A DNA stretch of 64,000 nt from Mycolicibacterium litorale. GTDB lineage: Bacteria > Actinomycetota > Actinomycetes > Mycobacteriales > Mycobacteriaceae. Below the pieces are notes generated by a model. The model ran no database searches and had not been told where the DNA came from. It saw nothing but the letters and a program-made list of their open reading frames with translations. Below are positions 1 to 64,000 of the stretch, piece by piece; within the stretch, counting starts at the first letter, position 1; each line of letters begins with the position of its first letter. The position numbers and the translations under genes are program-made. The stretch covers positions 4,898,001-4,962,000 of the forward strand of contig NZ_AP022586.1 in the NCBI RefSeq assembly GCF_010731695.1, written 5' to 3'.

Positions 1-789
1 CGCCGCAGTCGACAGCCCCACGATGTCCTGCAGGACGAAGGGCGATGCCGACACAAAGCCGAACATGGCGGCCGAGATGAACGCGGAAGCGGCCGTGTAA
101 CCGAGATAGCGGCGGTTGATCAGGACGAGGTAGCTGCCGGCGGCCAGCGCCTTCAGTCCATCGGGGCGCCGAAGCGCCCGAGGCAGTGACTCCCCGACGA
201 AGAGGACGACGCCGAGAAGCGTCGACAGGTTCAAGACGGCCAGCACGGCGAACACGGCACGCCATCCGAAGGCGGTGACGACGGCCCCGCCCAGAATCGG
301 GGCCGCGATCGGCGCGAGCACCGTCATCAGGGTCATGTTCGAGAAGACCTTCAGCGCAACGCGTCCGTGAGAGCGGTCCGCGATGATCGCTCGGGCGATG
401 ACGACACCCGCCGCACTGGCGAACCCCTGAACGAACCGCAGGCCGATCAGGATCTCGACGATCGGGGCGACGCTGCACAACGTGCTGACCCCGAGGCAGA
501 TCGCGGAACCGGCGATCAACGGCGGGCGACGGCCACAGCGATCGGAGAGCGGCCCGATCACGAGTTGTCCACTGGCCAAACCGATCAGGAATGCCGTCAT
601 CGTCAATTGAATCGACGACGGTGACGTGTGCAAGTCGCGCGCCATGGCAGGGAAGGCGGACAAGTACATGTCGATCGAGAAAGGCGCCACGGCGGTGAGT
701 GCCGCCAAAGTGGCGATCACGACGAGCGGCGTGCCCCCCGGTGGTTCGCAAGCCACTCGGATGAATCCGTCAGGCGCACGAAAAGCCAT
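1..789 (-). CDS. MFS drug-efflux transporter, Bcr/CflA type (partial, C-terminus outside window)
   Basis: The first 263 residues of a 12-TM major facilitator protein are present; the C-terminal part lies beyond base 1. The N-terminus reads MAFRAPDGFIRVA and is followed by TM1, which carries the APFSIDMYLSAFPAM segment typical of the Bcr/CflA drug:H+ antiporter subfamily. The loop 2-3 signature GPLSDRCGRRP follows, then VQGFASAAGVVIARAII in the TM4 region. The expected role is proton-driven export of drugs or small metabolites across the inner membrane. A MocR-type regulator lies directly upstream on the same strand and may control it. The substrate cannot be read from sequence. Confidence 0.85.
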   Translation of the reverse strand, partial: MAFRAPDGFIRVACEPPGGTPLVVIATLAALTAVAPFSIDMYLSAFPAMARDLHTSPSSIQLTMTAFLIGLASGQLVIGPLSDRCGRRPPLIAGSAICLGVSTLCSVAPIVEILIGLRFVQGFASAAGVVIARAIIADRSHGRVALKVFSNMTLMTVLAPIAAPILGGAVVTAFGWRAVFAVLAVLNLSTLLGVVLFVGESLPRALRRPDGLKALAAGSYLVLINRRYLGYTAASAFISAAMFGFVSASPFVLQDIVGLSTAA

Positions 790-905
790 ATCCCACCGGA
801 CGACTGTCCTCGAAAACTTTCCCGTTCGAGATCAACATGCCTTCAACGGTAGGTGCGGTCCTGCACCGATCGTGGGCCACTTCGCAGCGGTGATGAGGGG
901 CCAGT

Positions 906-2294
906 TCAGCTCGCCGCGTCAGGCAGCAGCTGGATCAGGGCGTCCAGGGCAGCCGACCACGCACTTGGAGCAGGCGATGCGAACCCGATCACCAATCCAT
1001 CGCGTGCACTGACGGTTTCGGGATGACGGAACCCACCAAGCCCCTCCACGCCGAGCCGCCGCCACGCCAGTTGGCGCACCAGATCGCTCTCGCCGCCACG
1101 AGCGAGCTCGAGCATCACGTGCAGTCCTGCAGGCGTTCCCGCCACCGTGCTCTGCCGTGACGAGCGGGCGACTGCCGCAACGAGTTGCTCACGGCGACGG
1201 CTGTATTCGGCGCGCATCCTCCGGATGTGTCTGTCGTAGGAACCGGACACGATGAATTCGGCCATCGTCAACTGGTCGACGAAGCCGGAAGTCCCCTCGA
1301 TTTCCCCCTTCTGCCGGGCGACCGCGTCGACAAGTCGCTCCGGCAACGCCAGCCAGCCGAGCCGAAGCCCCGGCGCCAGCGACTTGCTGACTGTTCCCAT
1401 GTAGATGACATGTTCGGGGTCGACACCCTGCAGCGCACCGACAGGTTCACGGTCGTAGCGGAACTCTCCGTCGTAGTCATCGTCGATGATCACTCCGCCG
1501 GTGCGTCGCGCCCAATCGACCACCGCTGCTCGGCGCTGCGGATGCAGGGTCACACCCAGCGGGAACTGGTGCGACGCGGTGAGCAGCACACCGCCAACCT
1601 CCGGCATGTCGTCGAGTGCCGTGACGTCGGCACCGTCAGAGTCGACTGCCAGCGGCGGGCACCGGATTCCCGCTCGATCGAGCGAGGCCCATTGCGTCGG
1701 CAGCCCGAACTCCTCGACCGCCACGGCGACGATGCCCTCGCCCGCCAACGCGCCGGCGATGAGACCCAGCCCTTCGGCCGCCCCGGAACACACGACGATG
1801 TTGCACGGTCGGGTGCGGACTCCACGAGTGCGAGCGAGGTACTGGGAAAGGGCGCGGCGTAACTCCGGCCGGCCATACGGGTCGGCGTAGCCGAACGCCT
1901 CGACCGGTGCGGCGTCCAATGCGCGCTTGACCGCTCGACTCCACTCCGCCCGTGGGAACGCCGAAAGGTCCGGCCGCCCCGGCCGCAAGTCGTGGTCCAG
2001 CCGGCGCGCCGGTGGCCGTCGCGGCGGAGGCGTCGCGACAGACCGGACGATCTCTGTCGCCCGGCGCGAAACGCACGTGCTCGAGCCGTGCTGAGACGTC
2101 AACCAGCCCTCGGCGATGAGCTCGGCGTAGGCGCGCGCCACGGTGTTCCTCGCGACACCGAGATCGCCGGCCAGCGCGCGGCTCGACGGCAGTCGTGTGC
2201 CCGGCGCGAGTCGCCCGGAGCGGATCGCGTCGCGAACGGCGTCGGTCACACTGTCTCGAACGCTGCCGCCGGAACGATCGAGGTGAAGGTCCAA
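906..2294 (-). CDS. MocR/PdxR-family transcriptional regulator (GntR HTH + aminotransferase-like domain)
   Basis: A 462-residue protein with an N-terminal GntR winged helix (residues about 8-75, including PGTRLPSSRALAGDLGVARNTV) fused to a fold-type I aminotransferase domain. The PLP region is visible as DDDYDGEFRYD and, further on, MGTVSKSLAPGLRLGW, where the lysine would carry PLP. MocR proteins usually sense PLP or amino-compound derivatives and regulate neighbouring genes. The start used is TTG (MDLHLDRS). It is transcribed toward the efflux gene on the same strand across a 116-nt gap, so the pump is a plausible target. Whether it acts as activator or repressor is unknown. Confidence 0.88.
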   Translation of the reverse strand: MDLHLDRSGGSVRDSVTDAVRDAIRSGRLAPGTRLPSSRALAGDLGVARNTVARAYAELIAEGWLTSQHGSSTCVSRRATEIVRSVATPPPRRPPARRLDHDLRPGRPDLSAFPRAEWSRAVKRALDAAPVEAFGYADPYGRPELRRALSQYLARTRGVRTRPCNIVVCSGAAEGLGLIAGALAGEGIVAVAVEEFGLPTQWASLDRAGIRCPPLAVDSDGADVTALDDMPEVGGVLLTASHQFPLGVTLHPQRRAAVVDWARRTGGVIIDDDYDGEFRYDREPVGALQGVDPEHVIYMGTVSKSLAPGLRLGWLALPERLVDAVARQKGEIEGTSGFVDQLTMAEFIVSGSYDRHIRRMRAEYSRRREQLVAAVARSSRQSTVAGTPAGLHVMLELARGGESDLVRQLAWRRLGVEGLGGFRHPETVSARDGLVIGFASPAPSAWSAALDALIQLLPDAAS

Positions 2295-2387
2295 GGAGGC
2301 ATCTCTTCCGAAGGTGATTCCAAAGGCGATGTTCGAGTGAACGCTCCGATGGCCCGCCCTATTGCCTCTTGTTGAAGACGGGAAGAC

Positions 2388-2990
2388 TCAGAACGCGGGG
2401 TGACCCCACGTCTCGGTGAACGCGACCTGCTCGAGCGGCAGTCGCACACGCGGCTGGGAGTCGCGTTCGGCGATCGCGTCGTCGGCCGTCGCGTAGTCGC
2501 CGAGTCTCCCGACCGCCACCACGGCCAGAGGCAGCACGCCCCCGGGGATCGCGAACGCCTCCCGGGCGGCGTCGACGTAGAACCCGGCCATCGGATGGGT
2601 GATGAGCCCGCGGGACACCGCCTCGACGCTGAGGTTGGCGATCGCGGCGCCGGCATCGAGCGCCGCGTAGCGCGCGGTGCGCTCGTCCTCACCCTCGTCC
2701 GCGCACACCAGGATCAGCGCGCTCGCCGCCCGCGCGTAGCTGTTGCCGCGGCGCAGGACCTCGGCCAGCGCCCCGAACGTCGAATCGCCACGACGCCCGA
2801 CGAGGAACCGCACCGGCTGGCGGCCACCCCACGTCGCGGCCCACCGCGCCGCCTCCAGCAGCGCTGTCAGCGCGTCGTCGTCGAGGACCGCCGCCGGATC
2901 GAACGCGCGCGGGCTCCAGCGGGCGGCGAGGTGGGCATGGATCGGCACGCGGGTGTCGGCGTCCCGATCGGCGGGCGGGTTGGGCACCAC
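2388..2990 (-). CDS. nitroreductase-family protein
   Basis: About 200 residues with the nitroreductase/FMN-reductase pattern: RWSPRAFDP near residue 25 (the RRSxRxF-like FMN phosphate contact), [13 protein letters not shown] (residues about 48-60), and a C-terminal Gly-rich [13 protein letters not shown] segment. Such flavoproteins reduce nitro groups, quinones or related substrates with NAD(P)H as homodimers in the cytosol. Two consecutive GTG codons occupy 2990-2985. A TAGCTT -10 hexamer at 2999-2994 would make the second one (2987) a near-leaderless start. The gene is divergent from ask. The substrate is not predictable. Confidence 0.8.
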
Positions 2991-3070
2991 CCGAAGCTAC
3001 CGGCGGAGAAAAGCAGGTGCGCGCAGCCCTTATCCTTGGTGGGACTTTTTCCCGCGTGAAAGGCTTGACA

Positions 3071-5388
<2,318 letters not shown>

Positions 5389-5395
5389 CAGGCGG

Positions 5396-6514
5396 GTGTA
5401 CGGGGGCCGTTTGACCGCCGTCGCGGTCGTCGCTGCCGCGTTGTCGGTGCCCGCCGCCCAGGCGCAGCCACCAGCGCCCGCACCGGGACCCGTGTTGCCG
5501 CCGCTTGCGCCGGGACAGGTGGTGCGGATCGGACCCACGGCCGGAACCGGTACGCCCACCCGTGATTACGGCATCGGCGCGACCGACCTGTGTGAGTTCA
5601 TGGAGTTCCCGAGCGGGATCCTGCAGGTGTGCGGGGACAGTTTCGCCGGGCAGGGCGTGGGCTTCGGGGGCTGGTACTCGCCGATCGCGCTGCACGTGGA
5701 GACGGAGTCGATCCTCGACCCGGGCGGGGTGCGCTACGACGGCGTCACCGGCGTGAACACTCCGCTGCTGGCCGACCCCACGCCGGCCGGGTCCTCGCAA
5801 CTGCCCGCCGGGGTGGTGCAGATCAACCGCGAGAACTACATGCTGGTCACCACGACCCGCGATCTTCGGCCGCAGTCGTCTCGGCTGGTGAAAGCTGAAG
5901 CAGGACAGGGGCAGTGGCGCACCGTGGCGGGTTCGGAGCGGGACGTCGACCACGCCGGCGGGTCGCAGTCGCAGATCAGCGGCTACTACGACCCCATACC
6001 GACCGCGGACTCGCCCAGTGGGTGGGTGTACATCGTGGCCAACAACTTCGACCGCAGCGCGCCGGTCGTGCTGTATCGCGTGACGCCACAGGCGTTCACC
6101 GACCGCGACGCGTGGCAGGGCTGGTCGGCCGAGCAGGGCTGGGGTGGCGCGCCGACACCGCTGTGGCCGGACCGCGTCGGCGAGATGAGCGTGCGGCAGA
6201 TCGAGGGCAAGACCGTGCTGTCGTACTTCAACGCCGGCACCGGCAACATGGAGATGCGGGTGGCCGACAGCCCGATCGGGCTGGGCGCGGCCCCGGTGAC
6301 GACGGTGGTCGTGGCCGCCGACTGGCCGGAGCAGGCGGAGTATCTGCCCCCGCCGGAAATCAACCGGCTGGCCCAGCCGTACGGCGGCTACATCTCGCCG
6401 GGTTCCACGCTCGACGAGGTGCGGGTGTTCGTCAGCCAGTGGAACACCACACCGCTGGGCGACAATGCGCCCTACCGGGTGATCCAGTTCGCGGTCAACC
6501 CGTTCAAGCGGTAG
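5396..6514 (+). CDS. secreted DUF4185-domain protein, probable arabinan-active glycosidase
   Basis: A 372-residue protein with a Sec-type signal (hydrophobic run VAVVAAALSVPAAQA, cleavage near AQAQP), a Pro-rich linker and a DUF4185 beta-propeller-like domain. Visible repeats of the fold include YGIGATDLCEFMEF, GDSFAGQGVGFGGW and YGGYISPGSTLDEV. DUF4185 includes enzymes assigned as endo-D-arabinanases (GH183) acting on mycobacterial arabinan, so cell-wall arabinan remodelling is a reasonable guess; the catalytic residues were not identified. GTG 5396 is given, and TTG at 5411 (MTAVAVV) would yield a cleaner signal peptide. Ortholog of Rv3707c. Confidence 0.82.
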   Translation: MYGGRLTAVAVVAAALSVPAAQAQPPAPAPGPVLPPLAPGQVVRIGPTAGTGTPTRDYGIGATDLCEFMEFPSGILQVCGDSFAGQGVGFGGWYSPIALHVETESILDPGGVRYDGVTGVNTPLLADPTPAGSSQLPAGVVQINRENYMLVTTTRDLRPQSSRLVKAEAGQGQWRTVAGSERDVDHAGGSQSQISGYYDPIPTADSPSGWVYIVANNFDRSAPVVLYRVTPQAFTDRDAWQGWSAEQGWGGAPTPLWPDRVGEMSVRQIEGKTVLSYFNAGTGNMEMRVADSPIGLGAAPVTTVVVAADWPEQAEYLPPPEINRLAQPYGGYISPGSTLDEVRVFVSQWNTTPLGDNAPYRVIQFAVNPFKR

Positions 6515-6559
6515 CCGGCGGACGGGATCTCCGGACCGCGGGGCTCCTGGCGCCGTCGC

Positions 6560-6964
6560 CTACTTGTCGTGCGCGATATTGCTGATGGCCGCGCCCGGAG
6601 TCCGGTATCGGCCCTCCGTCGCGTTGTCCACGGATTCAGGTGTCGATTCGTTCGGTGTTTGCGCCAGTTCCCTGACCGTGGAGCCTGGAGCGGTGCCGTC
6701 GAGATTCCCGGGGATGCTCGGCGCGACGCGCTTGACGTCCTGGCCAGGGGCCCGCACGCGCCCTCCGGTCACCTCGTAGACGGTTTCAGGCGTGGATTGG
6801 CCTGGGACCTGCGCCAATTCGCGGACCAGTGAGCCCGGACTGATGCCGTCGATGTTGCCCGGAAGCCCCGGGTTGTCGGTGGTGGGGTCCGCTGCTGCAA
6901 TTCCGGCGAAGGGGACGGAGAGGGACAGGGCTGCCACAACGGAAGTCAGGAGTTTTTTCGACAT
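6560..6964 (-). CDS. small secreted protein with internal 40-residue duplication
   Basis: A 134-residue protein with a clear signal peptide (MSKKLLTSVVAALSLSVPFA, cleavage near AAA-D26). The mature part is two copies of a 40-residue unit, residues 35-74 and 85-124, identical at 26 of 40 positions and sharing PGN(I/L)DG, PGS-VRELAQ, STPE and RAPG/RTPG. No cysteines or known catalytic motif are visible. AGGGAAG lies 6 nt before the ATG. It is convergent with the DUF4185 gene and divergent from the next membrane-protein gene. No function is assigned; exported and probably cell-wall associated. Confidence 0.75.
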   Translation of the reverse strand: MSKKLLTSVVAALSLSVPFAGIAAADPTTDNPGLPGNIDGISPGSLVRELAQVPGQSTPETVYEVTGGRVRAPGQDVKRVAPSIPGNLDGTAPGSTVRELAQTPNESTPESVDNATEGRYRTPGAAISNIAHDK

Positions 6965-7123
6965 GATCGTCTTCCCTGCAGTTCATCGAAAGGCGCCGTG
7001 AGGCGGCACCGAAGAAAAGCGTATGGCGCGCTCCAGGACCGGACAACGGGGTTCACCACTCTTCGTCGCAGCGCTCTTGCGATGGTAAGAAACCACGCTA
7101 CGCAACCGTGCCGAGCGCCGGCT

Positions 7124-7141
7124 TCACAGCGAATTCATAGC
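7124..7141 (+). promoter_or_regulatory. PhoP-box-like direct repeat
   Basis: TCACAGCGAATTCATAGC contains two 7-bp direct repeats (TCACAGC and TCATAGC, six of seven identical) separated by 4 bp. This is the spacing and sequence of the mycobacterial PhoP box (TCACAGC-N4-TCACAGC). It lies 45 bp upstream of the membrane-protein start at 7186, where an activator could contact RNA polymerase. No strong -10 follows. Assignment is by motif resemblance only. Confidence 0.45.
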
Positions 7142-7185
7142 GCATACAGGACCGCTACATCAGCAACGCTCGCATCATCGGGCGC

Positions 7186-7620
7186 ATGACCGAAACCCCG
7201 TCGACCTCCGCGTCGTCCCCTGATCCCGCGACCGAACCCGTCCACACCACCACGGCACCGCCGCAGCAGCCCGCTTACGTCGACACGCGGGAGGAGCGAC
7301 GCCGGCCGAATCGCGTCACCACCATCGCCGCCTGGGTCGGCGTCGTGGCGGGTGTCGTGTTCATCGTCGCCGTCGTCTTCTTCTCCGGCTTCGTGCTGGG
7401 CAAGAGCTCCGGCGGGGGCGGTCATCACCGCGACGGCGGCCCCGGGCACGGCCAGATGATCTTCCACCGCGACGGCCCACCGGCCGGCATGTTGCCGATG
7501 ATCCCGCGCGGCCAGTTCGAGCGCCCGGGGATGCCCTTCGGCCCTGGTCAGCCCGGTGTGCAGGGACCCGAGCAGAGCCAGCCGGGGAGCCCCTCGACCA
7601 CTGCGCCCGCGCGACCGTGA
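7186..7620 (+). CDS. small proline- and glycine-rich single-pass membrane protein
   Basis: A 144-residue protein: Thr/Pro-rich N-terminus (PSTSASSPDPATEP), one strong TM segment at about residues 48-70 (TIAAWVGVVAGVVFIVAVVF), then a Gly/His stretch (GGGGHHRDGGPGHGQ) and a Pro/Met/Gly/Gln-rich outer tail. The organisation resembles the proline-rich hypothetical proteins near Rv3706c/Rv3705A in H37Rv, which occupy the same place. It ends 58 bp before the Fur-type gene. The His-rich stretch could bind metal, but that is speculative. Confidence 0.72.
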   Translation: MTETPSTSASSPDPATEPVHTTTAPPQQPAYVDTREERRRPNRVTTIAAWVGVVAGVVFIVAVVFFSGFVLGKSSGGGGHHRDGGPGHGQMIFHRDGPPAGMLPMIPRGQFERPGMPFGPGQPGVQGPEQSQPGSPSTTAPARP

Positions 7621-7621
7621 T

Positions 7622-7671
7622 TGGAATCATTCCAGACTTAATCTTGACTCAGTCCAGAAAAGGCGCATACT
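7622..7671 (+). promoter_or_regulatory. promoter of the FurA-type gene with tandem operator
   Basis: Two 15-bp copies, TGGAATCATTCCAGA (7622-7636) and TTGACTCAGTCCAGA (7644-7658), are identical at 12 of 15 positions and start exactly 22 bp apart (two helical turns). Each contains a dyad: TGGAAT-C-ATTCCA and GACT-C-AGTC. The second copy overlaps a -35 (TTGACT, 7644-7649); a CATACT -10 lies at 7666-7671 after 16 bp. Transcription would begin at or next to the ATG at 7679, giving a leaderless mRNA. A likely autoregulatory site for the FurA-family product. Confidence 0.72.
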
Positions 7672-7678
7672 CGATGGC

Positions 7679-8161
7679 ATGACCCCTTTGCGTGAATCCG
7701 ACCTCGCGGCCCGGTTGCGGGCCGCGGGGCTTCGGGTCACCGCACCTCGACTCGCGGTGCTGACCGCGCTCGCGGACGCCCCGCACTCGACGGCCGACGA
7801 CGTCGCCGGCCACGTGCGCGAGGCGCTCGGCTCGGTGTCCACCCAGGCGATCTACGACGTCCTACGGGCGTGTGTGTCGGCAGGCCTGGTCCGGCGGATC
7901 GAGCCCGCGGGTTCGTCGGCGCGTTACGAGACGCGCATCGGTGACAACCACCACCACCTGGTGTGTCGAGGCTGCGGCCGGGTGGCGGACGTCGACTGCG
8001 TCGTCGGCGCCGCGCCATGCCTGCACCCCGCCGGCGTGGAAGACGGCTTCACCGTCGACGAAGCCGAGGTCGTGTTCTGGGGCACCTGCGCGGATTGCCG
8101 AGCGCAGCAACAGGTTTCATTCCATCACATCACTCATCAGGATGAGGAGTCCGCCGAATGA
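7679..8161 (+). CDS. Fur-family metalloregulator (FurA/CatR-like)
   Basis: A 160-residue Fur protein: N-terminal winged helix (residues 8-85), then the metal-binding domain with HHH at 91-93 and the structural zinc pairs Cys96/Cys99 and Cys137/Cys140. FurA/CatR-type members sense peroxide or redox state and repress an adjacent catalase. Here the downstream partner is a monofunctional catalase whose ATG overlaps this stop (ATGA), as in the Streptomyces catR-catA arrangement, rather than katG as in M. tuberculosis furA-katG. ATG 7679 is preferred over upstream in-frame codons because the -10 box ends 7 nt before it. Confidence 0.92.
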   Translation: MTPLRESDLAARLRAAGLRVTAPRLAVLTALADAPHSTADDVAGHVREALGSVSTQAIYDVLRACVSAGLVRRIEPAGSSARYETRIGDNHHHLVCRGCGRVADVDCVVGAAPCLHPAGVEDGFTVDEAEVVFWGTCADCRAQQQVSFHHITHQDEESAE

Positions 8162-9714
8162 CCAAACCCACCACCAGCAACACCGGTGTGCCCGTCGAAA
8201 GTGACGACGAGTCGCTGACCGCAGGCGCACAGGGGCCGGTCCTGCTCCACGACTGGTACCTGATCGAGAAACTCGCCCAGTTCAACCGCGAACGCGTCCC
8301 CGAGCGCATCGTGCACGCCAAGGGCGCGGGCGCCTACGGCGAACTCGTGATCACCAACCCCGAGATCGCCGACTACACCAAGGCCAAGCTCTTCCAGCCC
8401 GGCGTGCGCACCGAATCACTCGTGCGCTTCTCCACCGTCGCCGGTGAGCAGGGCAGCCCCGACACCTGGCGCGACCCGCGCGGTTTCGCGGTCAAGTTCT
8501 ACACCGAAGACGGCAACTACGACATCGTCGGCAACAACACGCCTGTCTTCTTCATCCGGGACGCGATCAAGTTCCCGGACTTCATCCGCAGCCAGAAGCG
8601 CCTGCCCGGCAACGGACTTCGCGACCACAACATGCAGTGGGACTTCTGGACCCTGCGCCCGGAGACCGCTCACCAGGTGACCTGGCTGATGGGTGACCGC
8701 GGCATCCCGAAGACCTACCGCCACATGAACGGCTACGGCAGCCACACCTACCAGTGGGTGAACGCCGCCGGCGAGCGGTTCTGGGTGAAGTACCACTTCA
8801 AGACCGACCAGGGCATCGACTACCTGACCCAGGAGGAGGCCGACCGGCTGGCGGGCACCGATCCCGATTACCACCGCGCCGACCTGTGGAACGCCATCGA
8901 GCGCGGCGAGTACCCGAGCTGGACGCTGAAGGTCCAGATCATGCCCGTGGACGAGGCGGAGTCCTACCGGTTCAACCCGTTCGACCTGACCAAGGTGTGG
9001 TCGAAGAAGGACTATCCGCTCATCGAGGTCGGCACCTGGACGCTCAACCGCAACCCGCAGAACTACTTCGTCGAGATCGAGCAGGCCGCGTTCGCGCCGT
9101 CGAACATCGTTCCGGGCATCGGGTTCTCACCGGACAAGATGCTGCTGGGCCGGGTGTTCTCCTACGCCGACGCCCAGCGCTACCGCGTCGGGACCAACTA
9201 CGCCGAGCTGCCCCCGAACCGGGCCCGCGCCGCGGAGGTGAACTCCTACTCCAAGGAGGGCGCCATGCGGCACACCTTCAACGCCCCTGAGGTTCCGGTG
9301 TACGCACCGAACTCCTACGGCGGTCCGCACGCCGACCCCGAACGCGCCGGTGACGGCGGCCAGTGGGGCTTCGACGGCACCGCCGTGCGTGCCGGCTACA
9401 TCCGGCACGCGGAGGACGACGACTTCGCGCAGGCCGGCACGCTGGTGCGTGAGGTGATGACCGCCGAGGAGCGGGAGCGGCTGGCGCACAACATCATCGG
9501 GCACGCGTCGAACGGCGTCACGCCCGAGGTGCTCGAGCGGGTGTACCAGTACTGGCGCAACGTCGACGCCGACCTCGGCGCGAAGGTGGAGGCGGGCGTC
9601 AAGGCCAACCTCGCGGAGGCCGACGGCGCCGCGCACCAGCCGGCGCAGGAAGGCCAGAGCGCCGTCGCCGGCGACAGCGCCGCACCGAAGGTGAAGGTCG
9701 GCGCGCAGGCGTAA
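8158..9714 (+). CDS. katA: monofunctional heme catalase
   Basis: Decomposes hydrogen peroxide in the cytosol. The 518-residue protein has the distal-site signature ERIVHAKGAGAYGE with His53, the asparagine-bearing VGNNTPVFFIRDAIKFPDF, and the proximal heme-ligand motif RVFSYADAQRYRVG (Tyr336). The length fits the small-subunit clade. The Ala-rich tail after about residue 485 is low complexity. It is translationally coupled to the Fur-type regulator, so expression should follow peroxide sensing through the tandem operator. A long hairpin follows immediately after the stop. Confidence 0.96.
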   Translation: MTKPTTSNTGVPVESDDESLTAGAQGPVLLHDWYLIEKLAQFNRERVPERIVHAKGAGAYGELVITNPEIADYTKAKLFQPGVRTESLVRFSTVAGEQGSPDTWRDPRGFAVKFYTEDGNYDIVGNNTPVFFIRDAIKFPDFIRSQKRLPGNGLRDHNMQWDFWTLRPETAHQVTWLMGDRGIPKTYRHMNGYGSHTYQWVNAAGERFWVKYHFKTDQGIDYLTQEEADRLAGTDPDYHRADLWNAIERGEYPSWTLKVQIMPVDEAESYRFNPFDLTKVWSKKDYPLIEVGTWTLNRNPQNYFVEIEQAAFAPSNIVPGIGFSPDKMLLGRVFSYADAQRYRVGTNYAELPPNRARAAEVNSYSKEGAMRHTFNAPEVPVYAPNSYGGPHADPERAGDGGQWGFDGTAVRAGYIRHAEDDDFAQAGTLVREVMTAEERERLAHNIIGHASNGVTPEVLERVYQYWRNVDADLGAKVEAGVKANLAEADGAAHQPAQEGQSAVAGDSAAPKVKVGAQA

Positions 9715-9719
9715 CTCAT

Positions 9720-9783
9720 CGCCGAGTGCACGGTTGTTGCACACCCCTCTCGGGTGTTGCGTACAACAACCGTGCACTCGGCG
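9720..9783. terminator. long inverted repeat after katA
   Basis: Perfect 20-bp arms (9720-9739 and 9764-9783, CGCCGAGTGCACGG...) enclose a 24-nt segment that itself folds (ACACCC 9741-9746 with GGGTGT 9752-9757), so the hairpin is almost continuous. It starts 6 nt after the katA stop. There is no U-tract, as is common for mycobacterial terminators. It probably insulates katA from ohr, which reads in the same direction. Confidence 0.65.
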
Positions 9784-9835
9784 TTGGTGTTGGTCGGTCT
9801 TGCCGTCTGCGGCGGGGCTGGCATGATCGGTGACC

Positions 9836-10264
9836 ATGAGCATCGAAGTGAAGTACACCGCAGAGTCGACGGCCAGCGGCGGTGGCCGCAACGGTCACGT
9901 GAAGTCCAGCGACGACAAGATCGACTTCGACACCCGGCCCCCGAAGGAGATGGGCGGCAGCGGCGAAGGCGTCAACCCCGAGCTGCTCTTCTCGGCCGGC
10001 TACGCCGCGTGCTTCCTGGGCGCGCTGCGCCTGCAGGCCAAGAACAACGACATCGAGATCGACGAGGCGTCGGCGATCACCGCGCAGGTCGGGTTCGGCC
10101 CGGACTCCGAGGGCGGCTTCGGTCTCACCGCTCACCTGATCGGCTACCTGCCCGGCCTCGAGCAATCCGTCGCCGACGACCTGATGGAGAAGGCGCACGC
10201 GTTCTGCCCGTACTCCAAGGCCACCCGCGGCAACATCGACGTGAAGCTGTCGGCGAAGGTCTAG
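9836..10264 (+). CDS. organic hydroperoxide resistance protein (Ohr/OsmC family)
   Basis: A thiol peroxidase reducing organic hydroperoxides, 142 residues. The two redox cysteines are Cys59 (SAGYAACFLGAL) and Cys124 (AFCPYSKATRGN), matching the Ohr subgroup rather than classical OsmC; GVNPELLFSAGYAAC is the family signature. ATG 9836 is given; GTG 9830 would add two residues. It sits next to katA, making a compact peroxide-defence block, although the intervening hairpin suggests separate transcription. Confidence 0.93.
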   Translation: MSIEVKYTAESTASGGGRNGHVKSSDDKIDFDTRPPKEMGGSGEGVNPELLFSAGYAACFLGALRLQAKNNDIEIDEASAITAQVGFGPDSEGGFGLTAHLIGYLPGLEQSVADDLMEKAHAFCPYSKATRGNIDVKLSAKV

Positions 10265-10269
10265 CACCG

Positions 10270-10908
10270 ATGCGGTTCCTCGTGGGCGTCGCGGCGGCCG
10301 GTCTCGCATTGGCCGCGGCGGTGCCCGCGCAGGCCCGCCCCTCGGATCCGGGCGCGGTCAACTACGCCGTACTCGGCAAGGGCTCGGTGGGCAACATCGT
10401 CGGCGCCTCGCTGCGGTGGGAGTCGTTCTTCACCAACCCCGTGCAGGGTTTCTACGTCGACAACCCGGCGTGTAACAACTGGGCCGACATCGGTCTGCCC
10501 GAGGTCTACAACGACCCCGACCTGGCGTCGTTCAACGGCGCCGTCGCGCAGGAGTCGCCGACCGACGCGACGCATCTGGTCAAACAGGCGGTCGGGGTGT
10601 TCGCCACCACCGACGCCGCCGAACGCGCCTACCGCCGCGTGGTCGACCGCACCGCCGGCTGCGCGGGCCAGACCACCGCGATGCACCTCGACAACTTCAC
10701 CACCCAGGTGTGGACCTTCACCGGCGGGCCGCCCGGCCCCGCCGACGCCGACTGGGTCAAGCAGGAGGCAGGCACCGACCGGCGCTGCTTCACCACCACC
10801 CGCAAGCGCGAGAACGTTCTTTTGCAAGCAAAAGTCTGCCAATCCGGCAACGGTGGTCCGGCCGTCAACGTCCTGGCCGGCGCCATGCAGAACACCCTGG
10901 GGCAATGA
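10270..10908 (+). CDS. secreted PknH-like sensor-domain protein
   Basis: A 212-residue exported protein with signal peptide (MRFLVGVAAAGLALAAAVPA, cleavage near AQA-RP). The mature part resembles the extracellular PknH sensor domain also found in several mycobacterial lipoproteins. Its four cysteines (NPACNNW, TAGCAGQ, RRCFTT, KVCQSG) are spaced for the two conserved disulfides. It lacks a lipobox, so it is probably secreted free. Start is ATG, 5 nt after the ohr stop codon. In H37Rv the equivalent, Rv3705c, lies just upstream of egtA as here. The ligand is unknown. Confidence 0.82.
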   Translation: MRFLVGVAAAGLALAAAVPAQARPSDPGAVNYAVLGKGSVGNIVGASLRWESFFTNPVQGFYVDNPACNNWADIGLPEVYNDPDLASFNGAVAQESPTDATHLVKQAVGVFATTDAAERAYRRVVDRTAGCAGQTTAMHLDNFTTQVWTFTGGPPGPADADWVKQEAGTDRRCFTTTRKRENVLLQAKVCQSGNGGPAVNVLAGAMQNTLGQ

Positions 10909-11072
10909 TCGCCCGCGTCGGCACGCACATGTCACCGAGCCGTCACCCATAAATTGAGGTGAACTTGTCGGTCCGCTCTGGACAATGAGACGGATGCCGG
11001 GATCGCCCGATCCCGCGGCTGCCTACCAGCGGTCCAGTCCCAGTGGTCCGGACCCGGGAGGGATGGGTTGAG

Positions 11073-12347
11073 ATGACCGTTCCGATCACGTGCGAGCCGG
11101 GGTGCGACACCGCGCCCGAAGAATTCGCCTCGGCGGCCGATGCCGCCGAGTACATCACCGCCCACTGCCTGGACGACGGTCCCGTCGGCCGGGTCGGTCT
11201 GGAGATCGAGGCGCACTCCTACGACCTGGCCGATCCGCACCGGCGCCCCGGCTGGGGTGAGGTGACCGACGCGATCGCGAGCGTTCCGGCGCTGCCGGGC
11301 GGCAGCAGGATCACCGTCGAACCCGGCGGTGCCGTCGAACTGTCCGGCCCACCCGGCGACGGCCCGGTCGACGCCGTCGCCGCGATGATCTCCGACCGGG
11401 CGGTGTTGCGGACGGCCTTCGCGCAGCGCGGGCTCGGGCTGGTGCTGCTCGGCGCCGACCCGCTGCGCCGCCCGCGGCGGGTCAACCCCGGGGCGCGGTA
11501 CTCGGCCATGGAGGCGTTCTTCTCCGCCAGCGGCACCGGTGCGGCCGGTGCGTTCATGATGACCTCGACCGCGTCCGTCCAGGTCAACCTCGACGCCGGC
11601 CCGCGCAGCGGCTGGGCGGCCAGGGTCCGGTTGGCGCACGCGCTCGGCCCGACGATGATCGCCGTCACCGCCAACTCCCCGATGCTGGCCGGCCGGTTCT
11701 CGGGGTGGCGCAGCAGCAGGCAGTGGGTCTGGGGTGAACTCGACGAGGCGCGCTGCGGACCGATCCTCGGCGCCAGCGGCGACGACCCGGCCAGCGACTG
11801 GGCGCGGTACGCGCTGCGCGCACCGGTGATGCTGGTGCACAGTCCGGATCCGGTGGCCGTGACGAACTGGGTGCCGTTCGCCGACTGGGCCGACGGACGC
11901 GCGATCCTCGGCGGGCGGCGGCCCACACCTGCCGACTTCGAATACCACCTCACCACGCTGTTCCCGCCGGTCCGGCCCCGGCGCTGGCTCGAAATCCGTT
12001 ATCTGGACGCGGTTTCCGACGCGCTGTGGCCAGCGGTCGCGTTCACGCTGACCACCTTGCTCGACGATCCGGTGGCCGCGGACATCGCCGCGGAGGCCAC
12101 CGAACCGGTGGCCACCGCGTGGGACCGGGCCGCCCGCACCGGCCTCGGCGACCGCCGGTTGCAGTCCGCGGCGGTGCGCTGCGTCGAGACCGCCGCCGAG
12201 CGGGCGCCCGCGCCGATCATGGAATCGATGCAGCTGCTCGTGCGTTCGGTCGAAGAAGGCAGGTCCCCGGCGGACGACTTCTCCGACCGGGCCGTGGCGT
12301 ACGGGATCGGCCCCGCCGTGCGCCAACTCGCGAAAGGTGAGTCTTGA
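11073..12347 (+). CDS. egtA: glutamate-cysteine ligase of ergothioneine synthesis
   Basis: Makes gamma-glutamylcysteine, the sulfur donor used by EgtB. The 424-residue GCS2-type enzyme shows [14 protein letters not shown] near the start (ATP/Mg-binding strand), [15 protein letters not shown], and the C-terminal [10 protein letters not shown] core strand. ATG 11073 is preferred because GGGAGGG lies about 10 nt upstream. The stop overlaps egtB (TTGA). First gene of a five-gene operon with no gaps; H37Rv gshA/egtA is Rv3704c. Confidence 0.93.
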
Positions 12348-13651
12348 CCCCACGTGACACCCTGGCCGACGGTCTCACCCGGGCGCGGGAGCGCACCCTG
12401 CGCCTCGTCGACTTCGACGACGGGGAGTTGCGGCGTCAGTACGACCCGTTGATGAGCCCCCTGGTGTGGGACCTCGCGCACATCGGGCAGCAGGAGGAGT
12501 TCTGGCTGCTGCGCGACGGCAACGCCGACCGGCCGGGCATGCTGGCCCCCGCCGTCGAACGTCTCTACGACGCGTTCGTCAACTCGCGGGCCAGCCGGGT
12601 CGACCTGCCGCTGCTGCCACCGACGGACGCCCGCGCGTACTGCGAGACCGTGCGCAACAAGGTGCTCGACGCCCTCGACGCGCTACCCGCCGACGAGAGC
12701 GCGGACTTCCGGTTCGCGTTGGTGATCAGCCACGAACACCAGCACGACGAGACCATGCTGCAGGCGATCAACCTGCGGACCGGCGCTCCGCTGCTCGGGC
12801 CCGGCGCACCGCTGCCGCCGGGGCGGCCGGGCGTCGCGGGCACCTCGGTGCCGGTGCCGGGCGGGCCGTTCGTGCTGGGCGTCGACGCCGTCACCGAGCC
12901 GCACTCGCTGGACAACGAACGCCCCGCGCACGTCGTCGACGTGCCGGGCTTCCGGATCGGGCGGGTTCCCGTCACCAACGGCGAATGGCAGCAGTTCGTC
13001 GACGATGGCGGCTACGACCGGCGCCAGTGGTGGTCGGAGCCCGGCTGGGCGCACCGGCAGGCCGCCGGATTGACCGCTCCGCAGTTCTGGAACGGTGACG
13101 GCACCCGCACCCGGTTCGGGCACGTCGAGGAGATCCGGTCGGACGAGCCCGTCCAGCACGTCACGTTCTTCGAAGCCGAGGCGTACGCGGCATGGGCGGG
13201 AGCGCGTCTGCCCTCGGAGATCGAGTGGGATAAGGCCTGCGCCTGGGATCCGGCCGCCGGGCAGCGCCGCCGCTACCCGTGGGGATCGTCGGCGCCCACC
13301 GCTCACCTGGCCAACCTGGGCGGCGACGCGTTGCGGCCCGCACCCGTCGGCGCATACCCGGCCGGGGCGTCGGCGTACGGCGCCGAGCAGATGCTGGGCG
13401 ACGTGTGGGAGTGGACCACTTCCCCGCTGCGGCCCTGGCCCGGCTTCACGCCGATGATCTACGACCGGTACTCCCAGCCCTTCTTCGAAGGCACCGGGTC
13501 CGGCGACTACCGGGTGCTACGCGGTGGATCGTGGGCGGTCGCGCCGGACATCCTGCGGCCCAGCTTCCGCAACTGGGACCACCCGATCCGCAGACAGATC
13601 TTCTCCGGCGTCCGGCTGGCGTGGTCGGAGGACCAGGGGAGTGCGGCCTGA
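12344..13651 (+). CDS. egtB: ergothioneine sulfoxide synthase
   Basis: Non-heme iron enzyme joining hercynine and gamma-glutamylcysteine with O2. The 435-residue protein has an N-terminal DinB-like four-helix domain bearing the iron triad His46 ([12 protein letters not shown]), His130 and His134 (HEHQHDET), then an FGE-sulfatase/C-type-lectin domain from about residue 165 (GGPFVLGVD to [19 protein letters not shown]). Start is TTG overlapping the egtA stop; its own stop overlaps the egtC ATG. All expected catalytic residues are visible. Confidence 0.96.
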
Positions 13652-14343
13652 TGTGCCGCCACCTCGGCTGGCTCGGCGCGCCGCGCACGGTCGGCGAGCT
13701 GCTCCTCGACCCGCCGTACGGGCTACTCGTGCAGTCGTATTCGCCGCGCCGCCAGAAGCACGGGCTGATGAACGCCGACGGCTGGGGTGTCGGCTTCTTC
13801 GACGGGGCGATCGCCCGGCGGTGGCGCAGCGCGGCGCCGCTGTGGGGCGACGTGTCGTTCGCGTCGGTCGCTCCCGCGCTGCGCAGTGAGTGCGTCGTCG
13901 GGGCGGTCCGCTCGGCCAGCATCGGGATGCCGATCGAGCCGACCGCCTCCGCCCCGTTCACCGACGGGCGGTGGCTGCTGTCGCACAACGGGCTCGTCGA
14001 CCGGACGGTGCTGCCGCTGTCCGCGCACGCCGAATCGACCGTCGACAGTGCGCTGCTCGCCGCGCTGATCTTCGACCGGGGCATGCCCCGGCTCGGCGAC
14101 ACCGTCACCGAGGTGGCAGCACGCGACCCCGACGCGCGGCTGAACATCCTGGCTGCCAACGGATCCGAGATGCTCGCCACCACCTGGGGCGACACGCTGT
14201 CGGTGCTGCGCACGGGCGACGGCGTGGTTCTGGCCAGCGAACCCTACGACGACGACCCGCGCTGGGAGGAGGTCCCGGACCGCCACCTCGTCCACACCGA
14301 CGGGTCCGCGGTGCGGATGACCGCGCTGAAAGGATCGGTATGA
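13651..14343 (+). CDS. egtC: gamma-glutamyl hercynylcysteine sulfoxide amidohydrolase
   Basis: Class II (Ntn) glutamine-amidotransferase fold, 230 residues, removing the gamma-glutamyl group from the EgtB product. Cys2 becomes the N-terminal nucleophile after Met removal (MCRHLGWLG). [12 protein letters not shown] and LLSHNGLVD are the family substrate motifs. ATG shares a base with the egtB stop, and its own stop overlaps egtD (ATGA). A second protein of this fold is encoded at 41497. Confidence 0.95.
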
Positions 14344-15305
14344 CGTTCACCCTCGCCACCTATCTGGCGGCGGACTCCGCGGCCGACGCGCTGCGCCGCG
14401 ACGTACGCGACGGCCTGACCGCCTCGCCGAAGGCGTTGCCGCCCAAGTGGTTCTACGACGCCGTCGGCAGCGATCTGTTCGACCAGATCACCCGGCTGCC
14501 CGAGTACTACCCGACACGCACCGAGGCGCAGATCCTGCGCGACCACTCCGCCGAGATCGCCGTCGCCACCGCCGCCGACACCCTGGTCGAACTCGGCAGC
14601 GGCACCTCGGAGAAGACCCGGATGCTGCTGTCGGCGCTGCGGGACCACGGCTCGTTGCGTCGGTTCATCCCGTTCGACGTGGACGCGAGCGTCCTGCGCA
14701 GTGCCGGCGCGGCGCTGCAGGACGAATACCCCGACCTCGAGATCGAGGCCGTCTGCGGTGATTTCGAGGAACACCTCGGCAAGATCCCCCAGGGCGGCCG
14801 CCGGGTGATCGCATTCCTCGGGTCGACGATCGGCAACCTCACCGCGGAACCCCGCGCAGAATTCCTCACCACCCTGGCCGACACGATGGCGCCCGGCGAC
14901 GCACTGCTGCTGGGCACCGACCTGGTCAAGGACACCGACCGGCTGGTCCGCGCCTACGACGACAGCCAGGGTGTGACGGCGCGGTTCAACCGCAACGTGC
15001 TGGCAGTCGTGAATCGGGAACTCGACGCCGACTTCGACGTCGCCGCGTTCGCGCACGTCGCCCGCTGGAACGCCGACGAACAGCGCATCGAGATGTGGTT
15101 GCGCGCAACGGGTTCCCAACGGGTGCGCATCGGTGCGCTCGACCTGAGCGTCGAATACGCCGACGGGGAGGAGATGCTCACCGAGGTGTCCTGCAAGTTC
15201 CGGCCCGACGACGTCGCCGCCGAACTCGCCGCCGCCGGACTGCGCCGCACCCACTGGTGGACCGATCCGGCGGGTGACTTCGGGCTGTCCCTGGCGGTCA
15301 AATGA
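14340..15305 (+). CDS. egtD: L-histidine N-alpha-methyltransferase
   Basis: SAM-dependent trimethylation of histidine to hercynine. 321 residues, the exact length of characterised mycobacterial Egt[26 protein letters not shown] marks the substrate domain (split here as [12 protein letters not shown] and [11 protein letters not shown]), [15 protein letters not shown] the SAM loop, and FLGSTIGNL and [10 protein letters not shown] the core. Overlaps both neighbours by 4 nt, indicating translational coupling through the operon. Confidence 0.96.
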
Positions 15306-16429
15306 CCGACACCCTGGCGGAGCGCTGGCGGGCGGCGCGACCCAAACCCGCCGGCGTACACCTCGACAGCGGCGCCTGCTCCCGGCAGGGTTTCGCGGCC
15401 ATCGACGCCGCGGCCCAGCACGCCCGTCACGAAGCCGAAGTCGGTGGCTACGTCGCGCTGGAGGCGGCCGCCCCGGTGCTCGACGCCGGTCGGGCCGCCG
15501 TCGCCGCCCTCACCGGACTGGCCGCCACCGACGTCGTCTACACCACCGGGGCGAACCACGCGCTGAATCTGCTGCTGAACAGTTGGGCCGGCGAACGTTC
15601 GGTGGCGTGCCTGCCCGGCGAGTACGGACCGAACCTCGCGCTCATGGCCCTCAACGGATTTCGGGTGTCACCGCTGCCCGTCGACGAGCACGGACGGTTG
15701 CGGGTCGACGCGGCGGCCGACGCGCTGCGGCGTGACCGCCCAGGCCTGGTGCACCTGACCCCGCTGGGCAGCCACCGCGGTCTCGCCCAGCCGCTGGGTC
15801 CGCTGGCCGAGATCTGCCGCGACCTCGGGTTGCCACTCGTCGTCGACGCCGCGCAGGCGCTCGGCCATCTCGACTGTGCGGTGGCGCCCGCGGCGATCTA
15901 CTCCTCGTCGCGCAAATGGCTGGCCGGCCCGCGCGGCGTCGGGGTGCTGGCCGTCCGCCCCGATCTGATCGAGGCGTTGCGACCGCGGTTCCCACCGTCC
16001 GAACCCGCCGCGCCGTTGACCGTCCTGCAGCAACTGGCGCACGGCGAGTCGAATGCCGCTGCCCACGTGGGGTTCTCGGTTGCGATCGGCGAGCACCTCG
16101 CCGCCGGGCAGGCGGCCGTTCGGGCCCGGCTCGCCGAGGTGGGCCGCCAGACGCGGACGGCGATGGCCGACGTCGCCGGGTGGCGCGTCGTGGAGCCGGT
16201 CGACGAACCGACCGCGATCACCACGCTGGAGCCGACCGGTGGCGCCGACCCGCACCGGGTGCGGGCCTGGCTGATCGCCGAGCGGGGCATCGTCACCACC
16301 GCATGCGATGCGCGGCGCGCCCCGACGGAGCTGACGGTTCCGGTGCTGCGGCTCTCCCCGCATGTCGACGTCACACCCGGTGACCTCGAACTGGCGGCGG
16401 CCGCGCTGGCCGACGCCGCGGCGGGGTGA
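15302..16429 (+). CDS. egtE: hercynylcysteine sulfoxide lyase (PLP enzyme)
   Basis: Last step of ergothioneine synthesis: PLP-dependent C-S cleavage. 375 residues, fold-type I class V aminotransferase family. The PLP lysine is Lys205 in [15 protein letters not shown], preceded by [12 protein letters not shown] (the PLP-pyridine aspartate). Overlaps egtD by 4 nt. Only 2 nt separate its stop from the convergent methyltransferase gene. H37Rv counterpart Rv3700c. Confidence 0.93.
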
Positions 16430-16431
16430 CC

Positions 16432-17106
16432 CTATTCGGGTTTGTGGGCGGTCAGCAGGAACGCCGGGAACTTGACGCGGTCCTTCTCGTCGCGGTCGTA
16501 CGGGACGTCCGCCGAGAGCCCCGGCATCTGCAAGGCGTTGGCGTGGATGAAGGCCGGCCGGATCTCGTCGACGGTCCAGTGCCGCGACACCGCGTCGCGC
16601 AGTTCGGCTTCCTCGACCTCGTGCGGCTTCGTCTCCAGATCGGCGGGGAAGGCGCCCTTGGCGAACGCGAGGATGAACAGCTGCGCGCCGGGCGCGGCGG
16701 CCCGGTGGACCGAGCGCAGGTAGCCGTCGCGTCCCTCGATGGGCAGCGAGTGGAACAGCGTGCTGTCGAGCACCGTGCTGAAGCGTCCGTCGTAGCCGGT
16801 GAACGCCGTGATGTCGGCCTGGGCGAAACTCGCGGTGGCCAGACCCCGCAACTGGGCGGCCTGATTGGCCGCCGCGATCGCGGTCGGGCTGATGTCGAGA
16901 CCGACGACGGTGTAGCCGTCCTGCGCCAGCGCCAGCGACAACTCGGCGTGACCGCACCCGGCGTCGAGTACATCGCTGCGGAACCGGCCCTGCCGGTGCA
17001 GCGCCGCCAGCTCCGGCTGCGGTTCCCCGATGTTCCACGGGGGCGGGCCGCTGAACACGCCGTCGCCCCGGTACACACCGTCCCAATCCATCGCGTCTGA
17101 CGTCAT
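16432..17106 (-). CDS. class I SAM-dependent methyltransferase (Rv3699-like)
   Basis: A 224-residue methyltransferase with motif I LDAGCGHAEL (Asp48-Gly52 region), post I VVGLDISPTA, and motif II-like FSTVLDSTLFHSL. The C-terminal half (PGAQLFILAFAKGAFP) fits small-molecule methyltransferases of the thiopurine S-methyltransferase/UbiE-like type. ATG 17106 has TAGGTT at 17118-17113 with 6-nt spacing, so it may have its own leaderless transcript, although only 9 nt separate it from the upstream ligase gene. The substrate is unknown; linkage to the thiol operon and a ligase suggests a gamma-glutamyl or thiol metabolite. Confidence 0.85.
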   Translation of the reverse strand: MTSDAMDWDGVYRGDGVFSGPPPWNIGEPQPELAALHRQGRFRSDVLDAGCGHAELSLALAQDGYTVVGLDISPTAIAAANQAAQLRGLATASFAQADITAFTGYDGRFSTVLDSTLFHSLPIEGRDGYLRSVHRAAAPGAQLFILAFAKGAFPADLETKPHEVEEAELRDAVSRHWTVDEIRPAFIHANALQMPGLSADVPYDRDEKDRVKFPAFLLTAHKPE

Positions 17107-17115
17107 GGCGCCAAC

Positions 17116-18594
17116 CTACGCGGGCCCGTCCCAGGTGTGCACGGGCTCGTTGCTGTGCATGCGCTGGCAGTACAGCCGCAGCATCTCGGCCAGCGCGGCG
17201 GGGCGCGCCAGCCCGCGTTCCTGCAGCGCGTGCACCGTCTCGATCTGCCAGGTGGCGCCGTTGCGGCCGGTCTTCGCGCGGCCCTCGATGACCCCGAGGT
17301 AGCGGTCGCGCACCTCGGTGGCCACCCCCCACCGGCGCAGCCCTTCGTCGGCCATCGGCAGTAGCTGCCGCAGCACCAGCTCGTCGGGTGTGACCTCACC
17401 CAGGCCCGGCCAGTACAGCCGCGCGTCCATCCCGTTCTGCGCGGCGTCGCGGAAGTTGTGTTCGGCCGCGGCGAAGCTCAACTTCGTCCACAGCGGCCGG
17501 TCCTCCTCGGACATCGTTCGCAGCACGCCGTAGTAGAACGCGGAGTTGGCGAGCATGTCGATCACCGTCGGGCCGGCCGGCAGCACCCGGTTCTCCACCC
17601 GCAGATGGGGTTTGCCGTTCACCACGTCGTAGACGGGGCGGTTCCACCGGTAGATGGTGCCGTTGTGCAGCCGCAGCTCCGAGAGTTTCGGGGTGCGTCC
17701 GGCGGCCAGTTCGGCGACGGGATCCTCGTCGGAGACCTCGGGCAGCAGCGACGGGAAGTAGCGGACGTTCTCCTCGAACAGATCGAAGATCGAGGTGATC
17801 CAGCGTTCGCCGAACCACACCCGCGGCCGGACGCCCTGGGTCTTCAACTCGTCGGGCCGAGTGTCGGTGGCCTGGGTGAACAGCTCGATGCGCGTCTCGG
17901 CCCACAACTGGTGGCCGAAGAAGAACGGGGAGTTCGCGCCCAGCGCCAACTGCGGTCCCGCGATCACCTGGGCGGCGTTCCAGTTCCGCGCGAAATCGGC
18001 AGGGGAGACCTGCAGGTGCAGCTGCATGCTCGTACACGCCGACTCCGGGGCGATGGTCGCGGCCTGGATGCTCAGCCGCTCCGGACCGCCGATGTCGATG
18101 AGGATGTCCTCGCCGCGCGCGGTGAAGATCGAGTCGTTGAGCGCCTGGTAGCGCGTCGACTCGCTCATCCACCCGTTCGACAGGTGCTCGGGCATCAGCG
18201 TCGGCAGGATGCCGATCATCACGATGTGCGCGCCGTCGGCGCCGGCCTTGCCCTCCGCGGCGTTGAGGCTCGCGCGCACCTCGGATTCCAATTCGAGGGC
18301 CGCGCGACCGGGCAACGGCCGCGGCGGCACGTTGAATTCGATGTTGTAGGCGCCCAATTCGGTCTGGTACGCCGGATCGGCGATCGAGGCGAGCACCTCG
18401 GAATTGCTCATCGCGGGCTGGTAGTCGGCGTCGACGAGGTTGCACTCGATCTCCATACCGGTCAGCGGCCGCTCGAATTCGAAGCTCGACTGCGCCAGCA
18501 TCGTCTCGAACACGTCGAGGCACAGCTGCACCTTGCGGCGGTACTCGCGGCGGTGTTCCCGGCTGAAGTCCGTCTGCTTCACTTCTTCGCCCAC
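17116..18594 (-). CDS. second glutamate-cysteine ligase-family enzyme (Rv3698-like)
   Basis: About 492 residues of the GCS2 (carboxylate-amine ligase) superfamily, distinct from EgtA. LTGMEIECNLVD (ATP/Mg strand), GAYNIEFNVPPRPL, STSMQLHLQ-like CTSMQLHLQVSP, and LRVENRVLPAGPTV are the conserved core segments. The expected reaction is ATP-dependent amide formation on a glutamate gamma-carboxylate; substrates are unknown. GTG 18594 (MGEEVKQTDF) is chosen because TAGCAT at 18607-18602 lies 7 nt upstream, predicting a leaderless mRNA; GTG 18618 would add 8 residues. The methyltransferase gene follows by 9 nt, giving an uncharacterised two-gene unit. Confidence 0.82.
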   Translation of the reverse strand: MGEEVKQTDFSREHRREYRRKVQLCLDVFETMLAQSSFEFERPLTGMEIECNLVDADYQPAMSNSEVLASIADPAYQTELGAYNIEFNVPPRPLPGRAALELESEVRASLNAAEGKAGADGAHIVMIGILPTLMPEHLSNGWMSESTRYQALNDSIFTARGEDILIDIGGPERLSIQAATIAPESACTSMQLHLQVSPADFARNWNAAQVIAGPQLALGANSPFFFGHQLWAETRIELFTQATDTRPDELKTQGVRPRVWFGERWITSIFDLFEENVRYFPSLLPEVSDEDPVAELAAGRTPKLSELRLHNGTIYRWNRPVYDVVNGKPHLRVENRVLPAGPTVIDMLANSAFYYGVLRTMSEEDRPLWTKLSFAAAEHNFRDAAQNGMDARLYWPGLGEVTPDELVLRQLLPMADEGLRRWGVATEVRDRYLGVIEGRAKTGRNGATWQIETVHALQERGLARPAALAEMLRLYCQRMHSNEPVHTWDGPA

Positions 18595-18677
18595 ACCGCC
18601 GATGCTAGTGACGCCCACACCGGTATTCGCTTGATCGCTGCGTGCATATCCGCGGCGAACGTGGGTAGCACCGCCTC

Positions 18678-19481
18678 ATGGACATCACCGTGACCTTCAT
18701 CGGTAACGCCACGACGCTGCTCACCATCGATGGAATCACGTTGTTGACGGATCCGAACTTCCTGCACCGCGGCCAGCACGCGTATCTCGGCTACGGGCTG
18801 CTGTCGAAGCGGCTGCACGATCCCGCGCTCGACATCGACCGGCTGCCGGCCCTCGATGCGGTGCTGTTGTCGCACATGCACGGCGACCACTGGGATCGGG
18901 TGGCGCAGAACGGGCTGGACCGTTCGTTGCCGGTGGTGACCACGCCGCATGCGGCCAAACGGCTGCGCAAGCGCGGGTTCGGCCACTCCGTCGCGCTCGA
19001 GACGTGGCAGCAGCACACGATCACCAAGGGCGGCGCCACGGTCACCATCACCGCGCTACCCGGACGGCACGCGCCGACGCCGATCAACCGCGTGCTCCCC
19101 CCGGTGATGGGGTCGATGGTGGAGGTGTCGGGGCCCGACGGTTCGACGCGGCGGCTCTACATCTCCGGCGACACGCTGCTCATCGAGGAGTTGAGCGAGA
19201 TCCCCCGCCGGTTTCCCGACATCGACGCCGGCGTCCTGCATCTCGGCGGCACCCGGCTGCCGTTCGGCAGGCACCTGCCGGTCGGGTTGACCGTGACCAT
19301 GGACGGCCGCCAGGGCGCGGGCGCGGCCGAACTGCTCGACCTGCCGAAGGTGATTCCCGTGCACTTCAACGACTACGGGGTGTTCGCCTCGCCGCTGTCG
19401 GATTTCCTCGAGGAGATGAAGCGGCGCGGCCTCGCCGAGCGGGTCATCGAACTGGACCGCGGGGCGTCGGTCACGGTCTAG
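18678..19481 (+). CDS. metallo-beta-lactamase-fold hydrolase
   Basis: A 267-residue MBL protein with the zinc motif SHMHGDHWD (His66, His68, Asp70, His71). A further metal histidine (LPGRHAPTP), YISGDTLL (bridging aspartate) and PVHFNDYG (last histidine) complete the site. The N-terminus GNATTLLTIDGITLLTDP resembles the NAPE-PLD/UlaG-like subgroup, which act as phosphodiesterases or lactonases. It is divergent from the GCS2-type gene and convergent with the MHS transporter. The specific substrate cannot be predicted. Confidence 0.86.
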   Translation: MDITVTFIGNATTLLTIDGITLLTDPNFLHRGQHAYLGYGLLSKRLHDPALDIDRLPALDAVLLSHMHGDHWDRVAQNGLDRSLPVVTTPHAAKRLRKRGFGHSVALETWQQHTITKGGATVTITALPGRHAPTPINRVLPPVMGSMVEVSGPDGSTRRLYISGDTLLIEELSEIPRRFPDIDAGVLHLGGTRLPFGRHLPVGLTVTMDGRQGAGAAELLDLPKVIPVHFNDYGVFASPLSDFLEEMKRRGLAERVIELDRGASVTV

Positions 19482-19497
19482 CTCTGCGAGCGGGCGC

Positions 19498-20823
19498 TCA
19501 GAGTTCGGCGAGCGCCCGCGGACGGAGCAGCAGCGTGGCGATCACACTGATCAACGCCGTCGCGACCAGGTAGCCGCACGCCAGCCACGGCGTGTTGCCC
19601 CCGGCGGCGATCAGCGCGGTGAGGATCAGCGGGGTCAGACCGGACGCGTAGACACCGGAGAGCTGATAGACGGTGGACAGGCCGGTGTACCGGATGCGGG
19701 TCGGGAACAGCGACGCGTACAGCGTGCCCTGGGCGCCGTAGAACCAGGCGTGGATGACGCCGAACACCACGATCATGCCGACCGTGTAGGCCACCATGCT
19801 GCCGGTGTCGAACAGAGCGAACACGGGGAACACCGCGGCGGCGTAGGCGGCGATGCCGGTGCCGTAGACCACCTTGGCGCCGAACCGGTCGACGAGCATC
19901 CCGGACACCGGCAGCAGGACAGCCATCAGCAGCGCCGACACTGTCACCACGATCAGCACCGGCACCTTCTCGAAATGCAGGGTGGCCGTCGCATAGGAGA
20001 TCGCGAACACGCCCCAGGTGTTGAACGCGGCGCCCTCACCCCAGCGCGACAGCATGCCGAGCACCGTCGTCTTGAGCACCGGCGGCCGGAAGATCTCCTT
20101 GACCGGAACCGCGGACCGCTGATCGTCGGCGCGGACCTTCTCGAACGCCGGCGTCTCGGCGGCCTTGAGGCGCACCACCACCCCGAAGATGACCAGCACG
20201 ACGCTGACGAGGAACGCGATCCGCCAGCCGTAGGACAGGAACGCCTCGTCGGGCAGCGCCACCTGCAGCAGCGCGAACACCCCGGTGCCGAGCGCCAGGC
20301 CCAGGGCGAGACCGATCTGCGGGACGCTGCCGGAGAAGCCGCGGCGTCTGGCCGGGCTGTGCTCGACGGCCAGCAGCACCGCCCCGGCCCATTCGCCGCC
20401 CAGTGCGAAGCCCTGCGCCATGCGCAGCAGCAACAGCAGAATCGGGGCCAGCACACCGATCTGGGCGGCCGTCGGCAACACACCCATCAGCGCGGTCGCG
20501 CCGCCCATCAGTAACATCGTCAGCGCCAGCGTGCGTTTGCGGCCGATGCGGTCCCCGATGTGGCCGAACACGAACCCGCCGATCGGCCGCACCACGAAGC
20601 CGACGGCGAACGTCGCGAACGACAGCATGGTCCCGACGAACGAGCTCTGGTCGGGGAAGAACGCGTGGTTGAACACCAGGCTCGCCGCGGTGGCGTAGAG
20701 GAAGAAGTCGTACCACTCGATCGTGGTGCCGACCAGGCTCGACAGCAGTGCGGTGCGCACCCGGCGTTCGTCGGGCTCGGCGGCGTCGGCTCCGGGGGCG
20801 ATCGGCGGCTCGGCGATGGTCAC
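19498..20823 (-). CDS. MFS transporter, metabolite:H+ symporter (MHS) family
   Basis: A 441-residue, 12-TM permease. SSLVGTTIEWYDFFLYATAA near the start is the MHS hallmark shared with shikimate, alpha-ketoglutarate and proline/betaine symporters. GGFVFGHIGDRIGRKRTL is the loop 2-3 motif, and GLALGGEWAGAVLLAVEHSP-like FALGGEWAGAVLLAVEHSP follows TM4. Start is GTG. Likely proton-coupled uptake of a carboxylate or zwitterionic metabolite. The gene stands alone between an MBL hydrolase and a methyltransferase. Confidence 0.9.
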   Translation of the reverse strand: MTIAEPPIAPGADAAEPDERRVRTALLSSLVGTTIEWYDFFLYATAASLVFNHAFFPDQSSFVGTMLSFATFAVGFVVRPIGGFVFGHIGDRIGRKRTLALTMLLMGGATALMGVLPTAAQIGVLAPILLLLLRMAQGFALGGEWAGAVLLAVEHSPARRRGFSGSVPQIGLALGLALGTGVFALLQVALPDEAFLSYGWRIAFLVSVVLVIFGVVVRLKAAETPAFEKVRADDQRSAVPVKEIFRPPVLKTTVLGMLSRWGEGAAFNTWGVFAISYATATLHFEKVPVLIVVTVSALLMAVLLPVSGMLVDRFGAKVVYGTGIAAYAAAVFPVFALFDTGSMVAYTVGMIVVFGVIHAWFYGAQGTLYASLFPTRIRYTGLSTVYQLSGVYASGLTPLILTALIAAGGNTPWLACGYLVATALISVIATLLLRPRALAEL

Positions 20824-20891
20824 GTTGCGCCATTAGCCCCGATGCGACGCGCACCGACAAGGTTTGTGCGCGCCGTGATCCGAAGTCAGGG

Positions 20892-21671
20892 TCAGGCGGC
20901 GGTGCGGCGCGCCAGCACGATCTGCTCGCTGAGCACGCCGCCGCGCAGCTCGACCTCGATCGTGGGATCGGCGTGCGCAGCCAGCGCCCGCAGCGCCGAC
21001 GGGCTGTAGGTGCGCAGCGAGCTGATCACCCCGTCGTGCACGAACGGGACGAACGGCGCGAACGGCAGCATCGTCAACAGCCGCATGACGTGAAGCGGCG
21101 CGGGCGGCCGGGGCAGGTCGACGATCAGCAGGGTGCCGGCGACCCGGGTGCCCTCGGAGATCGCGCGGGCGGCCTGTGACGGCGACAGGTGGTGGAACGA
21201 CAGCGCGAACACCGCGAGGTCGAACGCGCCGTCGGGGGCGTCGATCGCGGTGGCGTCCATGATCTGCACCCGGGCCCGCCGATGGTGGCCGAGTTCGCCC
21301 TCGGCCATCGCCGCCACCGACGTCTCGTCGATATCGGTCACCGTCACCTCGGCGGTGGGGTGTGCGTCGAGCAGCCGGCGCGACAGCCCGCCGTGCCCGG
21401 CACCGAGTTCGAGCACCTTCGGGTCGGGCACGTCCGCGATCTCCGCCAGCGCGATCTCGGCGAACTTGTCGTGATGGCCGAAGAACTCACCGGTGCGCTC
21501 GAGGGCGCGCACGACGCTGCGCTTGCGGGCTTCCATTGCCGCGTCTCCCTCGGAGTCGCGGTCGAGGTACTCGAGCCGGTCGGTCTCCAGGAGCCGGTCC
21601 AGGCACGACGCGCGCGGGCCACCGCGGGGCATCCGGTCGATGTCGGCGATCTGCGTACCCATGTGGTCCAT
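20892..21671 (-). CDS. class I SAM-dependent methyltransferase
   Basis: About 259 residues. Motif [18 protein letters not shown], post-[12 protein letters not shown], motif II-like [15 protein letters not shown] and [14 protein letters not shown] place it with UbiE/type-11 methyltransferases. ATG 21671 ([10 protein letters not shown]) or 21662 (MGTQIAD) may be the start; no ribosome-binding site distinguishes them. It is divergent from glpK with about 42 bp between start codons. The substrate is unknown and no counterpart at this place in H37Rv is recalled (there, vapBC48 lies nearby). Confidence 0.8.
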
Positions 21672-21713
21672 GATGGACGACTGACCCCGAAACGATGGAC
21701 ACGAAGGAGAAGT

Positions 21714-23255
21714 GTGGCCGAGTCTCGCCAGTTTGTGGCCGCCATCGACCAGGGCACCACCAGCACGAGGTGCATGATCTTCGACCACGACGGCGCCGAG
21801 GTCGGCCGCCATCAGCTCGAACACGAGCAGATCCTGCCGAAGGCCGGCTGGGTGGAGCACAACCCGGTCGAGATCTGGGAGCGCACCGCATCGGTGATGA
21901 TGTCGGCGCTCAACCGGACCAACCTGTCGGCGACCGATCTGTGCGCGGTCGGCATCACCAACCAGCGGGAGACCGCCCTGGTGTGGAACCGGCGCACCGG
22001 GCGGCCGTACTACAACGCGATCGTCTGGCAGGACACCCGCACCGACCGCATCGCCACCGCGCTCGACCGCGACGGCCGCGGTGAGGTGATCCGCCGCAAG
22101 GCCGGGCTGCCGCCGGCGACGTACTTCTCCGCGGGCAAGGTGCAGTGGATCCTCGACAACGTCGACGGCGTGCGCGAGGCCGCCGAGAAGGGCGACGCGC
22201 TCTTCGGCACCGCCGACAGCTGGGTGGTGTGGAATCTGACCGGCGGGCCGCGCGGCGGTGTGCACGTGACCGACGTGACCAACGCCAGCCGCACCATGCT
22301 GATGGACCTGGAGACGCTCGACTGGGACGACGAGCTGTTGTCGTTCTTCGGCATTCCGCGTCAGATGCTGCCGGAGATCAAGCCGTCGTCGTGCCCGGAC
22401 TGCCACGGCGTCACCCGCGAGGACGGACCGCTCGGCGGTGAGGTGCCGATCACCGGCATCCTCGGCGACCAGCAGGCCGCGATGGTCGGACAGGTGTGCC
22501 TTTCGGCGGGGGAGGCCAAGAACACCTACGGCACAGGCAATTTCCTGCTGCTCAACACGGGCGAGAAGATCGTCCGCTCGGACAACGGGCTGCTCACCAC
22601 GGTCTGCTACCAGTTCGCGCCCAGAGATGGTGGTCCAGCGAAACCCGTTTACGCGCTGGAGGGTTCGATCGCCGTGACCGGGTCGGCGGTCCAGTGGCTG
22701 CGCGATCAGCTCGGCATCATCAGCGGCGCGTCGCAGAGTGAGGCGCTGGCCCGGCAGGTCGACGACAACGGCGGGGTGTACTTCGTGCCCGCGTTCTCGG
22801 GATTGTTTGCGCCCTATTGGCGTTCGGATGCCCGCGGCGCGATCGTAGGGCTGTCGCGGTACAACACCAACGCCCACGTGGCCCGCGCGACGCTGGAGGC
22901 GATCTGCTACCAGAGCCGCGATGTCGTCGACGCGATGGAAGCCGACTCCGGTGTGCACCTGGAAGTGCTCAAGGTCGACGGCGGCATCACCGCCAACAAT
23001 CTGTGCATGCAGATCCAGGCCGACGTGCTCGGCGTCGACGTGGTCCGGCCGGTGGTGGCCGAAACCACCGCGCTGGGGGCGGGTTACGCGGCCGGGCTGG
23101 CGGTCGGGTTCTGGGACGGCGCCGACGATCTGCGCCGCAACTGGCAGGAGGACAAGCGCTGGACGCCGGCGTGGACCGACGAACAGCGCGCCGAGGGATA
23201 CGCCGGCTGGCAGAAAGCTGTCCAGCGCACCCTCGACTGGGTCGACGTCGAGTGA
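21714..23255 (+). CDS. glpK: glycerol kinase
   Basis: ATP-dependent phosphorylation of glycerol to glycerol-3-phosphate. The 513-residue FGGY kinase shows [16 protein letters not shown] (ATP phosphate loop), [23 protein letters not shown] (glycerol site), [13 protein letters not shown], and [16 protein letters not shown] 21714 is used, with AAGGAG (21704-21709) close upstream. An insertion (APRDGG) after CYQF lengthens one loop compared with the M. tuberculosis enzyme as remembered. H37Rv equivalent Rv3696c. A perfect hairpin begins in its stop codon. Confidence 0.96.
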
Positions 23256-23302
23256 TTTCGGTGTAGTTGGTCGCGCCCAGCGCGACCAACTACACCGAAA
23301 TC
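23254..23302. terminator. bidirectional terminator-like hairpin after glpK
   Basis: Perfect 22-bp arms, 23254-23275 and 23281-23302 (GATTTCGGTGTAGTTGG...), with a 5-nt loop CCCAG. The left arm starts inside the glpK stop codon and the right arm ends 4 nt before the stop of the convergent PadR gene, so it can serve both transcripts. There is no U-tract. Confidence 0.75.
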
Positions 23303-23306
23303 GCGG

Positions 23307-24029
23307 CTATTCCTCGCCGAGCACCGTGTAGATCTCGCGGCGGGCGTTGTTGACGATCTCGAGGATGCGGGCCTGCTGTTCGTCGCTGGCGGCGTACGCC
23401 GACTGTGCGACGGCGCCCATCAGCTGGCCGACCGCAGTGCGCAGGTTCGCGTGACCTGGGCCGGCGTCGTCGGTGATCTGTTCCCACGGCGGGGTCTCGA
23501 CCTTCTCGGCGGCCGCGCGGCCGTCGTCGGTGACTTCGAACAGCTTCTTGCTGCCCTCGGTCTCGGTGCCGACGATGAGACCTTCGTCGACCAGCAGTTG
23601 CAGTGTCGGGTAGACCGAACCGGGGCTGGGTTTCCACAGCCCGTTACTGCGTTCGGCGATCTCCTGGATCATCTCGTAGCCGTGCATCGGCCGTTCGGCC
23701 AGCAGGGTGAGGATCGCGGCACGCACGTCGCCGCGCCGTCCGCGTCCGCGGCCCCCGCCGCGCCTACCGCGCGGACCCGGCCCGAAACCGAGTCCGCCGC
23801 GCGGGTCGAATCCGAACTCGAAGCCGGGGCCGGGGCCGCGGCCGAAACCGGGACCGAAGCCCGGTCCGAACGCGGCACCGTGGTCGTTGACGCAGTCGGG
23901 ACGACGCTGTTCGCGTCGCTGGTCGCGGAATTCGCGGCGGGCGTGACGACGCTGCTCGTGCAGTGCTCGCCGGTCCATCGGGCCGAAGCCGAAGCCGAAT
24001 CCGCCGGGTGGGGTGAATGGGTTGCTCAT
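23307..24029 (-). CDS. PadR-family regulator with long Gly/Phe/Arg-rich N-terminus
   Basis: A 240-residue protein. The PadR winged helix occupies about residues 100-180 (RAAILTLLAERPMHGYEM, PSPGSVYPTLQLLVDEGLI, KKLFEVTDDG). Residues 1-95 are low complexity: GGFGFGFGPMD, an Arg/Gln-rich run, then repeated GPGFGPGFGRGPG and RGRRGGGRGRGRRG. The basic Gly/Arg part could bind nucleic acid nonspecifically. The C-terminal helices (residues about 195-240) should dimerise. Palindromes upstream (24054-24096) suggest autoregulation. The inducing ligand is unknown. Confidence 0.85.
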   Translation of the reverse strand: MSNPFTPPGGFGFGFGPMDRRALHEQRRHARREFRDQRREQRRPDCVNDHGAAFGPGFGPGFGRGPGPGFEFGFDPRGGLGFGPGPRGRRGGGRGRGRRGDVRAAILTLLAERPMHGYEMIQEIAERSNGLWKPSPGSVYPTLQLLVDEGLIVGTETEGSKKLFEVTDDGRAAAEKVETPPWEQITDDAGPGHANLRTAVGQLMGAVAQSAYAASDEQQARILEIVNNARREIYTVLGEE

Positions 24030-24053
24030 GTTCGTGAGTCCTTCGTGGTCGAG

Positions 24054-24096
24054 GAAGCACGAAACGTGCTTCCGATACGTTGACGATATATCGGAA
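24054..24096. promoter_or_regulatory. operator cluster upstream of first PadR gene
   Basis: Two overlapping dyads precede the PadR gene. GAAGCACG-AAA-CGTGCTTC at 24054-24072 is a perfect 8-bp-arm palindrome. TTCCGATA at 24070-24077 pairs with TATCGGAA at 24089-24096 across 11 bp, and contains an inner CGATATATCG (24084-24093). AT-rich dyads of this kind in a GC-rich genome are typical regulator sites. Confidence 0.55.
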
Positions 24097-24119
24097 ACTA
24101 TCGCGATGCAACGTTGGCT

Positions 24120-24641
24120 TCAACGACGTTCGGCGATGGCGACCGCCAGGCCCGCAGCCCACTCCTTCTCCATCGCCGCGAGACGCAGCCCGTATTCGAG
24201 GGCCGCTCGGCCGTAGAACGCGGCATCGTCGTCGTCCCAGTGCAGCGAATCGCGAAGCTCTTCGAGGCGGCGCAGTTCCGATGCCGCGTGGTCGGCGAAC
24301 CCGGCGGCGTAGCTGCGCGCCGCGGCAGGGCTGAGCTCGCCGAGCAGGAACACCCTGAGCAGATCCGGCCGGCGCAGCGGTGGGTCGTCGGCCGGATCGG
24401 TGATCCAGCGCCGGAGTTCGGCCCGGCCCGCCGCCGTGACCCGGTATTCCTTGCGGCCGCGCGGACCGACTGCCGTGACCTCGATGAGGCCGCTGTCGGC
24501 CAGTCGGTTGAGCTCGCCGTACAGCTGGCTCTGTGTCGCAGGCCAGACGTTGGCCATCGACTTCTCGAAGCGTTTGAGCAGGTCGTACCCGCTGCCGGGA
24601 TGCTGTGCGAGGAGGCCGAGGGCGGCGAATCGAAGGCTCAC
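24120..24641 (-). CDS. PadR-family transcriptional regulator
   Basis: A 173-residue PadR protein: MSLRFAALGLLAQHPGSGYDLL start (split MSLRFAALGLLAQ / HPGSGYDLL), ATQSQLYGELNRLADSGLI recognition region and the RKEYRVTAAGRAEL wing, followed by the Vir_act_alpha_C-type C-terminal helices (about residues 85-173) that dimerise. GTG 24641 is preceded by TACGCT (24653-24648) at 6-nt spacing, so the transcript should be leaderless. An 18-bp-arm palindrome covers this promoter. The gene lies between another PadR gene and the NCS1 permease on the same strand; the permease may be a target. Confidence 0.85.
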   Translation of the reverse strand: MSLRFAALGLLAQHPGSGYDLLKRFEKSMANVWPATQSQLYGELNRLADSGLIEVTAVGPRGRKEYRVTAAGRAELRRWITDPADDPPLRRPDLLRVFLLGELSPAAARSYAAGFADHAASELRRLEELRDSLHWDDDDAAFYGRAALEYGLRLAAMEKEWAAGLAVAIAERR

Positions 24642-24649
24642 CAACGAAG

Positions 24650-24691
24650 CGTACGGCCCGACATTCCGGGTGTGGAATGTCGGGCCGTACG
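24650..24691. promoter_or_regulatory. 18-bp-arm palindrome over second PadR promoter / after permease gene
   Basis: Arms 24650-24667 and 24674-24691 (CGTACGGCCCGACATTCC and its complement) are perfect, with a 6-nt loop GGGTGT. The left arm overlaps the -10 of the PadR gene (24648-24653), and the dyad extends through the position expected for the -35. It also lies 10 nt after the permease stop, so it could be an operator, a terminator, or both. Confidence 0.6.
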
Positions 24692-24700
24692 TCGTCTGAC

Positions 24701-26257
24701 TCAGTTGGCGACCAACGTGGCGCCCTCGGCGACGCGGAGCGCGGTCATACGCCACGGGCCGCGGGTGGCCAGCACGTAGTACATGGCGAACGCCACGCCG
24801 CAGCCGATGAACCAGCTGTACTGGGCGGCGCCGGCCATGCCGAACACCACGCCGCCGAGCAGCACGGGGGCCATGGCCAGGACCGCGCCCACCAGTGTCG
24901 CGGCCACCGCGGCCGGGTTGTAGCCCTTCTTGTACCAGTAGTTCGCCGTCTTCGACATCGTGAACAGGTCGTCGACGACGATCTTCTGCCTGCGCACCAG
25001 ATAGAAGTCGGCGATCAGCACCCCGAACAGCGGGCCGATGAACGCGCCGAGGGTCTCCAGCGTGTAATGGATGACCTCCGGGTTGCTGTAGAGGTTCCAC
25101 GGTGTGAGCAGCACCGAGCCCACGGCGGCGATCATGCCGCCCATGCGCCAGCTGATGCGCTGCGGGCTCACGTTGGAGAAGTCGAACGCGGGGCTGATGA
25201 AGTTGGCGACGATGTTGATGCCGATCGTGGCGATGGAGAACGTCAGGGCGCCGAGCACGATCGCGGTGACGCTGTCGATGCGGGCCACGGTCTCGACCGG
25301 ATCGGTGAGGAGCTCGCCGAACACCGGCACCGTCGCGGCCGCGGTGACGACCACCAGAATCGAGAACATCAAGAAGTTGACCGGCAGGCCCAGGAAGTTG
25401 CCCTTCTTGACCGCCTCGAAGCTCTTGCCGTAGCGCGCGAAGTCGCCGAAGTTCAGCATGGGCCCGGAGAAGTACGACACCACAAGGGCGATCGCGCCGA
25501 GCATGACGACCACTGTGTTGCCCTGCTTCTCGCCACCGAGCGACAGGCTGACGTGCCAACCCGACTTCCACAGCAGGTAGCCGCAGAGGATGAACATCAC
25601 GACGTAGACGGCGGGCCCGCAGAAGTCGATGAACTTGCGGATCGACTCCATCCCGCGCCAGAACACGCACGCCTGCAGCACCCACAGCACCATGAAGCTG
25701 CACCACCCGAGCAGCGACAGTCCGGTGAACCCGTACTGGTCGACGTCGGCGTAGGGCGCCAGGCCGGGAAACAGCTTCAGCAGCACGACATCCAGGGCCG
25801 CCGATGCCAGATAGGTCTGGATGCCGTACCACGCCACCGCGATCAGGCCGCGGATGATGGCCGGGATGTTGGCGCCGAGGACACCGAAGGAACTGCGGCA
25901 CACCACGGGGTAGGGCACGCCGGCCTGCTGGCTGGGTTTGGCGACGAGGTTGCACAGCACGTTGACGATGACAATGCCGACGAGCAGAGCGATCAGGACC
26001 TGCCAGCTCGCCAGGCCGAGGGCGAACAGGCTGCCCGCGGTGACGTAGCCGCCCACGCTGTGCACGTCGGACATCCAGAACGCGAAGATGTTGTACGAGG
26101 ACCACGTCTGCTTGCCCAGCGGCGCGAGGTCTTCATTGGTCAGCCGCGGATCGTAGGTGTCTTTGATCACCCCGCTACCGACCGGATGCCCTGCGGCTTC
26201 GACGACGTCGCCCGCGCCGACCACGGCGCTCGGCGGAAGGTCACGGGTGTCTGTCAT
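24701..26257 (-). CDS. NCS1-family nucleobase/hydantoin:cation symporter
   Basis: A 518-residue, 12-TM permease of the nucleobase:cation symporter-1 family (CodB, Mhp1, allantoin permeases). Family landmarks are SSYNIFAFWMSDVHSVGGY in TM1, PYPVVCRSSFGVLGANIPA, ACVFWRGMESIRKFIDFCGP, GPMLNFGDFARYG and LIADFYLVRRQ. Uptake of a nucleobase, hydantoin or allantoin is expected. ATG 26257 has AGGAA upstream. A GntR/FCD regulator lies immediately upstream on the same strand and a 12-bp palindrome lies in its promoter, suggesting substrate-responsive control. Confidence 0.9.
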   Translation of the reverse strand: MTDTRDLPPSAVVGAGDVVEAAGHPVGSGVIKDTYDPRLTNEDLAPLGKQTWSSYNIFAFWMSDVHSVGGYVTAGSLFALGLASWQVLIALLVGIVIVNVLCNLVAKPSQQAGVPYPVVCRSSFGVLGANIPAIIRGLIAVAWYGIQTYLASAALDVVLLKLFPGLAPYADVDQYGFTGLSLLGWCSFMVLWVLQACVFWRGMESIRKFIDFCGPAVYVVMFILCGYLLWKSGWHVSLSLGGEKQGNTVVVMLGAIALVVSYFSGPMLNFGDFARYGKSFEAVKKGNFLGLPVNFLMFSILVVVTAAATVPVFGELLTDPVETVARIDSVTAIVLGALTFSIATIGINIVANFISPAFDFSNVSPQRISWRMGGMIAAVGSVLLTPWNLYSNPEVIHYTLETLGAFIGPLFGVLIADFYLVRRQKIVVDDLFTMSKTANYWYKKGYNPAAVAATLVGAVLAMAPVLLGGVVFGMAGAAQYSWFIGCGVAFAMYYVLATRGPWRMTALRVAEGATLVAN

Positions 26258-26330
26258 GGTGGAGTTCCTGTTCGTCGGGCGAGGCGATGAACGGAACGTA
26301 GCTGCGGTGTGTTTCACCGTCGTTGCGCCG

Positions 26331-26342
26331 CAAATATATTTG
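26331..26342. promoter_or_regulatory. perfect palindrome in permease promoter
   Basis: CAAATATATTTG is a perfect 12-bp palindrome 74 bp upstream of the permease ATG and flanked by near-symmetric GCGCC/GGCGC. Its AT-rich core stands out in a high-GC background. It is a plausible operator for the GntR/FCD regulator encoded just upstream. Confidence 0.5.
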
Positions 26343-26377
26343 GGCGCCATCGGCAACATGATCGACTCATTCGCCGC

Positions 26378-27085
26378 TCAGCCGTGCGCGATCAACCCGC
26401 TGTCAGGAGGGAGCGCGGCCACCACGGTGTTCAGCCGCTGGTGGTGGCGCCTGCTCGTGGCGAGCAGTGCGTCGACGTCGCGGTCGAGGAAGGCTTCGAG
26501 CATCCGGCCGTGGTCGGCGTGTAGCGCTGCCCGTTCGGACGGCTCGACATGCACCATCAACTGCACGGGTTCGGTGATGTTCCAAGCGGATTCGAGCATG
26601 TGCACCAGCCGCAGCGTGCCGGACGGCCGGGCCATGCCGATGTGGAAGTGCCGGCTCTGGCGGTGGTAGGAATGCCGGTCGTCCTCCTGGACCGCCCGCT
26701 CCAGGAGGCGGTGCGCTGCGGCCACCGCCCTGCGATCGGCCTCCGATGCGTTGGCCACCGCGGCCGCCAGAGCCGCCGATTCGAGCGTCTCGCGGACGAT
26801 GTACATCTCGGCGAGTTCCGTGGCCGTCAGCAGCGCGACGCTGTAGCCGACGTTCGGCTGGTGCGCGACGAGGCCCTCGGCGACGAGCGTCTTGAGGCTC
26901 TCGCGGACCGGGATGGCGCTGACGCCGAGCGCCTCGGCGACCTCGTTGACCGGGATGGACGACCCTGGCGGAGCGCCGCCTTCGAGGATGACGCGGCGCA
27001 ACTCGTCGACCACGGGAGGCCGCGAGTGCGGCGATCGGTTGGCCGACAGCGTGGTCAACAGAGCGGAGTGTCGACGGGCCGGCAT
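26378..27085 (-). CDS. GntR-family (FadR/FCD-type) transcriptional regulator
   Basis: A 235-residue regulator: N-terminal winged helix (about residues 25-90, VVDELRRVILEGGAPPGSSI, then VSAIPVRESLKTLVAEGLV) and an all-helical FCD ligand domain with likely metal-binding residues in RHFHIGMARPSG and the C-terminal RRHHQRL. ATG 27085 is chosen because GGAGGAA lies about 10 nt upstream. Neighbouring the NCS1 permease, it probably senses that permease's substrate or a catabolite. Confidence 0.87.
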   Translation of the reverse strand: MPARRHSALLTTLSANRSPHSRPPVVDELRRVILEGGAPPGSSIPVNEVAEALGVSAIPVRESLKTLVAEGLVAHQPNVGYSVALLTATELAEMYIVRETLESAALAAAVANASEADRRAVAAAHRLLERAVQEDDRHSYHRQSRHFHIGMARPSGTLRLVHMLESAWNITEPVQLMVHVEPSERAALHADHGRMLEAFLDRDVDALLATSRRHHQRLNTVVAALPPDSGLIAHG

Positions 27086-27149
27086 CCGGAAGATCTTCCT
27101 CCGTTGCGCGCCGGTGCGCTGCCCGACGTGTCGAAGCGCCGACGGGCCT

Positions 27150-27284
27150 TCAGCTGCCGACCGGCGCGGGTTGCTCGTCGCGGTCGTGCCAGCTGGCCAG
27201 CAGGCGCAGCGCCGTCTCGGAGGGCGAACCCGGTTCGGTGGTGTAGACGAAGAGGATCTGGTCGGGGTCCCCGACTCCACACAT
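27150..27284 (-). pseudogene. remnant C-terminus of an MmyB-type XRE regulator
   Basis: A 44-codon frame reads MCGVGDPDQILFVYTTEPGS followed by PSETALRLLASWHDRDEQPA. The segment DPDQ-LFVYTTEPGSPSE-ALRLLASW matches the very C-terminal strand and helix of the MmyB-like (MLTR_LBD) ligand domain of XRE regulators. An in-frame TGA lies six codons upstream of the ATG, and no HTH or preceding domain remains. It is therefore a decayed fragment of a regulator, still next to the divergently transcribed carotenoid oxygenase. Too short for an independent function to be argued. Confidence 0.65.
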
Positions 27285-27291
27285 TCCACTA

Positions 27292-27316
27292 TTGACATGT
27301 CATATTAGGACTGTCA
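27292..27316 (+). promoter_or_regulatory. operator-like sequence upstream of carotenoid oxygenase
   Basis: TGACATGTCA (27293-27302) is a perfect palindrome overlapping a TTGACA hexamer (27292-27297). TGTCA recurs at 27312-27316, 14 bp after its first occurrence. CATATT at 27301-27306 could be a -10. This may be the former site of the decayed regulator or of another repressor. Confidence 0.4.
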
Positions 27317-27357
27317 GGGTGGTGGCAGACTTTCCAGTCCAGCCCGAGGAGTTCGAC

Positions 27358-28695
27358 ATGACCGACACCACCGACACCTCCGCCCTGTTCGGCACCGGCC
27401 AGTTCTTCCAGAAGGGCAACTACGCCCCTGTCGCCGATGAACTCACCGCGTTCGACCTTCCCGTCGAGGGCCAGATCCCCCAGGACCTCGACGGCTGGTA
27501 CCTGCGCAACGGACCGAACCCGCGACAACCCACCGAGCACTGGTTCACCGGCGACGGCATGATCCACGGCGTGCGTATCGAAGGCGGCCGCGCCGCCTGG
27601 TATCGCAACCGGTGGGTGCGCACGGAGAGCTTCGAGAACCACTTCGGCGTCTACAACGCCGACGGCACGCGCAACCTGCACTCGAGCGTCGCCAACACCC
27701 ACGTCGTCAACCATGCGGGAAAGACCCTGGCGCTCGTCGAATCCTCATTGCCTTACGAGATCTCGAACGATCTGGAGACCATCGGCGCCTACGACTTCGG
27801 CGGCCGGCTCGTCGACTCCATGACCGCGCACCCGAAGATCTGCCCGACCACCGGGGAGTTGCACTTCTTCGGATACGGGAACCTGTTCGAACCGCACGTG
27901 ACCTACCACCGGGCCGACGCCGACGGCCAGCTGACCGTCAACCGGCCGATCGACGTCAAAGCGCTGACGATGATGCACGACTTCGCGATGACCAGCGGGC
28001 ACGTCGTGTTCATGGACCTGCCGATCGTGTTCAACATGGACATCGCGCTCAAGGGCGAAGGCGACATGCCCTACCGCTGGGACGACGACTACGGCGCCCG
28101 CCTGGGCGTACTGCGCCGCGACGACCCGTTCGGCGAGATCCGCTGGTTCGACATCGACCCGTGCTACGTCTTCCACGTCGTCAACGCCTACGACGACGGC
28201 GACACACTGGTGGTCCAGGCTGTGCGCTACCCCGAATTATGGCGCGGCACTGGGGGATTCGAGACCGACGGCGTGCTGTGGAGCTGGACGGTGAATCTGG
28301 TGACCGGCGCCGTGCGCGAGGGTCAACTCGACGACCGGGCGGTGGAGTTCCCCCGCATCGACGACCGGCTGGCGGGGCTGCCGGCCCGTTACGCGGTGTC
28401 GGTGGGCGATCACCGGCTGGTGCGCTACGACCTGACGACCGGCGCCGCGACCGAACATGTCTTCGGCACCGCGGACGCACCCGGCGGACCGGGCGAGGCG
28501 GTGTTCGTCCCCGCCAGCTCGGGACCCGCGGACGAAACCAACGGGTGGTACCTGGCATACGTCTACGACCCGGGCCGCGACGGCAGCGATCTGGTGATCC
28601 TCGACGCCGCCGACATCGCGGCGCCGCCGGTGGCGAAGATCGCCCTGCCCCAACGTGTTCCGTACGGCTTCCACGGCAACTGGATCGAGGGGTAA
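27358..28695 (+). CDS. carotenoid cleavage oxygenase (RPE65/lignostilbene dioxygenase family)
   Basis: A 445-residue seven-bladed-propeller iron(II) oxygenase cleaving double bonds of carotenoids, apocarotenoids or stilbenes. All four iron-binding histidines are present: His158 (MTAHPK), His207 (MMHDFAMT), His273 (VFHVVNAYDD) and His439 (GFHGNW). RNGPNPRQPTEHWFTGDGM is the N-terminal signature. ATG 27358 is used. No carotenoid synthesis gene is nearby. It is convergent with the RDD gene (5-nt gap), and no counterpart is recalled at this position in H37Rv. Confidence 0.93.
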   Translation: MTDTTDTSALFGTGQFFQKGNYAPVADELTAFDLPVEGQIPQDLDGWYLRNGPNPRQPTEHWFTGDGMIHGVRIEGGRAAWYRNRWVRTESFENHFGVYNADGTRNLHSSVANTHVVNHAGKTLALVESSLPYEISNDLETIGAYDFGGRLVDSMTAHPKICPTTGELHFFGYGNLFEPHVTYHRADADGQLTVNRPIDVKALTMMHDFAMTSGHVVFMDLPIVFNMDIALKGEGDMPYRWDDDYGARLGVLRRDDPFGEIRWFDIDPCYVFHVVNAYDDGDTLVVQAVRYPELWRGTGGFETDGVLWSWTVNLVTGAVREGQLDDRAVEFPRIDDRLAGLPARYAVSVGDHRLVRYDLTTGAATEHVFGTADAPGGPGEAVFVPASSGPADETNGWYLAYVYDPGRDGSDLVILDAADIAAPPVAKIALPQRVPYGFHGNWIEG

Positions 28696-28700
28696 GCCGC

Positions 28701-29543
28701 TCAGCCCGGCGGGGTGAAACCCGAACCCGGCGGCGGCGCCGCGGCGGCATAGGACGGCCCCGCCGCCGGGGGCGCCGGCCACGTCGCCGGGGCGGGCACC
28801 AGCCGGGCGAGTTCCCGGCGGTGCCGTTCGGCCAGCACGGCGGCCAGCACGTATTGCGGTGGTGTACCGGGCGGCGGTGGCGGCGAGATCCGCGCGACGA
28901 CCTCGCCGGCGATGCGGTAGGCCATCTCGTCGCGCAGGCGGGGCTCCAGTTGGCTTGCCCGCGACAGGAACTGGCGGGCCAGCTCGGCCTGCTCCGGACC
29001 GAGTGCCGACAGTTCCAGCGACGCCGCCCACCACGCCAGCGCGGGCGGCATCACCGGCGGCGGGCTCATCCGCGGCGCCCGTTCGCTGATCACCACGGTG
29101 CCGGCGAAGATGTCGCCGATGCGCTTGCCTTTCGGCGACAGCAGACTGCACACCGCGGCCGGCCCCCCGGCGAGCATCCACAGCTCGATGAACCCGGCCA
29201 GTGCTCGAAACAGAGCTTGCCGGAATCGTTCCGGGCCGCCGTCCTCGGACACCACGCGCAGCCCGAGTGCCATCTTGCCCAGCGTCCGGCCCCGGGTGGC
29301 GGTCTCGAAGACGACGGGGTAGCCCACGAGCGTGAGCACGGTGAAGATGATCAGCACCGCCGCCGACAGCGCGGTGTCGAAGTCGCTCAACGTGATCGCC
29401 CACAGGACGACGCCCAGTACGTATCCGACGAACACGACAAGGATGTCGATCATCGCCGACAGCGCCCGGATCGGCAGCTGGGCGGTCTGCACGTCGAGGA
29501 CCACCGCGTCACCGGTCACCACCGGTTCGGGCTGGGAGACCAT
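28701..29543 (-). CDS. RDD-family membrane protein (Rv3695-like)
   Basis: 280 residues: an RDD domain with the Arg/Asp pattern (PIRALSAMIDILVVF; ETATRGRTLGKMALGLRVV) and TM segments within residues about 20-155, followed by a cytosolic helical segment and a Pro/Ala-rich tail. TAGCGT (-10) lies 6 nt before the ATG, predicting a leaderless mRNA. It is divergent from the SpoIIM-type gene, with only 17 bp between the start codons. RDD proteins are structural or transport-related membrane proteins; grouping with SpoIIM and the MoxR operon suggests joint action at the membrane. Confidence 0.85.
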   Translation of the reverse strand: MVSQPEPVVTGDAVVLDVQTAQLPIRALSAMIDILVVFVGYVLGVVLWAITLSDFDTALSAAVLIIFTVLTLVGYPVVFETATRGRTLGKMALGLRVVSEDGGPERFRQALFRALAGFIELWMLAGGPAAVCSLLSPKGKRIGDIFAGTVVISERAPRMSPPPVMPPALAWWAASLELSALGPEQAELARQFLSRASQLEPRLRDEMAYRIAGEVVARISPPPPPGTPPQYVLAAVLAERHRRELARLVPAPATWPAPPAAGPSYAAAAPPPGSGFTPPG

Positions 29544-29560
29544 ACCGCCACGCTACTAGG

Positions 29561-30562
29561 GTGGCCAGCGTGGATGTCGACGCGTTCGTGCTGGCCCACC
29601 GTCCCACCTGGGACCGGCTCGAGGAGCTCGTCAAGCGGCGCCGCCGGCTCACGGGTGCCGAGGTCGACGAACTCGTCGACCTGTACCAGCGCGTCTCGAC
29701 GCACCTGTCGATGGTGCGTTCGGCTTCCACCGACTCCATGCTGGTCGGCCGGCTCTCCGGGCTGGTGGCGCGGGCGCGGGCGGCGGTCACCGGCGCGCAC
29801 GCCCCGCTGTGGCGGGAGTTCCTGCGGTTCTGGACCGTGTCGTTCCCCGTCGTCGCCTACCGCGCCTGGCGGTGGTGGCTCGGCTCGGCCGCCGCCTTCT
29901 TCCTCGTCGCCGTGCTGATCGGGTTCTGGGTGGCGGGCAACCCCGAGGTGCAGGCGGCCGTCGGGACCCCCAGCGACATCGACCAACTGGTCAACAACGA
30001 CTTCGCCTCGTACTACAGCGAGAACCCGGCCGGTTCGTTCGCCCTGCGGGTGTGGGTGAACAACGCGTGGGTGGCCGCGCAGTGCATCGGCTTCGCGATC
30101 CTGCTCGGCGTGCCCATCCCGTACATCCTGTTCCAGAACGCCGCCAACCTCGGACTCACCGGCGGCCTGATGTTCGACGCAGGCAAGGGCGACATCTTCC
30201 TGGGGCTGCTGACCCCGCACGGCCTGCTGGAGCTGACCGCGGTGTTCCTCGCCGCGGCCGCGGGGATGCGGCTGGGCTGGATGGTGATCGCGCCCGGCCA
30301 CCGACCGCGGGGCCAAGTGCTCGCCGAACAGGGCCGCGCGGTCGTGGCCGTCGCGGCCGGGCTGGTGGTGGTGCTGCTGTTGTCCGGGCTGATCGAGGCG
30401 CTGGTGACGCCGTCCCCGCTGCCCACGTTCGTCCGCATCGCCATCGGGGTGGCCGCCGAACTCGCGTTCCTCGGCTACATCGTGCACTTCGGCCGCAAGG
30501 CGGTCCGGGCGGGTGAGTCCGGTGACATCGAGGATGCGCCCGACGTGGTGCCCACCGGCTGA
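29561..30562 (+). CDS. SpoIIM-like (stage II sporulation protein M family) membrane protein
   Basis: A 333-residue protein with a cytosolic N-terminal helical region (RPTWDRLEELVKRRRRLTGAE, split RPTWDRLEELVKRRRR and LTGAEVDEL) and about five or six TM segments, including GFAILLGVPIPYILFQNA and the family motif LTPHGLLELTAVFLAAAAG. In sporulators SpoIIM belongs to a peptidoglycan-degrading complex; mycobacterial members are uncharacterised. GTG 29561 or GTG 29570 may start. Its stop directly abuts the stop of the DUF58 gene. H37Rv Rv3694c. Confidence 0.87.
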   Translation: MASVDVDAFVLAHRPTWDRLEELVKRRRRLTGAEVDELVDLYQRVSTHLSMVRSASTDSMLVGRLSGLVARARAAVTGAHAPLWREFLRFWTVSFPVVAYRAWRWWLGSAAAFFLVAVLIGFWVAGNPEVQAAVGTPSDIDQLVNNDFASYYSENPAGSFALRVWVNNAWVAAQCIGFAILLGVPIPYILFQNAANLGLTGGLMFDAGKGDIFLGLLTPHGLLELTAVFLAAAAGMRLGWMVIAPGHRPRGQVLAEQGRAVVAVAAGLVVVLLLSGLIEALVTPSPLPTFVRIAIGVAAELAFLGYIVHFGRKAVRAGESGDIEDAPDVVPTG

Positions 30563-31885
30563 TCACATCCGGCCGGTGGCCTTCATCGCGAGGTAGCGGT
30601 CGGCGAGCGCGGGTGCGAGTTCCTCCGGCGGGGCGTCCACCACGTCGACTCCCGCCCGCCGCAACCTGCCGGCGAGGGCGTGCCGGTCGTTGCGCGCGCG
30701 TTCGGCGGCGGCCGCGTCGTACACGGCGGCGGCGTCGTCGCGGCCCGCGGCGAGCACCTCCACCCGCGGATCGGCGACCGCGGCGATCAGGACGTGGTGG
30801 CGCGCGGCCAGTTGGGGCAGCACCTCCATCAGACCCTCCTCCAGCGCCGAGGCGTTCAGGTCGGTCAGCAGCACCACGAGCGCGCGGCGGCGCACGCGGC
30901 GCTGGATCGCCGACGCCATCGCGGCCGGATCCGATTCGACGAGCGCCGGCTGCAGCGGCGCCATCGCGGCCACCAACTGCGCCAGCAACTCGGTGCGCGA
31001 GGCGTTGAACACCCCGGCGCGGGTGACCCCGTCGTGGGCGAGGAAGTCGACGTGGTCACCGGCGCGCGCGGCGAGCGCGGCCAGCAGCAGCGCGGCGTCC
31101 ATCGACCAGTCCAGCCGCGGCCAGCCGCCCAGGTCAGCTGCGGTGGGGTCCACCCCGACGCGACCGGCCGAGGTGCGCCCGGTGTCGAGGACGATGACGA
31201 TGCGCTGATCGCGTTCCGGCCGCCACGTGCGCACCACGACGTCGGCGCGCCTCGCGGTCGCGCGCCAGTCGATCGAGCGGACGTCGTCACCGACGACGTA
31301 TTCGCGTAGCGAGTCGAATTCGGTGCCCTGGCCGCGGATCAACGCCGGCGTGGACCCGTCGAGCTCACGCAGCCGCGCCAGCCGGGACGGCAGATGCTTG
31401 CGAGAGAGGAACGGGGGCAGTACCCGGATCTGACCGGCCACCCGGTGCGACGTCTGCCGGCCCGCCAGCCCGAGCGGCCCGATCGAGCGGGCGGTGACGA
31501 GTGCGGACCGCAGATCACCGCGCCGTGTCGGCCGCAGTGTGGTGGTCAGTGTGGTCCGTTGTCCCGCAGCTAATTCCACCTCGTGGGTGCGGGGCGCGCC
31601 GTGCGCACTCGGCGGCCAGGCGTCGCGCAGCCGGCCGCGGAACCGCCGCCTGCCGGGGTGGTGCACGCTCAGTACCGAGTCGACCGACTGACCGAGCCGC
31701 GCTGCGGTGTCCCCGGACCGGGTGAGGTCCAGCCCGCGGGGGCTCACCGCCAGCGCGATGTCCACGACGACCGCCACGGCCAGTGCCGCGAACAGCACGA
31801 CGAACACGACCGCCGGGTCGGGGGCCAAGGCGATCGGCACCACACACAGCAGCGCCACCAGCGCGGCGCGTCCGGTGAGGACCAC
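30563..31885 (-). CDS. DUF58 / vWA-like protein partnered with MoxR
   Basis: 440 residues, the same length as recalled for Rv3693. Two TM segments at residues 6-45, an Ig-like region, then the DUF58 core (EFDSLREYVVGDDVRSIDWRATARR) and a vWA-like domain with a MIDAS-type strand VIVLDTGRTSAGR. DUF58 proteins almost always occur with MoxR AAA+ ATPases, which are thought to remodel client proteins through them. GTG start shares one base with the moxR stop (TAGTG), so translation is coupled. Last gene of the operon. Confidence 0.9.
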   Translation of the reverse strand: MVLTGRAALVALLCVVPIALAPDPAVVFVVLFAALAVAVVVDIALAVSPRGLDLTRSGDTAARLGQSVDSVLSVHHPGRRRFRGRLRDAWPPSAHGAPRTHEVELAAGQRTTLTTTLRPTRRGDLRSALVTARSIGPLGLAGRQTSHRVAGQIRVLPPFLSRKHLPSRLARLRELDGSTPALIRGQGTEFDSLREYVVGDDVRSIDWRATARRADVVVRTWRPERDQRIVIVLDTGRTSAGRVGVDPTAADLGGWPRLDWSMDAALLLAALAARAGDHVDFLAHDGVTRAGVFNASRTELLAQLVAAMAPLQPALVESDPAAMASAIQRRVRRRALVVLLTDLNASALEEGLMEVLPQLAARHHVLIAAVADPRVEVLAAGRDDAAAVYDAAAAERARNDRHALAGRLRRAGVDVVDAPPEELAPALADRYLAMKATGRM

Positions 31886-32874
31886 TAGCGCGGAACCGGC
31901 ACGGCCGTCAGGATGCCGTCGAGCACACCGTCGGGGGTGGCGCCTTCCAGCTCGGCCTCCGGCCGCAACGCGATGCGGTGCCGCAGTGTGGGGCGGGCCA
32001 TCGCCTTGACGTCGTCGGGGGTGACGTAGTTGCGGCCGGACAGCCATGCCCACGACCGGGCCGTGGCCAGCAGCGCGGTGGCGCCGCGGGGTGAGACACC
32101 GAGTTGCAGCGACGGAGACTGCCGGGTGGCGCCGGCGATGTCGACGATGTACCCGAGCACCTCGTCGGCCACCCGCACCTGACGGACCGCCGCCCGGCCC
32201 GCGGCCAGTTCGGCCGGACCGGCGACCGGGCGCACCGCCGACAGGTCGCGGGGATCGAATCCACGGGCGTGGCGGTCGAGGATCGCGATCTCCTGATCAC
32301 GCGGGGGCAGCGGCACAGTGAGCTTGAGCAGGAACCGGTCCAGCTGCGCCTCGGGCAGCTGGTAGGTGCCCTCGTACTCGATCGGGTTCTGGGTGGCGGC
32401 GACGATGAACGGGTCCGGCAGCGGGCGGGCTTCGCCTTCGACGCTGACCTGTCGCTCCTCCATCGCCTCCAGAAGCGCCGCCTGGGTTTTCGGGGGAGTG
32501 CGGTTGATCTCGTCGGCCAGCAGCAGATTGGTGAACACCGGGCCCGCGCGGAACTCGAACTCGGCGGTGCGCGCGTCGTAGACCAGAGAGCCCGTCACGT
32601 CACCCGGCATCAAGTCCGGGGTGAACTGCACGCGTTTGAACTCCAGCTGCAGGGTGGCGGCCAGCGTGCGGACCAGCAGCGTCTTCGCCACGCCCGGAAC
32701 GCCTTCGAGGAGGACATGGCCGCGGCACAGCAGCGCGATGACCAGTCCGCTGACCACCGCGTCCTGACCGACCACGGCCTTGCCGATCTCGTCGCGCAGG
32801 GCCAGCAACGCCTGGCGCGCGGAATCGCCTGTCGCGCCGCCAGTCTGAGTGGTTTGCGCTGATGGCTGTGTCAC
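31885..32874 (-). CDS. moxR2: MoxR-family AAA+ ATPase
   Basis: A 329-residue AAA+ chaperone-like ATPase. Walker A is degenerate as usual for MoxR (LEGVPGVAKTLL), Walker B LLLADEINRTPPKTQAALLEAM, sensor 1 FIVAATQNPIEYEGTY, and sensor 2 region GVSPRGATALLATARS with the helical lid to the end. GTG start overlaps the DUF4350 stop (GTGA). MoxR proteins assist folding or activation of membrane or secreted partners, here probably the DUF58 and DUF4350 products. Equivalent of Rv3692. Confidence 0.92.
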   Translation of the reverse strand: MTQPSAQTTQTGGATGDSARQALLALRDEIGKAVVGQDAVVSGLVIALLCRGHVLLEGVPGVAKTLLVRTLAATLQLEFKRVQFTPDLMPGDVTGSLVYDARTAEFEFRAGPVFTNLLLADEINRTPPKTQAALLEAMEERQVSVEGEARPLPDPFIVAATQNPIEYEGTYQLPEAQLDRFLLKLTVPLPPRDQEIAILDRHARGFDPRDLSAVRPVAGPAELAAGRAAVRQVRVADEVLGYIVDIAGATRQSPSLQLGVSPRGATALLATARSWAWLSGRNYVTPDDVKAMARPTLRHRIALRPEAELEGATPDGVLDGILTAVPVPR

Positions 32875-34013
32875 GAGTGGGCGACCTGCCTTTCGATGTC
32901 GTCGAGTTGTCGGGCGATGGTGACGAGGTCGGCGTCGGTGGCCGGGGCCGGGCCGTAGAGCACGTGGCCGACGACGGAGGGGTCGGCGCCGATGCGGGCG
33001 GCGACGGCCTGGGTGACGGCGCCGGGCTGAGCGGTGGCCGAGAGGCCGAGGCGGGGCAGTAGACGGGCGAGCGTGCCGGTGCGCAGCGCGTCGGCGGCCC
33101 GGTCGCGGGCGCGCCGTGACCGGTAGAGCCTGCCGCGGCCCTCCACGGTCTCCGACGCCCGGATCACCACCGGAAGCGATTCGGCGACAAGCGGTCCCAG
33201 CCGCCGGCCCTGCCATATCGCCAGCAGCACCACCGCCAGGATCAGTTGCAGGACGATCCAGCTCACCTGGTCGGGGATGAGGTCGGCCAGGGAGGCGTCC
33301 CCGCCGGCGCCGTCGCGCTCCTGCGGGGTGAACCAGATGACGCGGGCTGCGGCGCCGGCCAGGTTCATCGCGAGCGCGGCGTTACCCTGGCCGAGCAGTG
33401 CGTCGTTCGTCATGAATGCGGAGGTCCCGACGACGGTGATCGTGCGACCGGCGTCGGTGTAGCGGACCAGTGCGCCGTCGTAGCACCTCGTCACGTCCAC
33501 GTCGGGATCTGCCGCCCGGTAGCTCTCGGCCAACCCGAGTTGCGCGTCACCGGCGCGGTTCGCCTCCCGCAGGTCGCAGTCGGGGGAGACCGCGAACGAG
33601 CTGAGCCCGTCGGTGCGCAGGCCGGGAGCGAGCGCTTCGCGGGCGCGGGACACGGGCTCCACCAGGAGCCGGTCACCGGGCAGCTCCGCCAGCCGGCGCA
33701 ACTGGTCGTCGTCGGTGAGGCGGGAGGTTTGCGCGAACACGATCAGGGTGTCGTCGCGGGCGGCCCGTTCCACGTCGGCGACACTGCGGGCCTCCACCAC
33801 GTCGACGCCGCGGTCGCGCAGCAGGGAGACGAGCGCGCGGGCGCCGTCCGGTGAGGTCGACTGCGGGTCCATCGGCTCACCGGGCCGCGGGGCGGTGAGA
33901 TAGGTGCCGACCGCGGCGATCACGACGATGACGAGCAGCGCAAGGACCACCCAGCGGCCGGTCCGCCAACGCTGTCCGATGGTCGGGCCGACCGCCGTCG
34001 CAGGGCGGGTCAT
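32871..34013 (-). CDS. DUF4350 membrane protein
   Basis: About 380 residues: TM1 near residues 20-40 (VVLALLVIVVIAAVGTYL), a large extracytoplasmic GATase1-like/DUF4350 domain (SPDGARALVSLLRDRGVDVVEA; VVGTSAFMTNDALLGQGNAA), TM2 (VSWIVLQLILAVVLLAIW) and a cytosolic tail. The paired cysteines CDL and RCYD in the outer domain could form a disulfide. ATG 34013 overlaps the DUF4129 stop (ATGA); the stop overlaps moxR. Function unknown. Equivalent of Rv3691. Confidence 0.85.
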   Translation of the reverse strand: MTRPATAVGPTIGQRWRTGRWVVLALLVIVVIAAVGTYLTAPRPGEPMDPQSTSPDGARALVSLLRDRGVDVVEARSVADVERAARDDTLIVFAQTSRLTDDDQLRRLAELPGDRLLVEPVSRAREALAPGLRTDGLSSFAVSPDCDLREANRAGDAQLGLAESYRAADPDVDVTRCYDGALVRYTDAGRTITVVGTSAFMTNDALLGQGNAALAMNLAGAAARVIWFTPQERDGAGGDASLADLIPDQVSWIVLQLILAVVLLAIWQGRRLGPLVAESLPVVIRASETVEGRGRLYRSRRARDRAADALRTGTLARLLPRLGLSATAQPGAVTQAVAARIGADPSVVGHVLYGPAPATDADLVTIARQLDDIERQVAHS

Positions 34014-34660
34014 CGCACGTCCGCCCAACCCGTGTGCGTCCGCGGCGCATCGGTGGCGTGGGTGGCGGAGGCGCCCGCGGCGCGGATGTGGTCGTCGAGG
34101 TCGGCCACCGAGCGGTACTCCGCCTCGGAGCCGGGCCGGTCACCGTAGGTTACGTCATTGAAAGTGGTTGCTGCGGTGCGCAATTCGCCGGTCAGCTGTG
34201 GCAACACCTGTGCGGCGTCGCCGGCCAGCTCGGTGGCGGTGCGGCCGGGAACCGGTGGGAGGACGCCTGATTCCTCGAGTTGCCGCGCCACTGCCCGCAA
34301 TCGGTGCCGGATGGCGAGCGCCCACCGGCCGGCCGCGGCATGCTGCTCGGCGGTGGCGCGGTGTTCGGCCGCACTCAGCTCGTGGCCGCCGTAGAGCGAG
34401 TGGTCGGCCCGGTCGGTGCGCATGGTCCTGCGCGCGATGCGCACGGCCACCACGACCGCGACCGTCACCAGCAGGAGCAGCACGCCGATCGTCAGCCAGC
34501 CGCCCGGTACCCCGGCCCCGCCCTGTGCGATCCGGTAGATCAGATCGTTGATCAGCTCGGTGAGGCGATCGGTCAGCGACGCCCTGGGATAGATCGGCTT
34601 GTTCAACTCCTGCTGGGCGGCCTCGTGTGCGGCGTCCCGATCGATGTCTATGGAAGGCAC
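34010..34660 (-). CDS. DUF4129 membrane protein
   Basis: 216 residues: a short N-terminal helix, one TM segment at about residues 55-76 (WLTIGVLLLLVTVAVVVAVRI), then the cytosolic DUF4129 region containing HRATAEQHAAAGRWALAIRH and ATTFNDVTYGDRPGSEAEY, the signature of this family. DUF4129 domains often follow transglutaminase-like domains or occur in MoxR operons, as here. GTG start lies 1 nt after the preceding stop. Equivalent of Rv3690. Confidence 0.85.
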   Translation of the reverse strand: MPSIDIDRDAAHEAAQQELNKPIYPRASLTDRLTELINDLIYRIAQGGAGVPGGWLTIGVLLLLVTVAVVVAVRIARRTMRTDRADHSLYGGHELSAAEHRATAEQHAAAGRWALAIRHRLRAVARQLEESGVLPPVPGRTATELAGDAAQVLPQLTGELRTAATTFNDVTYGDRPGSEAEYRSVADLDDHIRAAGASATHATDAPRTHTGWADVR

Positions 34661-34661
34661 G

Positions 34662-35900
34662 TCACGGGCGGCGGGTCAGCCACAGGTGGTCGGTGGAATC
34701 CTGCGGGACGCCCGGCCCTGCCGCCGCGCCGGTGTGCAGCACCAGATCGAACGCCTCGGCCCGGATCCTGCGGTCGGTGTAGAGCAGGACGATGACGCCG
34801 GCGCTGAACGGGGCGGTGAGGATCTGGCCGACCGCCGCGCCGATCGCGACGAGGATGAGCCCGGCGACCGCGCCGCCGTTGGAGCCCGACCCCGAGGCGA
34901 GCAGCTGGCCGCCGAAGCTGAACGGAACCCCCACGGCGCCGGCGATGACGGCCGCGACGAGCGCGGCGAGGATCCAGATGCCCAGCACCCGGAAGAAGTC
35001 CTTCTTCACCAAGGCGAACGACCGTTTGGCCGCGTCGACGATGCCGAGCCGTTCGAGCACGATGAGGGCGGGAGTGAACAACAACGACGTCGCGACATAC
35101 ACGACGACCAGGAATGCGACGAGGACCAGCGGGGCGCCCACCAGGAAGGCCGCGACGCCACCGCCGGCCGCCTCGGCGGCGACGACGGCCACCACGACGA
35201 CCACGATCAGCACCAGGATTGCCAGCGCCTCGAGTGCGGTGAAGCCGAGCAGGGCGAGCAGCCGGCCCTTGACCCGCTGCCACGCCTCGCCGATGGTGAT
35301 GTCCGCACCGAACACCGCGCGCCCGACGATCACGGTCAGCATGCCGCTGAGCACCACCGACGCCAGCGCGGTGGTGATGGACCCGGCCAGCGACGACCCG
35401 GACAGCACGGCGATGTCACCGGCGGTGGCCGCTTCGCCGCTCAGGGTGGGATCGATGTCACCGGTGATGATCAGCGGTCCGAGGATCTGCAGGATGAGCG
35501 CGATGAGCTGGGCGGTCACCACGACGATGGCGGTCAGACCCAGCGTGGCCTTCGGGTTGCGCCGAATGTAGTTCACCGCGCCGTTGAAGATGTCGGACAA
35601 CCCGAGCGGCCGCAGCGGGATGACACCCGGCTTGAGGACACCGGCCGGCGAATAGCCCTGTGGCGGGGGCGGATAGCCGGGCTGATACCCGGGCGGCGGG
35701 TATCCCTGCTGGTATCCCGGCGGCGGATAGCCCGGCTGGTACCCGGGCGGCGGATACCCCTGCTGATATCCGGGGGGCGGGTAGGCCTGCTGATAGCCGG
35801 GCGGCGGATACCCCTGCTGGTAACCCGGCGGCGGGTAGCCCTGCGGCGCGTATGGCGGCGGCGGGTCGACCTGACCGGGCCCCCCGGCGTCGTTGCTCAT
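34662..35900 (-). CDS. multi-pass membrane protein with PPPGYQ repeat N-terminus (Rv3689-like)
   Basis: 412 residues. Residues about 20-80 are low-complexity (GYPPPGYQQ)n repeats; the rest has about six TM helices in the arrangement of the glycerophosphoryl-diester-phosphodiesterase membrane-domain/DUF7847 family, with amphipathic segments such as WQRVKGRLLALLGF and DAAKRSFALVKKDFFRVLG. Probably the first gene of the MoxR operon (1-nt gap to DUF4129). Pro/Gly/Tyr/Gln-rich tails of this sort are common in actinobacterial membrane proteins and may mediate clustering. ATG 35900 avoids a poorly supported N-terminal extension. Confidence 0.82.
   Translation of the reverse strand: MSNDAGGPGQVDPPPPYAPQGYPPPGYQQGYPPPGYQQAYPPPGYQQGYPPPGYQPGYPPPGYQQGYPPPGYQPGYPPPPQGYSPAGVLKPGVIPLRPLGLSDIFNGAVNYIRRNPKATLGLTAIVVVTAQLIALILQILGPLIITGDIDPTLSGEAATAGDIAVLSGSSLAGSITTALASVVLSGMLTVIVGRAVFGADITIGEAWQRVKGRLLALLGFTALEALAILVLIVVVVVAVVAAEAAGGGVAAFLVGAPLVLVAFLVVVYVATSLLFTPALIVLERLGIVDAAKRSFALVKKDFFRVLGIWILAALVAAVIAGAVGVPFSFGGQLLASGSGSNGGAVAGLILVAIGAAVGQILTAPFSAGVIVLLYTDRRIRAEAFDLVLHTGAAAGPGVPQDSTDHLWLTRRP
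35679..35840 (-). repeat. six tandem 27-bp units encoding GYPPPGYQ(Q/P)
   Basis: Six consecutive 27-bp units, each encoding (G/A)YPPPGYQ(Q/P), lie in frame within the membrane-protein gene; a degenerate seventh follows. Copies differ mostly at synonymous positions, so the array is not a very recent expansion, but copy number may vary between strains. Confidence 0.9.
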
Positions 35901-35989
35901 GGGCACCATCCTGTCGATCACCACGCCGATTGACAACGTGGCGCGCGTGTTTGCGGGGTCGGCGGGCGGATCCACGTACTTTCGATGTC

Positions 35990-36454
35990 ATGGCTGAACT
36001 CAAGGCGCGGCTGCGCGCAGATCTCACGGCCGCGATGAAGGCACAGGACAAACTCCGGACCGCGACGTTGCGGATGCTGCTCGCCGCGATCCAGACCGAG
36101 GAGGTGTCGGGTAAACAGGCGCGTGACCTGACCGACGACGAAGTGGTGAAGGTGCTTGCGCGGGAGTCGCGTAAGCGCGGCGAGGCGGCAGAGGTGTACA
36201 CGCAGAACGGGCGCGGCGAACTCGCCGCGAACGAGCACGCCGAGGCGCGCATCATCGACGAGTACCTGCCGACGCCGTTGACCGAAGCCGAACTCGCCGA
36301 CGTCGTCGACACCGCGATGGCCCAGGTCGCCGAGGAACTCGGCGAACGCCCGACGATGAAGCAGATGGGTCAGGTCATGAAGGCCGCCACTGCGATCGCC
36401 GCGGGGAAGGCCGACGGGTCGCGACTGTCGGCCGCCGTCAAAGCCCGTCTGTAG
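35990..36454 (+). CDS. GatB/YqeY domain-containing protein
   Basis: 154 residues with the whole YqeY fold: an N-terminal helical part (LKARLRADLTAAMKAQDKLR) and the small C-terminal helical domain related to the tRNA-binding tail of GatB (LGERPTMKQMGQVMKA). The family is widespread, non-essential and functionally undefined; a role near tRNA-dependent amidation is only by analogy. TACTTT (35977-35982) lies 7 nt before the ATG, predicting a leaderless mRNA. Equivalent of Rv3688c. Confidence 0.92.
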   Translation: MAELKARLRADLTAAMKAQDKLRTATLRMLLAAIQTEEVSGKQARDLTDDEVVKVLARESRKRGEAAEVYTQNGRGELAANEHAEARIIDEYLPTPLTEAELADVVDTAMAQVAEELGERPTMKQMGQVMKAATAIAAGKADGSRLSAAVKARL

Positions 36455-36531
36455 ATCGTCGTAAAACACCGGCCCACAACGTATCCGGTCGCCGTCGTTT
36501 GCGCTCGTCCGGCACGGGCTACCCGCGTGCC

Positions 36532-37518
36532 ATGACGCGTTTCGGCTACACCCTGATGACCGAACAGAGCGGACCCAAGGATCTGGTCCGCTACGCCGCC
36601 GCCGCGGAGAACGTGGGATTCGACTTCGAGGTGTCCAGCGACCACTTCTCGCCCTGGCTCTCGGCGCAGGGCCACGCCCCGAACGCCTGGACCACACTGG
36701 GCGCCGTCGCGCATGTCACCGAGCGCGTCGAGCTGTTCACCTACGTCACGTGCCCGACGATGCGGTACCACCCCGCGATCGTCGCCCAGCAGGCCGCGAC
36801 GCTGCAGATCCTCGCCGACGGCCGCTTCACCCTCGGCGTCGGCACCGGGGAGAACCTCAACGAACACGTCGTCGGCAAGGGCTGGCCGACGATCGCCCGC
36901 CGGCAGGACATGCTGCGCGAGGCCATCCAGATCATCCGCGAACTGTTCACCGGCGAAGTGGTCGACTGGCGGGGTGAGTACTTCGAGATCGACTCGGCCC
37001 GGCTGTGGGACCTGCCCGAGACGCCGGTCGCGATCGCCGCCGCCGTATCCGGCGAACGCTCGGTCGAGGCCTTCGCCCAGCTCGCTGACCACCTCATCGC
37101 CGTGGAGCCGAAGAAGGACCTCGTCGACGAATGGCACGATGCGCGCCGCGCTACGGGCCTGCCGGGGCATGTGCGGGTGATCGGGCAGATCCCGATCTGC
37201 TGGGATCCCGACCGCGAGGCGGCGGTGGCGCGGGCACACGAGCAATTCCGCTGGTTCGCCGGCGGGTGGGCGGTCAACGCCGACCTGCCGACCACGGCGG
37301 GGTTCGCGGGTGCCACCCAGTTCGTCCGCCCGGAGGACACCGCGGAGTCGATCCCGTGCGGACCCGACCTGGACGAGATCGTCGAATCGGTCAGCGAGTA
37401 CTGGAAGGCCGGGTTCACCGACATCGCGCTGGTGCAGGTCGGCGACGAAGGTCAGGACCGCTTCCTCGCCGAGGCTGCGGGCCCGCTGCTGGAGAAGCTG
37501 CGCAGCGCGGCCGGCTGA
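36532..37518 (+). CDS. F420-dependent luciferase-like (LLM) oxidoreductase, G6PDH-related
   Basis: 328 residues of the TIM-barrel LLM family, closest in pattern to F420-dependent glucose-6-phosphate dehydrogenase (Fgd) homologs: FGYTLMTEQSGPKDLV, SSDHFSPWLSAQGHAPNAW, YVTCPTMRYHPAIVAQQAAT, LGVGTGENLNEHV. SDHF contains the conserved active-site His of this group. F420 as cofactor is inferred from family. Start ATG 36532. Substrate may be a sugar phosphate or another hydride donor. It stands alone between yqeY and a small gene. Confidence 0.88.
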   Translation: MTRFGYTLMTEQSGPKDLVRYAAAAENVGFDFEVSSDHFSPWLSAQGHAPNAWTTLGAVAHVTERVELFTYVTCPTMRYHPAIVAQQAATLQILADGRFTLGVGTGENLNEHVVGKGWPTIARRQDMLREAIQIIRELFTGEVVDWRGEYFEIDSARLWDLPETPVAIAAAVSGERSVEAFAQLADHLIAVEPKKDLVDEWHDARRATGLPGHVRVIGQIPICWDPDREAAVARAHEQFRWFAGGWAVNADLPTTAGFAGATQFVRPEDTAESIPCGPDLDEIVESVSEYWKAGFTDIALVQVGDEGQDRFLAEAAGPLLEKLRSAAG

Positions 37519-37547
37519 TCAGCCACGACCGGCACTGCGGGACCGCA

Positions 37548-37569
37548 GCACTCGACAGCTGTCGAGTGC
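37548..37569. promoter_or_regulatory. perfect 22-bp palindrome upstream of small gene
   Basis: The sequence from 37548 to 37569 is a perfect, loop-less palindrome (left half GCACTCGACAG). Lack of a loop argues for a dimeric regulator site rather than a hairpin terminator, although it also sits 30 nt after the LLM gene. Regulator unknown. Confidence 0.5.
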
Positions 37570-37641
37570 ACCGGTTTTGGTCCTGCGGGCCCCGGGTACG
37601 CCAAGGCGACCGCATCCTGCCTGCGACAGAAGGAGAGCCCC

Positions 37642-37800
37642 GTGCCCCGTGGAGAAGGCATCTACGACGAAGAACACGCCAGCGAGCCCAAGGGCGGCCG
37701 CCCCGGCCCGACCGATCAGGGCCACGAGGGCGGGATGGCCTCGCGCGAGGTGGCCCCCGAGATCACCACGTCCGAAGACACTGAGGAATCGCCGGAGTAG
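37642..37800 (+). CDS. conserved-looking 52-residue hydrophilic protein
   Basis: GTG start with an ideal AAGGAG (37630-37635) 6 nt upstream. The product opens MPRGEGIYDEEHASE and is acidic and Gly/Pro-containing (KGGRPGPTDQGHEGG), without TM segments or cysteines, so probably disordered and cytosolic. The strong ribosome-binding site, the clean stop and the amino-acid-like codon bias support a real gene. I do not recognise a named family. A perfect palindrome lies 72 bp upstream. Confidence 0.68.
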   Translation: MPRGEGIYDEEHASEPKGGRPGPTDQGHEGGMASREVAPEITTSEDTEESPE

Positions 37801-37803
37801 GCG

Positions 37804-38457
37804 TCACTCGGCGTCGCGACCCTCCCGGCTGCGACGGTAGGCGGCCCGGCGGAAGTCGGTCAGCCAGCCGGGGCTCAGCGACACCCCCGGTGCCGTGTTG
37901 AGCGTCGGGTCGAACGACACGTCCTTGTCGGGCGGGATCACCTCGGACAGCGTCAGCCGGGCCAGCGGGCCGAATTCGCCCGTCCCCGCCGCCTGGTCGA
38001 CGCTGAACTCGAGGTCCCCGCGTGCCAGCTGATCGGTGACGGAGTCGAGCGACAGCCCCGGGCTGTCGAGTTTCGTCGTGAGCCGAGCTCGCAGCCACCA
38101 CACGCCGTCCTGATAGCGCAGCGGCATCAGGCTGGAGTACGTGGTGTTGTCCCACGACGTGGTCGGCAGCAGGAAAAACCGGTTGATCGCGGTGGTCGCC
38201 AGCAGGATGTCCCACGGCCGTGAGTCCACGGTCATCCGCCAGGCCAGCCCGGCGATGTCGGGCACCGATCCCGGCAACCCGATGGCCTTGGACACCCGGC
38301 CGACGACGTCGCCCGTTTCGATCGGCAGGCCCTGACCCGACGGTGCGACCCGCTCGATGCGTCCGCGGGCGAGTACCCCGGCGGGGTGGAACAGCCGGCG
38401 CTGGCGCACCGCGGAGCCGACTTCGACCGGTAGCGCGAGGAGATCTGAGACTTTCAC
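37804..38457 (-). CDS. conserved mycobacterial protein of unknown function
   Basis: 217 residues starting GTG (MKVSDLLALPVEVG). No signal peptide or TM segment. Conserved-looking blocks are RRLFHPAGVLARGRIER, GDVVGRVSKAIGLPGSVPDI, and SLMPLRYQDGVWWLRARL. Related mycobacterial proteins are sometimes labelled phosphodiesterase, but I see no metal or catalytic motif supporting that. It is convergent with the 52-residue gene (3-nt gap) and divergent from the HemK-like gene; the 114-bp region between starts is AT-rich and presumably holds both promoters. Confidence 0.75.
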   Translation of the reverse strand: MKVSDLLALPVEVGSAVRQRRLFHPAGVLARGRIERVAPSGQGLPIETGDVVGRVSKAIGLPGSVPDIAGLAWRMTVDSRPWDILLATTAINRFFLLPTTSWDNTTYSSLMPLRYQDGVWWLRARLTTKLDSPGLSLDSVTDQLARGDLEFSVDQAAGTGEFGPLARLTLSEVIPPDKDVSFDPTLNTAPGVSLSPGWLTDFRRAAYRRSREGRDAE

Positions 38458-38571
38458 GCCTGTCCGGGTGCCCGCCCTAGCAGCAGCGCAAACGGCGTGT
38501 GCTGGTTTAACAATCGCGATACAGGGCATTAATCAACCCAGCAAATGACCCCTTGACGTCGAGAGGCCCAC

Positions 38572-39267
38572 GTGACGACTGCATACACCGGCGAGCGCGA
38601 AACCGTTGTCGCAGCGGAAGGCGTCTACGCCCCGCAGGAAGATTCGCAGCTGCTGATCGACATCATGGAGAAGACCGGTCTCGCTGTCGGTCGTCGCGTC
38701 GCCGACCTGTGCACCGGTAGCGGAGTGGTGGCGGTGAACGCCGCCCAGCAGGGTGCCTCGTCGGTGACCGCCTTCGACATCTGCCCCCGCGCGGTGCGCT
38801 GCGCCCGCGGCAACGCGCTGGGCGTCGGTGTCGACGTCGACGTCCATCTCGGGTCCTGGGCGCGCGCGGTGGAATTCGCGCCGTTCGATCTGGTGACCTG
38901 CAACCCGCCGTACATCCCGCACGACCCGGACGCCGAGCGCGACCCGGTGCCGTCGACCGTGGGGCCTGCGCGTGCGTGGGACGCCGGATACGACGGCCGC
39001 CTCATCCTCGACCCGCTGTGCGAGGCCATGCCGGACCTGCTCGCCGATGGCGGCAGCCTGCTGCTCGTGCAGTCCGAGTTCGCCGATCCGCGGCGCACTC
39101 TGGCGGCGCTGTCGAGCGCCGGGCTGGATGCGGAAGTCATTGCCTGGCAGTGGATTCCGTTCGGGCCGGTGCTGACCGCACGGGCCGAGTGGCTCGAGGA
39201 GACCGGGCGGCTTGATCCGGGCCGTCGTGAAGAAGAGCTGCTGGTCATCCGGGCGGACAAGCCATGA
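38572..39267 (+). CDS. HemK-like methyltransferase (NPPY motif)
   Basis: 231 residues with SAM motif I VADLCTGSGVVAVNAA and the amide/amine-methyltransferase signature VTCNPPYIPH. Unlike PrmC it lacks the long N-terminal helical domain, so the target may be a protein amide or another amine rather than release factor. GTG start follows CGAGAGG. The stop overlaps the CDGSH gene (ATGA), so the two are translationally coupled. Confidence 0.88.
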   Translation: MTTAYTGERETVVAAEGVYAPQEDSQLLIDIMEKTGLAVGRRVADLCTGSGVVAVNAAQQGASSVTAFDICPRAVRCARGNALGVGVDVDVHLGSWARAVEFAPFDLVTCNPPYIPHDPDAERDPVPSTVGPARAWDAGYDGRLILDPLCEAMPDLLADGGSLLLVQSEFADPRRTLAALSSAGLDAEVIAWQWIPFGPVLTARAEWLEETGRLDPGRREEELLVIRADKP

Positions 39268-39500
39268 GCGAACCCCGCACCGTGCGGGTGGTGAAGGGCG
39301 GGCCCATCATGGTCGAGGGCCCGGTACGTATCGAGATGCCCGACGGCAGCGTCGTCGAGTCCGACCGGTTCATGGTCGCGATCTGCGTATGCAAACGCAG
39401 CAAGGACTATCCGCTGTGCGACACCAGCCATCGTCGGCGTCGCCGTGGCGACGCCGACGCGGCTACTTCCTCAGCTCCGTCAGGACAGCGCTCGGCGTAA
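39264..39500 (+). CDS. CDGSH iron-sulfur domain protein
   Basis: 78 residues. The 2Fe-2S motif is complete: CVCKRSKDYPLCDTSH, that is C-x-C-x2-S-x3-P-x-C-D-x2-H, with three cysteines and one histidine as ligands. The N-terminal half (VVKGGPIMVEGPVRIEMPDG) is the usual beta-cradle found in actinobacterial members. CDGSH clusters are redox-active and transferable. It is coupled to the HemK-like gene, and its last 21 nt overlap the convergent diiron-protein gene. Confidence 0.92.
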   Translation: MSEPRTVRVVKGGPIMVEGPVRIEMPDGSVVESDRFMVAICVCKRSKDYPLCDTSHRRRRRGDADAATSSAPSGQRSA

Positions 39501-40499
39501 CGACGTCTCGCCCGCCGTCCAGCACGCCATCAGGTGATCGGCGAGCCGGTCCTCGACCAGGGCGTGCGCCCGGATACCGAAGACCACATCGGCGTCCAGT
39601 TGCGGCTCCCGCGCGACCAGGTCACCCACGACATCGGTGCGCACCACCTGTTCGTGGACGGCATCGGCCTCGACGTGCTCGCGGTAGAACGCCGCGCACG
39701 TGTCCGGTGCACCCATCCGCTCAAGTGCGTCGACGAGCCGTCGCGATCCCGGTGACGACGTGATCTCGGTGGAGGCGAAGTGACCGACCGCCGCCCCGCG
39801 CAGCGCGCGGTGCAGGCCGAACAGTGACATCAGGTTGACCGCCGCCAGCGCCTCGGCCGGCACGTCGTTGATGTAGCCCAGGTAGGTGGCGTCCAGATCG
39901 GCGGCCGCCATCAGGTCGGCGAACAACTGCTGGTGCAGCTGCGGGCCGCGGCCACCGCCGAACTCGTCGAATTCGACCGCGACGAACGAGGCCTTGGCCT
40001 GTCCTGTCAGCCGGGGGATCGCGAACGCGTGCGGATCGCCTTCCTTGAGGTGGTAGAGCGACCGGTGCACGAAGTACTCGCGCATCTGCTCCCAGGTGCC
40101 CTTGTCGCGCAGGTAGTACGACGGGCCCTCACCGTCGACCGGTTCGACGGCGAGCGCGGTCATCTCGTCCGCGGCGGTCTGGTCGGGGCTGATCTCGCCG
40201 ACATCGCGACGCACCGCGCCGAGGAACAGTTGTTCCATCTGCCCGCGCAGGTGCAGCAGGCCGGCGTTCCACTCCCAGTGCGGGTCGACCCCGGCAAAGC
40301 CGCGGTAGTGCAGTTCGTAGCAGACGTAGAGCGCCAACTGCAGGTCGAGCCCGTACGGGTCGGAGTCGCCGAGCGACGCCTCGATGCGGGCCAGGTGGTT
40401 GCGCGGGGCACGCTCGGTGAGCAGGTTCACCACGGCCAGCGAAAGCGGGCCACGAGCGTCGGGCAACATCGGTTCAACCATGATCGGCGCGGAAGTCAC
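39480..40499 (-). CDS. iron-containing redox enzyme, heme-oxygenase-like diiron fold
   Basis: About 339 residues. Helical protein with likely iron ligands spread through CYELHYRGF, EWNAGLLHLRGQMEQ, FVHRSLYHLKEGDPH, FVAVEFDEFGGG and FYREHVEADAVHEQ, the pattern of heme-oxygenase-like diiron (HDO-type) proteins often annotated iron-containing redox enzyme. GTG 40499 and ATG 40481 are both possible starts. Its gene overlaps the CDGSH gene tail to tail by 21 nt; in other bacteria the two domain types are often linked. Substrate unknown. Confidence 0.82.
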   Translation of the reverse strand: MTSAPIMVEPMLPDARGPLSLAVVNLLTERAPRNHLARIEASLGDSDPYGLDLQLALYVCYELHYRGFAGVDPHWEWNAGLLHLRGQMEQLFLGAVRRDVGEISPDQTAADEMTALAVEPVDGEGPSYYLRDKGTWEQMREYFVHRSLYHLKEGDPHAFAIPRLTGQAKASFVAVEFDEFGGGRGPQLHQQLFADLMAAADLDATYLGYINDVPAEALAAVNLMSLFGLHRALRGAAVGHFASTEITSSPGSRRLVDALERMGAPDTCAAFYREHVEADAVHEQVVRTDVVGDLVAREPQLDADVVFGIRAHALVEDRLADHLMACWTAGETSLRRALS

Positions 40500-40561
40500 G
40501 CCCGGGGACTTACCCGTTACTTGGGTGTTCCAATCGCTGGTGTGCAGGGAATCTCGGTCGG

Positions 40562-41377
40562 TCAGAACCGCCAGAGCGCTTCCTGGGTGGTGCTGGCGAT
40601 CAGCACACCGCCGTCGTCGTACAGCGAACCCACGGCCAGACCGCGCGCGTCGCTGTTGTTCACCCCGCTGACCTCGTAGCGGTGCCAGCGGTGCGGGTCG
40701 AACGGCCGGTGGAACCACACCGAGTGGTCCAGCGACGCCGCCATCCCGGCACCCGGTTCATCGGGCGCCCCGGCCGGACGGGCGGCCGGAACCGGGCCGA
40801 GGTCGGACATGTAGGTCAGCATGCAGGCGCGGGTCAGCGGATCGTCCTCGATCGGATCGCGGGTGCGGATCCAGAACGGCGGGACGGCGAACGGCGATGT
40901 GTCCTCGGGCCGGCAGCGGATCTCGAACCGGTCCACCGACTCGAGGTCGGGCGACTTCGGCACCGCGTCCTCGAAGGCCAGCGCCGGCGGTCGCGACGGA
41001 TGCCAGTCGGCGCTGTCCTCCGGGCGGTGGAACGACGCGATCATCTCGAGGATGACCTTGCCCTCCTGGACGGCGGTGACGCGACGGGTGTCGAAGGAGC
41101 GGCCGTCGCGGGTGCGCTCGACCTGCAGTTCGACGTCGATTCCGTACTTGCCGCCACGTACGAAGTACGCGTGCAGTGACTGCGCCCGCTTGTCCGGGTC
41201 GACCGTCGCGCCGGCCGCGCCCAGCGCCTGCGCGGCGATCAGCCCGCCGAACAGCCGATGCGCCGGGCCGCTGGTGACCTGCGGGGCGAGGAAGACGTCC
41301 CCGTCGCGGTCGAAATCGAGCAGACGCGCGATCCAGCTCGCGCCGTGCGGCCAGGAGTTGTCTGCGAGCGCGCTCAT
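40562..41377 (-). CDS. acyl-CoA thioesterase II (TesB-type)
   Basis: 271 residues forming a double hot dog: RLFGGLIAAQALGAA and SLHAYFVRGGKYG in the first repeat, AASLDHSVWFHRPFD and the catalytic-type aspartate region in the second. Hydrolyses fatty acyl-CoA in the cytosol. ATG 41377 follows TAGGCT (41390-41385) by 7 nt, so leaderless. A CCAAC-TG-GTTGG dyad just upstream sits at the -35 and resembles TetR-family operators of lipid genes. Confidence 0.9.
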   Translation of the reverse strand: MSALADNSWPHGASWIARLLDFDRDGDVFLAPQVTSGPAHRLFGGLIAAQALGAAGATVDPDKRAQSLHAYFVRGGKYGIDVELQVERTRDGRSFDTRRVTAVQEGKVILEMIASFHRPEDSADWHPSRPPALAFEDAVPKSPDLESVDRFEIRCRPEDTSPFAVPPFWIRTRDPIEDDPLTRACMLTYMSDLGPVPAARPAGAPDEPGAGMAASLDHSVWFHRPFDPHRWHRYEVSGVNNSDARGLAVGSLYDDGGVLIASTTQEALWRF

Positions 41378-41384
41378 CCTCGGC

Positions 41385-41406
41385 AGCCTATCTACCAACT
41401 GGTTGG
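41385..41406 (-). promoter_or_regulatory. thioesterase promoter with TetR-like dyad
   Basis: TAGGCT -10 (41390-41385) with CCAAC-TG-GTTGG (41395-41406) immediately upstream. The dyad resembles TetR-family operators of the ACCAAC/GTTGGT type used in lipid metabolism control. No TetR gene is present in the window. Confidence 0.45.
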
Positions 41407-41496
41407 GTGCGCTCAGAGGGGGCGGACAGGGAGTAGACAGGAACCGAGTGCGCGGCCAGGACGCGCGACCGACCGAGCCAGCATCGGGGTGATGGA

Positions 41497-42357
41497 ATGT
41501 GCCGCCTCTTCGGACTGCACGCCGACGGCCAGGCGGTGAAGGCCACCTTCTGGCTCCTGCAGGCCCCCGACAATCTGGCCGAACAGAGCCGGCGCAATCC
41601 GGACGGCACGGGCCTGGGTGTGTTCGGCCCCGACGGCACCCCGGTGGTGCGCAAGCAGCCCATCGCCGCGTGGCGCGACACCGACTTCACCGCCGAGGCC
41701 CAGGAGCTCACCGGTACCGCGTTCATCGCGCACGTCCGTTACGCCACGACCGGATCGCTCGAGGTGCGCAACAGCCATCCGTTCCTGCAGGACGGGCGGC
41801 TGTTCGCGCACAACGGCGTGGTGGAGGGCCTCGACGGGCTCGACGCGCGGCTCGACGAGTTGGGCGTCCGCGATCTCGTACTCGGTGAGACGGACTCCGA
41901 GCGGATCTTCGCGTTGATCACCGCGTCGGTGCGGGCGCGTGGCGGCGACATCGGCGCAGGCATCGCCGACGCCCTGCACTGGCTGGCCGACAGCGTGCCG
42001 ATCTACGCGGTGAACCTGCTGCTGGCCACCCCCACCGACATGTGGGCGCTGCGCTACCCGGACACCCATGAGCTGTACCTGCTCGACCGGACGGCGCCAG
42101 ACGACACCGAGTTCTCGTTGCGTACCAACCGGATCAGTGCCAGCAGCCCGCACCTCGTTAGACGGCCGGCGGTGGTCTTCGCGAGCGAGCCGATGGACGA
42201 CGAGCAGTGGCAGCTGATGACACCGGGGGAGTTGGTGCACGTCGATGCCGGCCTGCGGATCACCCGGCAGATGGTGCTGCCCGACCCGCCCGCCCGTCCG
42301 CTCACGCGCGCCGACCTCAGCCCGGCAACGGCCGAATCGCAGCACGTGCCGGCGTAG
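41497..42357 (+). CDS. class II glutamine amidotransferase-fold protein, EgtC-like paralog
   Basis: 286 residues. Cys2 nucleophile (MCRLFGLHADG), SRRNPDGTGLGVF, AHVRYATTGS, NSHPFLQDGRLFAHNGVVEG and ETDSERIFALI match stand-alone Ntn class II amidotransferases (YafJ/EgtC family). Gamma-glutamyl hydrolysis is likely, but the substrate is unknown; the operon-borne EgtC is separate. The last 25 residues are hydrophilic. Read divergently from the thioesterase; followed by a tRNA on the other strand. Confidence 0.88.
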   Translation: MCRLFGLHADGQAVKATFWLLQAPDNLAEQSRRNPDGTGLGVFGPDGTPVVRKQPIAAWRDTDFTAEAQELTGTAFIAHVRYATTGSLEVRNSHPFLQDGRLFAHNGVVEGLDGLDARLDELGVRDLVLGETDSERIFALITASVRARGGDIGAGIADALHWLADSVPIYAVNLLLATPTDMWALRYPDTHELYLLDRTAPDDTEFSLRTNRISASSPHLVRRPAVVFASEPMDDEQWQLMTPGELVHVDAGLRITRQMVLPDPPARPLTRADLSPATAESQHVPA

Positions 42358-42374
42358 CCCCGAAAACGGAAGAA

Positions 42375-42403
42375 GGCCCTGACCGGAAAAACCAGTCAGA
42401 GCC
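42375..42403 (-). terminator. terminator of tRNA-Pro
   Basis: On the minus strand a 12-bp stem (two G.U pairs) with a UUUUU loop ends in GGUCAGGGCC and is followed by UUCUUCCGUUUU, a U-rich run rare in this window. It lies 20 nt after the tRNA 3' end. Confidence 0.65.
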
Positions 42404-42422
42404 CTAACCGCGACACTGTGAG

Positions 42423-42496
<74 letters not shown>

Positions 42497-42681
42497 CGTG
42501 AAGCGTTGAAAGGGTATCGCACCGGTGCCTCGGAAAGCCAAACGGCCTCCGCCCGGCGGGCCGCGGCGGTGGCGTCAGATCTCGCGACACGCATCACACC
42601 GGGCGCGGAATGCCGGGGCTTGTCGGTGGCGTTGACCAGAATGACGGCAGAGCGCCGCACAACTGGTGAAACGAGGCAGAT

Positions 42682-42879
42682 ATGACCGGGTTAGGGGCTT
42701 CCATCTACCTGGGATTCTTCGCTCTGGCGGCGATCTGGCTGTTTCTGACCGCAGACGGCCCGCTGTCGGGCGGATCCGACGATCAGCGCCAGACGCAGGA
42801 CCGCTCGAAGTCGGCCAGCACGTCCGCCGAATCCGACGGATCGATGCCCTGGCTGCTCAGCCACTCGTCGCAGAAGTAG
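42682..42879 (+). CDS. possible 65-residue single-pass membrane protein overlapping cds1
   Basis: ATG with GAGG upstream (GAGGCAGATATG). Residues 8-23 ([16 protein letters not shown]) form a clear TM helix preceded by a short outer end and followed by [10 protein letters not shown] and a Ser/Lys-rich tail. The last third (42783-42879) runs antisense to the 3' end of cds1, so either the true product is real with a convergent overlap or the frame is fortuitous after the TM part. No family recognised. Confidence 0.45.
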
Positions 42880-43889
42880 GTGTCGGCGTAGCGGTCGCCG
42901 CTGTCGGCGATCAACGTCACCACCGAGCCCTGGCGCCCCTGCGCCGTCATCTCCGCGAGAAGTCCGAAGGCACCCCACAGGTTCGTTCCGGTCGACGGGC
43001 CGACCCGCCGGCCCAGCACCCGGCTCGCATGCCGGGCCGCGGCCACCGAGGCCCCGTCCGGAACCGCCACCATCCGATCCACCACATCCGGCAGGAACGA
43101 CGGCTCCACCCGCGGGCGGCCGATCCCCTCGATCCGCGAGGACGCGCCCGTGACCACCTTCGAATCGCGCTGTTCGTACGACGGGAAGAACGCCGAGTTC
43201 TCCGGGTCCACCACGCACAGCCTGGTGGCGTAGCGGCGATAGCGAATGTAGCGGCCGATGGTCGCGCTCGTCCCTCCGGTGCCCGCACCGACCACCACCC
43301 ACTCCGGGATCGGATGCCGTTCGTCGGCCATCTGGTGGTAGATCGACTCGGCGATGTTGTTGTTGCCGCGCCAGTCGGTGGCGCGTTCGGCATTGGTGAA
43401 CTGGTCGAGGTAGTGCCCGCCGGTCTCCTCCGCCAGCCGTTCGGCCTCGGCGTACACCTGCGACGACTCGTCGACGAAATGGCAACGGCCACCCTGTGAT
43501 TCGATCAGCGCGACCTTGCTGGGGCTGGTCGACGACGTCATCACCGCGATGAACGGCAGCCCCAGCAGTGCCGCGAAATACGCCTCGGAGACCGCGGTCG
43601 ACCCGCTGGAGGCCTCGATGACCGTCGTGCCTTCGCGAATCCACCCGTTGCACAGGCCGTAGAGGAACAGCGAACGCGCCAGCCGGTGCTTGAGGCTGCC
43701 GGTGATGTGCGTCGACTCGTCCTTGAGGTACAGCGCGACGCCGCAGTCCTCACCCCACGCCGACGGCAGCGGGTACCGCAGCAGATGGGTGTCCGCGCTG
43801 CGCCGGGCGTCGGCCTCGATCAGCCGGACGGCGTTGTCGACCCACGCGCGGGGCTGACTGTGACTGGCGATCGACGATCGCCCCGTCAC
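42783..43889 (-). CDS. cds1: cysteine desulfhydrase, PLP cysteine-synthase-like (Rv3684-type)
   Basis: 368 residues of the fold-type II PLP family. The cofactor lysine is Lys67 ([11 protein letters not shown]), the phosphate cradle [12 protein letters not shown] and the SSGSTA substrate loop are clear. In M. tuberculosis the homolog Rv3684 has been described as Cds1, releasing H2S, ammonia and pyruvate from cysteine. It is the last gene of a ponA2 - phosphoesterase - cds1 run on the minus strand (7-nt gap). Functional transfer is by orthology and gene order. Confidence 0.85.
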
Positions 43890-43896
43890 CGGCTCC

Positions 43897-44883
43897 TCAC
43901 CGCGCAGCGACGGTCGACGGCGACTGCCCGGCGTGCACGTCGGCGTCCCGGCCCCCGGTCGGTGCGGCCACCAGCGTCAGCAGCGTGGCCTCGGGACGGC
44001 AGCAGAACCGCACCGGCGCGAACGGCGACGTACCGATACCCGCAGACACGTGCAGCGCCATGTCGGCGCCCCACCGCGATGCGCCCTTGGCCCGTGACCG
44101 GTCCAGCTCGCAGTTGGTGACGATCGCGCCGTAGAACGGCAGGCACAGCTGCCCGCCGTGGGTGTGCCCCGCCATCACCAGGTGATAGCCGTCGGCGGCG
44201 AACCGGTCGAGGACCCGCGGTTCGGGGGAGTGCGTCAGACCCAGCGACAGATTGGCGGTCGGGGTGGCGGCACCGGCGATCGTGTCGTAGCGGTCGCGCT
44301 TGAGGTGCGGGTCGTCGACACCGGCAAGCGCGATGCGCAGCCCGGCGACCTCGAGTTCCCGCCGGGTGTGGGTCATGTCCAGCCAGCCGCGTTCGGTGAA
44401 CGCCGCCCGCAGGTCCTGCCAGGGCAGCGGCTGGCCGTGCACCCGGTGGCCCGGGTTGGTGAGGTAGTTCAGCGGGTTCTTCAGCTGCGGCGCGAAGTAG
44501 TCGTTGCTGCCGAAGACGAACACGCCGGGCACCGACAGCAGCTCCGAGAGGGCCTGCACGACGGCGGGCACCGCCCGCGGATGCGCCAGGTTGTCGCCGG
44601 TATTGACCACCAGATCCGGTTCGAGGCGCGCCAGGTCGCGCAGCCACGCCTGTTTGCGGCGCTGACCGGGGCGCATGTGGAGATCGCTGAGGTGCAGCAC
44701 CCGCAGCGGGGAGGACCCCGGCGTCAGCACCGGCATGGTCACCTCACGCAGCGTGAACGCATTGCGTTCGATGAGCGACGCATAACCGATCCCGGCGACC
44801 AGTGAGCCGGCACTCACCGCAGCGGTGTTCTTCAGGACTTTGATCGACGTCGAAACCGTCGGTCGTGGCAGAGCAGCAGCCAT
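43897..44883 (-). CDS. metallophosphoesterase with N-terminal membrane anchor
   Basis: 328 residues. After an N-terminal hydrophobic segment ([18 protein letters not shown]) comes the calcineurin-like domain: LSDLHMRPG (D-x-H), VVNTGDNL (GD), FGSNDY (GNH-like GND), and MAGHTHGGQ (GHxH). Conserved dimetal ligands are all present. The family includes YkuE-type phosphodiesterases acting on lipids or UDP-sugars. Follows ponA2 by 90 nt; homolog of Rv3683. Confidence 0.88.
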
Positions 44884-44973
44884 GGCTGCAGCTTACTGCC
44901 AGATGGTCTCGCCCACCGCTTCCCACCGGGTCACCGTGGGAAAGTGCACAGCGAACTCCCGGTCAGCCGTCGA

Positions 44974-47418
44974 TCACGGTGGCGGGGGCGGTGGCGGCGG
45001 TCCGAGCACCGGCACGGTGATCGGCGGCAGCCCCGGAATCTCGACGACCGTCTGCCCGATCGGAGCCGGCGGCCCGCCCGGCAGGCCGGGGATGCTGATC
45101 GGCGCCGGTGGCGGCGGCGCCGGCGCGATGCCGTTGCTCACCTGGATCGTGACGATCGAACCGGGGATCGTCTGGCCGTTGGGGTTCGTGCCCACCACGG
45201 TGCCGGCCCGGGAACCGCTGTTCACCGAGCTGGTCTGGTCGGCGACCTGGAAGCCGGCGTCCCGGAGCCGCTGCCGGGCGGCGTCTACCGTCAGCCCGGA
45301 CACACTGGGCACCTGCGAGCCCGGCCCGCCGTCGACGTAGCGCGGATCCGTCGGCGGCAGCGCGACCGGACCGAAGTTGGTGGCGATCGGCTTCATCGCG
45401 GTGAACCACGTGCGCGCCGGCTCGTTGCCGCCGAACAGGTTGCCCGATCCGCACTGGCGCAGCGGGAACGAGCACAGCTCGCCCGGACTCGGGGAGTCGT
45501 CGTAGATGTAGTTCGCCGCCGCCAGCTGATTGGTGAAGCCCAGGAACGCCGAGGACCGGTTGGACTCGGTCGTCCCGGTCTTACCCGACATCGGCAGATC
45601 CCAGCCCACCGAACTGGCCGCCCCGGCGGCGGTACCCGCGCCGGTGTCGTCCTTGCTCAGCGCGTTGGCCAGCGTGTTGGCCAGGCCCTCGGGAACCGCC
45701 TGCTCGCAGGTCTCGGTGGTCACCGACACCTCTTCACCGTTGCGGTCGACGACCTGGGCGATCGGGTTGGGCGGGCACCAGACCCCGCCCGACGCCAGCG
45801 TCGCCGCGACGTTCGACAGTTCGAGCCCGTTGACCTCGATGGGTCCGAGCGTGAACGAGCCGATGTTCTGGCGTTTGACGAAATCGGCCAGGCTCTCGTT
45901 GCTTTCCGGGTCGTAGTCGCGGGCGGTGCCGGGCAGTGCGTAGGACCGCAGGCCCAGCCGGACCGACATGTCCACGGCGCGTGCCACCCCGACCTGGGAG
46001 ATCAGCTTCGCGAACGCGGTGTTGGGCGAGGTGGCCAGCGCGTCGGTGACGTTCATCGAGCCGCGGTAGCCACCGGCGTTGCTCACACACCACGTCGCCG
46101 CGGGGCAGCCGGGGCGGTCGCTGCTGCCCAGACCCTTGGCCTGGAACGAGCCGGGCACCTGCAGCTGGGTGTTGATGCCCATGCCCATCTCCATGGCGGC
46201 GGCGGTGGTGAAGATCTTGAACACCGAACCGGCGCCGTTGCCCGCAAGCGTGAACGGCTGCGGCTGCATGGTCTCGTAGGCGTCGAGGTTGAGGCCATAG
46301 GTGCGATTGGACGCCATCGCCAGCACCGGATGGGTCTCCTTACCGGGCCGGATCACGCTCATCACGCTCGCGACGCCCGGCGTGGTCGGATCGGCGAAGT
46401 TGTCGACCGCGGACTTCACCGACGCCTGCACGTCGGGATCCAGCGTCGTCTTGATCAGGTAGCCGCCCTTGGCGACCTGTTCCTTGCTGATGCCGGCGCG
46501 CGCCAGGTACTCCAGCGCGTAGTCGCAGAAGAACGCCCGGTCACCAGCGGCGATGCAGCCGCGCGGCAGTTCGTTGGGCACCGGGAGGACACCCAGCGGT
46601 TCGTTCTTGGCCGCGCGCAGCGCCTCGGCCTCGTTGGGCAGGTTCTCGATCATCGTGTCGAGCACCAGGTTGCGGCGGGCCAGCGCACCGTCGGGATTGG
46701 TGTAGGGGTTCAGCGTGCTGGTGGACTGCACCAGGCCGGCGAGCAGGGCGGACTGCTGCCAGTTCAGCTCCGAGGCGTTCACGCCGAAATACGTCTGGGC
46801 CGCGTCCTGGATGCCGAACGCCCCGTTGCCGAACGAGACGAGGTTGAGGTAGCGGGTCAGGATCTCGGGTTTGGTGAACGTCTTGTCCAGCGTGAGCGCC
46901 ATCCGGATCTCACGCAGCTTGCGCGCCGGGGTGGTCTCGATGGCCGCGCGCTTCTCCGAGTCGGTCTGCGCCACCACCAGCAACTGATAGTTCTTCACGT
47001 ACTGCTGTTCCAGCGTCGACCCACCGCGGGTGTCGGTGTCGCCGCGCAGATACCCGGCCAACCCGGTGAGCGTGCCCTGCCAGTCCACACCGTTGTGTTC
47101 GGCAAACCGCTTGTCCTCGATGGAGACGATCGCCAGCTTCATCGTGTTGGCGATCTGCTCGCTGGGCACCTCGAAACGTCGCTGGGAATACAGCCACGCG
47201 ATCGTGTTGCCCTTCGCGTCGACCATCGTCGACACCTGCGGGATCTCCCCTTCGACGAGAGCGGCCGAACCGTTCGCGACGACGTCGGAGGCACGGTTCG
47301 ACATCAACCCGATGCCACCGACCACCGGGAACATGAGTGCGGCCGCCAGCACGCTGGCCAGCAAGCAGCACCAGGCGAGCTTGACGACCGTGACGGCGGT
47401 TGGCGGGCGCTCCGGCAT
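44974..47418 (-). CDS. ponA2: bifunctional class A penicillin-binding protein with PASTA domain
   Basis: 814 residues. One N-terminal TM (residues 13-38), GT51 glycosyltransferase with the catalytic Glu101 in SIEDKRFAEHNGVD and GGSTLEQQYVKN, then the transpeptidase with SVFK (Ser398), SPN (SPNTAFAKL) and KTG (Lys613, SGKTGTTES). A PASTA domain (VPSVSGLTVDAARQRLRDAG) and a Pro-rich tail end the protein. Synthesises and crosslinks peptidoglycan. TACTCT lies 6 nt before the ATG, predicting a leaderless mRNA. Divergent from whiB4. Rv3682 homolog. Confidence 0.95.
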   Translation of the reverse strand: MPERPPTAVTVVKLAWCCLLASVLAAALMFPVVGGIGLMSNRASDVVANGSAALVEGEIPQVSTMVDAKGNTIAWLYSQRRFEVPSEQIANTMKLAIVSIEDKRFAEHNGVDWQGTLTGLAGYLRGDTDTRGGSTLEQQYVKNYQLLVVAQTDSEKRAAIETTPARKLREIRMALTLDKTFTKPEILTRYLNLVSFGNGAFGIQDAAQTYFGVNASELNWQQSALLAGLVQSTSTLNPYTNPDGALARRNLVLDTMIENLPNEAEALRAAKNEPLGVLPVPNELPRGCIAAGDRAFFCDYALEYLARAGISKEQVAKGGYLIKTTLDPDVQASVKSAVDNFADPTTPGVASVMSVIRPGKETHPVLAMASNRTYGLNLDAYETMQPQPFTLAGNGAGSVFKIFTTAAAMEMGMGINTQLQVPGSFQAKGLGSSDRPGCPAATWCVSNAGGYRGSMNVTDALATSPNTAFAKLISQVGVARAVDMSVRLGLRSYALPGTARDYDPESNESLADFVKRQNIGSFTLGPIEVNGLELSNVAATLASGGVWCPPNPIAQVVDRNGEEVSVTTETCEQAVPEGLANTLANALSKDDTGAGTAAGAASSVGWDLPMSGKTGTTESNRSSAFLGFTNQLAAANYIYDDSPSPGELCSFPLRQCGSGNLFGGNEPARTWFTAMKPIATNFGPVALPPTDPRYVDGGPGSQVPSVSGLTVDAARQRLRDAGFQVADQTSSVNSGSRAGTVVGTNPNGQTIPGSIVTIQVSNGIAPAPPPPAPISIPGLPGGPPAPIGQTVVEIPGLPPITVPVLGPPPPPPPP

Positions 47419-47567
47419 GCATACAGAGTAACGACGCCCCCCGGCGACGACGCCAGAGCAGCACGATTGACCGGGTTCGCGCTTGTCAATCCGCCACGCG
47501 GACGGACGTCAACTCTAAGAACTCGATCAGACGGCACGGTCGTCCCAAAAAAGTCGGGCACAAAGTG

Positions 47568-47597
47568 TTGCGTAAATGTGCCCTGACCACCTAGCTT
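47568..47597 (+). promoter_or_regulatory. probable whiB4 promoter with 108-nt leader
   Basis: TTGCGT (47568-47573) and TAGCTT (47592-47597) are spaced 18 nt. The start would be near 47604, giving a roughly 108-nt leader before the whiB4 GTG. The leader holds an inverted repeat CACACT/AGTGTG (47620-47640) and a GTG codon at 47607, almost at the 5' end. The rest of the 294-bp ponA2-whiB4 interval shows no further gene. Confidence 0.5.
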
Positions 47598-47712
47598 GGA
47601 CACACAGTGCGATCCAGAACACACTATCTGGCGCAGTGTGGCGTAGATCGCATCAGCGTTCTACTCCGGAGGACTCGCCGTCGCTGCGGCGGCAGGAACG
47701 AAGGGATCGCTG

Positions 47713-48069
47713 GTGTCAAGTATTCGGCCCGCGGTGCGAAAGACCGTCACAACCGTCCCCTCCTCGACCCCCGTTCACGGTGCAGAGGCCGAAGCACGGA
47801 TCGCCTGGGTCTCCCAGGCCCGCTGCCGCCAGGCCGACCCGGATGAGCTGTTCGTCCGCGGCGCCGCGCAGCGTAAGGCCGCCGTCATCTGCCGCCACTG
47901 CCCGGTCATCCTGGAATGTGGTGCGGACGCCCTGGACAACCGGGTCGAATTCGGGGTGTGGGGCGGCATGACCGAACGTCAGCGCCGTGCGTTGCTCAAG
48001 CAGCATCCCGAGGTCGTTTCCTGGGCCGAGTTCTTCTCCGCGCAGCGCAAACACCGCAGCGCGGTCTGA
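47713..48069 (+). CDS. whiB4: WhiB4 iron-sulfur redox regulator
   Basis: 118 residues, the length of M. tuberculosis WhiB4. Four cluster cysteines Cys38, Cys60, Cys63 and Cys69 (ICRHCPVILEC), the G81-V-W-G-G85 turn, and a basic C-terminus (ERQRRALLKQHPE). The 4Fe-4S protein senses oxygen and oxidants; the apo disulfide form binds DNA. Start is GTG. Adjacent to ponA2 and to the ATPase pair as in H37Rv (Rv3681c). Confidence 0.96.
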   Translation: MSSIRPAVRKTVTTVPSSTPVHGAEAEARIAWVSQARCRQADPDELFVRGAAQRKAAVICRHCPVILECGADALDNRVEFGVWGGMTERQRRALLKQHPEVVSWAEFFSAQRKHRSAV

Positions 48070-48102
48070 GTTCCCCTTCTTCTTTCCGCTTCGCCCCGGC
48101 CG

Positions 48103-49233
48103 TCAGGCGGCGGGGGCCGAGCCGGTGATCTGATCGGCGATCGCCCGCAGCGCCTCGAGGTCCGACACGTCGAACGGCAGCGAAGGCACACCCACGATCC
48201 CCACGTGCGGATTGGCGCCGGTGAACCGCGACAGCAGTCGCACCTCGCGCTTGGCGGTCTGCGTCCGGTCGGCGTGGATCTTCAGTGCCGCCGCCGTCAG
48301 CGACTCGGGATCCTTGGCGACCAGCGTCTCGGCGACGTCGTTGGCCTTGTCCGCGTGCAGCGAGCACAGCGTGGGGTGGGTGCGGTTGAGAATCAGCCCG
48401 GCCAGTGGCATCCGCTCCGAGGACAGCCGGTCGACGAAGAACGCCGCCTCGCGCAGCGCGTCGGGTTCGGCCGCCGACACCACCACGAACTGGGTGCCGC
48501 GCCGCTTGAGCAGCTCGTAGGTCCGGTCGGCCTTCTCGCGGAACCCACCGAACGTCGCGTCCAGTGACTGCACGAAACCTGCTGCGTCCGAGAGCATCTG
48601 CGATCCGAGAATGGTCGACATGGCTCTCATCGCCAGCCCGACCGCACCCGTCACGAGCTTGCCGATACCCCGGCCGGGCGCCAGCAGCATCCGCCACAGC
48701 CTGCTGTCCATGAAGCTGCCGAGGCGTTTGGGCGCGTCGAGGAAGTCCAGCGCGTTGCGCGACGGCGGGGTGTCCACCACGATCAGATCCCATTTGTCCT
48801 CGGCGAGAAGCTGTCCCAGCTTCTCCATCGCCATGTACTCCTGCGTGCCGGCGAGTGAGGTGGCCACCGTTTGGTAGAACTGGTTGTCCAGGATCGCGTC
48901 GGCCCGGTCGGGGCCCGAGTACTGGATCACCATCTCGTCGAACGTGCGACGCATGTCGAGCATCATCGCGTGCAGTTCCCCGGGCACCTCCGGTGCCAGC
49001 GGCACCCGCTGCGGTGTGTTCCCGAGGTCCTTGATGCCAAGAGCCTGTGCGAGACGCTTGGCCGGGTCGATGGTCAAAACCACCACGGTGCGGCCGTAAT
49101 CGGCGGCCCGCAGGGCCATCGCCGCGGCCGTCGTGGTCTTCCCGACACCGCCGGCGCCGCAGCAGACCACCACCCGGTTGGAGGTGTCGTGCAGGATCGC
49201 GGCCATGTCGAGGGCGGGCGGTGTCGTACTCAT
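48103..49233 (-). CDS. Get3/ArsA-like ATPase (Rv3680-type)
   Basis: 376 residues with the deviant Walker [11 protein letters not shown] (Gly26-Thr34), switch-like [16 protein letters not shown] and [17 protein letters not shown]. It pairs with the next gene product; the H37Rv pair Rv3679-Rv3680 forms a complex that structurally resembles the Get3 tail-anchored-protein chaperone more than an anion pump. ATG 49233 with GGAGG about 10 nt upstream. The client is unknown. 28-nt gap to its partner. Confidence 0.88.
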
Positions 49234-49261
49234 CTCCGGGCCTCCATGCTCATCGCTTCGG

Positions 49262-50281
49262 TCATCGCACGCCTTGCTGGGCCAGCACTTCGGCCAGTTC
49301 GTAGAGGCTGCCCAGGTCGACACCTTCGGGCAGGGCGGGCAGTTCGAGCCGCGGCACGTCGAGGCGCTCGAGTTGTTCGGCGGTCTCCGCCCGCGCCGTG
49401 ATGCGGGTGGCGTGCTGGATCGTCTCGGTGAGCAGGCCCGCGAAGTCGTTGTCGGACAACTCGATTCCGGCTGCCGTCATATCCGCGCGCACCGCGTCGG
49501 CGTCGATGTCGCCCTCGGCGGCCTTGGCCAGATCGTCCGGCGACAGGTAGGCCGGGATGTTGCGGTTGACGATGACGCTGCCGATCGGCAGGCCGAGTTC
49601 GCGGAGTTCGTCGATCGCCTCCAGGGTCTCCTGCATGGGCAGCGCCTCGAGCAGGGTCACCAGGTGGATCGCCGTGATGTCGGAATGCAGCACCTTGACC
49701 ACACTCTCGGCCTGCGAATGCACCGGACCGCCCTTGGCGAGATCCGAGACCGCCTTCGTCACATCCAGGAACCGCGCGATACGGCCGGTGGGCGGGGAGT
49801 CCACCACCACCGCGTCGTACACCGGCTGCTTACCCTTGTCGGCGCGGGTGACGACCTCGCGGATCTTGCCGGTGAGCAGCACGTCCCGCAGGCCCGGCGC
49901 GATCGTCGTCGCGAACTCCACCGCGCCGATCCGGCGCATCGCCCGCCCGGCCAGCCCGAGGTTGTAGAACATGTCGAGGTACTCCAGGAACGCCGCCTCG
50001 GTGTCCACGGCCAGTGCGTTGACCTGCCCGCCGGCTTCGGCGGTGGCGATCTTCACCTCTTTGTACGGCAGCGGTGGCACGTCGAAGAGCTGGGCGATGC
50101 CCTGGCGACCTTCGACTTCGACGAGCAACACCCTGCGGCCGCCTGCGGCGAGCGCGAGCGCGAGCGCCGCGGCGATCGTCGATTTGCCCGTACCGCCCTT
50201 GCCCGTGACGAAGTGCAGTTTCGCCTTGGTCAAGCGCGACGGCCAGCCGACGGCTCTACCGCCATTGGTAGTTGTTGCCAC
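49262..50281 (-). CDS. Get3/ArsA-like ATPase partner (Rv3679-type)
   Basis: 339 residues. Walker [13 protein letters not shown] (Gly27-Thr35), [16 protein letters not shown], and [16 protein letters not shown] are the SIMIBI-class landmarks. Co-transcribed with and dimerising with the downstream partner. GTG 50281 follows TAGCAT (50293-50288) by 6 nt, predicting a leaderless transcript. Annotated elsewhere as anion-transporting ATPase, but no arsenite-binding cysteines are visible. Likely handles membrane-protein or lipid-linked clients. Confidence 0.88.
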
Positions 50282-50329
50282 TCCTGCATGCTAGCCAAGC
50301 GTTCCGCGCGGCCCGATAAGCTCAGCCCC

Positions 50330-50491
50330 ATGAGCGAACCGACCCAGTGGGAGTACGCCACCGTGCCGCTGCTGACCCACGCGACCAAGCAGATCCTCGA
50401 TCAATGGGGTGCCGACGGCTGGGAGCTGGTGTCGGTGCTCCCGGGTCCGACCGGTGAGCAGCACGTCGCGTACCTGAAGCGACCGAAGTGA
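50330..50491 (+). CDS. small DUF4177-like protein (Rv3678A-type)
   Basis: 53 residues: MSEPTQWEYATVPLLTHATK, followed by ILDQWGADGWELVSVLP and a short tail ending in LKRPK. The W-G-x-x-GWELVSV core is the DUF4177 signature. TAAGCT (50317-50322) lies 7 nt before the ATG, so leaderless. Stop overlaps the RidA GTG by 4 nt. Divergent from the ATPase pair. Function unknown. Confidence 0.85.
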   Translation: MSEPTQWEYATVPLLTHATKQILDQWGADGWELVSVLPGPTGEQHVAYLKRPK

Positions 50492-50943
50492 GCTGGTCGG
50501 AGCGACTCTCCGAACTGGGCATCGAGCTGCCGGAGGTCGTGACGCCGCTCGCCGCGTACGTGCCGGCCGTGCGGACCGGCAACCTCGTCTACACCTCCGG
50601 CCAGCTGCCGATCGTCTCCGGGGAGCTCACCGGGGCCGGCAAGGTCGGCGCCGACGTCACCGCCGAGGAGGCCAAGGCCCTGGCCCGGGTGTGCGGGCTC
50701 AACGCGCTGGCCGCCGTGCACGGGCTGGTCGGCATCGACGCGATCACCCGGGTGGTCAAGGTGGTCGGCTTCGTCGCGTCGGCGCCCGGCTTCGACGGTC
50801 AGCCCGGCGTCATCAACGGCGCCTCCGAACTGTTCGGTGAGATCTTCGGTGATGCCGGCGCCCACGCCCGCTCCGCGGTGGGGGTGTCCGAGCTGCCGCG
50901 CAACACGCCCGTCGAGGTCGAGCTGATCGTCGAGGTCGCGTAG
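50488..50943 (+). CDS. RidA/YjgF-family protein
   Basis: 151 residues of the chorismate-mutase-like trimeric fold. The canonical enamine/imine-deaminase arginine motif of RidA proper is not obvious: the region reads LPRNTPVEVELIVEVA where RidA has RxxLPxGxxVEIE. The protein may thus belong to a RidA subfamily with different chemistry. GTG start coupled to the DUF4177-like gene; three nucleotides before the MBL gene. Confidence 0.88.
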   Translation: MSWSERLSELGIELPEVVTPLAAYVPAVRTGNLVYTSGQLPIVSGELTGAGKVGADVTAEEAKALARVCGLNALAAVHGLVGIDAITRVVKVVGFVASAPGFDGQPGVINGASELFGEIFGDAGAHARSAVGVSELPRNTPVEVELIVEVA

Positions 50944-50946
50944 GCC

Positions 50947-51732
50947 GTGGTCACCGGCGCGCTCGAGCACCCGGCGTATGGACTGCTGCGCCCGGTGACC
51001 GAGACCGCCTCGGTCCTGCTCTGCAACAACCCCGGGCTGATGACGCTGGACGGGACGAACACCTGGGTGCTGCGGGGCCCGGGCAGCGACGAGCTGGTGA
51101 TCGTCGACCCCGGACCCGACGACGACGAGCACATCGCGAGGGTCGCCGAACTGGGCCGCATCGCGCTGGTGCTGATCAGCCACAAACACGAGGACCACAC
51201 CGGCGGCATCGACAAGATCGTCGACCGCACCGGCGCCGTGGTCCGGTCGGTGGGCAGCGGATTCCTGCGCGGCCTCGGCGGCCCGCTCACCGACGGCGAG
51301 GTCATCGACGCGGCCGGCGTGCGGATCACGGTGATGGCCACCCCGGGCCACACCGTCGACTCGTTGTCGTTCGTCCTCGACGACGCCGTGCTGACCGCCG
51401 ACACGGTGCTGGGCCGTGGCACCACCGTCATCGACGCCGAGGACGGCAGCCTGCGGGACTATCTCGAGTCGCTGCACCGGCTGCGCGGCCTCGGCGGGCG
51501 GCGGGTGCTGCCCGGTCACGGCCCCGACCTCGACGATCTGCGGGCGGTCACCGACATGTACCTCGCGCACCGCGAGGAGCGCCTCGACCAGGTGCGGGCG
51601 GCGTTGCGGGAACTCGGCGACGACGCGTCGGCACGCCAGGTCGTCGAACACGTCTACACCGACGTGGACGAGAAACTGTGGGATGCCGCCGAGAAGAGCG
51701 TGCAGGCGCAGCTCGACTACCTGCGGACCTGA
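50947..51732 (+). CDS. metallo-beta-lactamase-fold hydrolase (LACTB2-like)
   Basis: 261 residues. Zinc motif SHKHEDHTGG (His79, His81, Asp83, His84), MATPGHTVDSLSF, VLTADTVLG and LPGHGPD complete the metal site. The C-terminal winged helix-like domain (VRAALRELGDDASARQVVEHV) is shared with LACTB2-type endoribonucleases or thioesterases. GTG start. Third gene of the operon with the DUF4177-like and RidA-type genes. Homolog of Rv3677c. Confidence 0.88.
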   Translation: MVTGALEHPAYGLLRPVTETASVLLCNNPGLMTLDGTNTWVLRGPGSDELVIVDPGPDDDEHIARVAELGRIALVLISHKHEDHTGGIDKIVDRTGAVVRSVGSGFLRGLGGPLTDGEVIDAAGVRITVMATPGHTVDSLSFVLDDAVLTADTVLGRGTTVIDAEDGSLRDYLESLHRLRGLGGRRVLPGHGPDLDDLRAVTDMYLAHREERLDQVRAALRELGDDASARQVVEHVYTDVDEKLWDAAEKSVQAQLDYLRT

Positions 51733-51739
51733 GCGGTTC

Positions 51740-51778
51740 GTGCACGATCAGGAGCGCTGACCGCTCCTGATCGTGCAC
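51740..51778. terminator. bidirectional terminator-like hairpin between MBL gene and crp
   Basis: Perfect 17-bp arms 51740-51756 and 51762-51778 (GTGCACGATCAGGAGCG) with loop CTGAC, placed 7 nt after the MBL stop and 6 nt before the convergent crp stop. No U-tract. Confidence 0.75.
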
Positions 51779-51784
51779 AAATCG

Positions 51785-52459
51785 CTAGCGGGCGCGGCGG
51801 GCCAGCCGCTCGGAGTCGCTGATCAGCACGCTCTTGCCCTCGAGGCGGATCCAGCCGCGGTGGGCGAAGTCGGCCAGGGCCTTGTTCACGGTCTCGCGGG
51901 ATGCGCCGACCAGCTGGGCGATCTCTTCCTGCGTGAGGTCGTGGGTGACGCGCAGGGCGCCGCCCTCCTGAGTGCCGAAGCGCTGCGCGAGCTGCAGCAG
52001 CTGCTTGGCCACGCGGCCGGGCACGTCGGTGAAGATCAGATCGGCGAGGTTGTTGTTGGTGCGGCGCAGGCGGCGGGCCAGCACGCGCAGCAGCTGCTCG
52101 GCGATCTCGGGGCGGTCGGCGATCCAGGCGCGCAGCGCTTCACGGTCCATCGACACGGCGCGCACCTCGGTGATCGTGGTGGCGCTCGACGTGCGCGGGC
52201 CCGGGTCGAAGATCGACAGCTCGCCGAACATGTCGCTCGGCCCCATGATCGTCAGCAGGTTCTCGCGGCCGTCGGGTGAGCGGCGGCCGATCTTCACCTT
52301 GCCGTTGATGATGATGTAGAGCCGGTCGCCGGGCTCCCCTTCGGCGAACACGGTGTGTCCGCGCGGGAAGTCGACGGGCTGCAATTGCTTGGTGAGCGCG
52401 GATACGGCGCTGGGTTCGACTCCCTGGAAGATTCCGGCCCTGGCCAGGATCTCGTCCAC
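51785..52459 (-). CDS. crp: cAMP receptor protein family regulator
   Basis: 224 residues: cyclic-nucleotide domain ([20 protein letters not shown]; phosphate cassette [16 protein letters not shown]), long dimer helix ([19 protein letters not shown]) and C-terminal HTH ([21 protein letters not shown]). Length and sequence are those of mycobacterial CRP (Rv3676). Start GTG with AGAGGGG upstream. It regulates carbon and respiratory genes at TGTGA-N6-TCACA-type sites; two such dyads occur in this window (acs and Ms1 promoters). Confidence 0.96.
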
Positions 52460-52560
52460 GTTGCCCCTCTTAAGCTGTTGGGTAGGTTGACATACGAAGC
52501 CGACCTCTTACTGGATAGCGTGCTCAGTCTAGAGGTATTCCGTTTCGCAACGTGCCAACG

Positions 52561-52836
52561 CTACACACGATTGACGTGACGGGTCTGTTGAAACTGCGGA
52601 TTCGGCCGGTGTGGGATGTACACCCGGGTCGGCAAGCCCTCGGTCGCCATCCGCGTCGGCAGCGTTCCGGCCGGTTCCCGGCGATGTTGCTGGCGGTCCG
52701 CCTCGGCTTGCTGGAGGAAGTCGTCGACGTCGTCTGTCGTCACGGTGTCGCGGGCGAGCCCGGATTCCAGGCGCTCGAGCCCGAACGTTGCCACCATGAG
52801 CAACCAGGGGATGAAAGCCACGAACAACCAGGACAC
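52561..52836 (-). CDS. small membrane protein (Rv3675-like)
   Basis: 91 residues from GTG: one TM helix at residues 2-18 ([17 protein letters not shown]) and a hydrophilic tail ([20 protein letters not shown]). Positioned upstream of crp on the same strand as in H37Rv. No known domain. The 101 bp between this gene and crp probably carry the crp promoter. Confidence 0.75.
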
Positions 52837-52943
52837 AACGCAGAAGTAAACCGGGCCAAGGTCTCATCGCGATCACGAAACGTCACCGGTATCGACCACC
52901 TTGGCCGCGGTCGGTGTCGGGGGTCTCGCCTACGCTGGCGTGC

Positions 52944-53753
52944 GTGACCGCAGGTGCGTCTTCCGCCGAGAAATCGGCCGGATCCCCGGCCGATCCGACG
53001 CCGCCACGGCGTCCGGCCGCCAAGAAGTGGGACAACGAAACGCCGCTGGGCCTGGTGCGCCGGGCCCGGCGGATGAATCGCGCGCTCGCCGAGGCGTTTC
53101 CGCACGTGTACTGCGAACTGGACTTCACCAACCCGCTCGAGCTCGCGGTGGCCACCATCCTGTCCGCGCAGAGCACCGACAAGCGGGTCAACCTGACCAC
53201 CCCCGCGCTGTTCAAGAAGTACCGCACCGCACTCGACTACGCGCAGGCCGACCGCGCCGAACTCGAAGAGCTGATCCGGCCCACCGGCTTCTACCGGAAC
53301 AAGGCCAACTCGTTGATCCGGCTGGGCCAGGAACTCGTCGAGCGCTTCGACGGCCAGGTGCCCGCCGACATCGACGAGCTGGTGACGCTTCCGGGGGTGG
53401 GCCGCAAGACCGCGAACGTCATCCTCGGCAACGCGTTCGACGTCCCCGGCATCACCGTCGACACCCACTTCGGCCGGCTGGTGCGCCGCTGGCGGTGGAC
53501 CGCCGAGGAAGACCCGGTGAAGGTCGAGCACGCCATCGGCAAGCTCATCGAGCGCAGTGAGTGGACCCTGCTGAGCCACCGGGTGATCTTTCACGGCCGC
53601 CGCGTCTGCCATGCGCGCAAGCCCGCATGCGGGGTGTGCGTGCTGGCCAAGGACTGCCCGTCGTACGGGATCGGCCCGACCGACCGTGAAGCCGCCGCGG
53701 CGCTGGTCAAGGGTCCCGAGACCGAGCACCTCCTGGCCCTCGCCGGCCTGTAA
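52944..53753 (+). CDS. nth: endonuclease III, DNA glycosylase/AP lyase
   Basis: 269 residues. HhH-GPD core with catalytic Lys155 ([11 protein letters not shown]) and Asp173 ([10 protein letters not shown]), 18 residues apart as in E. coli Nth, and the 4Fe-4S loop C-x6-C-x2-C-x5-C ([17 protein letters not shown]). Removes oxidised pyrimidines. The first 30 residues are a disordered Ala/Ser/Pro-rich extension. GTG 52944 follows TACGCT (52931-52936) by 7 nt: leaderless. First of a four-gene run ending with marP. Confidence 0.95.
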
Positions 53754-53769
53754 GCCGGTTCCCCACGTC

Positions 53770-54417
53770 ATGAGCACTTCGGCCCGCTGGACTGTTGCGG
53801 TGCTCGCCGTCGCGCTGGCGCTGGTGGTCGCGCTGTCGATGCAGCTGGCCGACGACCCCACCCCCACGCGCCCGGGCGGGCCCGCGCCCGCGCGGGACCA
53901 CCGCGACGCCGACACCCCCGAGGCGCTGGCCGGCCCGCGCGCCGAAGCGCAGCTGCCACCGTGCCCGCCGCGGGGTACCGGAGCCGGACCGGAGTCGCTG
54001 CGCGGCATCACGCTGGAATGCGCGGGCGACGGGCAGATGACCGACGTCGCCCGGGCGCTTGCCGGTAAGACCGTGGTGCTCAACCTGTGGGCCTACTGGT
54101 GCGGGCCGTGCGCGGACGAACTACCCGCGATGGCGGAGTACCAGCGCCGTGTCGGAGACGCGGTGACGGTGGTGACCGTCCACCAGGACGAGAACGAGAC
54201 CGCGGGTCTGCTGCGGTTGGCCGAACTCGGCGTGCGGCTGCCGACCCTGCAGGACGGCCGCCGCCTGATCGCGGCTGCGGTGCAGGCGCCGAACGTGATG
54301 CCTGCGACGGTCGTGCTGCGTCCGGACGGTAGCGTTGCCGGAATTCTGCCGCGGTCTTTCGCCACCGCCGACGAGATCGAGGCAGCGGTGGATCAGACGA
54401 TGGGAGTGCCGGGTTGA
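53770..54417 (+). CDS. membrane-anchored thioredoxin-like protein
   Basis: 215 residues: N-terminal TM anchor (TVAVLAVALALVVALSMQLA), Pro-rich linker, then a TlpA/ResA-like thioredoxin fold with WCGPC (Cys111, Cys114) and a cis-Pro region VMPATVV. Additional cysteines (PPCPPRG, LECAGDG) lie in the N-terminal lobe. Probably an extracytoplasmic thiol-disulfide reductase supporting envelope protein folding. 16 nt after nth; stop overlaps the Nudix TTG. Rv3673c homolog. Confidence 0.88.
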   Translation: MSTSARWTVAVLAVALALVVALSMQLADDPTPTRPGGPAPARDHRDADTPEALAGPRAEAQLPPCPPRGTGAGPESLRGITLECAGDGQMTDVARALAGKTVVLNLWAYWCGPCADELPAMAEYQRRVGDAVTVVTVHQDENETAGLLRLAELGVRLPTLQDGRRLIAAAVQAPNVMPATVVLRPDGSVAGILPRSFATADEIEAAVDQTMGVPG

Positions 54418-55193
54418 GCGCCACGCGCGACGGGCACCGTTTGACGCCCGACGCCGCGCCCGCCTGGCTCAGGCCGCTGGTCGACAACACCGATGGGGTG
54501 CCCCGCGCCTACCGCCGCCGGATGCCCAAGGACGTGTTGACGGCGGTGACCGCGGCGAACGCGACCGCGGCGGTCACGGGCACCAGACGCGACGCCGCCG
54601 TCCTCGTCCTGTTCTCCGGGCCCCCGGACGCCGGGCAGGGCCTGCCCGACGACGCCGACCTGTTGGTGACGGTGCGCGCGTCGACGCTGCGTCACCACGC
54701 CGGTCAGGCCGCCTTCCCCGGCGGCGCCACCGACCCGGGTGACGAGGGGCCGGTGCACACCGCGCTGCGCGAAGCCGCCGAGGAGACCGGCCTGGACGCC
54801 GAGCGCGTCCACCCGCTGGCCACGCTGCAACGCATGTTCATCCCGCCGTCGGGTTTCCACGTCGTCCCGGTGCTGGCCTACTCACCCGATCCGGGCCCGG
54901 TGGCGGTCGTCGAGGAATCCGAGACCGCGATCGTGGCGCGCGTGCCGGTGCGGGCCTTCGTCAACCCGGAGAATCGGTTGATGGTCTATCGGGACGCCAA
55001 TTCCCGCAGGTGGGCGGGGCCGGCGTTCCTGCTCAACCAGATGCTGGTGTGGGGGTTCACCGGCCAGGTCATCTCCGCGATCCTCGACGTCGCCGGGTGG
55101 GCGGTGCCCTGGAACACCGACGACGTCCGCGGACTCGACGAGGCAATGGCGCTCGTCGGGCAGGATGCCGGTTACGGTGAGTCCCAACAATGA
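54414..55193 (+). CDS. Nudix hydrolase, probable CoA pyrophosphatase type
   Basis: 259 residues. RHHAGQAAFPGGATDPGDEG and TALREAAEETGLD contain both the Nudix box and the upstream LLxxR/HxGq-FPGG element (here LVTVRASTLRHHAGQAAFPGG region) typical of CoA-pyrophosphatase-like members. Hydrolyses a nucleoside-diphosphate-linked substrate with Mg2+. TTG start overlaps the preceding stop; its stop overlaps marP by 4 nt. Rv3672c homolog. Confidence 0.86.
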   Translation: MSATRDGHRLTPDAAPAWLRPLVDNTDGVPRAYRRRMPKDVLTAVTAANATAAVTGTRRDAAVLVLFSGPPDAGQGLPDDADLLVTVRASTLRHHAGQAAFPGGATDPGDEGPVHTALREAAEETGLDAERVHPLATLQRMFIPPSGFHVVPVLAYSPDPGPVAVVEESETAIVARVPVRAFVNPENRLMVYRDANSRRWAGPAFLLNQMLVWGFTGQVISAILDVAGWAVPWNTDDVRGLDEAMALVGQDAGYGESQQ

Positions 55194-56377
55194 CACCATC
55201 TCAGTGGCTTGACCTCCTCGTCCTCGCCGTCGCCTTCGTCGCCGCCATCTCGGGCTGGCGCTCGGGCGCGCTGGGGTCACTCATGTCGTTCATCGGCGTG
55301 GTGCTCGGCGCGGTCGCCGGCGTGCTGCTGGCCCCGCACGTGGTCACCCACATCAGCGGGCCCCGCACCAAGCTGTTCGCTGCGCTGTTCCTGATCCTCG
55401 CGCTGGTCGTGATCGGCGAGATCGCCGGCGTGGTGCTGGGCCGTGCGGTGCGCGGGGCGATCCGCAACCGCGGGCTGCGGCTGTTCGACTCCGTGATCGG
55501 GGTGGGCCTGCAGATCGTCGCGGTGCTGCTCGCCTCCTGGCTGCTCGCGACGCCGCTCACCTCATCGGACCAGCCGAATCTCGCGGCCGCCGTGAAGGGC
55601 TCACGAGTGCTGGGCGAAGTGGACGACGTCGCGCCGCCGTGGCTGAAGTCGGTGCCGACCCGGTTGTCCGGTCTGCTCGACACCTCGGGGCTGCCCGAGG
55701 TCCTCGAACCGTTCGGGCGTACGCCGATCGCGACCGTCGACGCACCGGACGCGGCACTCGCCACCGATGCGGTGGTCGGCGCCACCCGCGGCAGCGTGGT
55801 GAAGATCCGCGGCGTCGCACCCGGCTGCCAGAAGGTGCTCGAGGGCACCGGGTTCGTGGTGGCACCGAACCGGGTGATGTCCAACGCGCACGTCGTCGCC
55901 GGGTCGGAGAGCGTGACCGTGGAGGTCGACGGCCAGACATACGACGCGTTCGTGGTGTCCTACGACCCGAACGCCGACATCTCGATCCTCGACGTCCCGA
56001 ACCTGCCCGCGGCGCCTCTGCAATTCGTCGACGAGCTGGCGCCGCCGGGAACCGACGCCATCGTGATGGGCTATCCGGGCGGCGGCGACTTCACCGCCAC
56101 CCCGGGCCGCATCCGCGAGACCATCGAACTCAACGGACCGGACATCTACCGCAAGACCACGGTCACCCGCGAGGTCTACACGATCAGAGGCACTGTGCGC
56201 CAAGGCAATTCGGGTGGTCCGATGATCAACCGCGGCGGCAAGGTGCTGGGCGTGGTGTTCGGTGCCGCGGTGGACGACGCCGACACCGGCTTCGTGCTGA
56301 CCTCCGACGAGGTGGGACACCAACTGGCGAAGGTGGGCAACACCGCACGCGTGCCCACCGGGGTCTGCGTCAGCTGA
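55190..56377 (+). CDS. marP: membrane serine protease MarP
   Basis: 395 residues: four TM helices forming a CvpA-like domain (residues about 5-125) and a periplasmic chymotrypsin-like protease with catalytic His234 (SNAHVV), Asp263 (NADISILD) and Ser341 (QGNSGGPM). GCQKV and the C-terminal cysteine are positioned for the known active-site disulfide. In M. tuberculosis, MarP (Rv3671c) supports acid and oxidative resistance via RipA processing. 3' end overlaps the convergent ephE gene by 8 nt. Confidence 0.95.
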   Translation: MTPSQWLDLLVLAVAFVAAISGWRSGALGSLMSFIGVVLGAVAGVLLAPHVVTHISGPRTKLFAALFLILALVVIGEIAGVVLGRAVRGAIRNRGLRLFDSVIGVGLQIVAVLLASWLLATPLTSSDQPNLAAAVKGSRVLGEVDDVAPPWLKSVPTRLSGLLDTSGLPEVLEPFGRTPIATVDAPDAALATDAVVGATRGSVVKIRGVAPGCQKVLEGTGFVVAPNRVMSNAHVVAGSESVTVEVDGQTYDAFVVSYDPNADISILDVPNLPAAPLQFVDELAPPGTDAIVMGYPGGGDFTATPGRIRETIELNGPDIYRKTTVTREVYTIRGTVRQGNSGGPMINRGGKVLGVVFGAAVDDADTGFVLTSDEVGHQLAKVGNTARVPTGVCVS

Positions 56378-57332
56378 CCTGACGCCCGTACACCTGGCCG
56401 AGGAAACGGGTCAGCTGCGCATTGACGTCGGCGGGCGCTTCCTCGTGGCCGTAGTGGCCCGCGCCGCGCAGCGATACGTACCGCCCGTGCGGGGTGAAGT
56501 GCTGGGTGCGGTTCACCGGGTCTGCGAGGACGTAGGAGTCGGAGTCGCCGCGCAGGTGCAGCATCGGCACCACCAGCGGCCGCTTCATCAATCGCATGAA
56601 CCGCCTGCCCTCGCCGCGCAGTTGGCTGCGCACCGCCCAGCGCTGGTACTCCAGCGCCGAATGCGCGGCCGACGGGATCTGGATGGCCTTGCGGAGGTGT
56701 TCCATGGTTTCGGCGAAGTCCTCGGTGGCCTGCCACGCCGTGCTCGACCGGGCCCGCACGAGGTGCTCGAGGGCGGCGCCGTCATGGCGGGTCAGCGCGC
56801 GTTCGGGCCACATGGGCACCTGGTAGCGCAGCAGCGAGGGCAGCAGCGCCCGGCCCTGATCGCGTCGCCTCGTCGTCGACGTCCGCAACGCCGCGGGATG
56901 AGGGGAGCTGACGACCGCGATCGCGCGCACGACGCGGGGATGCAGCACCGACGTCGCCCAGCACACCAGCCCGCCGTCGGCGTGCCCGACGAGCGTCGCG
57001 CTCTGGTGGCCCAACGCGCGCACGAGACCGGCGGTGTCACCGGCCAGCGTCCAACCGTCGTAACCCCGGGGCGGCTTGTCGCTGCCCCCGTATCCGCGCA
57101 GATCGACGGCCACCACCCGGGCACCGCTCAACCCGCGCAACTGGTGTCGCCACGACCACCAGAACGATCCGAAACCGTGCAGCAGGATCACCAGCGGACG
57201 CTCGGTCATCGGCACGGTGGCGGCATCCGGCGACTCCGCCTCGACGACGTGGAAGCGGATGCCGTTGGCGTGGACTTCCAGATGACGCCAGGGACCGTCG
57301 ATCCGGACGATCGACGGATCAGGTGGCGGCAT
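56370..57332 (-). CDS. ephE: epoxide hydrolase-like alpha/beta hydrolase
   Basis: 320 residues. HGFGSFWWSWRHQL oxyanion region, DLRGYGGSDKPPRGYD, and the nucleophile elbow GHADGG with Asp as nucleophile, as in epoxide hydrolases; the base histidine is in GAGHYGHEE. ATG is immediately after the holin-like gene stop (TAATG). H37Rv EphE is Rv3670. Epoxide substrates are presumed lipid-derived or aromatic. Confidence 0.88.
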   Translation of the reverse strand: MPPPDPSIVRIDGPWRHLEVHANGIRFHVVEAESPDAATVPMTERPLVILLHGFGSFWWSWRHQLRGLSGARVVAVDLRGYGGSDKPPRGYDGWTLAGDTAGLVRALGHQSATLVGHADGGLVCWATSVLHPRVVRAIAVVSSPHPAALRTSTTRRRDQGRALLPSLLRYQVPMWPERALTRHDGAALEHLVRARSSTAWQATEDFAETMEHLRKAIQIPSAAHSALEYQRWAVRSQLRGEGRRFMRLMKRPLVVPMLHLRGDSDSYVLADPVNRTQHFTPHGRYVSLRGAGHYGHEEAPADVNAQLTRFLGQVYGRQVS

Positions 57333-57877
57333 TACCAGCCGGACGGGTCGCCGGTCTTCTGACCGTCGGTGACGGCCCTTGCCTTGTCGCCGTCGGAGAG
57401 GGCGACCGTTTTCTGCACCTTGTCGTGGCCGGGGGTGAGCGCTTCGCGCGTCTCCTTGACCGACTCGATGGTCTTCTGTGGCCCGCGGATGCGGCGCACC
57501 TTCAGATAGCCGAGCAGCGCCAGCACCGCCGTGACGACCACCATCACGCCGAAGACGATCAGGAACGACGCCCACCGCCACAGCCAGGTGTCGAGCAGTT
57601 CGGCGGCGAAGAAGAAGAAGAAGAACGTCGAGTAGAACAGGACGACCAGCGCGGCGATGAAGAAGACGCTGCCGGTCAGCCCTTTCTTGACGTCACGGGT
57701 GATCTCGGCCTTGGCCAATTCGACCTCGGCACGCACCAGCGTCGACACCTGCGAGGTGGCGTCCTTGACCAGATCGCCGATCGAGGGATCGGGCTTGGGC
57801 GCATGTGGATCCACCAGCGGGATCGATGTGACGGTGGTGGGCACGCCGTTCTTGCGATCGCCTCGGCTCACGGACAC
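57332..57877 (-). CDS. phage-holin-superfamily (PF07332-type) membrane protein
   Basis: 181 residues. Cytosolic N-terminus with SIGDLVKDATSQVSTLVRAE, VELAKAEITRDVKKG, and two TM helices (VFFIAALVVLFYSTFFFFFF and SFLIVFGVMVVVTAVLALLG) with the LRxExxLAKxE signature of the actinobacterial Phage_holin_3_6 group. Not phage-related in context. Function unknown. GTG 57877 or 57871; translationally coupled to ephE. Rv3669 homolog. Confidence 0.85.
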   Translation of the reverse strand: MSVSRGDRKNGVPTTVTSIPLVDPHAPKPDPSIGDLVKDATSQVSTLVRAEVELAKAEITRDVKKGLTGSVFFIAALVVLFYSTFFFFFFAAELLDTWLWRWASFLIVFGVMVVVTAVLALLGYLKVRRIRGPQKTIESVKETREALTPGHDKVQKTVALSDGDKARAVTDGQKTGDPSGW

Positions 57878-58000
57878 TTCCTCCCGCTGTGATGTCAGTC
57901 GGGACTCATGTTGCCATGTGGCGATCCGCTAAACGATTCCGGCCGACGATAGACTGAGCCGATCACCAGGCGGGTCGGGCACATCGATGGGGGAGTCACA

Positions 58001-58720
58001 TTGCGTACCGCACACCGCCGACTGGCCTCGATCGTTGCCGCGACGGCGTTCTGCTTGGCCGGTGCTGGGGCCGGTGTGCTCGTCACCGCTCCCGCCGCCG
58101 GCGCTGCCGGGCCGGTCGTTCTCGGCGGCGGTTCGGGCATCGTGGTCAACGGCGAATCGTTCTGCACGCTGACCACCATCGGTAACGACAACCGCGGCAA
58201 CCTGATCGGCTTCACCTCCGCGCACTGCGGCGGGCCGGGGGCGACGGTGTCGGCGGAGGGCGCGCAGGACGCGGGTGTCCTCGGCACGATGGTCGCGGGC
58301 AACGAAGCGCTCGATTACGCAGTGATCCAATTCGATCCGCAGAAGGTCACGCCGACCAACGACGTCAACGGGTTCCGGATCGACGGCCTCGGCCCGGATC
58401 CCGCGTTCGGTCAGGTCGCCTGCAAGCTGGGCCGCACCACCGGCTACTCGTGCGGCGTGACGTGGGGCCCGGGTGAGGATCCCGGCACGATCGTCAACCA
58501 GGTGTGCGGGCAGCCCGGCGACTCCGGTGCGCCGGTCACGGTCGACAACCGGCTGGTCGGCATGATCCACGGCGCCTACACCGAGGGTCTGCCGACGTGC
58601 GTGGTGAAGTACATCCCGCTGCACACCCCGGCCGTGACGATGTCGTTCAACACCCAACTGGCCGACATCGCCGCCAAGAACCGACCCGGCTCGGGCTTCG
58701 TCCCGGTCGGCGCTCGCTGA
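58001..58720 (+). CDS. secreted S1-family serine protease (Rv3668c-like)
   Basis: 239 residues. Signal peptide (ASIVAATAFCLAGAGAG..., cleavage near GAA), then a trypsin-like domain with His75 (TSAHC), Asp105 (LDYAVIQF) and Ser175 (GDSGAP). Two cysteine pairs (FCTL/AHC, ACKL/SCGV) fit alpha-lytic-type disulfides; no propeptide is visible. TTG start with GGGGGAG upstream. Stands alone; a 26-bp-arm hairpin follows. Substrates unknown. Confidence 0.86.
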   Translation: MRTAHRRLASIVAATAFCLAGAGAGVLVTAPAAGAAGPVVLGGGSGIVVNGESFCTLTTIGNDNRGNLIGFTSAHCGGPGATVSAEGAQDAGVLGTMVAGNEALDYAVIQFDPQKVTPTNDVNGFRIDGLGPDPAFGQVACKLGRTTGYSCGVTWGPGEDPGTIVNQVCGQPGDSGAPVTVDNRLVGMIHGAYTEGLPTCVVKYIPLHTPAVTMSFNTQLADIAAKNRPGSGFVPVGAR

Positions 58721-58731
58721 ATTCTCGCCCG

Positions 58732-58788
58732 CGAAACAGCATTCCCGGTTGTCAAGCGCGTGGCTTGACGACCGGGAATGCTGTTTCG
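58732..58788. terminator. bidirectional terminator-like hairpin between protease gene and acs
   Basis: 26-bp arms 58732-58757 and 58763-58788 (CGAAACAGCATTCCCGG...) with one G.T wobble (58750) and a 5-nt loop GCGTG, the longest hairpin of the window. It ends 4 nt before the acs stop codon. No U-tract. Confidence 0.75.
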
Positions 58789-58792
58789 GCGG

Positions 58793-60742
58793 CTACTTGC
58801 TGGCGCGGATCGCCTCGAACACGCTGGGATCAACCAGCGTCGAGGTGTCGCCGAGTTCGCGGCCTTCGGCGACGTCGCGCAGCAGGCGGCGCATGATCTT
58901 TCCGCTTCGGGTCTTGGGCAGTTCGGGGACGACGTGGATCTCGCGCGGGCGGGCGATCGGTGAGATCTCCTTGGCGACCTGCGCGCGCAGTTCGTCGACC
59001 ATGTTCTCGTTGTCCTTGGCGTGCGATTCCAGGATGACGAACGCGCAGATGCCCTGGCCGGTCTGCTCGTCGGTGGCGCCGACGACCGCGGCCTCGGCCA
59101 CCCCGCTGTGGCCGACGAGGGCCGACTCCACCTCGGCGGTCGAGATGCGGTGGCCGGACACGTTCATCACGTCGTCGATGCGGCCGAGCACCCAGATGTT
59201 GCCGTCGGCGTCGTAACGCGCCCCGTCACCGGCGAAATACCAACCCTGCTCGGCGAACCGGGACCAGTAGGTGTCCTTGAAGCGCTGCGGATCGCCCCAG
59301 ATGCCGCGCAGCATCGACGGCCATGGCTGGTCGAGGACGAGGTAGCCGTTGGCCTGCTCGCCGTGGTCGCTGCCGGGCGCGAGCTGGTTGCCGTCGTCGT
59401 CGACGATCTTGGCCGAGATACCGGGCAGCGGCGTCATCGCCGAACCCGGCTTGGCCGCCGTGACACCGGGCAGCGGGGAGATCATGATCGCCCCGGTCTC
59501 GGTCTGCCACCACGTGTCGACGACGGGAGTCTTCTTGTCGCCGAACGCATCCCGGTACCACCGCCACGCCTCGGGGTTGATGGGCTCGCCCACCGAACCG
59601 AGCAGCCGCAGGCTCGACAGATCATGGGAGTCGGGGATCTCGCGGCCCAGTTTCATGAACGTGCGGATCAGCGTCGGCGCCGTGTAATAGATGCTCACGC
59701 CGTACTTTTCGATGACCTCGAAGTGCCGGTGCTCGCTCGGCGAGGTCGGGGTGCCCTCGTAGACCACCTGCGTCACGCCGTTGGACAGCGGGCCGTAGAC
59801 GATGTAGGTGTGGCCGGTCACCCAGCCGATGTCGGCGGTGCACCAGTACACGTCGGTCTCGGGTTTGACGTCGAAGACGTAGTAGTGGGTGTACGACGAC
59901 TGCACGAGGTAGCCGCCGGTGGTGTGCATGATGCCCTTGGGCTTACCGGTGGTGCCGGAGGTGTAGAGCAGGAACAGCGGGTGCTCGGCGTCGAAGGCCT
60001 CGGGCGTGTGCTCGGTGGACGCGCCGTCGACCGTCTCGTGCCACCACAGGTCGCGCCCGTCGGTCCAGTTGATGTCGATTCCGGTGCGGCGCACCACCAG
60101 AACGTGTTCGATCGAGGGCTGACCCTCGACGGCCTCGTCGACCGCGTCCTTGAGAGAGGCGGCCTTGCCGCGGCGGTACTGGCCGTCGGTGGTGATGACG
60201 AGTTTGGCCTCGGCGTCCTCGATGCGGGCCTTGAGTGCCGAGGCCGAGAAGCCGGCGAACACCACCGAGTGCATGACACCGAGCCGGGCGCAGGCCAGCA
60301 TGGCCACGATCGCCTCGGGCACCATCGGCATGTAGATGGCCACCCGGTCGCCGGCCACCAGGCCGAGATCGGTCAGCGCGTTGGCCGCCTTGCACACTTC
60401 GTCTTTGAGTTCGGCGTAGGTCAGCGAGCGCGAGTCGCCGACGGGCTCACCCTCCCAGTGGATCGCCACCCGGTCGCCGTTGCCGGCCTCGACGTGCCGG
60501 TCGACGCAGTTGTAGGCGACGTTGATCTTGCCGCCGACGAACCACTTCGCGAACGGGGCGTCCGACCAGTCGAGCACCTCGGTGAAGGGTGTGTCCCAGG
60601 ACAACCGCTCGGCCTGCTTGCCCCAGAACGCGAGCCGGTCGGCCTCGGCCTCGCGGTACAACTCCTCGGTGGCATTCGCCTGCGCGGCGAACTCGGCCGA
60701 CGGCGGATAGCTGGACTGGACTTCGGTGTGCGCCTCAGACAT
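58793..60742 (-). CDS. acs: acetyl-CoA synthetase
   Basis: 649 residues, typical Acs length. Motifs: LLYTSGTTGKPKGIMHTTGG (P-loop of the ANL family), TWWQTETGAIM, TYWSRFAEQGWYFAGDGARY, and the acetylated lysine motif TRSGKIMRRLLR near the C-terminus. Converts acetate to acetyl-CoA. ATG 60742 is leaderless: TACCCT (60755-60750) lies 7 nt upstream. A Crp-like dyad overlaps that -10 box. Rv3667 homolog; the dppABCD genes that follow it in H37Rv are absent here. Confidence 0.96.
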   Translation of the reverse strand: MSEAHTEVQSSYPPSAEFAAQANATEELYREAEADRLAFWGKQAERLSWDTPFTEVLDWSDAPFAKWFVGGKINVAYNCVDRHVEAGNGDRVAIHWEGEPVGDSRSLTYAELKDEVCKAANALTDLGLVAGDRVAIYMPMVPEAIVAMLACARLGVMHSVVFAGFSASALKARIEDAEAKLVITTDGQYRRGKAASLKDAVDEAVEGQPSIEHVLVVRRTGIDINWTDGRDLWWHETVDGASTEHTPEAFDAEHPLFLLYTSGTTGKPKGIMHTTGGYLVQSSYTHYYVFDVKPETDVYWCTADIGWVTGHTYIVYGPLSNGVTQVVYEGTPTSPSEHRHFEVIEKYGVSIYYTAPTLIRTFMKLGREIPDSHDLSSLRLLGSVGEPINPEAWRWYRDAFGDKKTPVVDTWWQTETGAIMISPLPGVTAAKPGSAMTPLPGISAKIVDDDGNQLAPGSDHGEQANGYLVLDQPWPSMLRGIWGDPQRFKDTYWSRFAEQGWYFAGDGARYDADGNIWVLGRIDDVMNVSGHRISTAEVESALVGHSGVAEAAVVGATDEQTGQGICAFVILESHAKDNENMVDELRAQVAKEISPIARPREIHVVPELPKTRSGKIMRRLLRDVAEGRELGDTSTLVDPSVFEAIRASK

Positions 60743-60745
60743 ATA

Positions 60746-60761
60746 TGTGAGGGTAGTCACC
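60746..60761. promoter_or_regulatory. Crp-like dyad on acs promoter
   Basis: TGTGAGGGTAGTCACC is TGTGA-N6-TCACC, nine of ten bases of the consensus TGTGA-N6-TCACA. It starts 3 bp beyond the acs start and covers the -10 hexamer (60750-60755), so binding should repress. Crp is encoded 8 kb away. Confidence 0.6.
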
Positions 60762-60868
60762 CGACGGGGCGCCCACATCGAGACCTCACATCACCGCCTG
60801 CGGACGGCCGGTGTCATGCGACGAGCGTCGGAAATCGCCGGTCCAGCGGTCGACTACCGTGGGCTGCC

Positions 60869-61609
60869 ATGACGGATCCGTTGGCGCCGCTGGCCGAACT
60901 ACCCGGAGTCGCGGCGGCCGGCGACGAGGCCCGCGAGGCGCTCGGGAAGGCGCACCGGCACCGGACGAATCTGCGCGGCTGGCCGGCCACGGCGGCCGAG
61001 GCGGCGCTGCGCGCGGCGCGGGCGTCGTCGGTGCTCGATGGCGGATCCCTGCAGCTGTCCGACAGCGGTGACCCCGATCCGGTGTTGGCCGGGGCGCTGC
61101 GCGTGTCGCAGGCGCTCGAGGGTGGGGCGACCGCGCTGGTCGACGTGTGGCAACGCGCGCCGCTGCAGGCGCTGGCCCGGTTGCACGCGCTGGCCGCCAC
61201 CGACCTCACCGACGAGGAACACCTCGGCCGGCCCCGTGCCGATGCGGGGGTGGGCCGGCGGCTGGAGCTGCTCGTCGAACTCCTCACCGGCGGCTCGCGC
61301 GTGCCGGCCCCGGTGCTCGCGGCCGTCGCGCACGGGGAACTGCTGACACTCGCTCCGTTCGGGACGGCCGACGGCGTGGTGGCCCGCGGGGTGTCGCGGT
61401 TGGTGACGATCGCCAGCGGACTGGATCCCCACGGCCTCGGTGTTCCGGAGGTGTACTGGATGCGCCAGTCCGGCGACTACCAGGCCGCCGCCCGGGGCTT
61501 CGCCTCCGGGACGCCCGACGGGCTCACGGCGTGGATCCTGCTCAGCTGCCGGGCCCTGCACGCCGGCGCTCGCGAGGCCCTGCAGATCGCGTCGGCCTCG
61601 ACCGGCTGA
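60869..61609 (+). CDS. conserved hypothetical protein (Rv3662c-like)
   Basis: 246 residues, mostly helical, Ala/Leu-rich: LAELPGVAAAGDEAREALGK, AEAALRAARASSVLDGGSLQ and ARLHALAATDLTDEEHLGRP. The N-terminal third resembles the helical N-domain that precedes Fic domains, but no Fic motif (HPFxxGNGR) is present. Labelled oxidoreductase in some annotations without visible support. TACCGT (60855-60860) lies 8 nt before the ATG. Divergent from acs. Function unknown. Confidence 0.8.
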   Translation: MTDPLAPLAELPGVAAAGDEAREALGKAHRHRTNLRGWPATAAEAALRAARASSVLDGGSLQLSDSGDPDPVLAGALRVSQALEGGATALVDVWQRAPLQALARLHALAATDLTDEEHLGRPRADAGVGRRLELLVELLTGGSRVPAPVLAAVAHGELLTLAPFGTADGVVARGVSRLVTIASGLDPHGLGVPEVYWMRQSGDYQAAARGFASGTPDGLTAWILLSCRALHAGAREALQIASASTG

Positions 61610-61629
61610 AACCCCCCAGCAAACGCGAA

Positions 61630-61926
61630 GCGGGCGGCGTTCCGATTCGAGTTCGGCTCGCCGCCCGCCAGCACGGACTCCGGTTACCAAGCGTGCTGTG
61701 TGGGTTGCGTGGGTTGGCCTCGGCGTCAGTGCGATGCGCTTCGACGGACTACTCCACCCAAAGAGTCGCCGTAATCGTTCGCTCTTCGCAATTACGCAGG
61801 CCCGCAACACTTTTGCCTATTCCGCGGCATGTGCTCCGCGTGGGTGCCGGGTTCCGTGCTGGGTCGCCGGGCTCGGGAGATGTCTCCTTCTCTTCCGGTG
61901 ACACCTTGGCCTCGCCTGGCTTCCGT
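61630..61926 (-). ncRNA. probable Ms1 (MTS2823) RNA-polymerase-binding RNA
   Basis: Between the Rv3662c-like gene and the HAD gene is a 405-bp interval without a convincing ORF. In M. tuberculosis this same interval (Rv3661-Rv3662c) encodes MTS2823, and M. smegmatis Ms1 (about 300 nt) is its homolog, binding core RNA polymerase instead of sigma. On the minus strand a promoter (-35 61961-61956, -10 61938-61933) predicts a start near 61926, and a 10-bp-stem hairpin (GCGGGCGGCG with CGCCGCCCGC, 61630-61668) closes it after about 297 nt, matching the known length. Identification is by synteny, strand and size. Confidence 0.78.
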
Positions 61927-61932
61927 GCTTCC

Positions 61933-61961
61933 TTTGTACTACGTGACGACCGTCACATCAA
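61933..61961 (-). promoter_or_regulatory. Ms1 promoter containing a Crp-like dyad
   Basis: On the minus strand TTGATG (61961-61956), a 17-nt spacer and TACAAA (61938-61933) form a strong sigma-A-type promoter. The spacer contains TGTGACGGTCGTCACG (61957-61942), that is TGTGA-N6-TCACG, nine of ten consensus bases for Crp. Binding there would be expected to block polymerase. Confidence 0.6.
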
Positions 61962-62014
61962 GGGTCACGCGGCCCCTGATTCCGGATCGTTACGGCGTAC
62001 CGCTCAGCAACTCG

Positions 62015-62872
62015 TCAGAGGGCAAACCGGCGGAGCAGCGAATACGTCAGCGCGCCGGCGGCAAGCGCGCTCATCCCCACCGCCGCCGTGGTGGCCACCG
62101 CAGCGCCCGAGGGTGCCGGGATGCGGTCACGCAGGGACACCGGCTTGGTGAACGTCAACACCGGCCAGCCGCGGGTGACGGCCTCCTTGCGCAGCGCGCG
62201 GTCCGGGTTCACCACGGTCGGATGGCCGACGGCCTCGAGCATCGGGATGTCGGTGATCGAATCGGAGTAGGCGTAACAGTGCTCGAGCGCGTACCCCTCG
62301 CGCGCCGCCAGCGCGCGGATGGCCTTGACCTTGCCCTCGCCGTAGCAGTAGAACGCGATCTCGCCGGTGTACCGGCCGTCTTCGACGACCATCCGCGTCG
62401 CCATCGCGTGGGTGGCGCCCAGCGCACGGGCGATCGGCGCGACGATCTCCTCACCGGATGCCGAGACCACGACCACGTCTCGGCCGCACAGTTTGTGGTC
62501 GGCGATCAGATCGGCGGCCTCGGCGAACACCAGTGGGTCGACGATCTCGTGCAGGGTCTCGCCGACGATGGACTTGATCTGTTCGACGTCCCATCCCGTG
62601 CACATGTTCGTCACGTAGGAACGCATGCGGTCCATCTGGTCGTGGTCGGCACCCGACATCAGGAACAGGAACTGCGCATACGTCGACTTGAGCACGGCCC
62701 GCCGATTGAGCAGCCCCTGATCGAAGAAAGGTTTGCTAAAAGCCAACGTGCTCGACTTGGCGATCACCGTCTTGTCCAAATCGAAAAACGCAGCAGTACG
62801 GACGGGGTGGTCGGGCGAGGATCCCGTTCCAGGCACGATCGAGGGTGCGGCATGCGGCTCCGATGCGCTCAC
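62015..62872 (-). CDS. HAD-IB family hydrolase (SerB-like, Rv3661-type)
   Basis: 285 residues. Motif I AAFFDLDKTVI, motif II VVVSASGEEIV, motif III lysine (GKVKAIRAL) and motif IV AYSDSITDIPML fit HAD-IB phosphatases of the SerB/PlsC-associated group. A C-terminal TM helix (AVATTAAVGMSALAAGALTY) anchors it. GTG 62872 is favoured: TATGCT (62884-62879) lies 6 nt upstream. It may act on phosphoserine or a phospholipid-type substrate. Its 3' end adjoins the Ms1 region. Confidence 0.86.
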   Translation of the reverse strand: MSASEPHAAPSIVPGTGSSPDHPVRTAAFFDLDKTVIAKSSTLAFSKPFFDQGLLNRRAVLKSTYAQFLFLMSGADHDQMDRMRSYVTNMCTGWDVEQIKSIVGETLHEIVDPLVFAEAADLIADHKLCGRDVVVVSASGEEIVAPIARALGATHAMATRMVVEDGRYTGEIAFYCYGEGKVKAIRALAAREGYALEHCYAYSDSITDIPMLEAVGHPTVVNPDRALRKEAVTRGWPVLTFTKPVSLRDRIPAPSGAAVATTAAVGMSALAAGALTYSLLRRFAL

Positions 62873-63020
62873 GGGGCCAGCATAAACGTCATAGTCGTGA
62901 CATCTGGGGTGTCGGCTGTACAAATTGGCAGATCAAGACACGTGTCCGCATACGCAGTTTTCTTACGAATCAGTAATTTCTAAGGTGCCCGGGACTTGCA
63001 TTCCGTGGCCGTACCGTGTG

Positions 63021-63026
63021 TATAGT
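63021..63026 (+). promoter_or_regulatory. -10 element of the 6C RNA promoter
   Basis: TATAGT matches five of six consensus bases. TTGCAT begins 25 bp upstream (spacer 19). The start would be near 63033. The 148 bp between the HAD start and this element contain no ORF of note. Confidence 0.6.
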
Positions 63027-63032
63027 GGGCGT

Positions 63033-63129
63033 TACCCGGGTTATGCCGGGTGTGCATCAGCCCGACCCCCCGGGGCTGATACACGACGACCTCCGCCTCC
63101 TCCCCCCCTGGCGGGGGTCGTCCCTTTTT
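63033..63129 (+). ncRNA. 6C RNA (B11-like small RNA)
   Basis: Two stem-loops with C-rich loops, the hallmark of actinobacterial 6C RNA. Stem 1 pairs CATCAGCCC with GGGCTGAT around a loop containing CCCCCC (63066-63071). Stem 2 pairs GACGACC (63085-63091) with GGTCGTC (63116-63122) and CCGCC with GGCGG around CCCCCCC (63102-63108). TTTTT at 63125-63129 ends it. In M. tuberculosis the 6C/B11 RNA lies in the same place and orientation, upstream of Rv3660c. It probably pairs with G-rich mRNA translation-start regions. Confidence 0.88.
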
Positions 63130-63211
63130 CGGGGGGTTGTTTTCGCAATCCGGATAACTCCGATGATGCCGAAACGTTGCCGAACCGAGATCGCCGAGTG
63201 CGGCGCCGAAG

Positions 63212-63238
63212 TTGTCCACAGTTGCTGGTTCATCCACA
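63212..63238 (+). promoter_or_regulatory. DnaA-box match upstream of ssd
   Basis: TTGTCCACA (63212-63220) is identical to the mycobacterial DnaA-box consensus. A second weaker copy, TCATCCACA (63230-63238), follows at 18-bp periodicity. They lie about 60-90 bp before the ssd start, within the 171 bp after the 6C RNA. Confidence 0.5.
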
Positions 63239-63300
63239 TTCGGTAGCAACTCCGGGGCCGGCCGACGCTGCGGCGTCGATCCGCACGCCACAGTGGTGCC

Positions 63301-64000
63301 ATGACCACCACCCCCGCTGTGCTCGTCCTGCTGAGCGAACCCGCGCTGCGCGACGACGTCGACCGGGTTGCGGCGGCGGCCGCGGTGTCGCTGGTCCACG
63401 CGGAGGAGCCGTCCAGCCGCAAGGCGTGGAGCGCCGCGGCCGCCATCCTGCTCGACGAACCGTCCGCCCGCCGGTGCGCCGCGCGGGCCCTGCCCAGACG
63501 TGACCGCGTCTTCCTCGTCGAGCGGTCCGGGCCCGAGGAATCGCACTGGCACGCCGCGATCGAGGTGGGCGCCCAGCGCGTGATGACGCTGCCGGCGCAG
63601 GAGGCCGAACTCGTCGTCCTGCTGTCGGAAGCCGCCGAATCGGTGCGCGACGCCGCCCGGCGCGGAGCGGTCGCCGCCGTGATCGCCGGCCGCGGCGGAG
63701 CCGGCGCGTCGGTACTGGCCGCCGCGCTCGCGCTCTGCGGCGACGACGCGCTGCTGGTCGACGTCGACCCGTGGAGCGGCGGACTGGATCTGCTGCTGGG
63801 CGCCGAAACGACGACGGGGCTGCGCTGGCCGGACCTCTCCCTGCGCGGCGGCCGGATCGGCTATCCCGCGCTGTGTGACGCCCTGCCCCGCCACGCCGAG
63901 GTGACGCTGCTGGCCAACGGCCGGGCCGGCGGCGAGATCGACCCGAACGCGCTGGCCGCCGTTGTGGACGCCGGAAGCCGCGGCGGCGCGATGGTGGTGT
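63301..64000 (+). CDS. ssd: septum-site-determining protein Ssd (partial, 3' end outside window)
   Basis: First 233 codons of the MinD/FleN-like septum regulator equivalent to Rv3660c. After an N-terminal receiver-like segment (VLVLLSEPALRDDVDRVAAA), the deviant P-loop VIAGRGGAGASVLAAALAL and the switch DALLVDVDPWSGGLDLLLG are visible. In M. tuberculosis Ssd overproduction blocks septation. Start ATG 63301. The ATPase domain continues past base 64000. Upstream are the 6C RNA and a DnaA-box-like element. Confidence 0.88.
   Translation, partial: MTTTPAVLVLLSEPALRDDVDRVAAAAAVSLVHAEEPSSRKAWSAAAAILLDEPSARRCAARALPRRDRVFLVERSGPEESHWHAAIEVGAQRVMTLPAQEAELVVLLSEAAESVRDAARRGAVAAVIAGRGGAGASVLAAALALCGDDALLVDVDPWSGGLDLLLGAETTTGLRWPDLSLRGGRIGYPALCDALPRHAEVTLLANGRAGGEIDPNALAAVVDAGSRGGAMVV

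Follow-up and report, generated by a model that had tools for sequence, protein, structure and literature searches.

A conserved Crp-type dyad in the promoter of the mycobacterial small RNA Ms1, a putative site of repression

INTRODUCTION

Ms1, known in Mycobacterium tuberculosis as MTS2823 (Rfam family RF02566), is an already described small RNA. MTS2823 lies between Rv3661 and Rv3662c and is the most abundant transcript after rRNA in exponential-phase M. tuberculosis, from which level it rises a further ten-fold (PMC3207917); it is also elevated in fatty-acid-grown and in dormant cells of this species (PMC8044303). In M. smegmatis, Ms1 starts at an A, as mapped by 5′ RACE, increases about 130-fold in stationary phase, and binds the RNA polymerase core without σ factor (PMC4191392). 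That Ms1 thereby sequesters core RNA polymerase, as the earlier note on this locus took it to do, is just one view. A 2019 study in Mol Microbiol is said to have found lower polymerase levels upon deletion of Ms1. The control of Ms1 is called open in PMC4191392, a paper that sets the promoters from M. smegmatis, M. tuberculosis, M. bovis BCG, and M. avium side by side and that cites binding of LexA at the MTS2823 locus. In stationary phase, no gene is affected more by depletion of CarD than Ms1 (PMC12709188).

The regulator considered here, Crp (Rv3676/MSMEG_6189), has the consensus site TGTGA-N6-TCACA; some mycobacteria carry a second Crp, and Crp1 binds without cAMP and more strongly with it (PMC7739888). 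Reported activating sites sit upstream, as at ahpC (−81.5; PMC4218801) and cydA (−58 to −101; PMC7739888), and start-adjacent sites repress (PMC4218801). In M. tuberculosis, CRP-Mt sites cluster from −60 to −40 and from +1 to +20 (PMC4117774). A close parallel in promoter architecture is the M. smegmatis crp2 promoter, where a Crp site lies over the start and control is negative, mainly by Crp1 (PMC7739888). Small RNA genes are among the targets: ncRv13843, ncRv11373, and ncRv13660c have Crp sites (PMC4117774), and MTS0997, with a putative Crp site 107 bp upstream, requires CRP for its expression (PMC3207917). Our search of the accessible Ms1/MTS2823 and CRP literature, including the relevant passages of PMC12709188, PMC3207917, PMC8044303, and PMC5360333, turned up no account of Crp at this RNA's promoter; subscription papers, among them a 2019 study of Ms1 promoter elements, fall outside this scope.

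The locus studied here agrees with the described Ms1/MTS2823 family in sequence, structure, length, gene neighborhood, and promoter, and differs from it in the promoter operator, of which we found no description there. With the Crp and GlxR operators it shares arms, spacing, and symmetry, and the regulator is encoded in the same genome; what differs is the target, which here is the Ms1 promoter.

RESULTS

Our window, that is, the whole 64-kb stretch of Mycolicibacterium litorale DNA under analysis, contains a full-length Ms1 gene on the minus strand (61622..61926), which RF02566 matches over model positions 1 to 304 with 272.1 bits (gathering score, 162) and an E value of 2.2e-72. The gene lies between a HAD-IB hydrolase gene (62015-62923, minus), which is 5′ of it and on the same strand, and a convergent open reading frame downstream that ends at 61609 and whose likeness to Rv3662c we take over from the earlier note. 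Near the end of the RNA there is a terminator hairpin (61630..61668, minus) with 10-base GC-rich arms (61630-61639 and 61659-61668), seen both in the sequence and as a stem in the Rfam structure line. The earlier identification of this interval as Ms1, from its synteny, strand, and 10-bp-stem hairpin, is thus borne out; only its length of about 297 nt needs correction, the model giving 305 nt. By homology to the 5′ RACE end in M. smegmatis, the predicted +1 is the A at 61926.

Upstream of this position, the minus strand reads CCTTGATGTGACGGTCGTCACGTAGTACAAAGGAAGC, followed by the A. It bears the promoter TTGATG-17-TACAAA, which we propose to be of the σA type, with the −35 hexamer TTGATG at 61956..61961 (−35 to −30; minus) and, 17 bp further on, the −10 hexamer TACAAA at 61933..61938 (−12 to −7; minus), which shows few changes on the Ms1 tree described below except at position −10. 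A putative Crp-type operator, TGTGACGGTCGTCACG, occupies 61942..61957 on the minus strand (−31 to −16, centered at −23.5) and agrees with TGTGAN6TCACA in 9 of 10 bases. Both the promoter elements and the dyad were recognized in the earlier note, which placed the dyad inside the promoter spacer; a 9/10 dyad is indeed found there, but its first two bases are also the final two of the −35 hexamer, so that it lies partly outside the spacer. In the entire window this degree of agreement is reached at only two places, the second being 60746-60761. The element at this second place, TGTGAGGGTAGTCACC, lies just 5′ of the likely ATG (MSEAH) of an acetate–CoA ligase gene (58793-60778, minus).

A candidate cognate regulator is also present. 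A crp gene encoding 224 amino acids (51785..52459, minus), the product of which is our proposed regulator, lies within 10 kb of Ms1, its proposed target. Searching the genome with HTH_Crp_2 at a cutoff of 27 bits returned this Crp with 68 bits and two other proteins with 32.3 and 27.3 bits. The window Crp differs from PDB chain 3h3u_A, which we take to be M. tuberculosis CRP, in 7 of 224 residues, none of them in the helix-turn-helix. Across the whole genome, TGTGAN6TCACA with at most one mismatch occurs 85 times, compared to 19 times for the reversed pattern. A different local regulator, LexA, is suggested by the binding at the MTS2823 locus that PMC4191392 cites; between 60505 and 62720 of this window, however, there is no match to the SOS box within 3 mismatches, and hence none near the Ms1 start, which leaves LexA hardly credible as the regulator of this promoter, in this species at least; control by LexA and control by Crp would in any case be compatible. 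The SOS-box pattern employed is the generally known one.

To place the dyad in a broader perspective, we used RF02566 on 148 genomes of the genus Mycobacterium, which yielded Ms1 in 143 of them, at 149 places, and a set of 145 promoters consisting of the best match per genome and two second copies. Divergent second Ms1-like copies, 257 nt long, occur in two genomes (L142 in G091 and L143 in G074; 112 and 110 bits) that carry a normal Ms1 too, and the promoters of these copies lack the dyad. By a strict pattern, 136 of the 145 promoters have a −35 element (TTGMTG in 135, TTGCCG in 1) separated by 17 bp from TANAAA. When the anchor is itself scored, the operator at its fixed place reaches 9/10 in 79 promoters, 8 in 16, 7 in two, and 6 or fewer in 48. 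When every start from −120 to −16 is considered, matches of at least 9 are found only at −31 (68 promoters) and −32 (11 promoters), the latter being the same place with one extra base before the RNA, and at no other start in any of the 145. This recurrence at a single place in 79 of 145 promoters shows that the dyad is no chance match. The core GTGAN6TCAC is intact in 78 promoters, which contain 29 different centers between them, and the base following TCAC is usually G where the consensus has A. The comparison between species by which the earlier note was prepared to be refuted thus speaks for its proposal: the fixed place and the free center expected of an operator are found, except in the 50 promoters that score 7 or below, which represent clear losses within part of the genus.

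Parsimony on the Ms1-RNA tree, calculated per column for 142 Mycobacterium sequences unfiltered for the dyad, gave means of 1.0 steps in the −35 core and 2.5 in the −10 element, 6.7 at the arm positions that belong to the operator only, 21.7 at the center, and 26.0 in the flank from −45 to −40; the most changeable arm positions are −27 (16 steps) and −18 (10 steps). With half-sites judged by −27 and by −18/−17, both are intact in 92 of 163 sequences, both altered in 55, and only one altered in 16. A tree test for joint change of the half-sites did not reach significance, the supported pairs numbering only 5 and 3, on a tree built from about 280 nt of Ms1 in which few branches were supported for this test. 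On this tree the dyad (at least 9/10) must have switched state 18 times or more, whereas 200 shuffles of the labels required 53.8 changes on average and never fewer than 46. The dyad thus follows clades but through more than one event, and a single evolutionary event for its state, which we had considered, is rejected.

In the 50 low-scoring promoters, the −35 and −10 elements are mostly retained, and the altered arms take few forms: on the left mainly TGTGC (24) or TGCGC (8), and on the right TCTAG (35). A pattern for the lost form matched in 62 of 296 genomes. In a scan of named genomes, whose pattern was aimed at the lost form and a few others and which is therefore not a sample, we obtained 27 stretches, of which 7 carry the dyad and the other 20 its lost form. 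The dyad is lost in, among others, M. colombiense, M. alsense, M. palustre, M. sherrisii, M. simulans, and M. vulneris, all of them slow growers, and is kept in M. hippocampi, M. fortunisiensis, M. xanthum, and M. kyorinense; the last of these is a slow grower too, so that loss is no rule for all slow growers. It is lost as well in the genome of L145, presumably M. leprae.

These lost forms bear on whether the dyad is simply a by-product of constraint on the core promoter, with no regulator involved. Part of the conservation does belong to the promoter, since the −35 hexamer includes positions −31 and −30, and promoters without the dyad still retain the bases at −28 and −16. Yet the lost-form promoters keep their −35 and −10 elements while changing −27, −18, and −17, which shows that the promoter does not need these bases, and family f14 (see below) preserves the symmetry with a different outer pair. 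We therefore regard such a by-product as quite improbable.

Beyond the genus, Ms1 was found in 260 of 301 genomes of the family, representing 30 of its 31 genera. Among 21 loci from 20 other genera, drawn from the listed higher-scoring part of the family matches, the fixed place scores 9 or 10 of 10 in 9 loci, 8 in two, and fewer in ten; in one of these ten (L182), inspection by eye revealed AGTGAGCCCACTCACA one base further upstream. The exact pattern CTTGNNGTGAN6TCACNNNGTANAA, which joins promoter and operator, occurs in 123 of the 301 family genomes and in 14 of the 31 genera, and its reversed counterpart occurs in none; the part of these 123 that we compared by eye with the Ms1 coordinates sits just 5′ of Ms1. 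Several genera have a perfect TGTGAN6TCACA, 10/10. In genus g23, both L267 and L268 are Ms1 promoters with this perfect form.

At the level of the order, Ms1 matches were obtained in 25 of 101 genomes; 13 of these are not members of the family but belong to families f14 (11 genomes) and f4 (two genomes). Among the 13 first matches outside the family, the full core is found at the same place in 9, all of them in f14, 7 of its 8 bases in one, and no core in three. Four of the 9 f14 cores read AGTGA..TCACT, with the outermost pair altered on both sides. When 148 genomes of the class were searched, the Ms1 matches beyond the family were all weak; one of them, the Streptomyces-like L287, has the GGAGTACAAAGG element, and its upstream region contains neither the dyad nor a TTG at that spacing. 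The operator of a dimeric protein would be expected to combine a fixed place, constant arms, and a free center with symmetric change, as seen here, and judging by these comparisons of sequence, the putative operator is real, old, and place specific.

Which dimeric protein it would serve is a separate matter. The dyad could be a true operator of some other regulator that recognizes GTGA-N6-TCAC, either a Crp paralogue or a member of an unrelated family, given that sequence preference is the sole link between dyad and Crp, that a second Crp exists in some mycobacteria (PMC7739888), and that the base past TCAC is usually G rather than the A of the consensus. We consider this alternative unlikely, although less so than the other rival readings: a single HTH_Crp_2 protein, the Crp of the window, stands out from the others in this genome, and the perfect Crp consensus recurs in several genera.

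DISCUSSION

In this study, we compared the promoter of a known small RNA across genomes and identified in it a conserved operator for which we found no earlier report. We consider it probable that the spacer of the Ms1 promoter carries an ancestral Crp/GlxR operator, at which Crp would repress Ms1 for as long as its occupancy is high. Crp is the likely binder, as suggested by the sequence of the arms. As to the sign of the control, on which the earlier note did not commit itself, repression is the likely effect, as suggested by the position of the site: with its center at −23.5, a Crp dimer would lie over the core promoter, from the edge of the −35 element through most of the spacer, and would thereby exclude the polymerase. 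This position falls between the two clusters reported for CRP-Mt (PMC4117774). The crp2 promoter is similar in that it combines a Crp-type site over the core promoter with repression, which for Ms1 is a prediction, but it belongs to a protein gene, and its site overlaps the start point whereas that of Ms1 lies in the spacer.

Crp might instead bind the dyad and activate, or merely poise, the Ms1 promoter. Ms1 is, after all, an RNA of stationary phase, and many genes of mycobacteria are activated by Crp. We regard activation or poising as improbable, however, since the reported activating sites at ahpC (PMC4218801) and cydA (PMC7739888) sit upstream, since a dimer at the Ms1 site would take up most of the spacer together with the −35 edge, and since a spacer of 17 bp makes a spacer-remodeling activator unnecessary.

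Under repression by Crp, a fall in occupancy would release the Ms1 promoter, and cAMP would set the timing. Given that Crp1 binds without cAMP and that cAMP strengthens this binding (PMC7739888), it is through altered occupancy that the signal would act. During resuscitation of M. smegmatis, cAMP stays low without added fatty acid and can substitute for the fatty acid (PMC3871856). Release of Ms1 in dormancy and its shutoff on regrowth would fit these data. In lineages that lack the operator, which include many slow growers, synthesis of Ms1 should be free of this brake. More tentatively, we can envisage that repression of Ms1 by cAMP-Crp is the ancestral wiring of several families of the order, such that the rise of cAMP on regrowth turns Ms1 off and frees core polymerase, and that a large, slow-growing part of Mycobacterium has dismantled this brake, leaving Ms1 abundant even during growth; this wider scenario is possible but somewhat doubtful.

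What is reported for M. smegmatis and M. tuberculosis can be set against these predictions. One genome of our collection, G077, contains exact matches to two oligonucleotides published for M. smegmatis mc2 155 and is probably M. smegmatis; another, G616, contains the first of them unchanged and the second with three mismatches. At the operator position, both genomes read TGTGACCCGGGACACG, a score of 8/10 with one half-site degraded. As Ms1 nonetheless rises about 130-fold in M. smegmatis (PMC4191392), its main growth-phase switch in that species is unlikely to be Crp. This rise, with a probably degraded site, and the ten-fold rise in M. tuberculosis (PMC3207917) indicate that other factors act too. 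The abundance of MTS2823 in exponential-phase M. tuberculosis (PMC3207917) is as expected if the brake is missing in this species. In agreement with a loss in slow growers, the main text of the CRP-Mt chromatin immunoprecipitation sequencing paper (PMC4117774) mentions neither MTS2823 nor Rv3661 nor Rv3662c and names no CRP-Mt site there.

The operator may have been overlooked thus far owing to the choice of the four promoters compared in PMC4191392, with the probable M. smegmatis site being degraded and the slow growers named here, which do not include M. tuberculosis, BCG, or M. avium, having lost the dyad. Its conservation singles out a candidate regulator of Ms1 by name and the precise site at which it would act. 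If Crp does control Ms1, the level of this RNA, which controls the polymerase pool, would be set by a signal of carbon and respiration, and if the brake has indeed been lost as proposed, fast and slow growers would differ at the level of this pool.

A second conserved small RNA lies close to Ms1. On the far side of the HAD gene, the plus strand encodes a 6C-type RNA (RF01066; 63051-63126). We take ncRv13660c to be 6C/B11. CRP-Mt has been reported upstream of ncRv13660c (PMC4117774), and 5′ of the 6C RNA in our window we found no Crp site within 2 mismatches. The HAD gene is the one gene that stands between the two conserved small RNAs, Ms1 and 6C.
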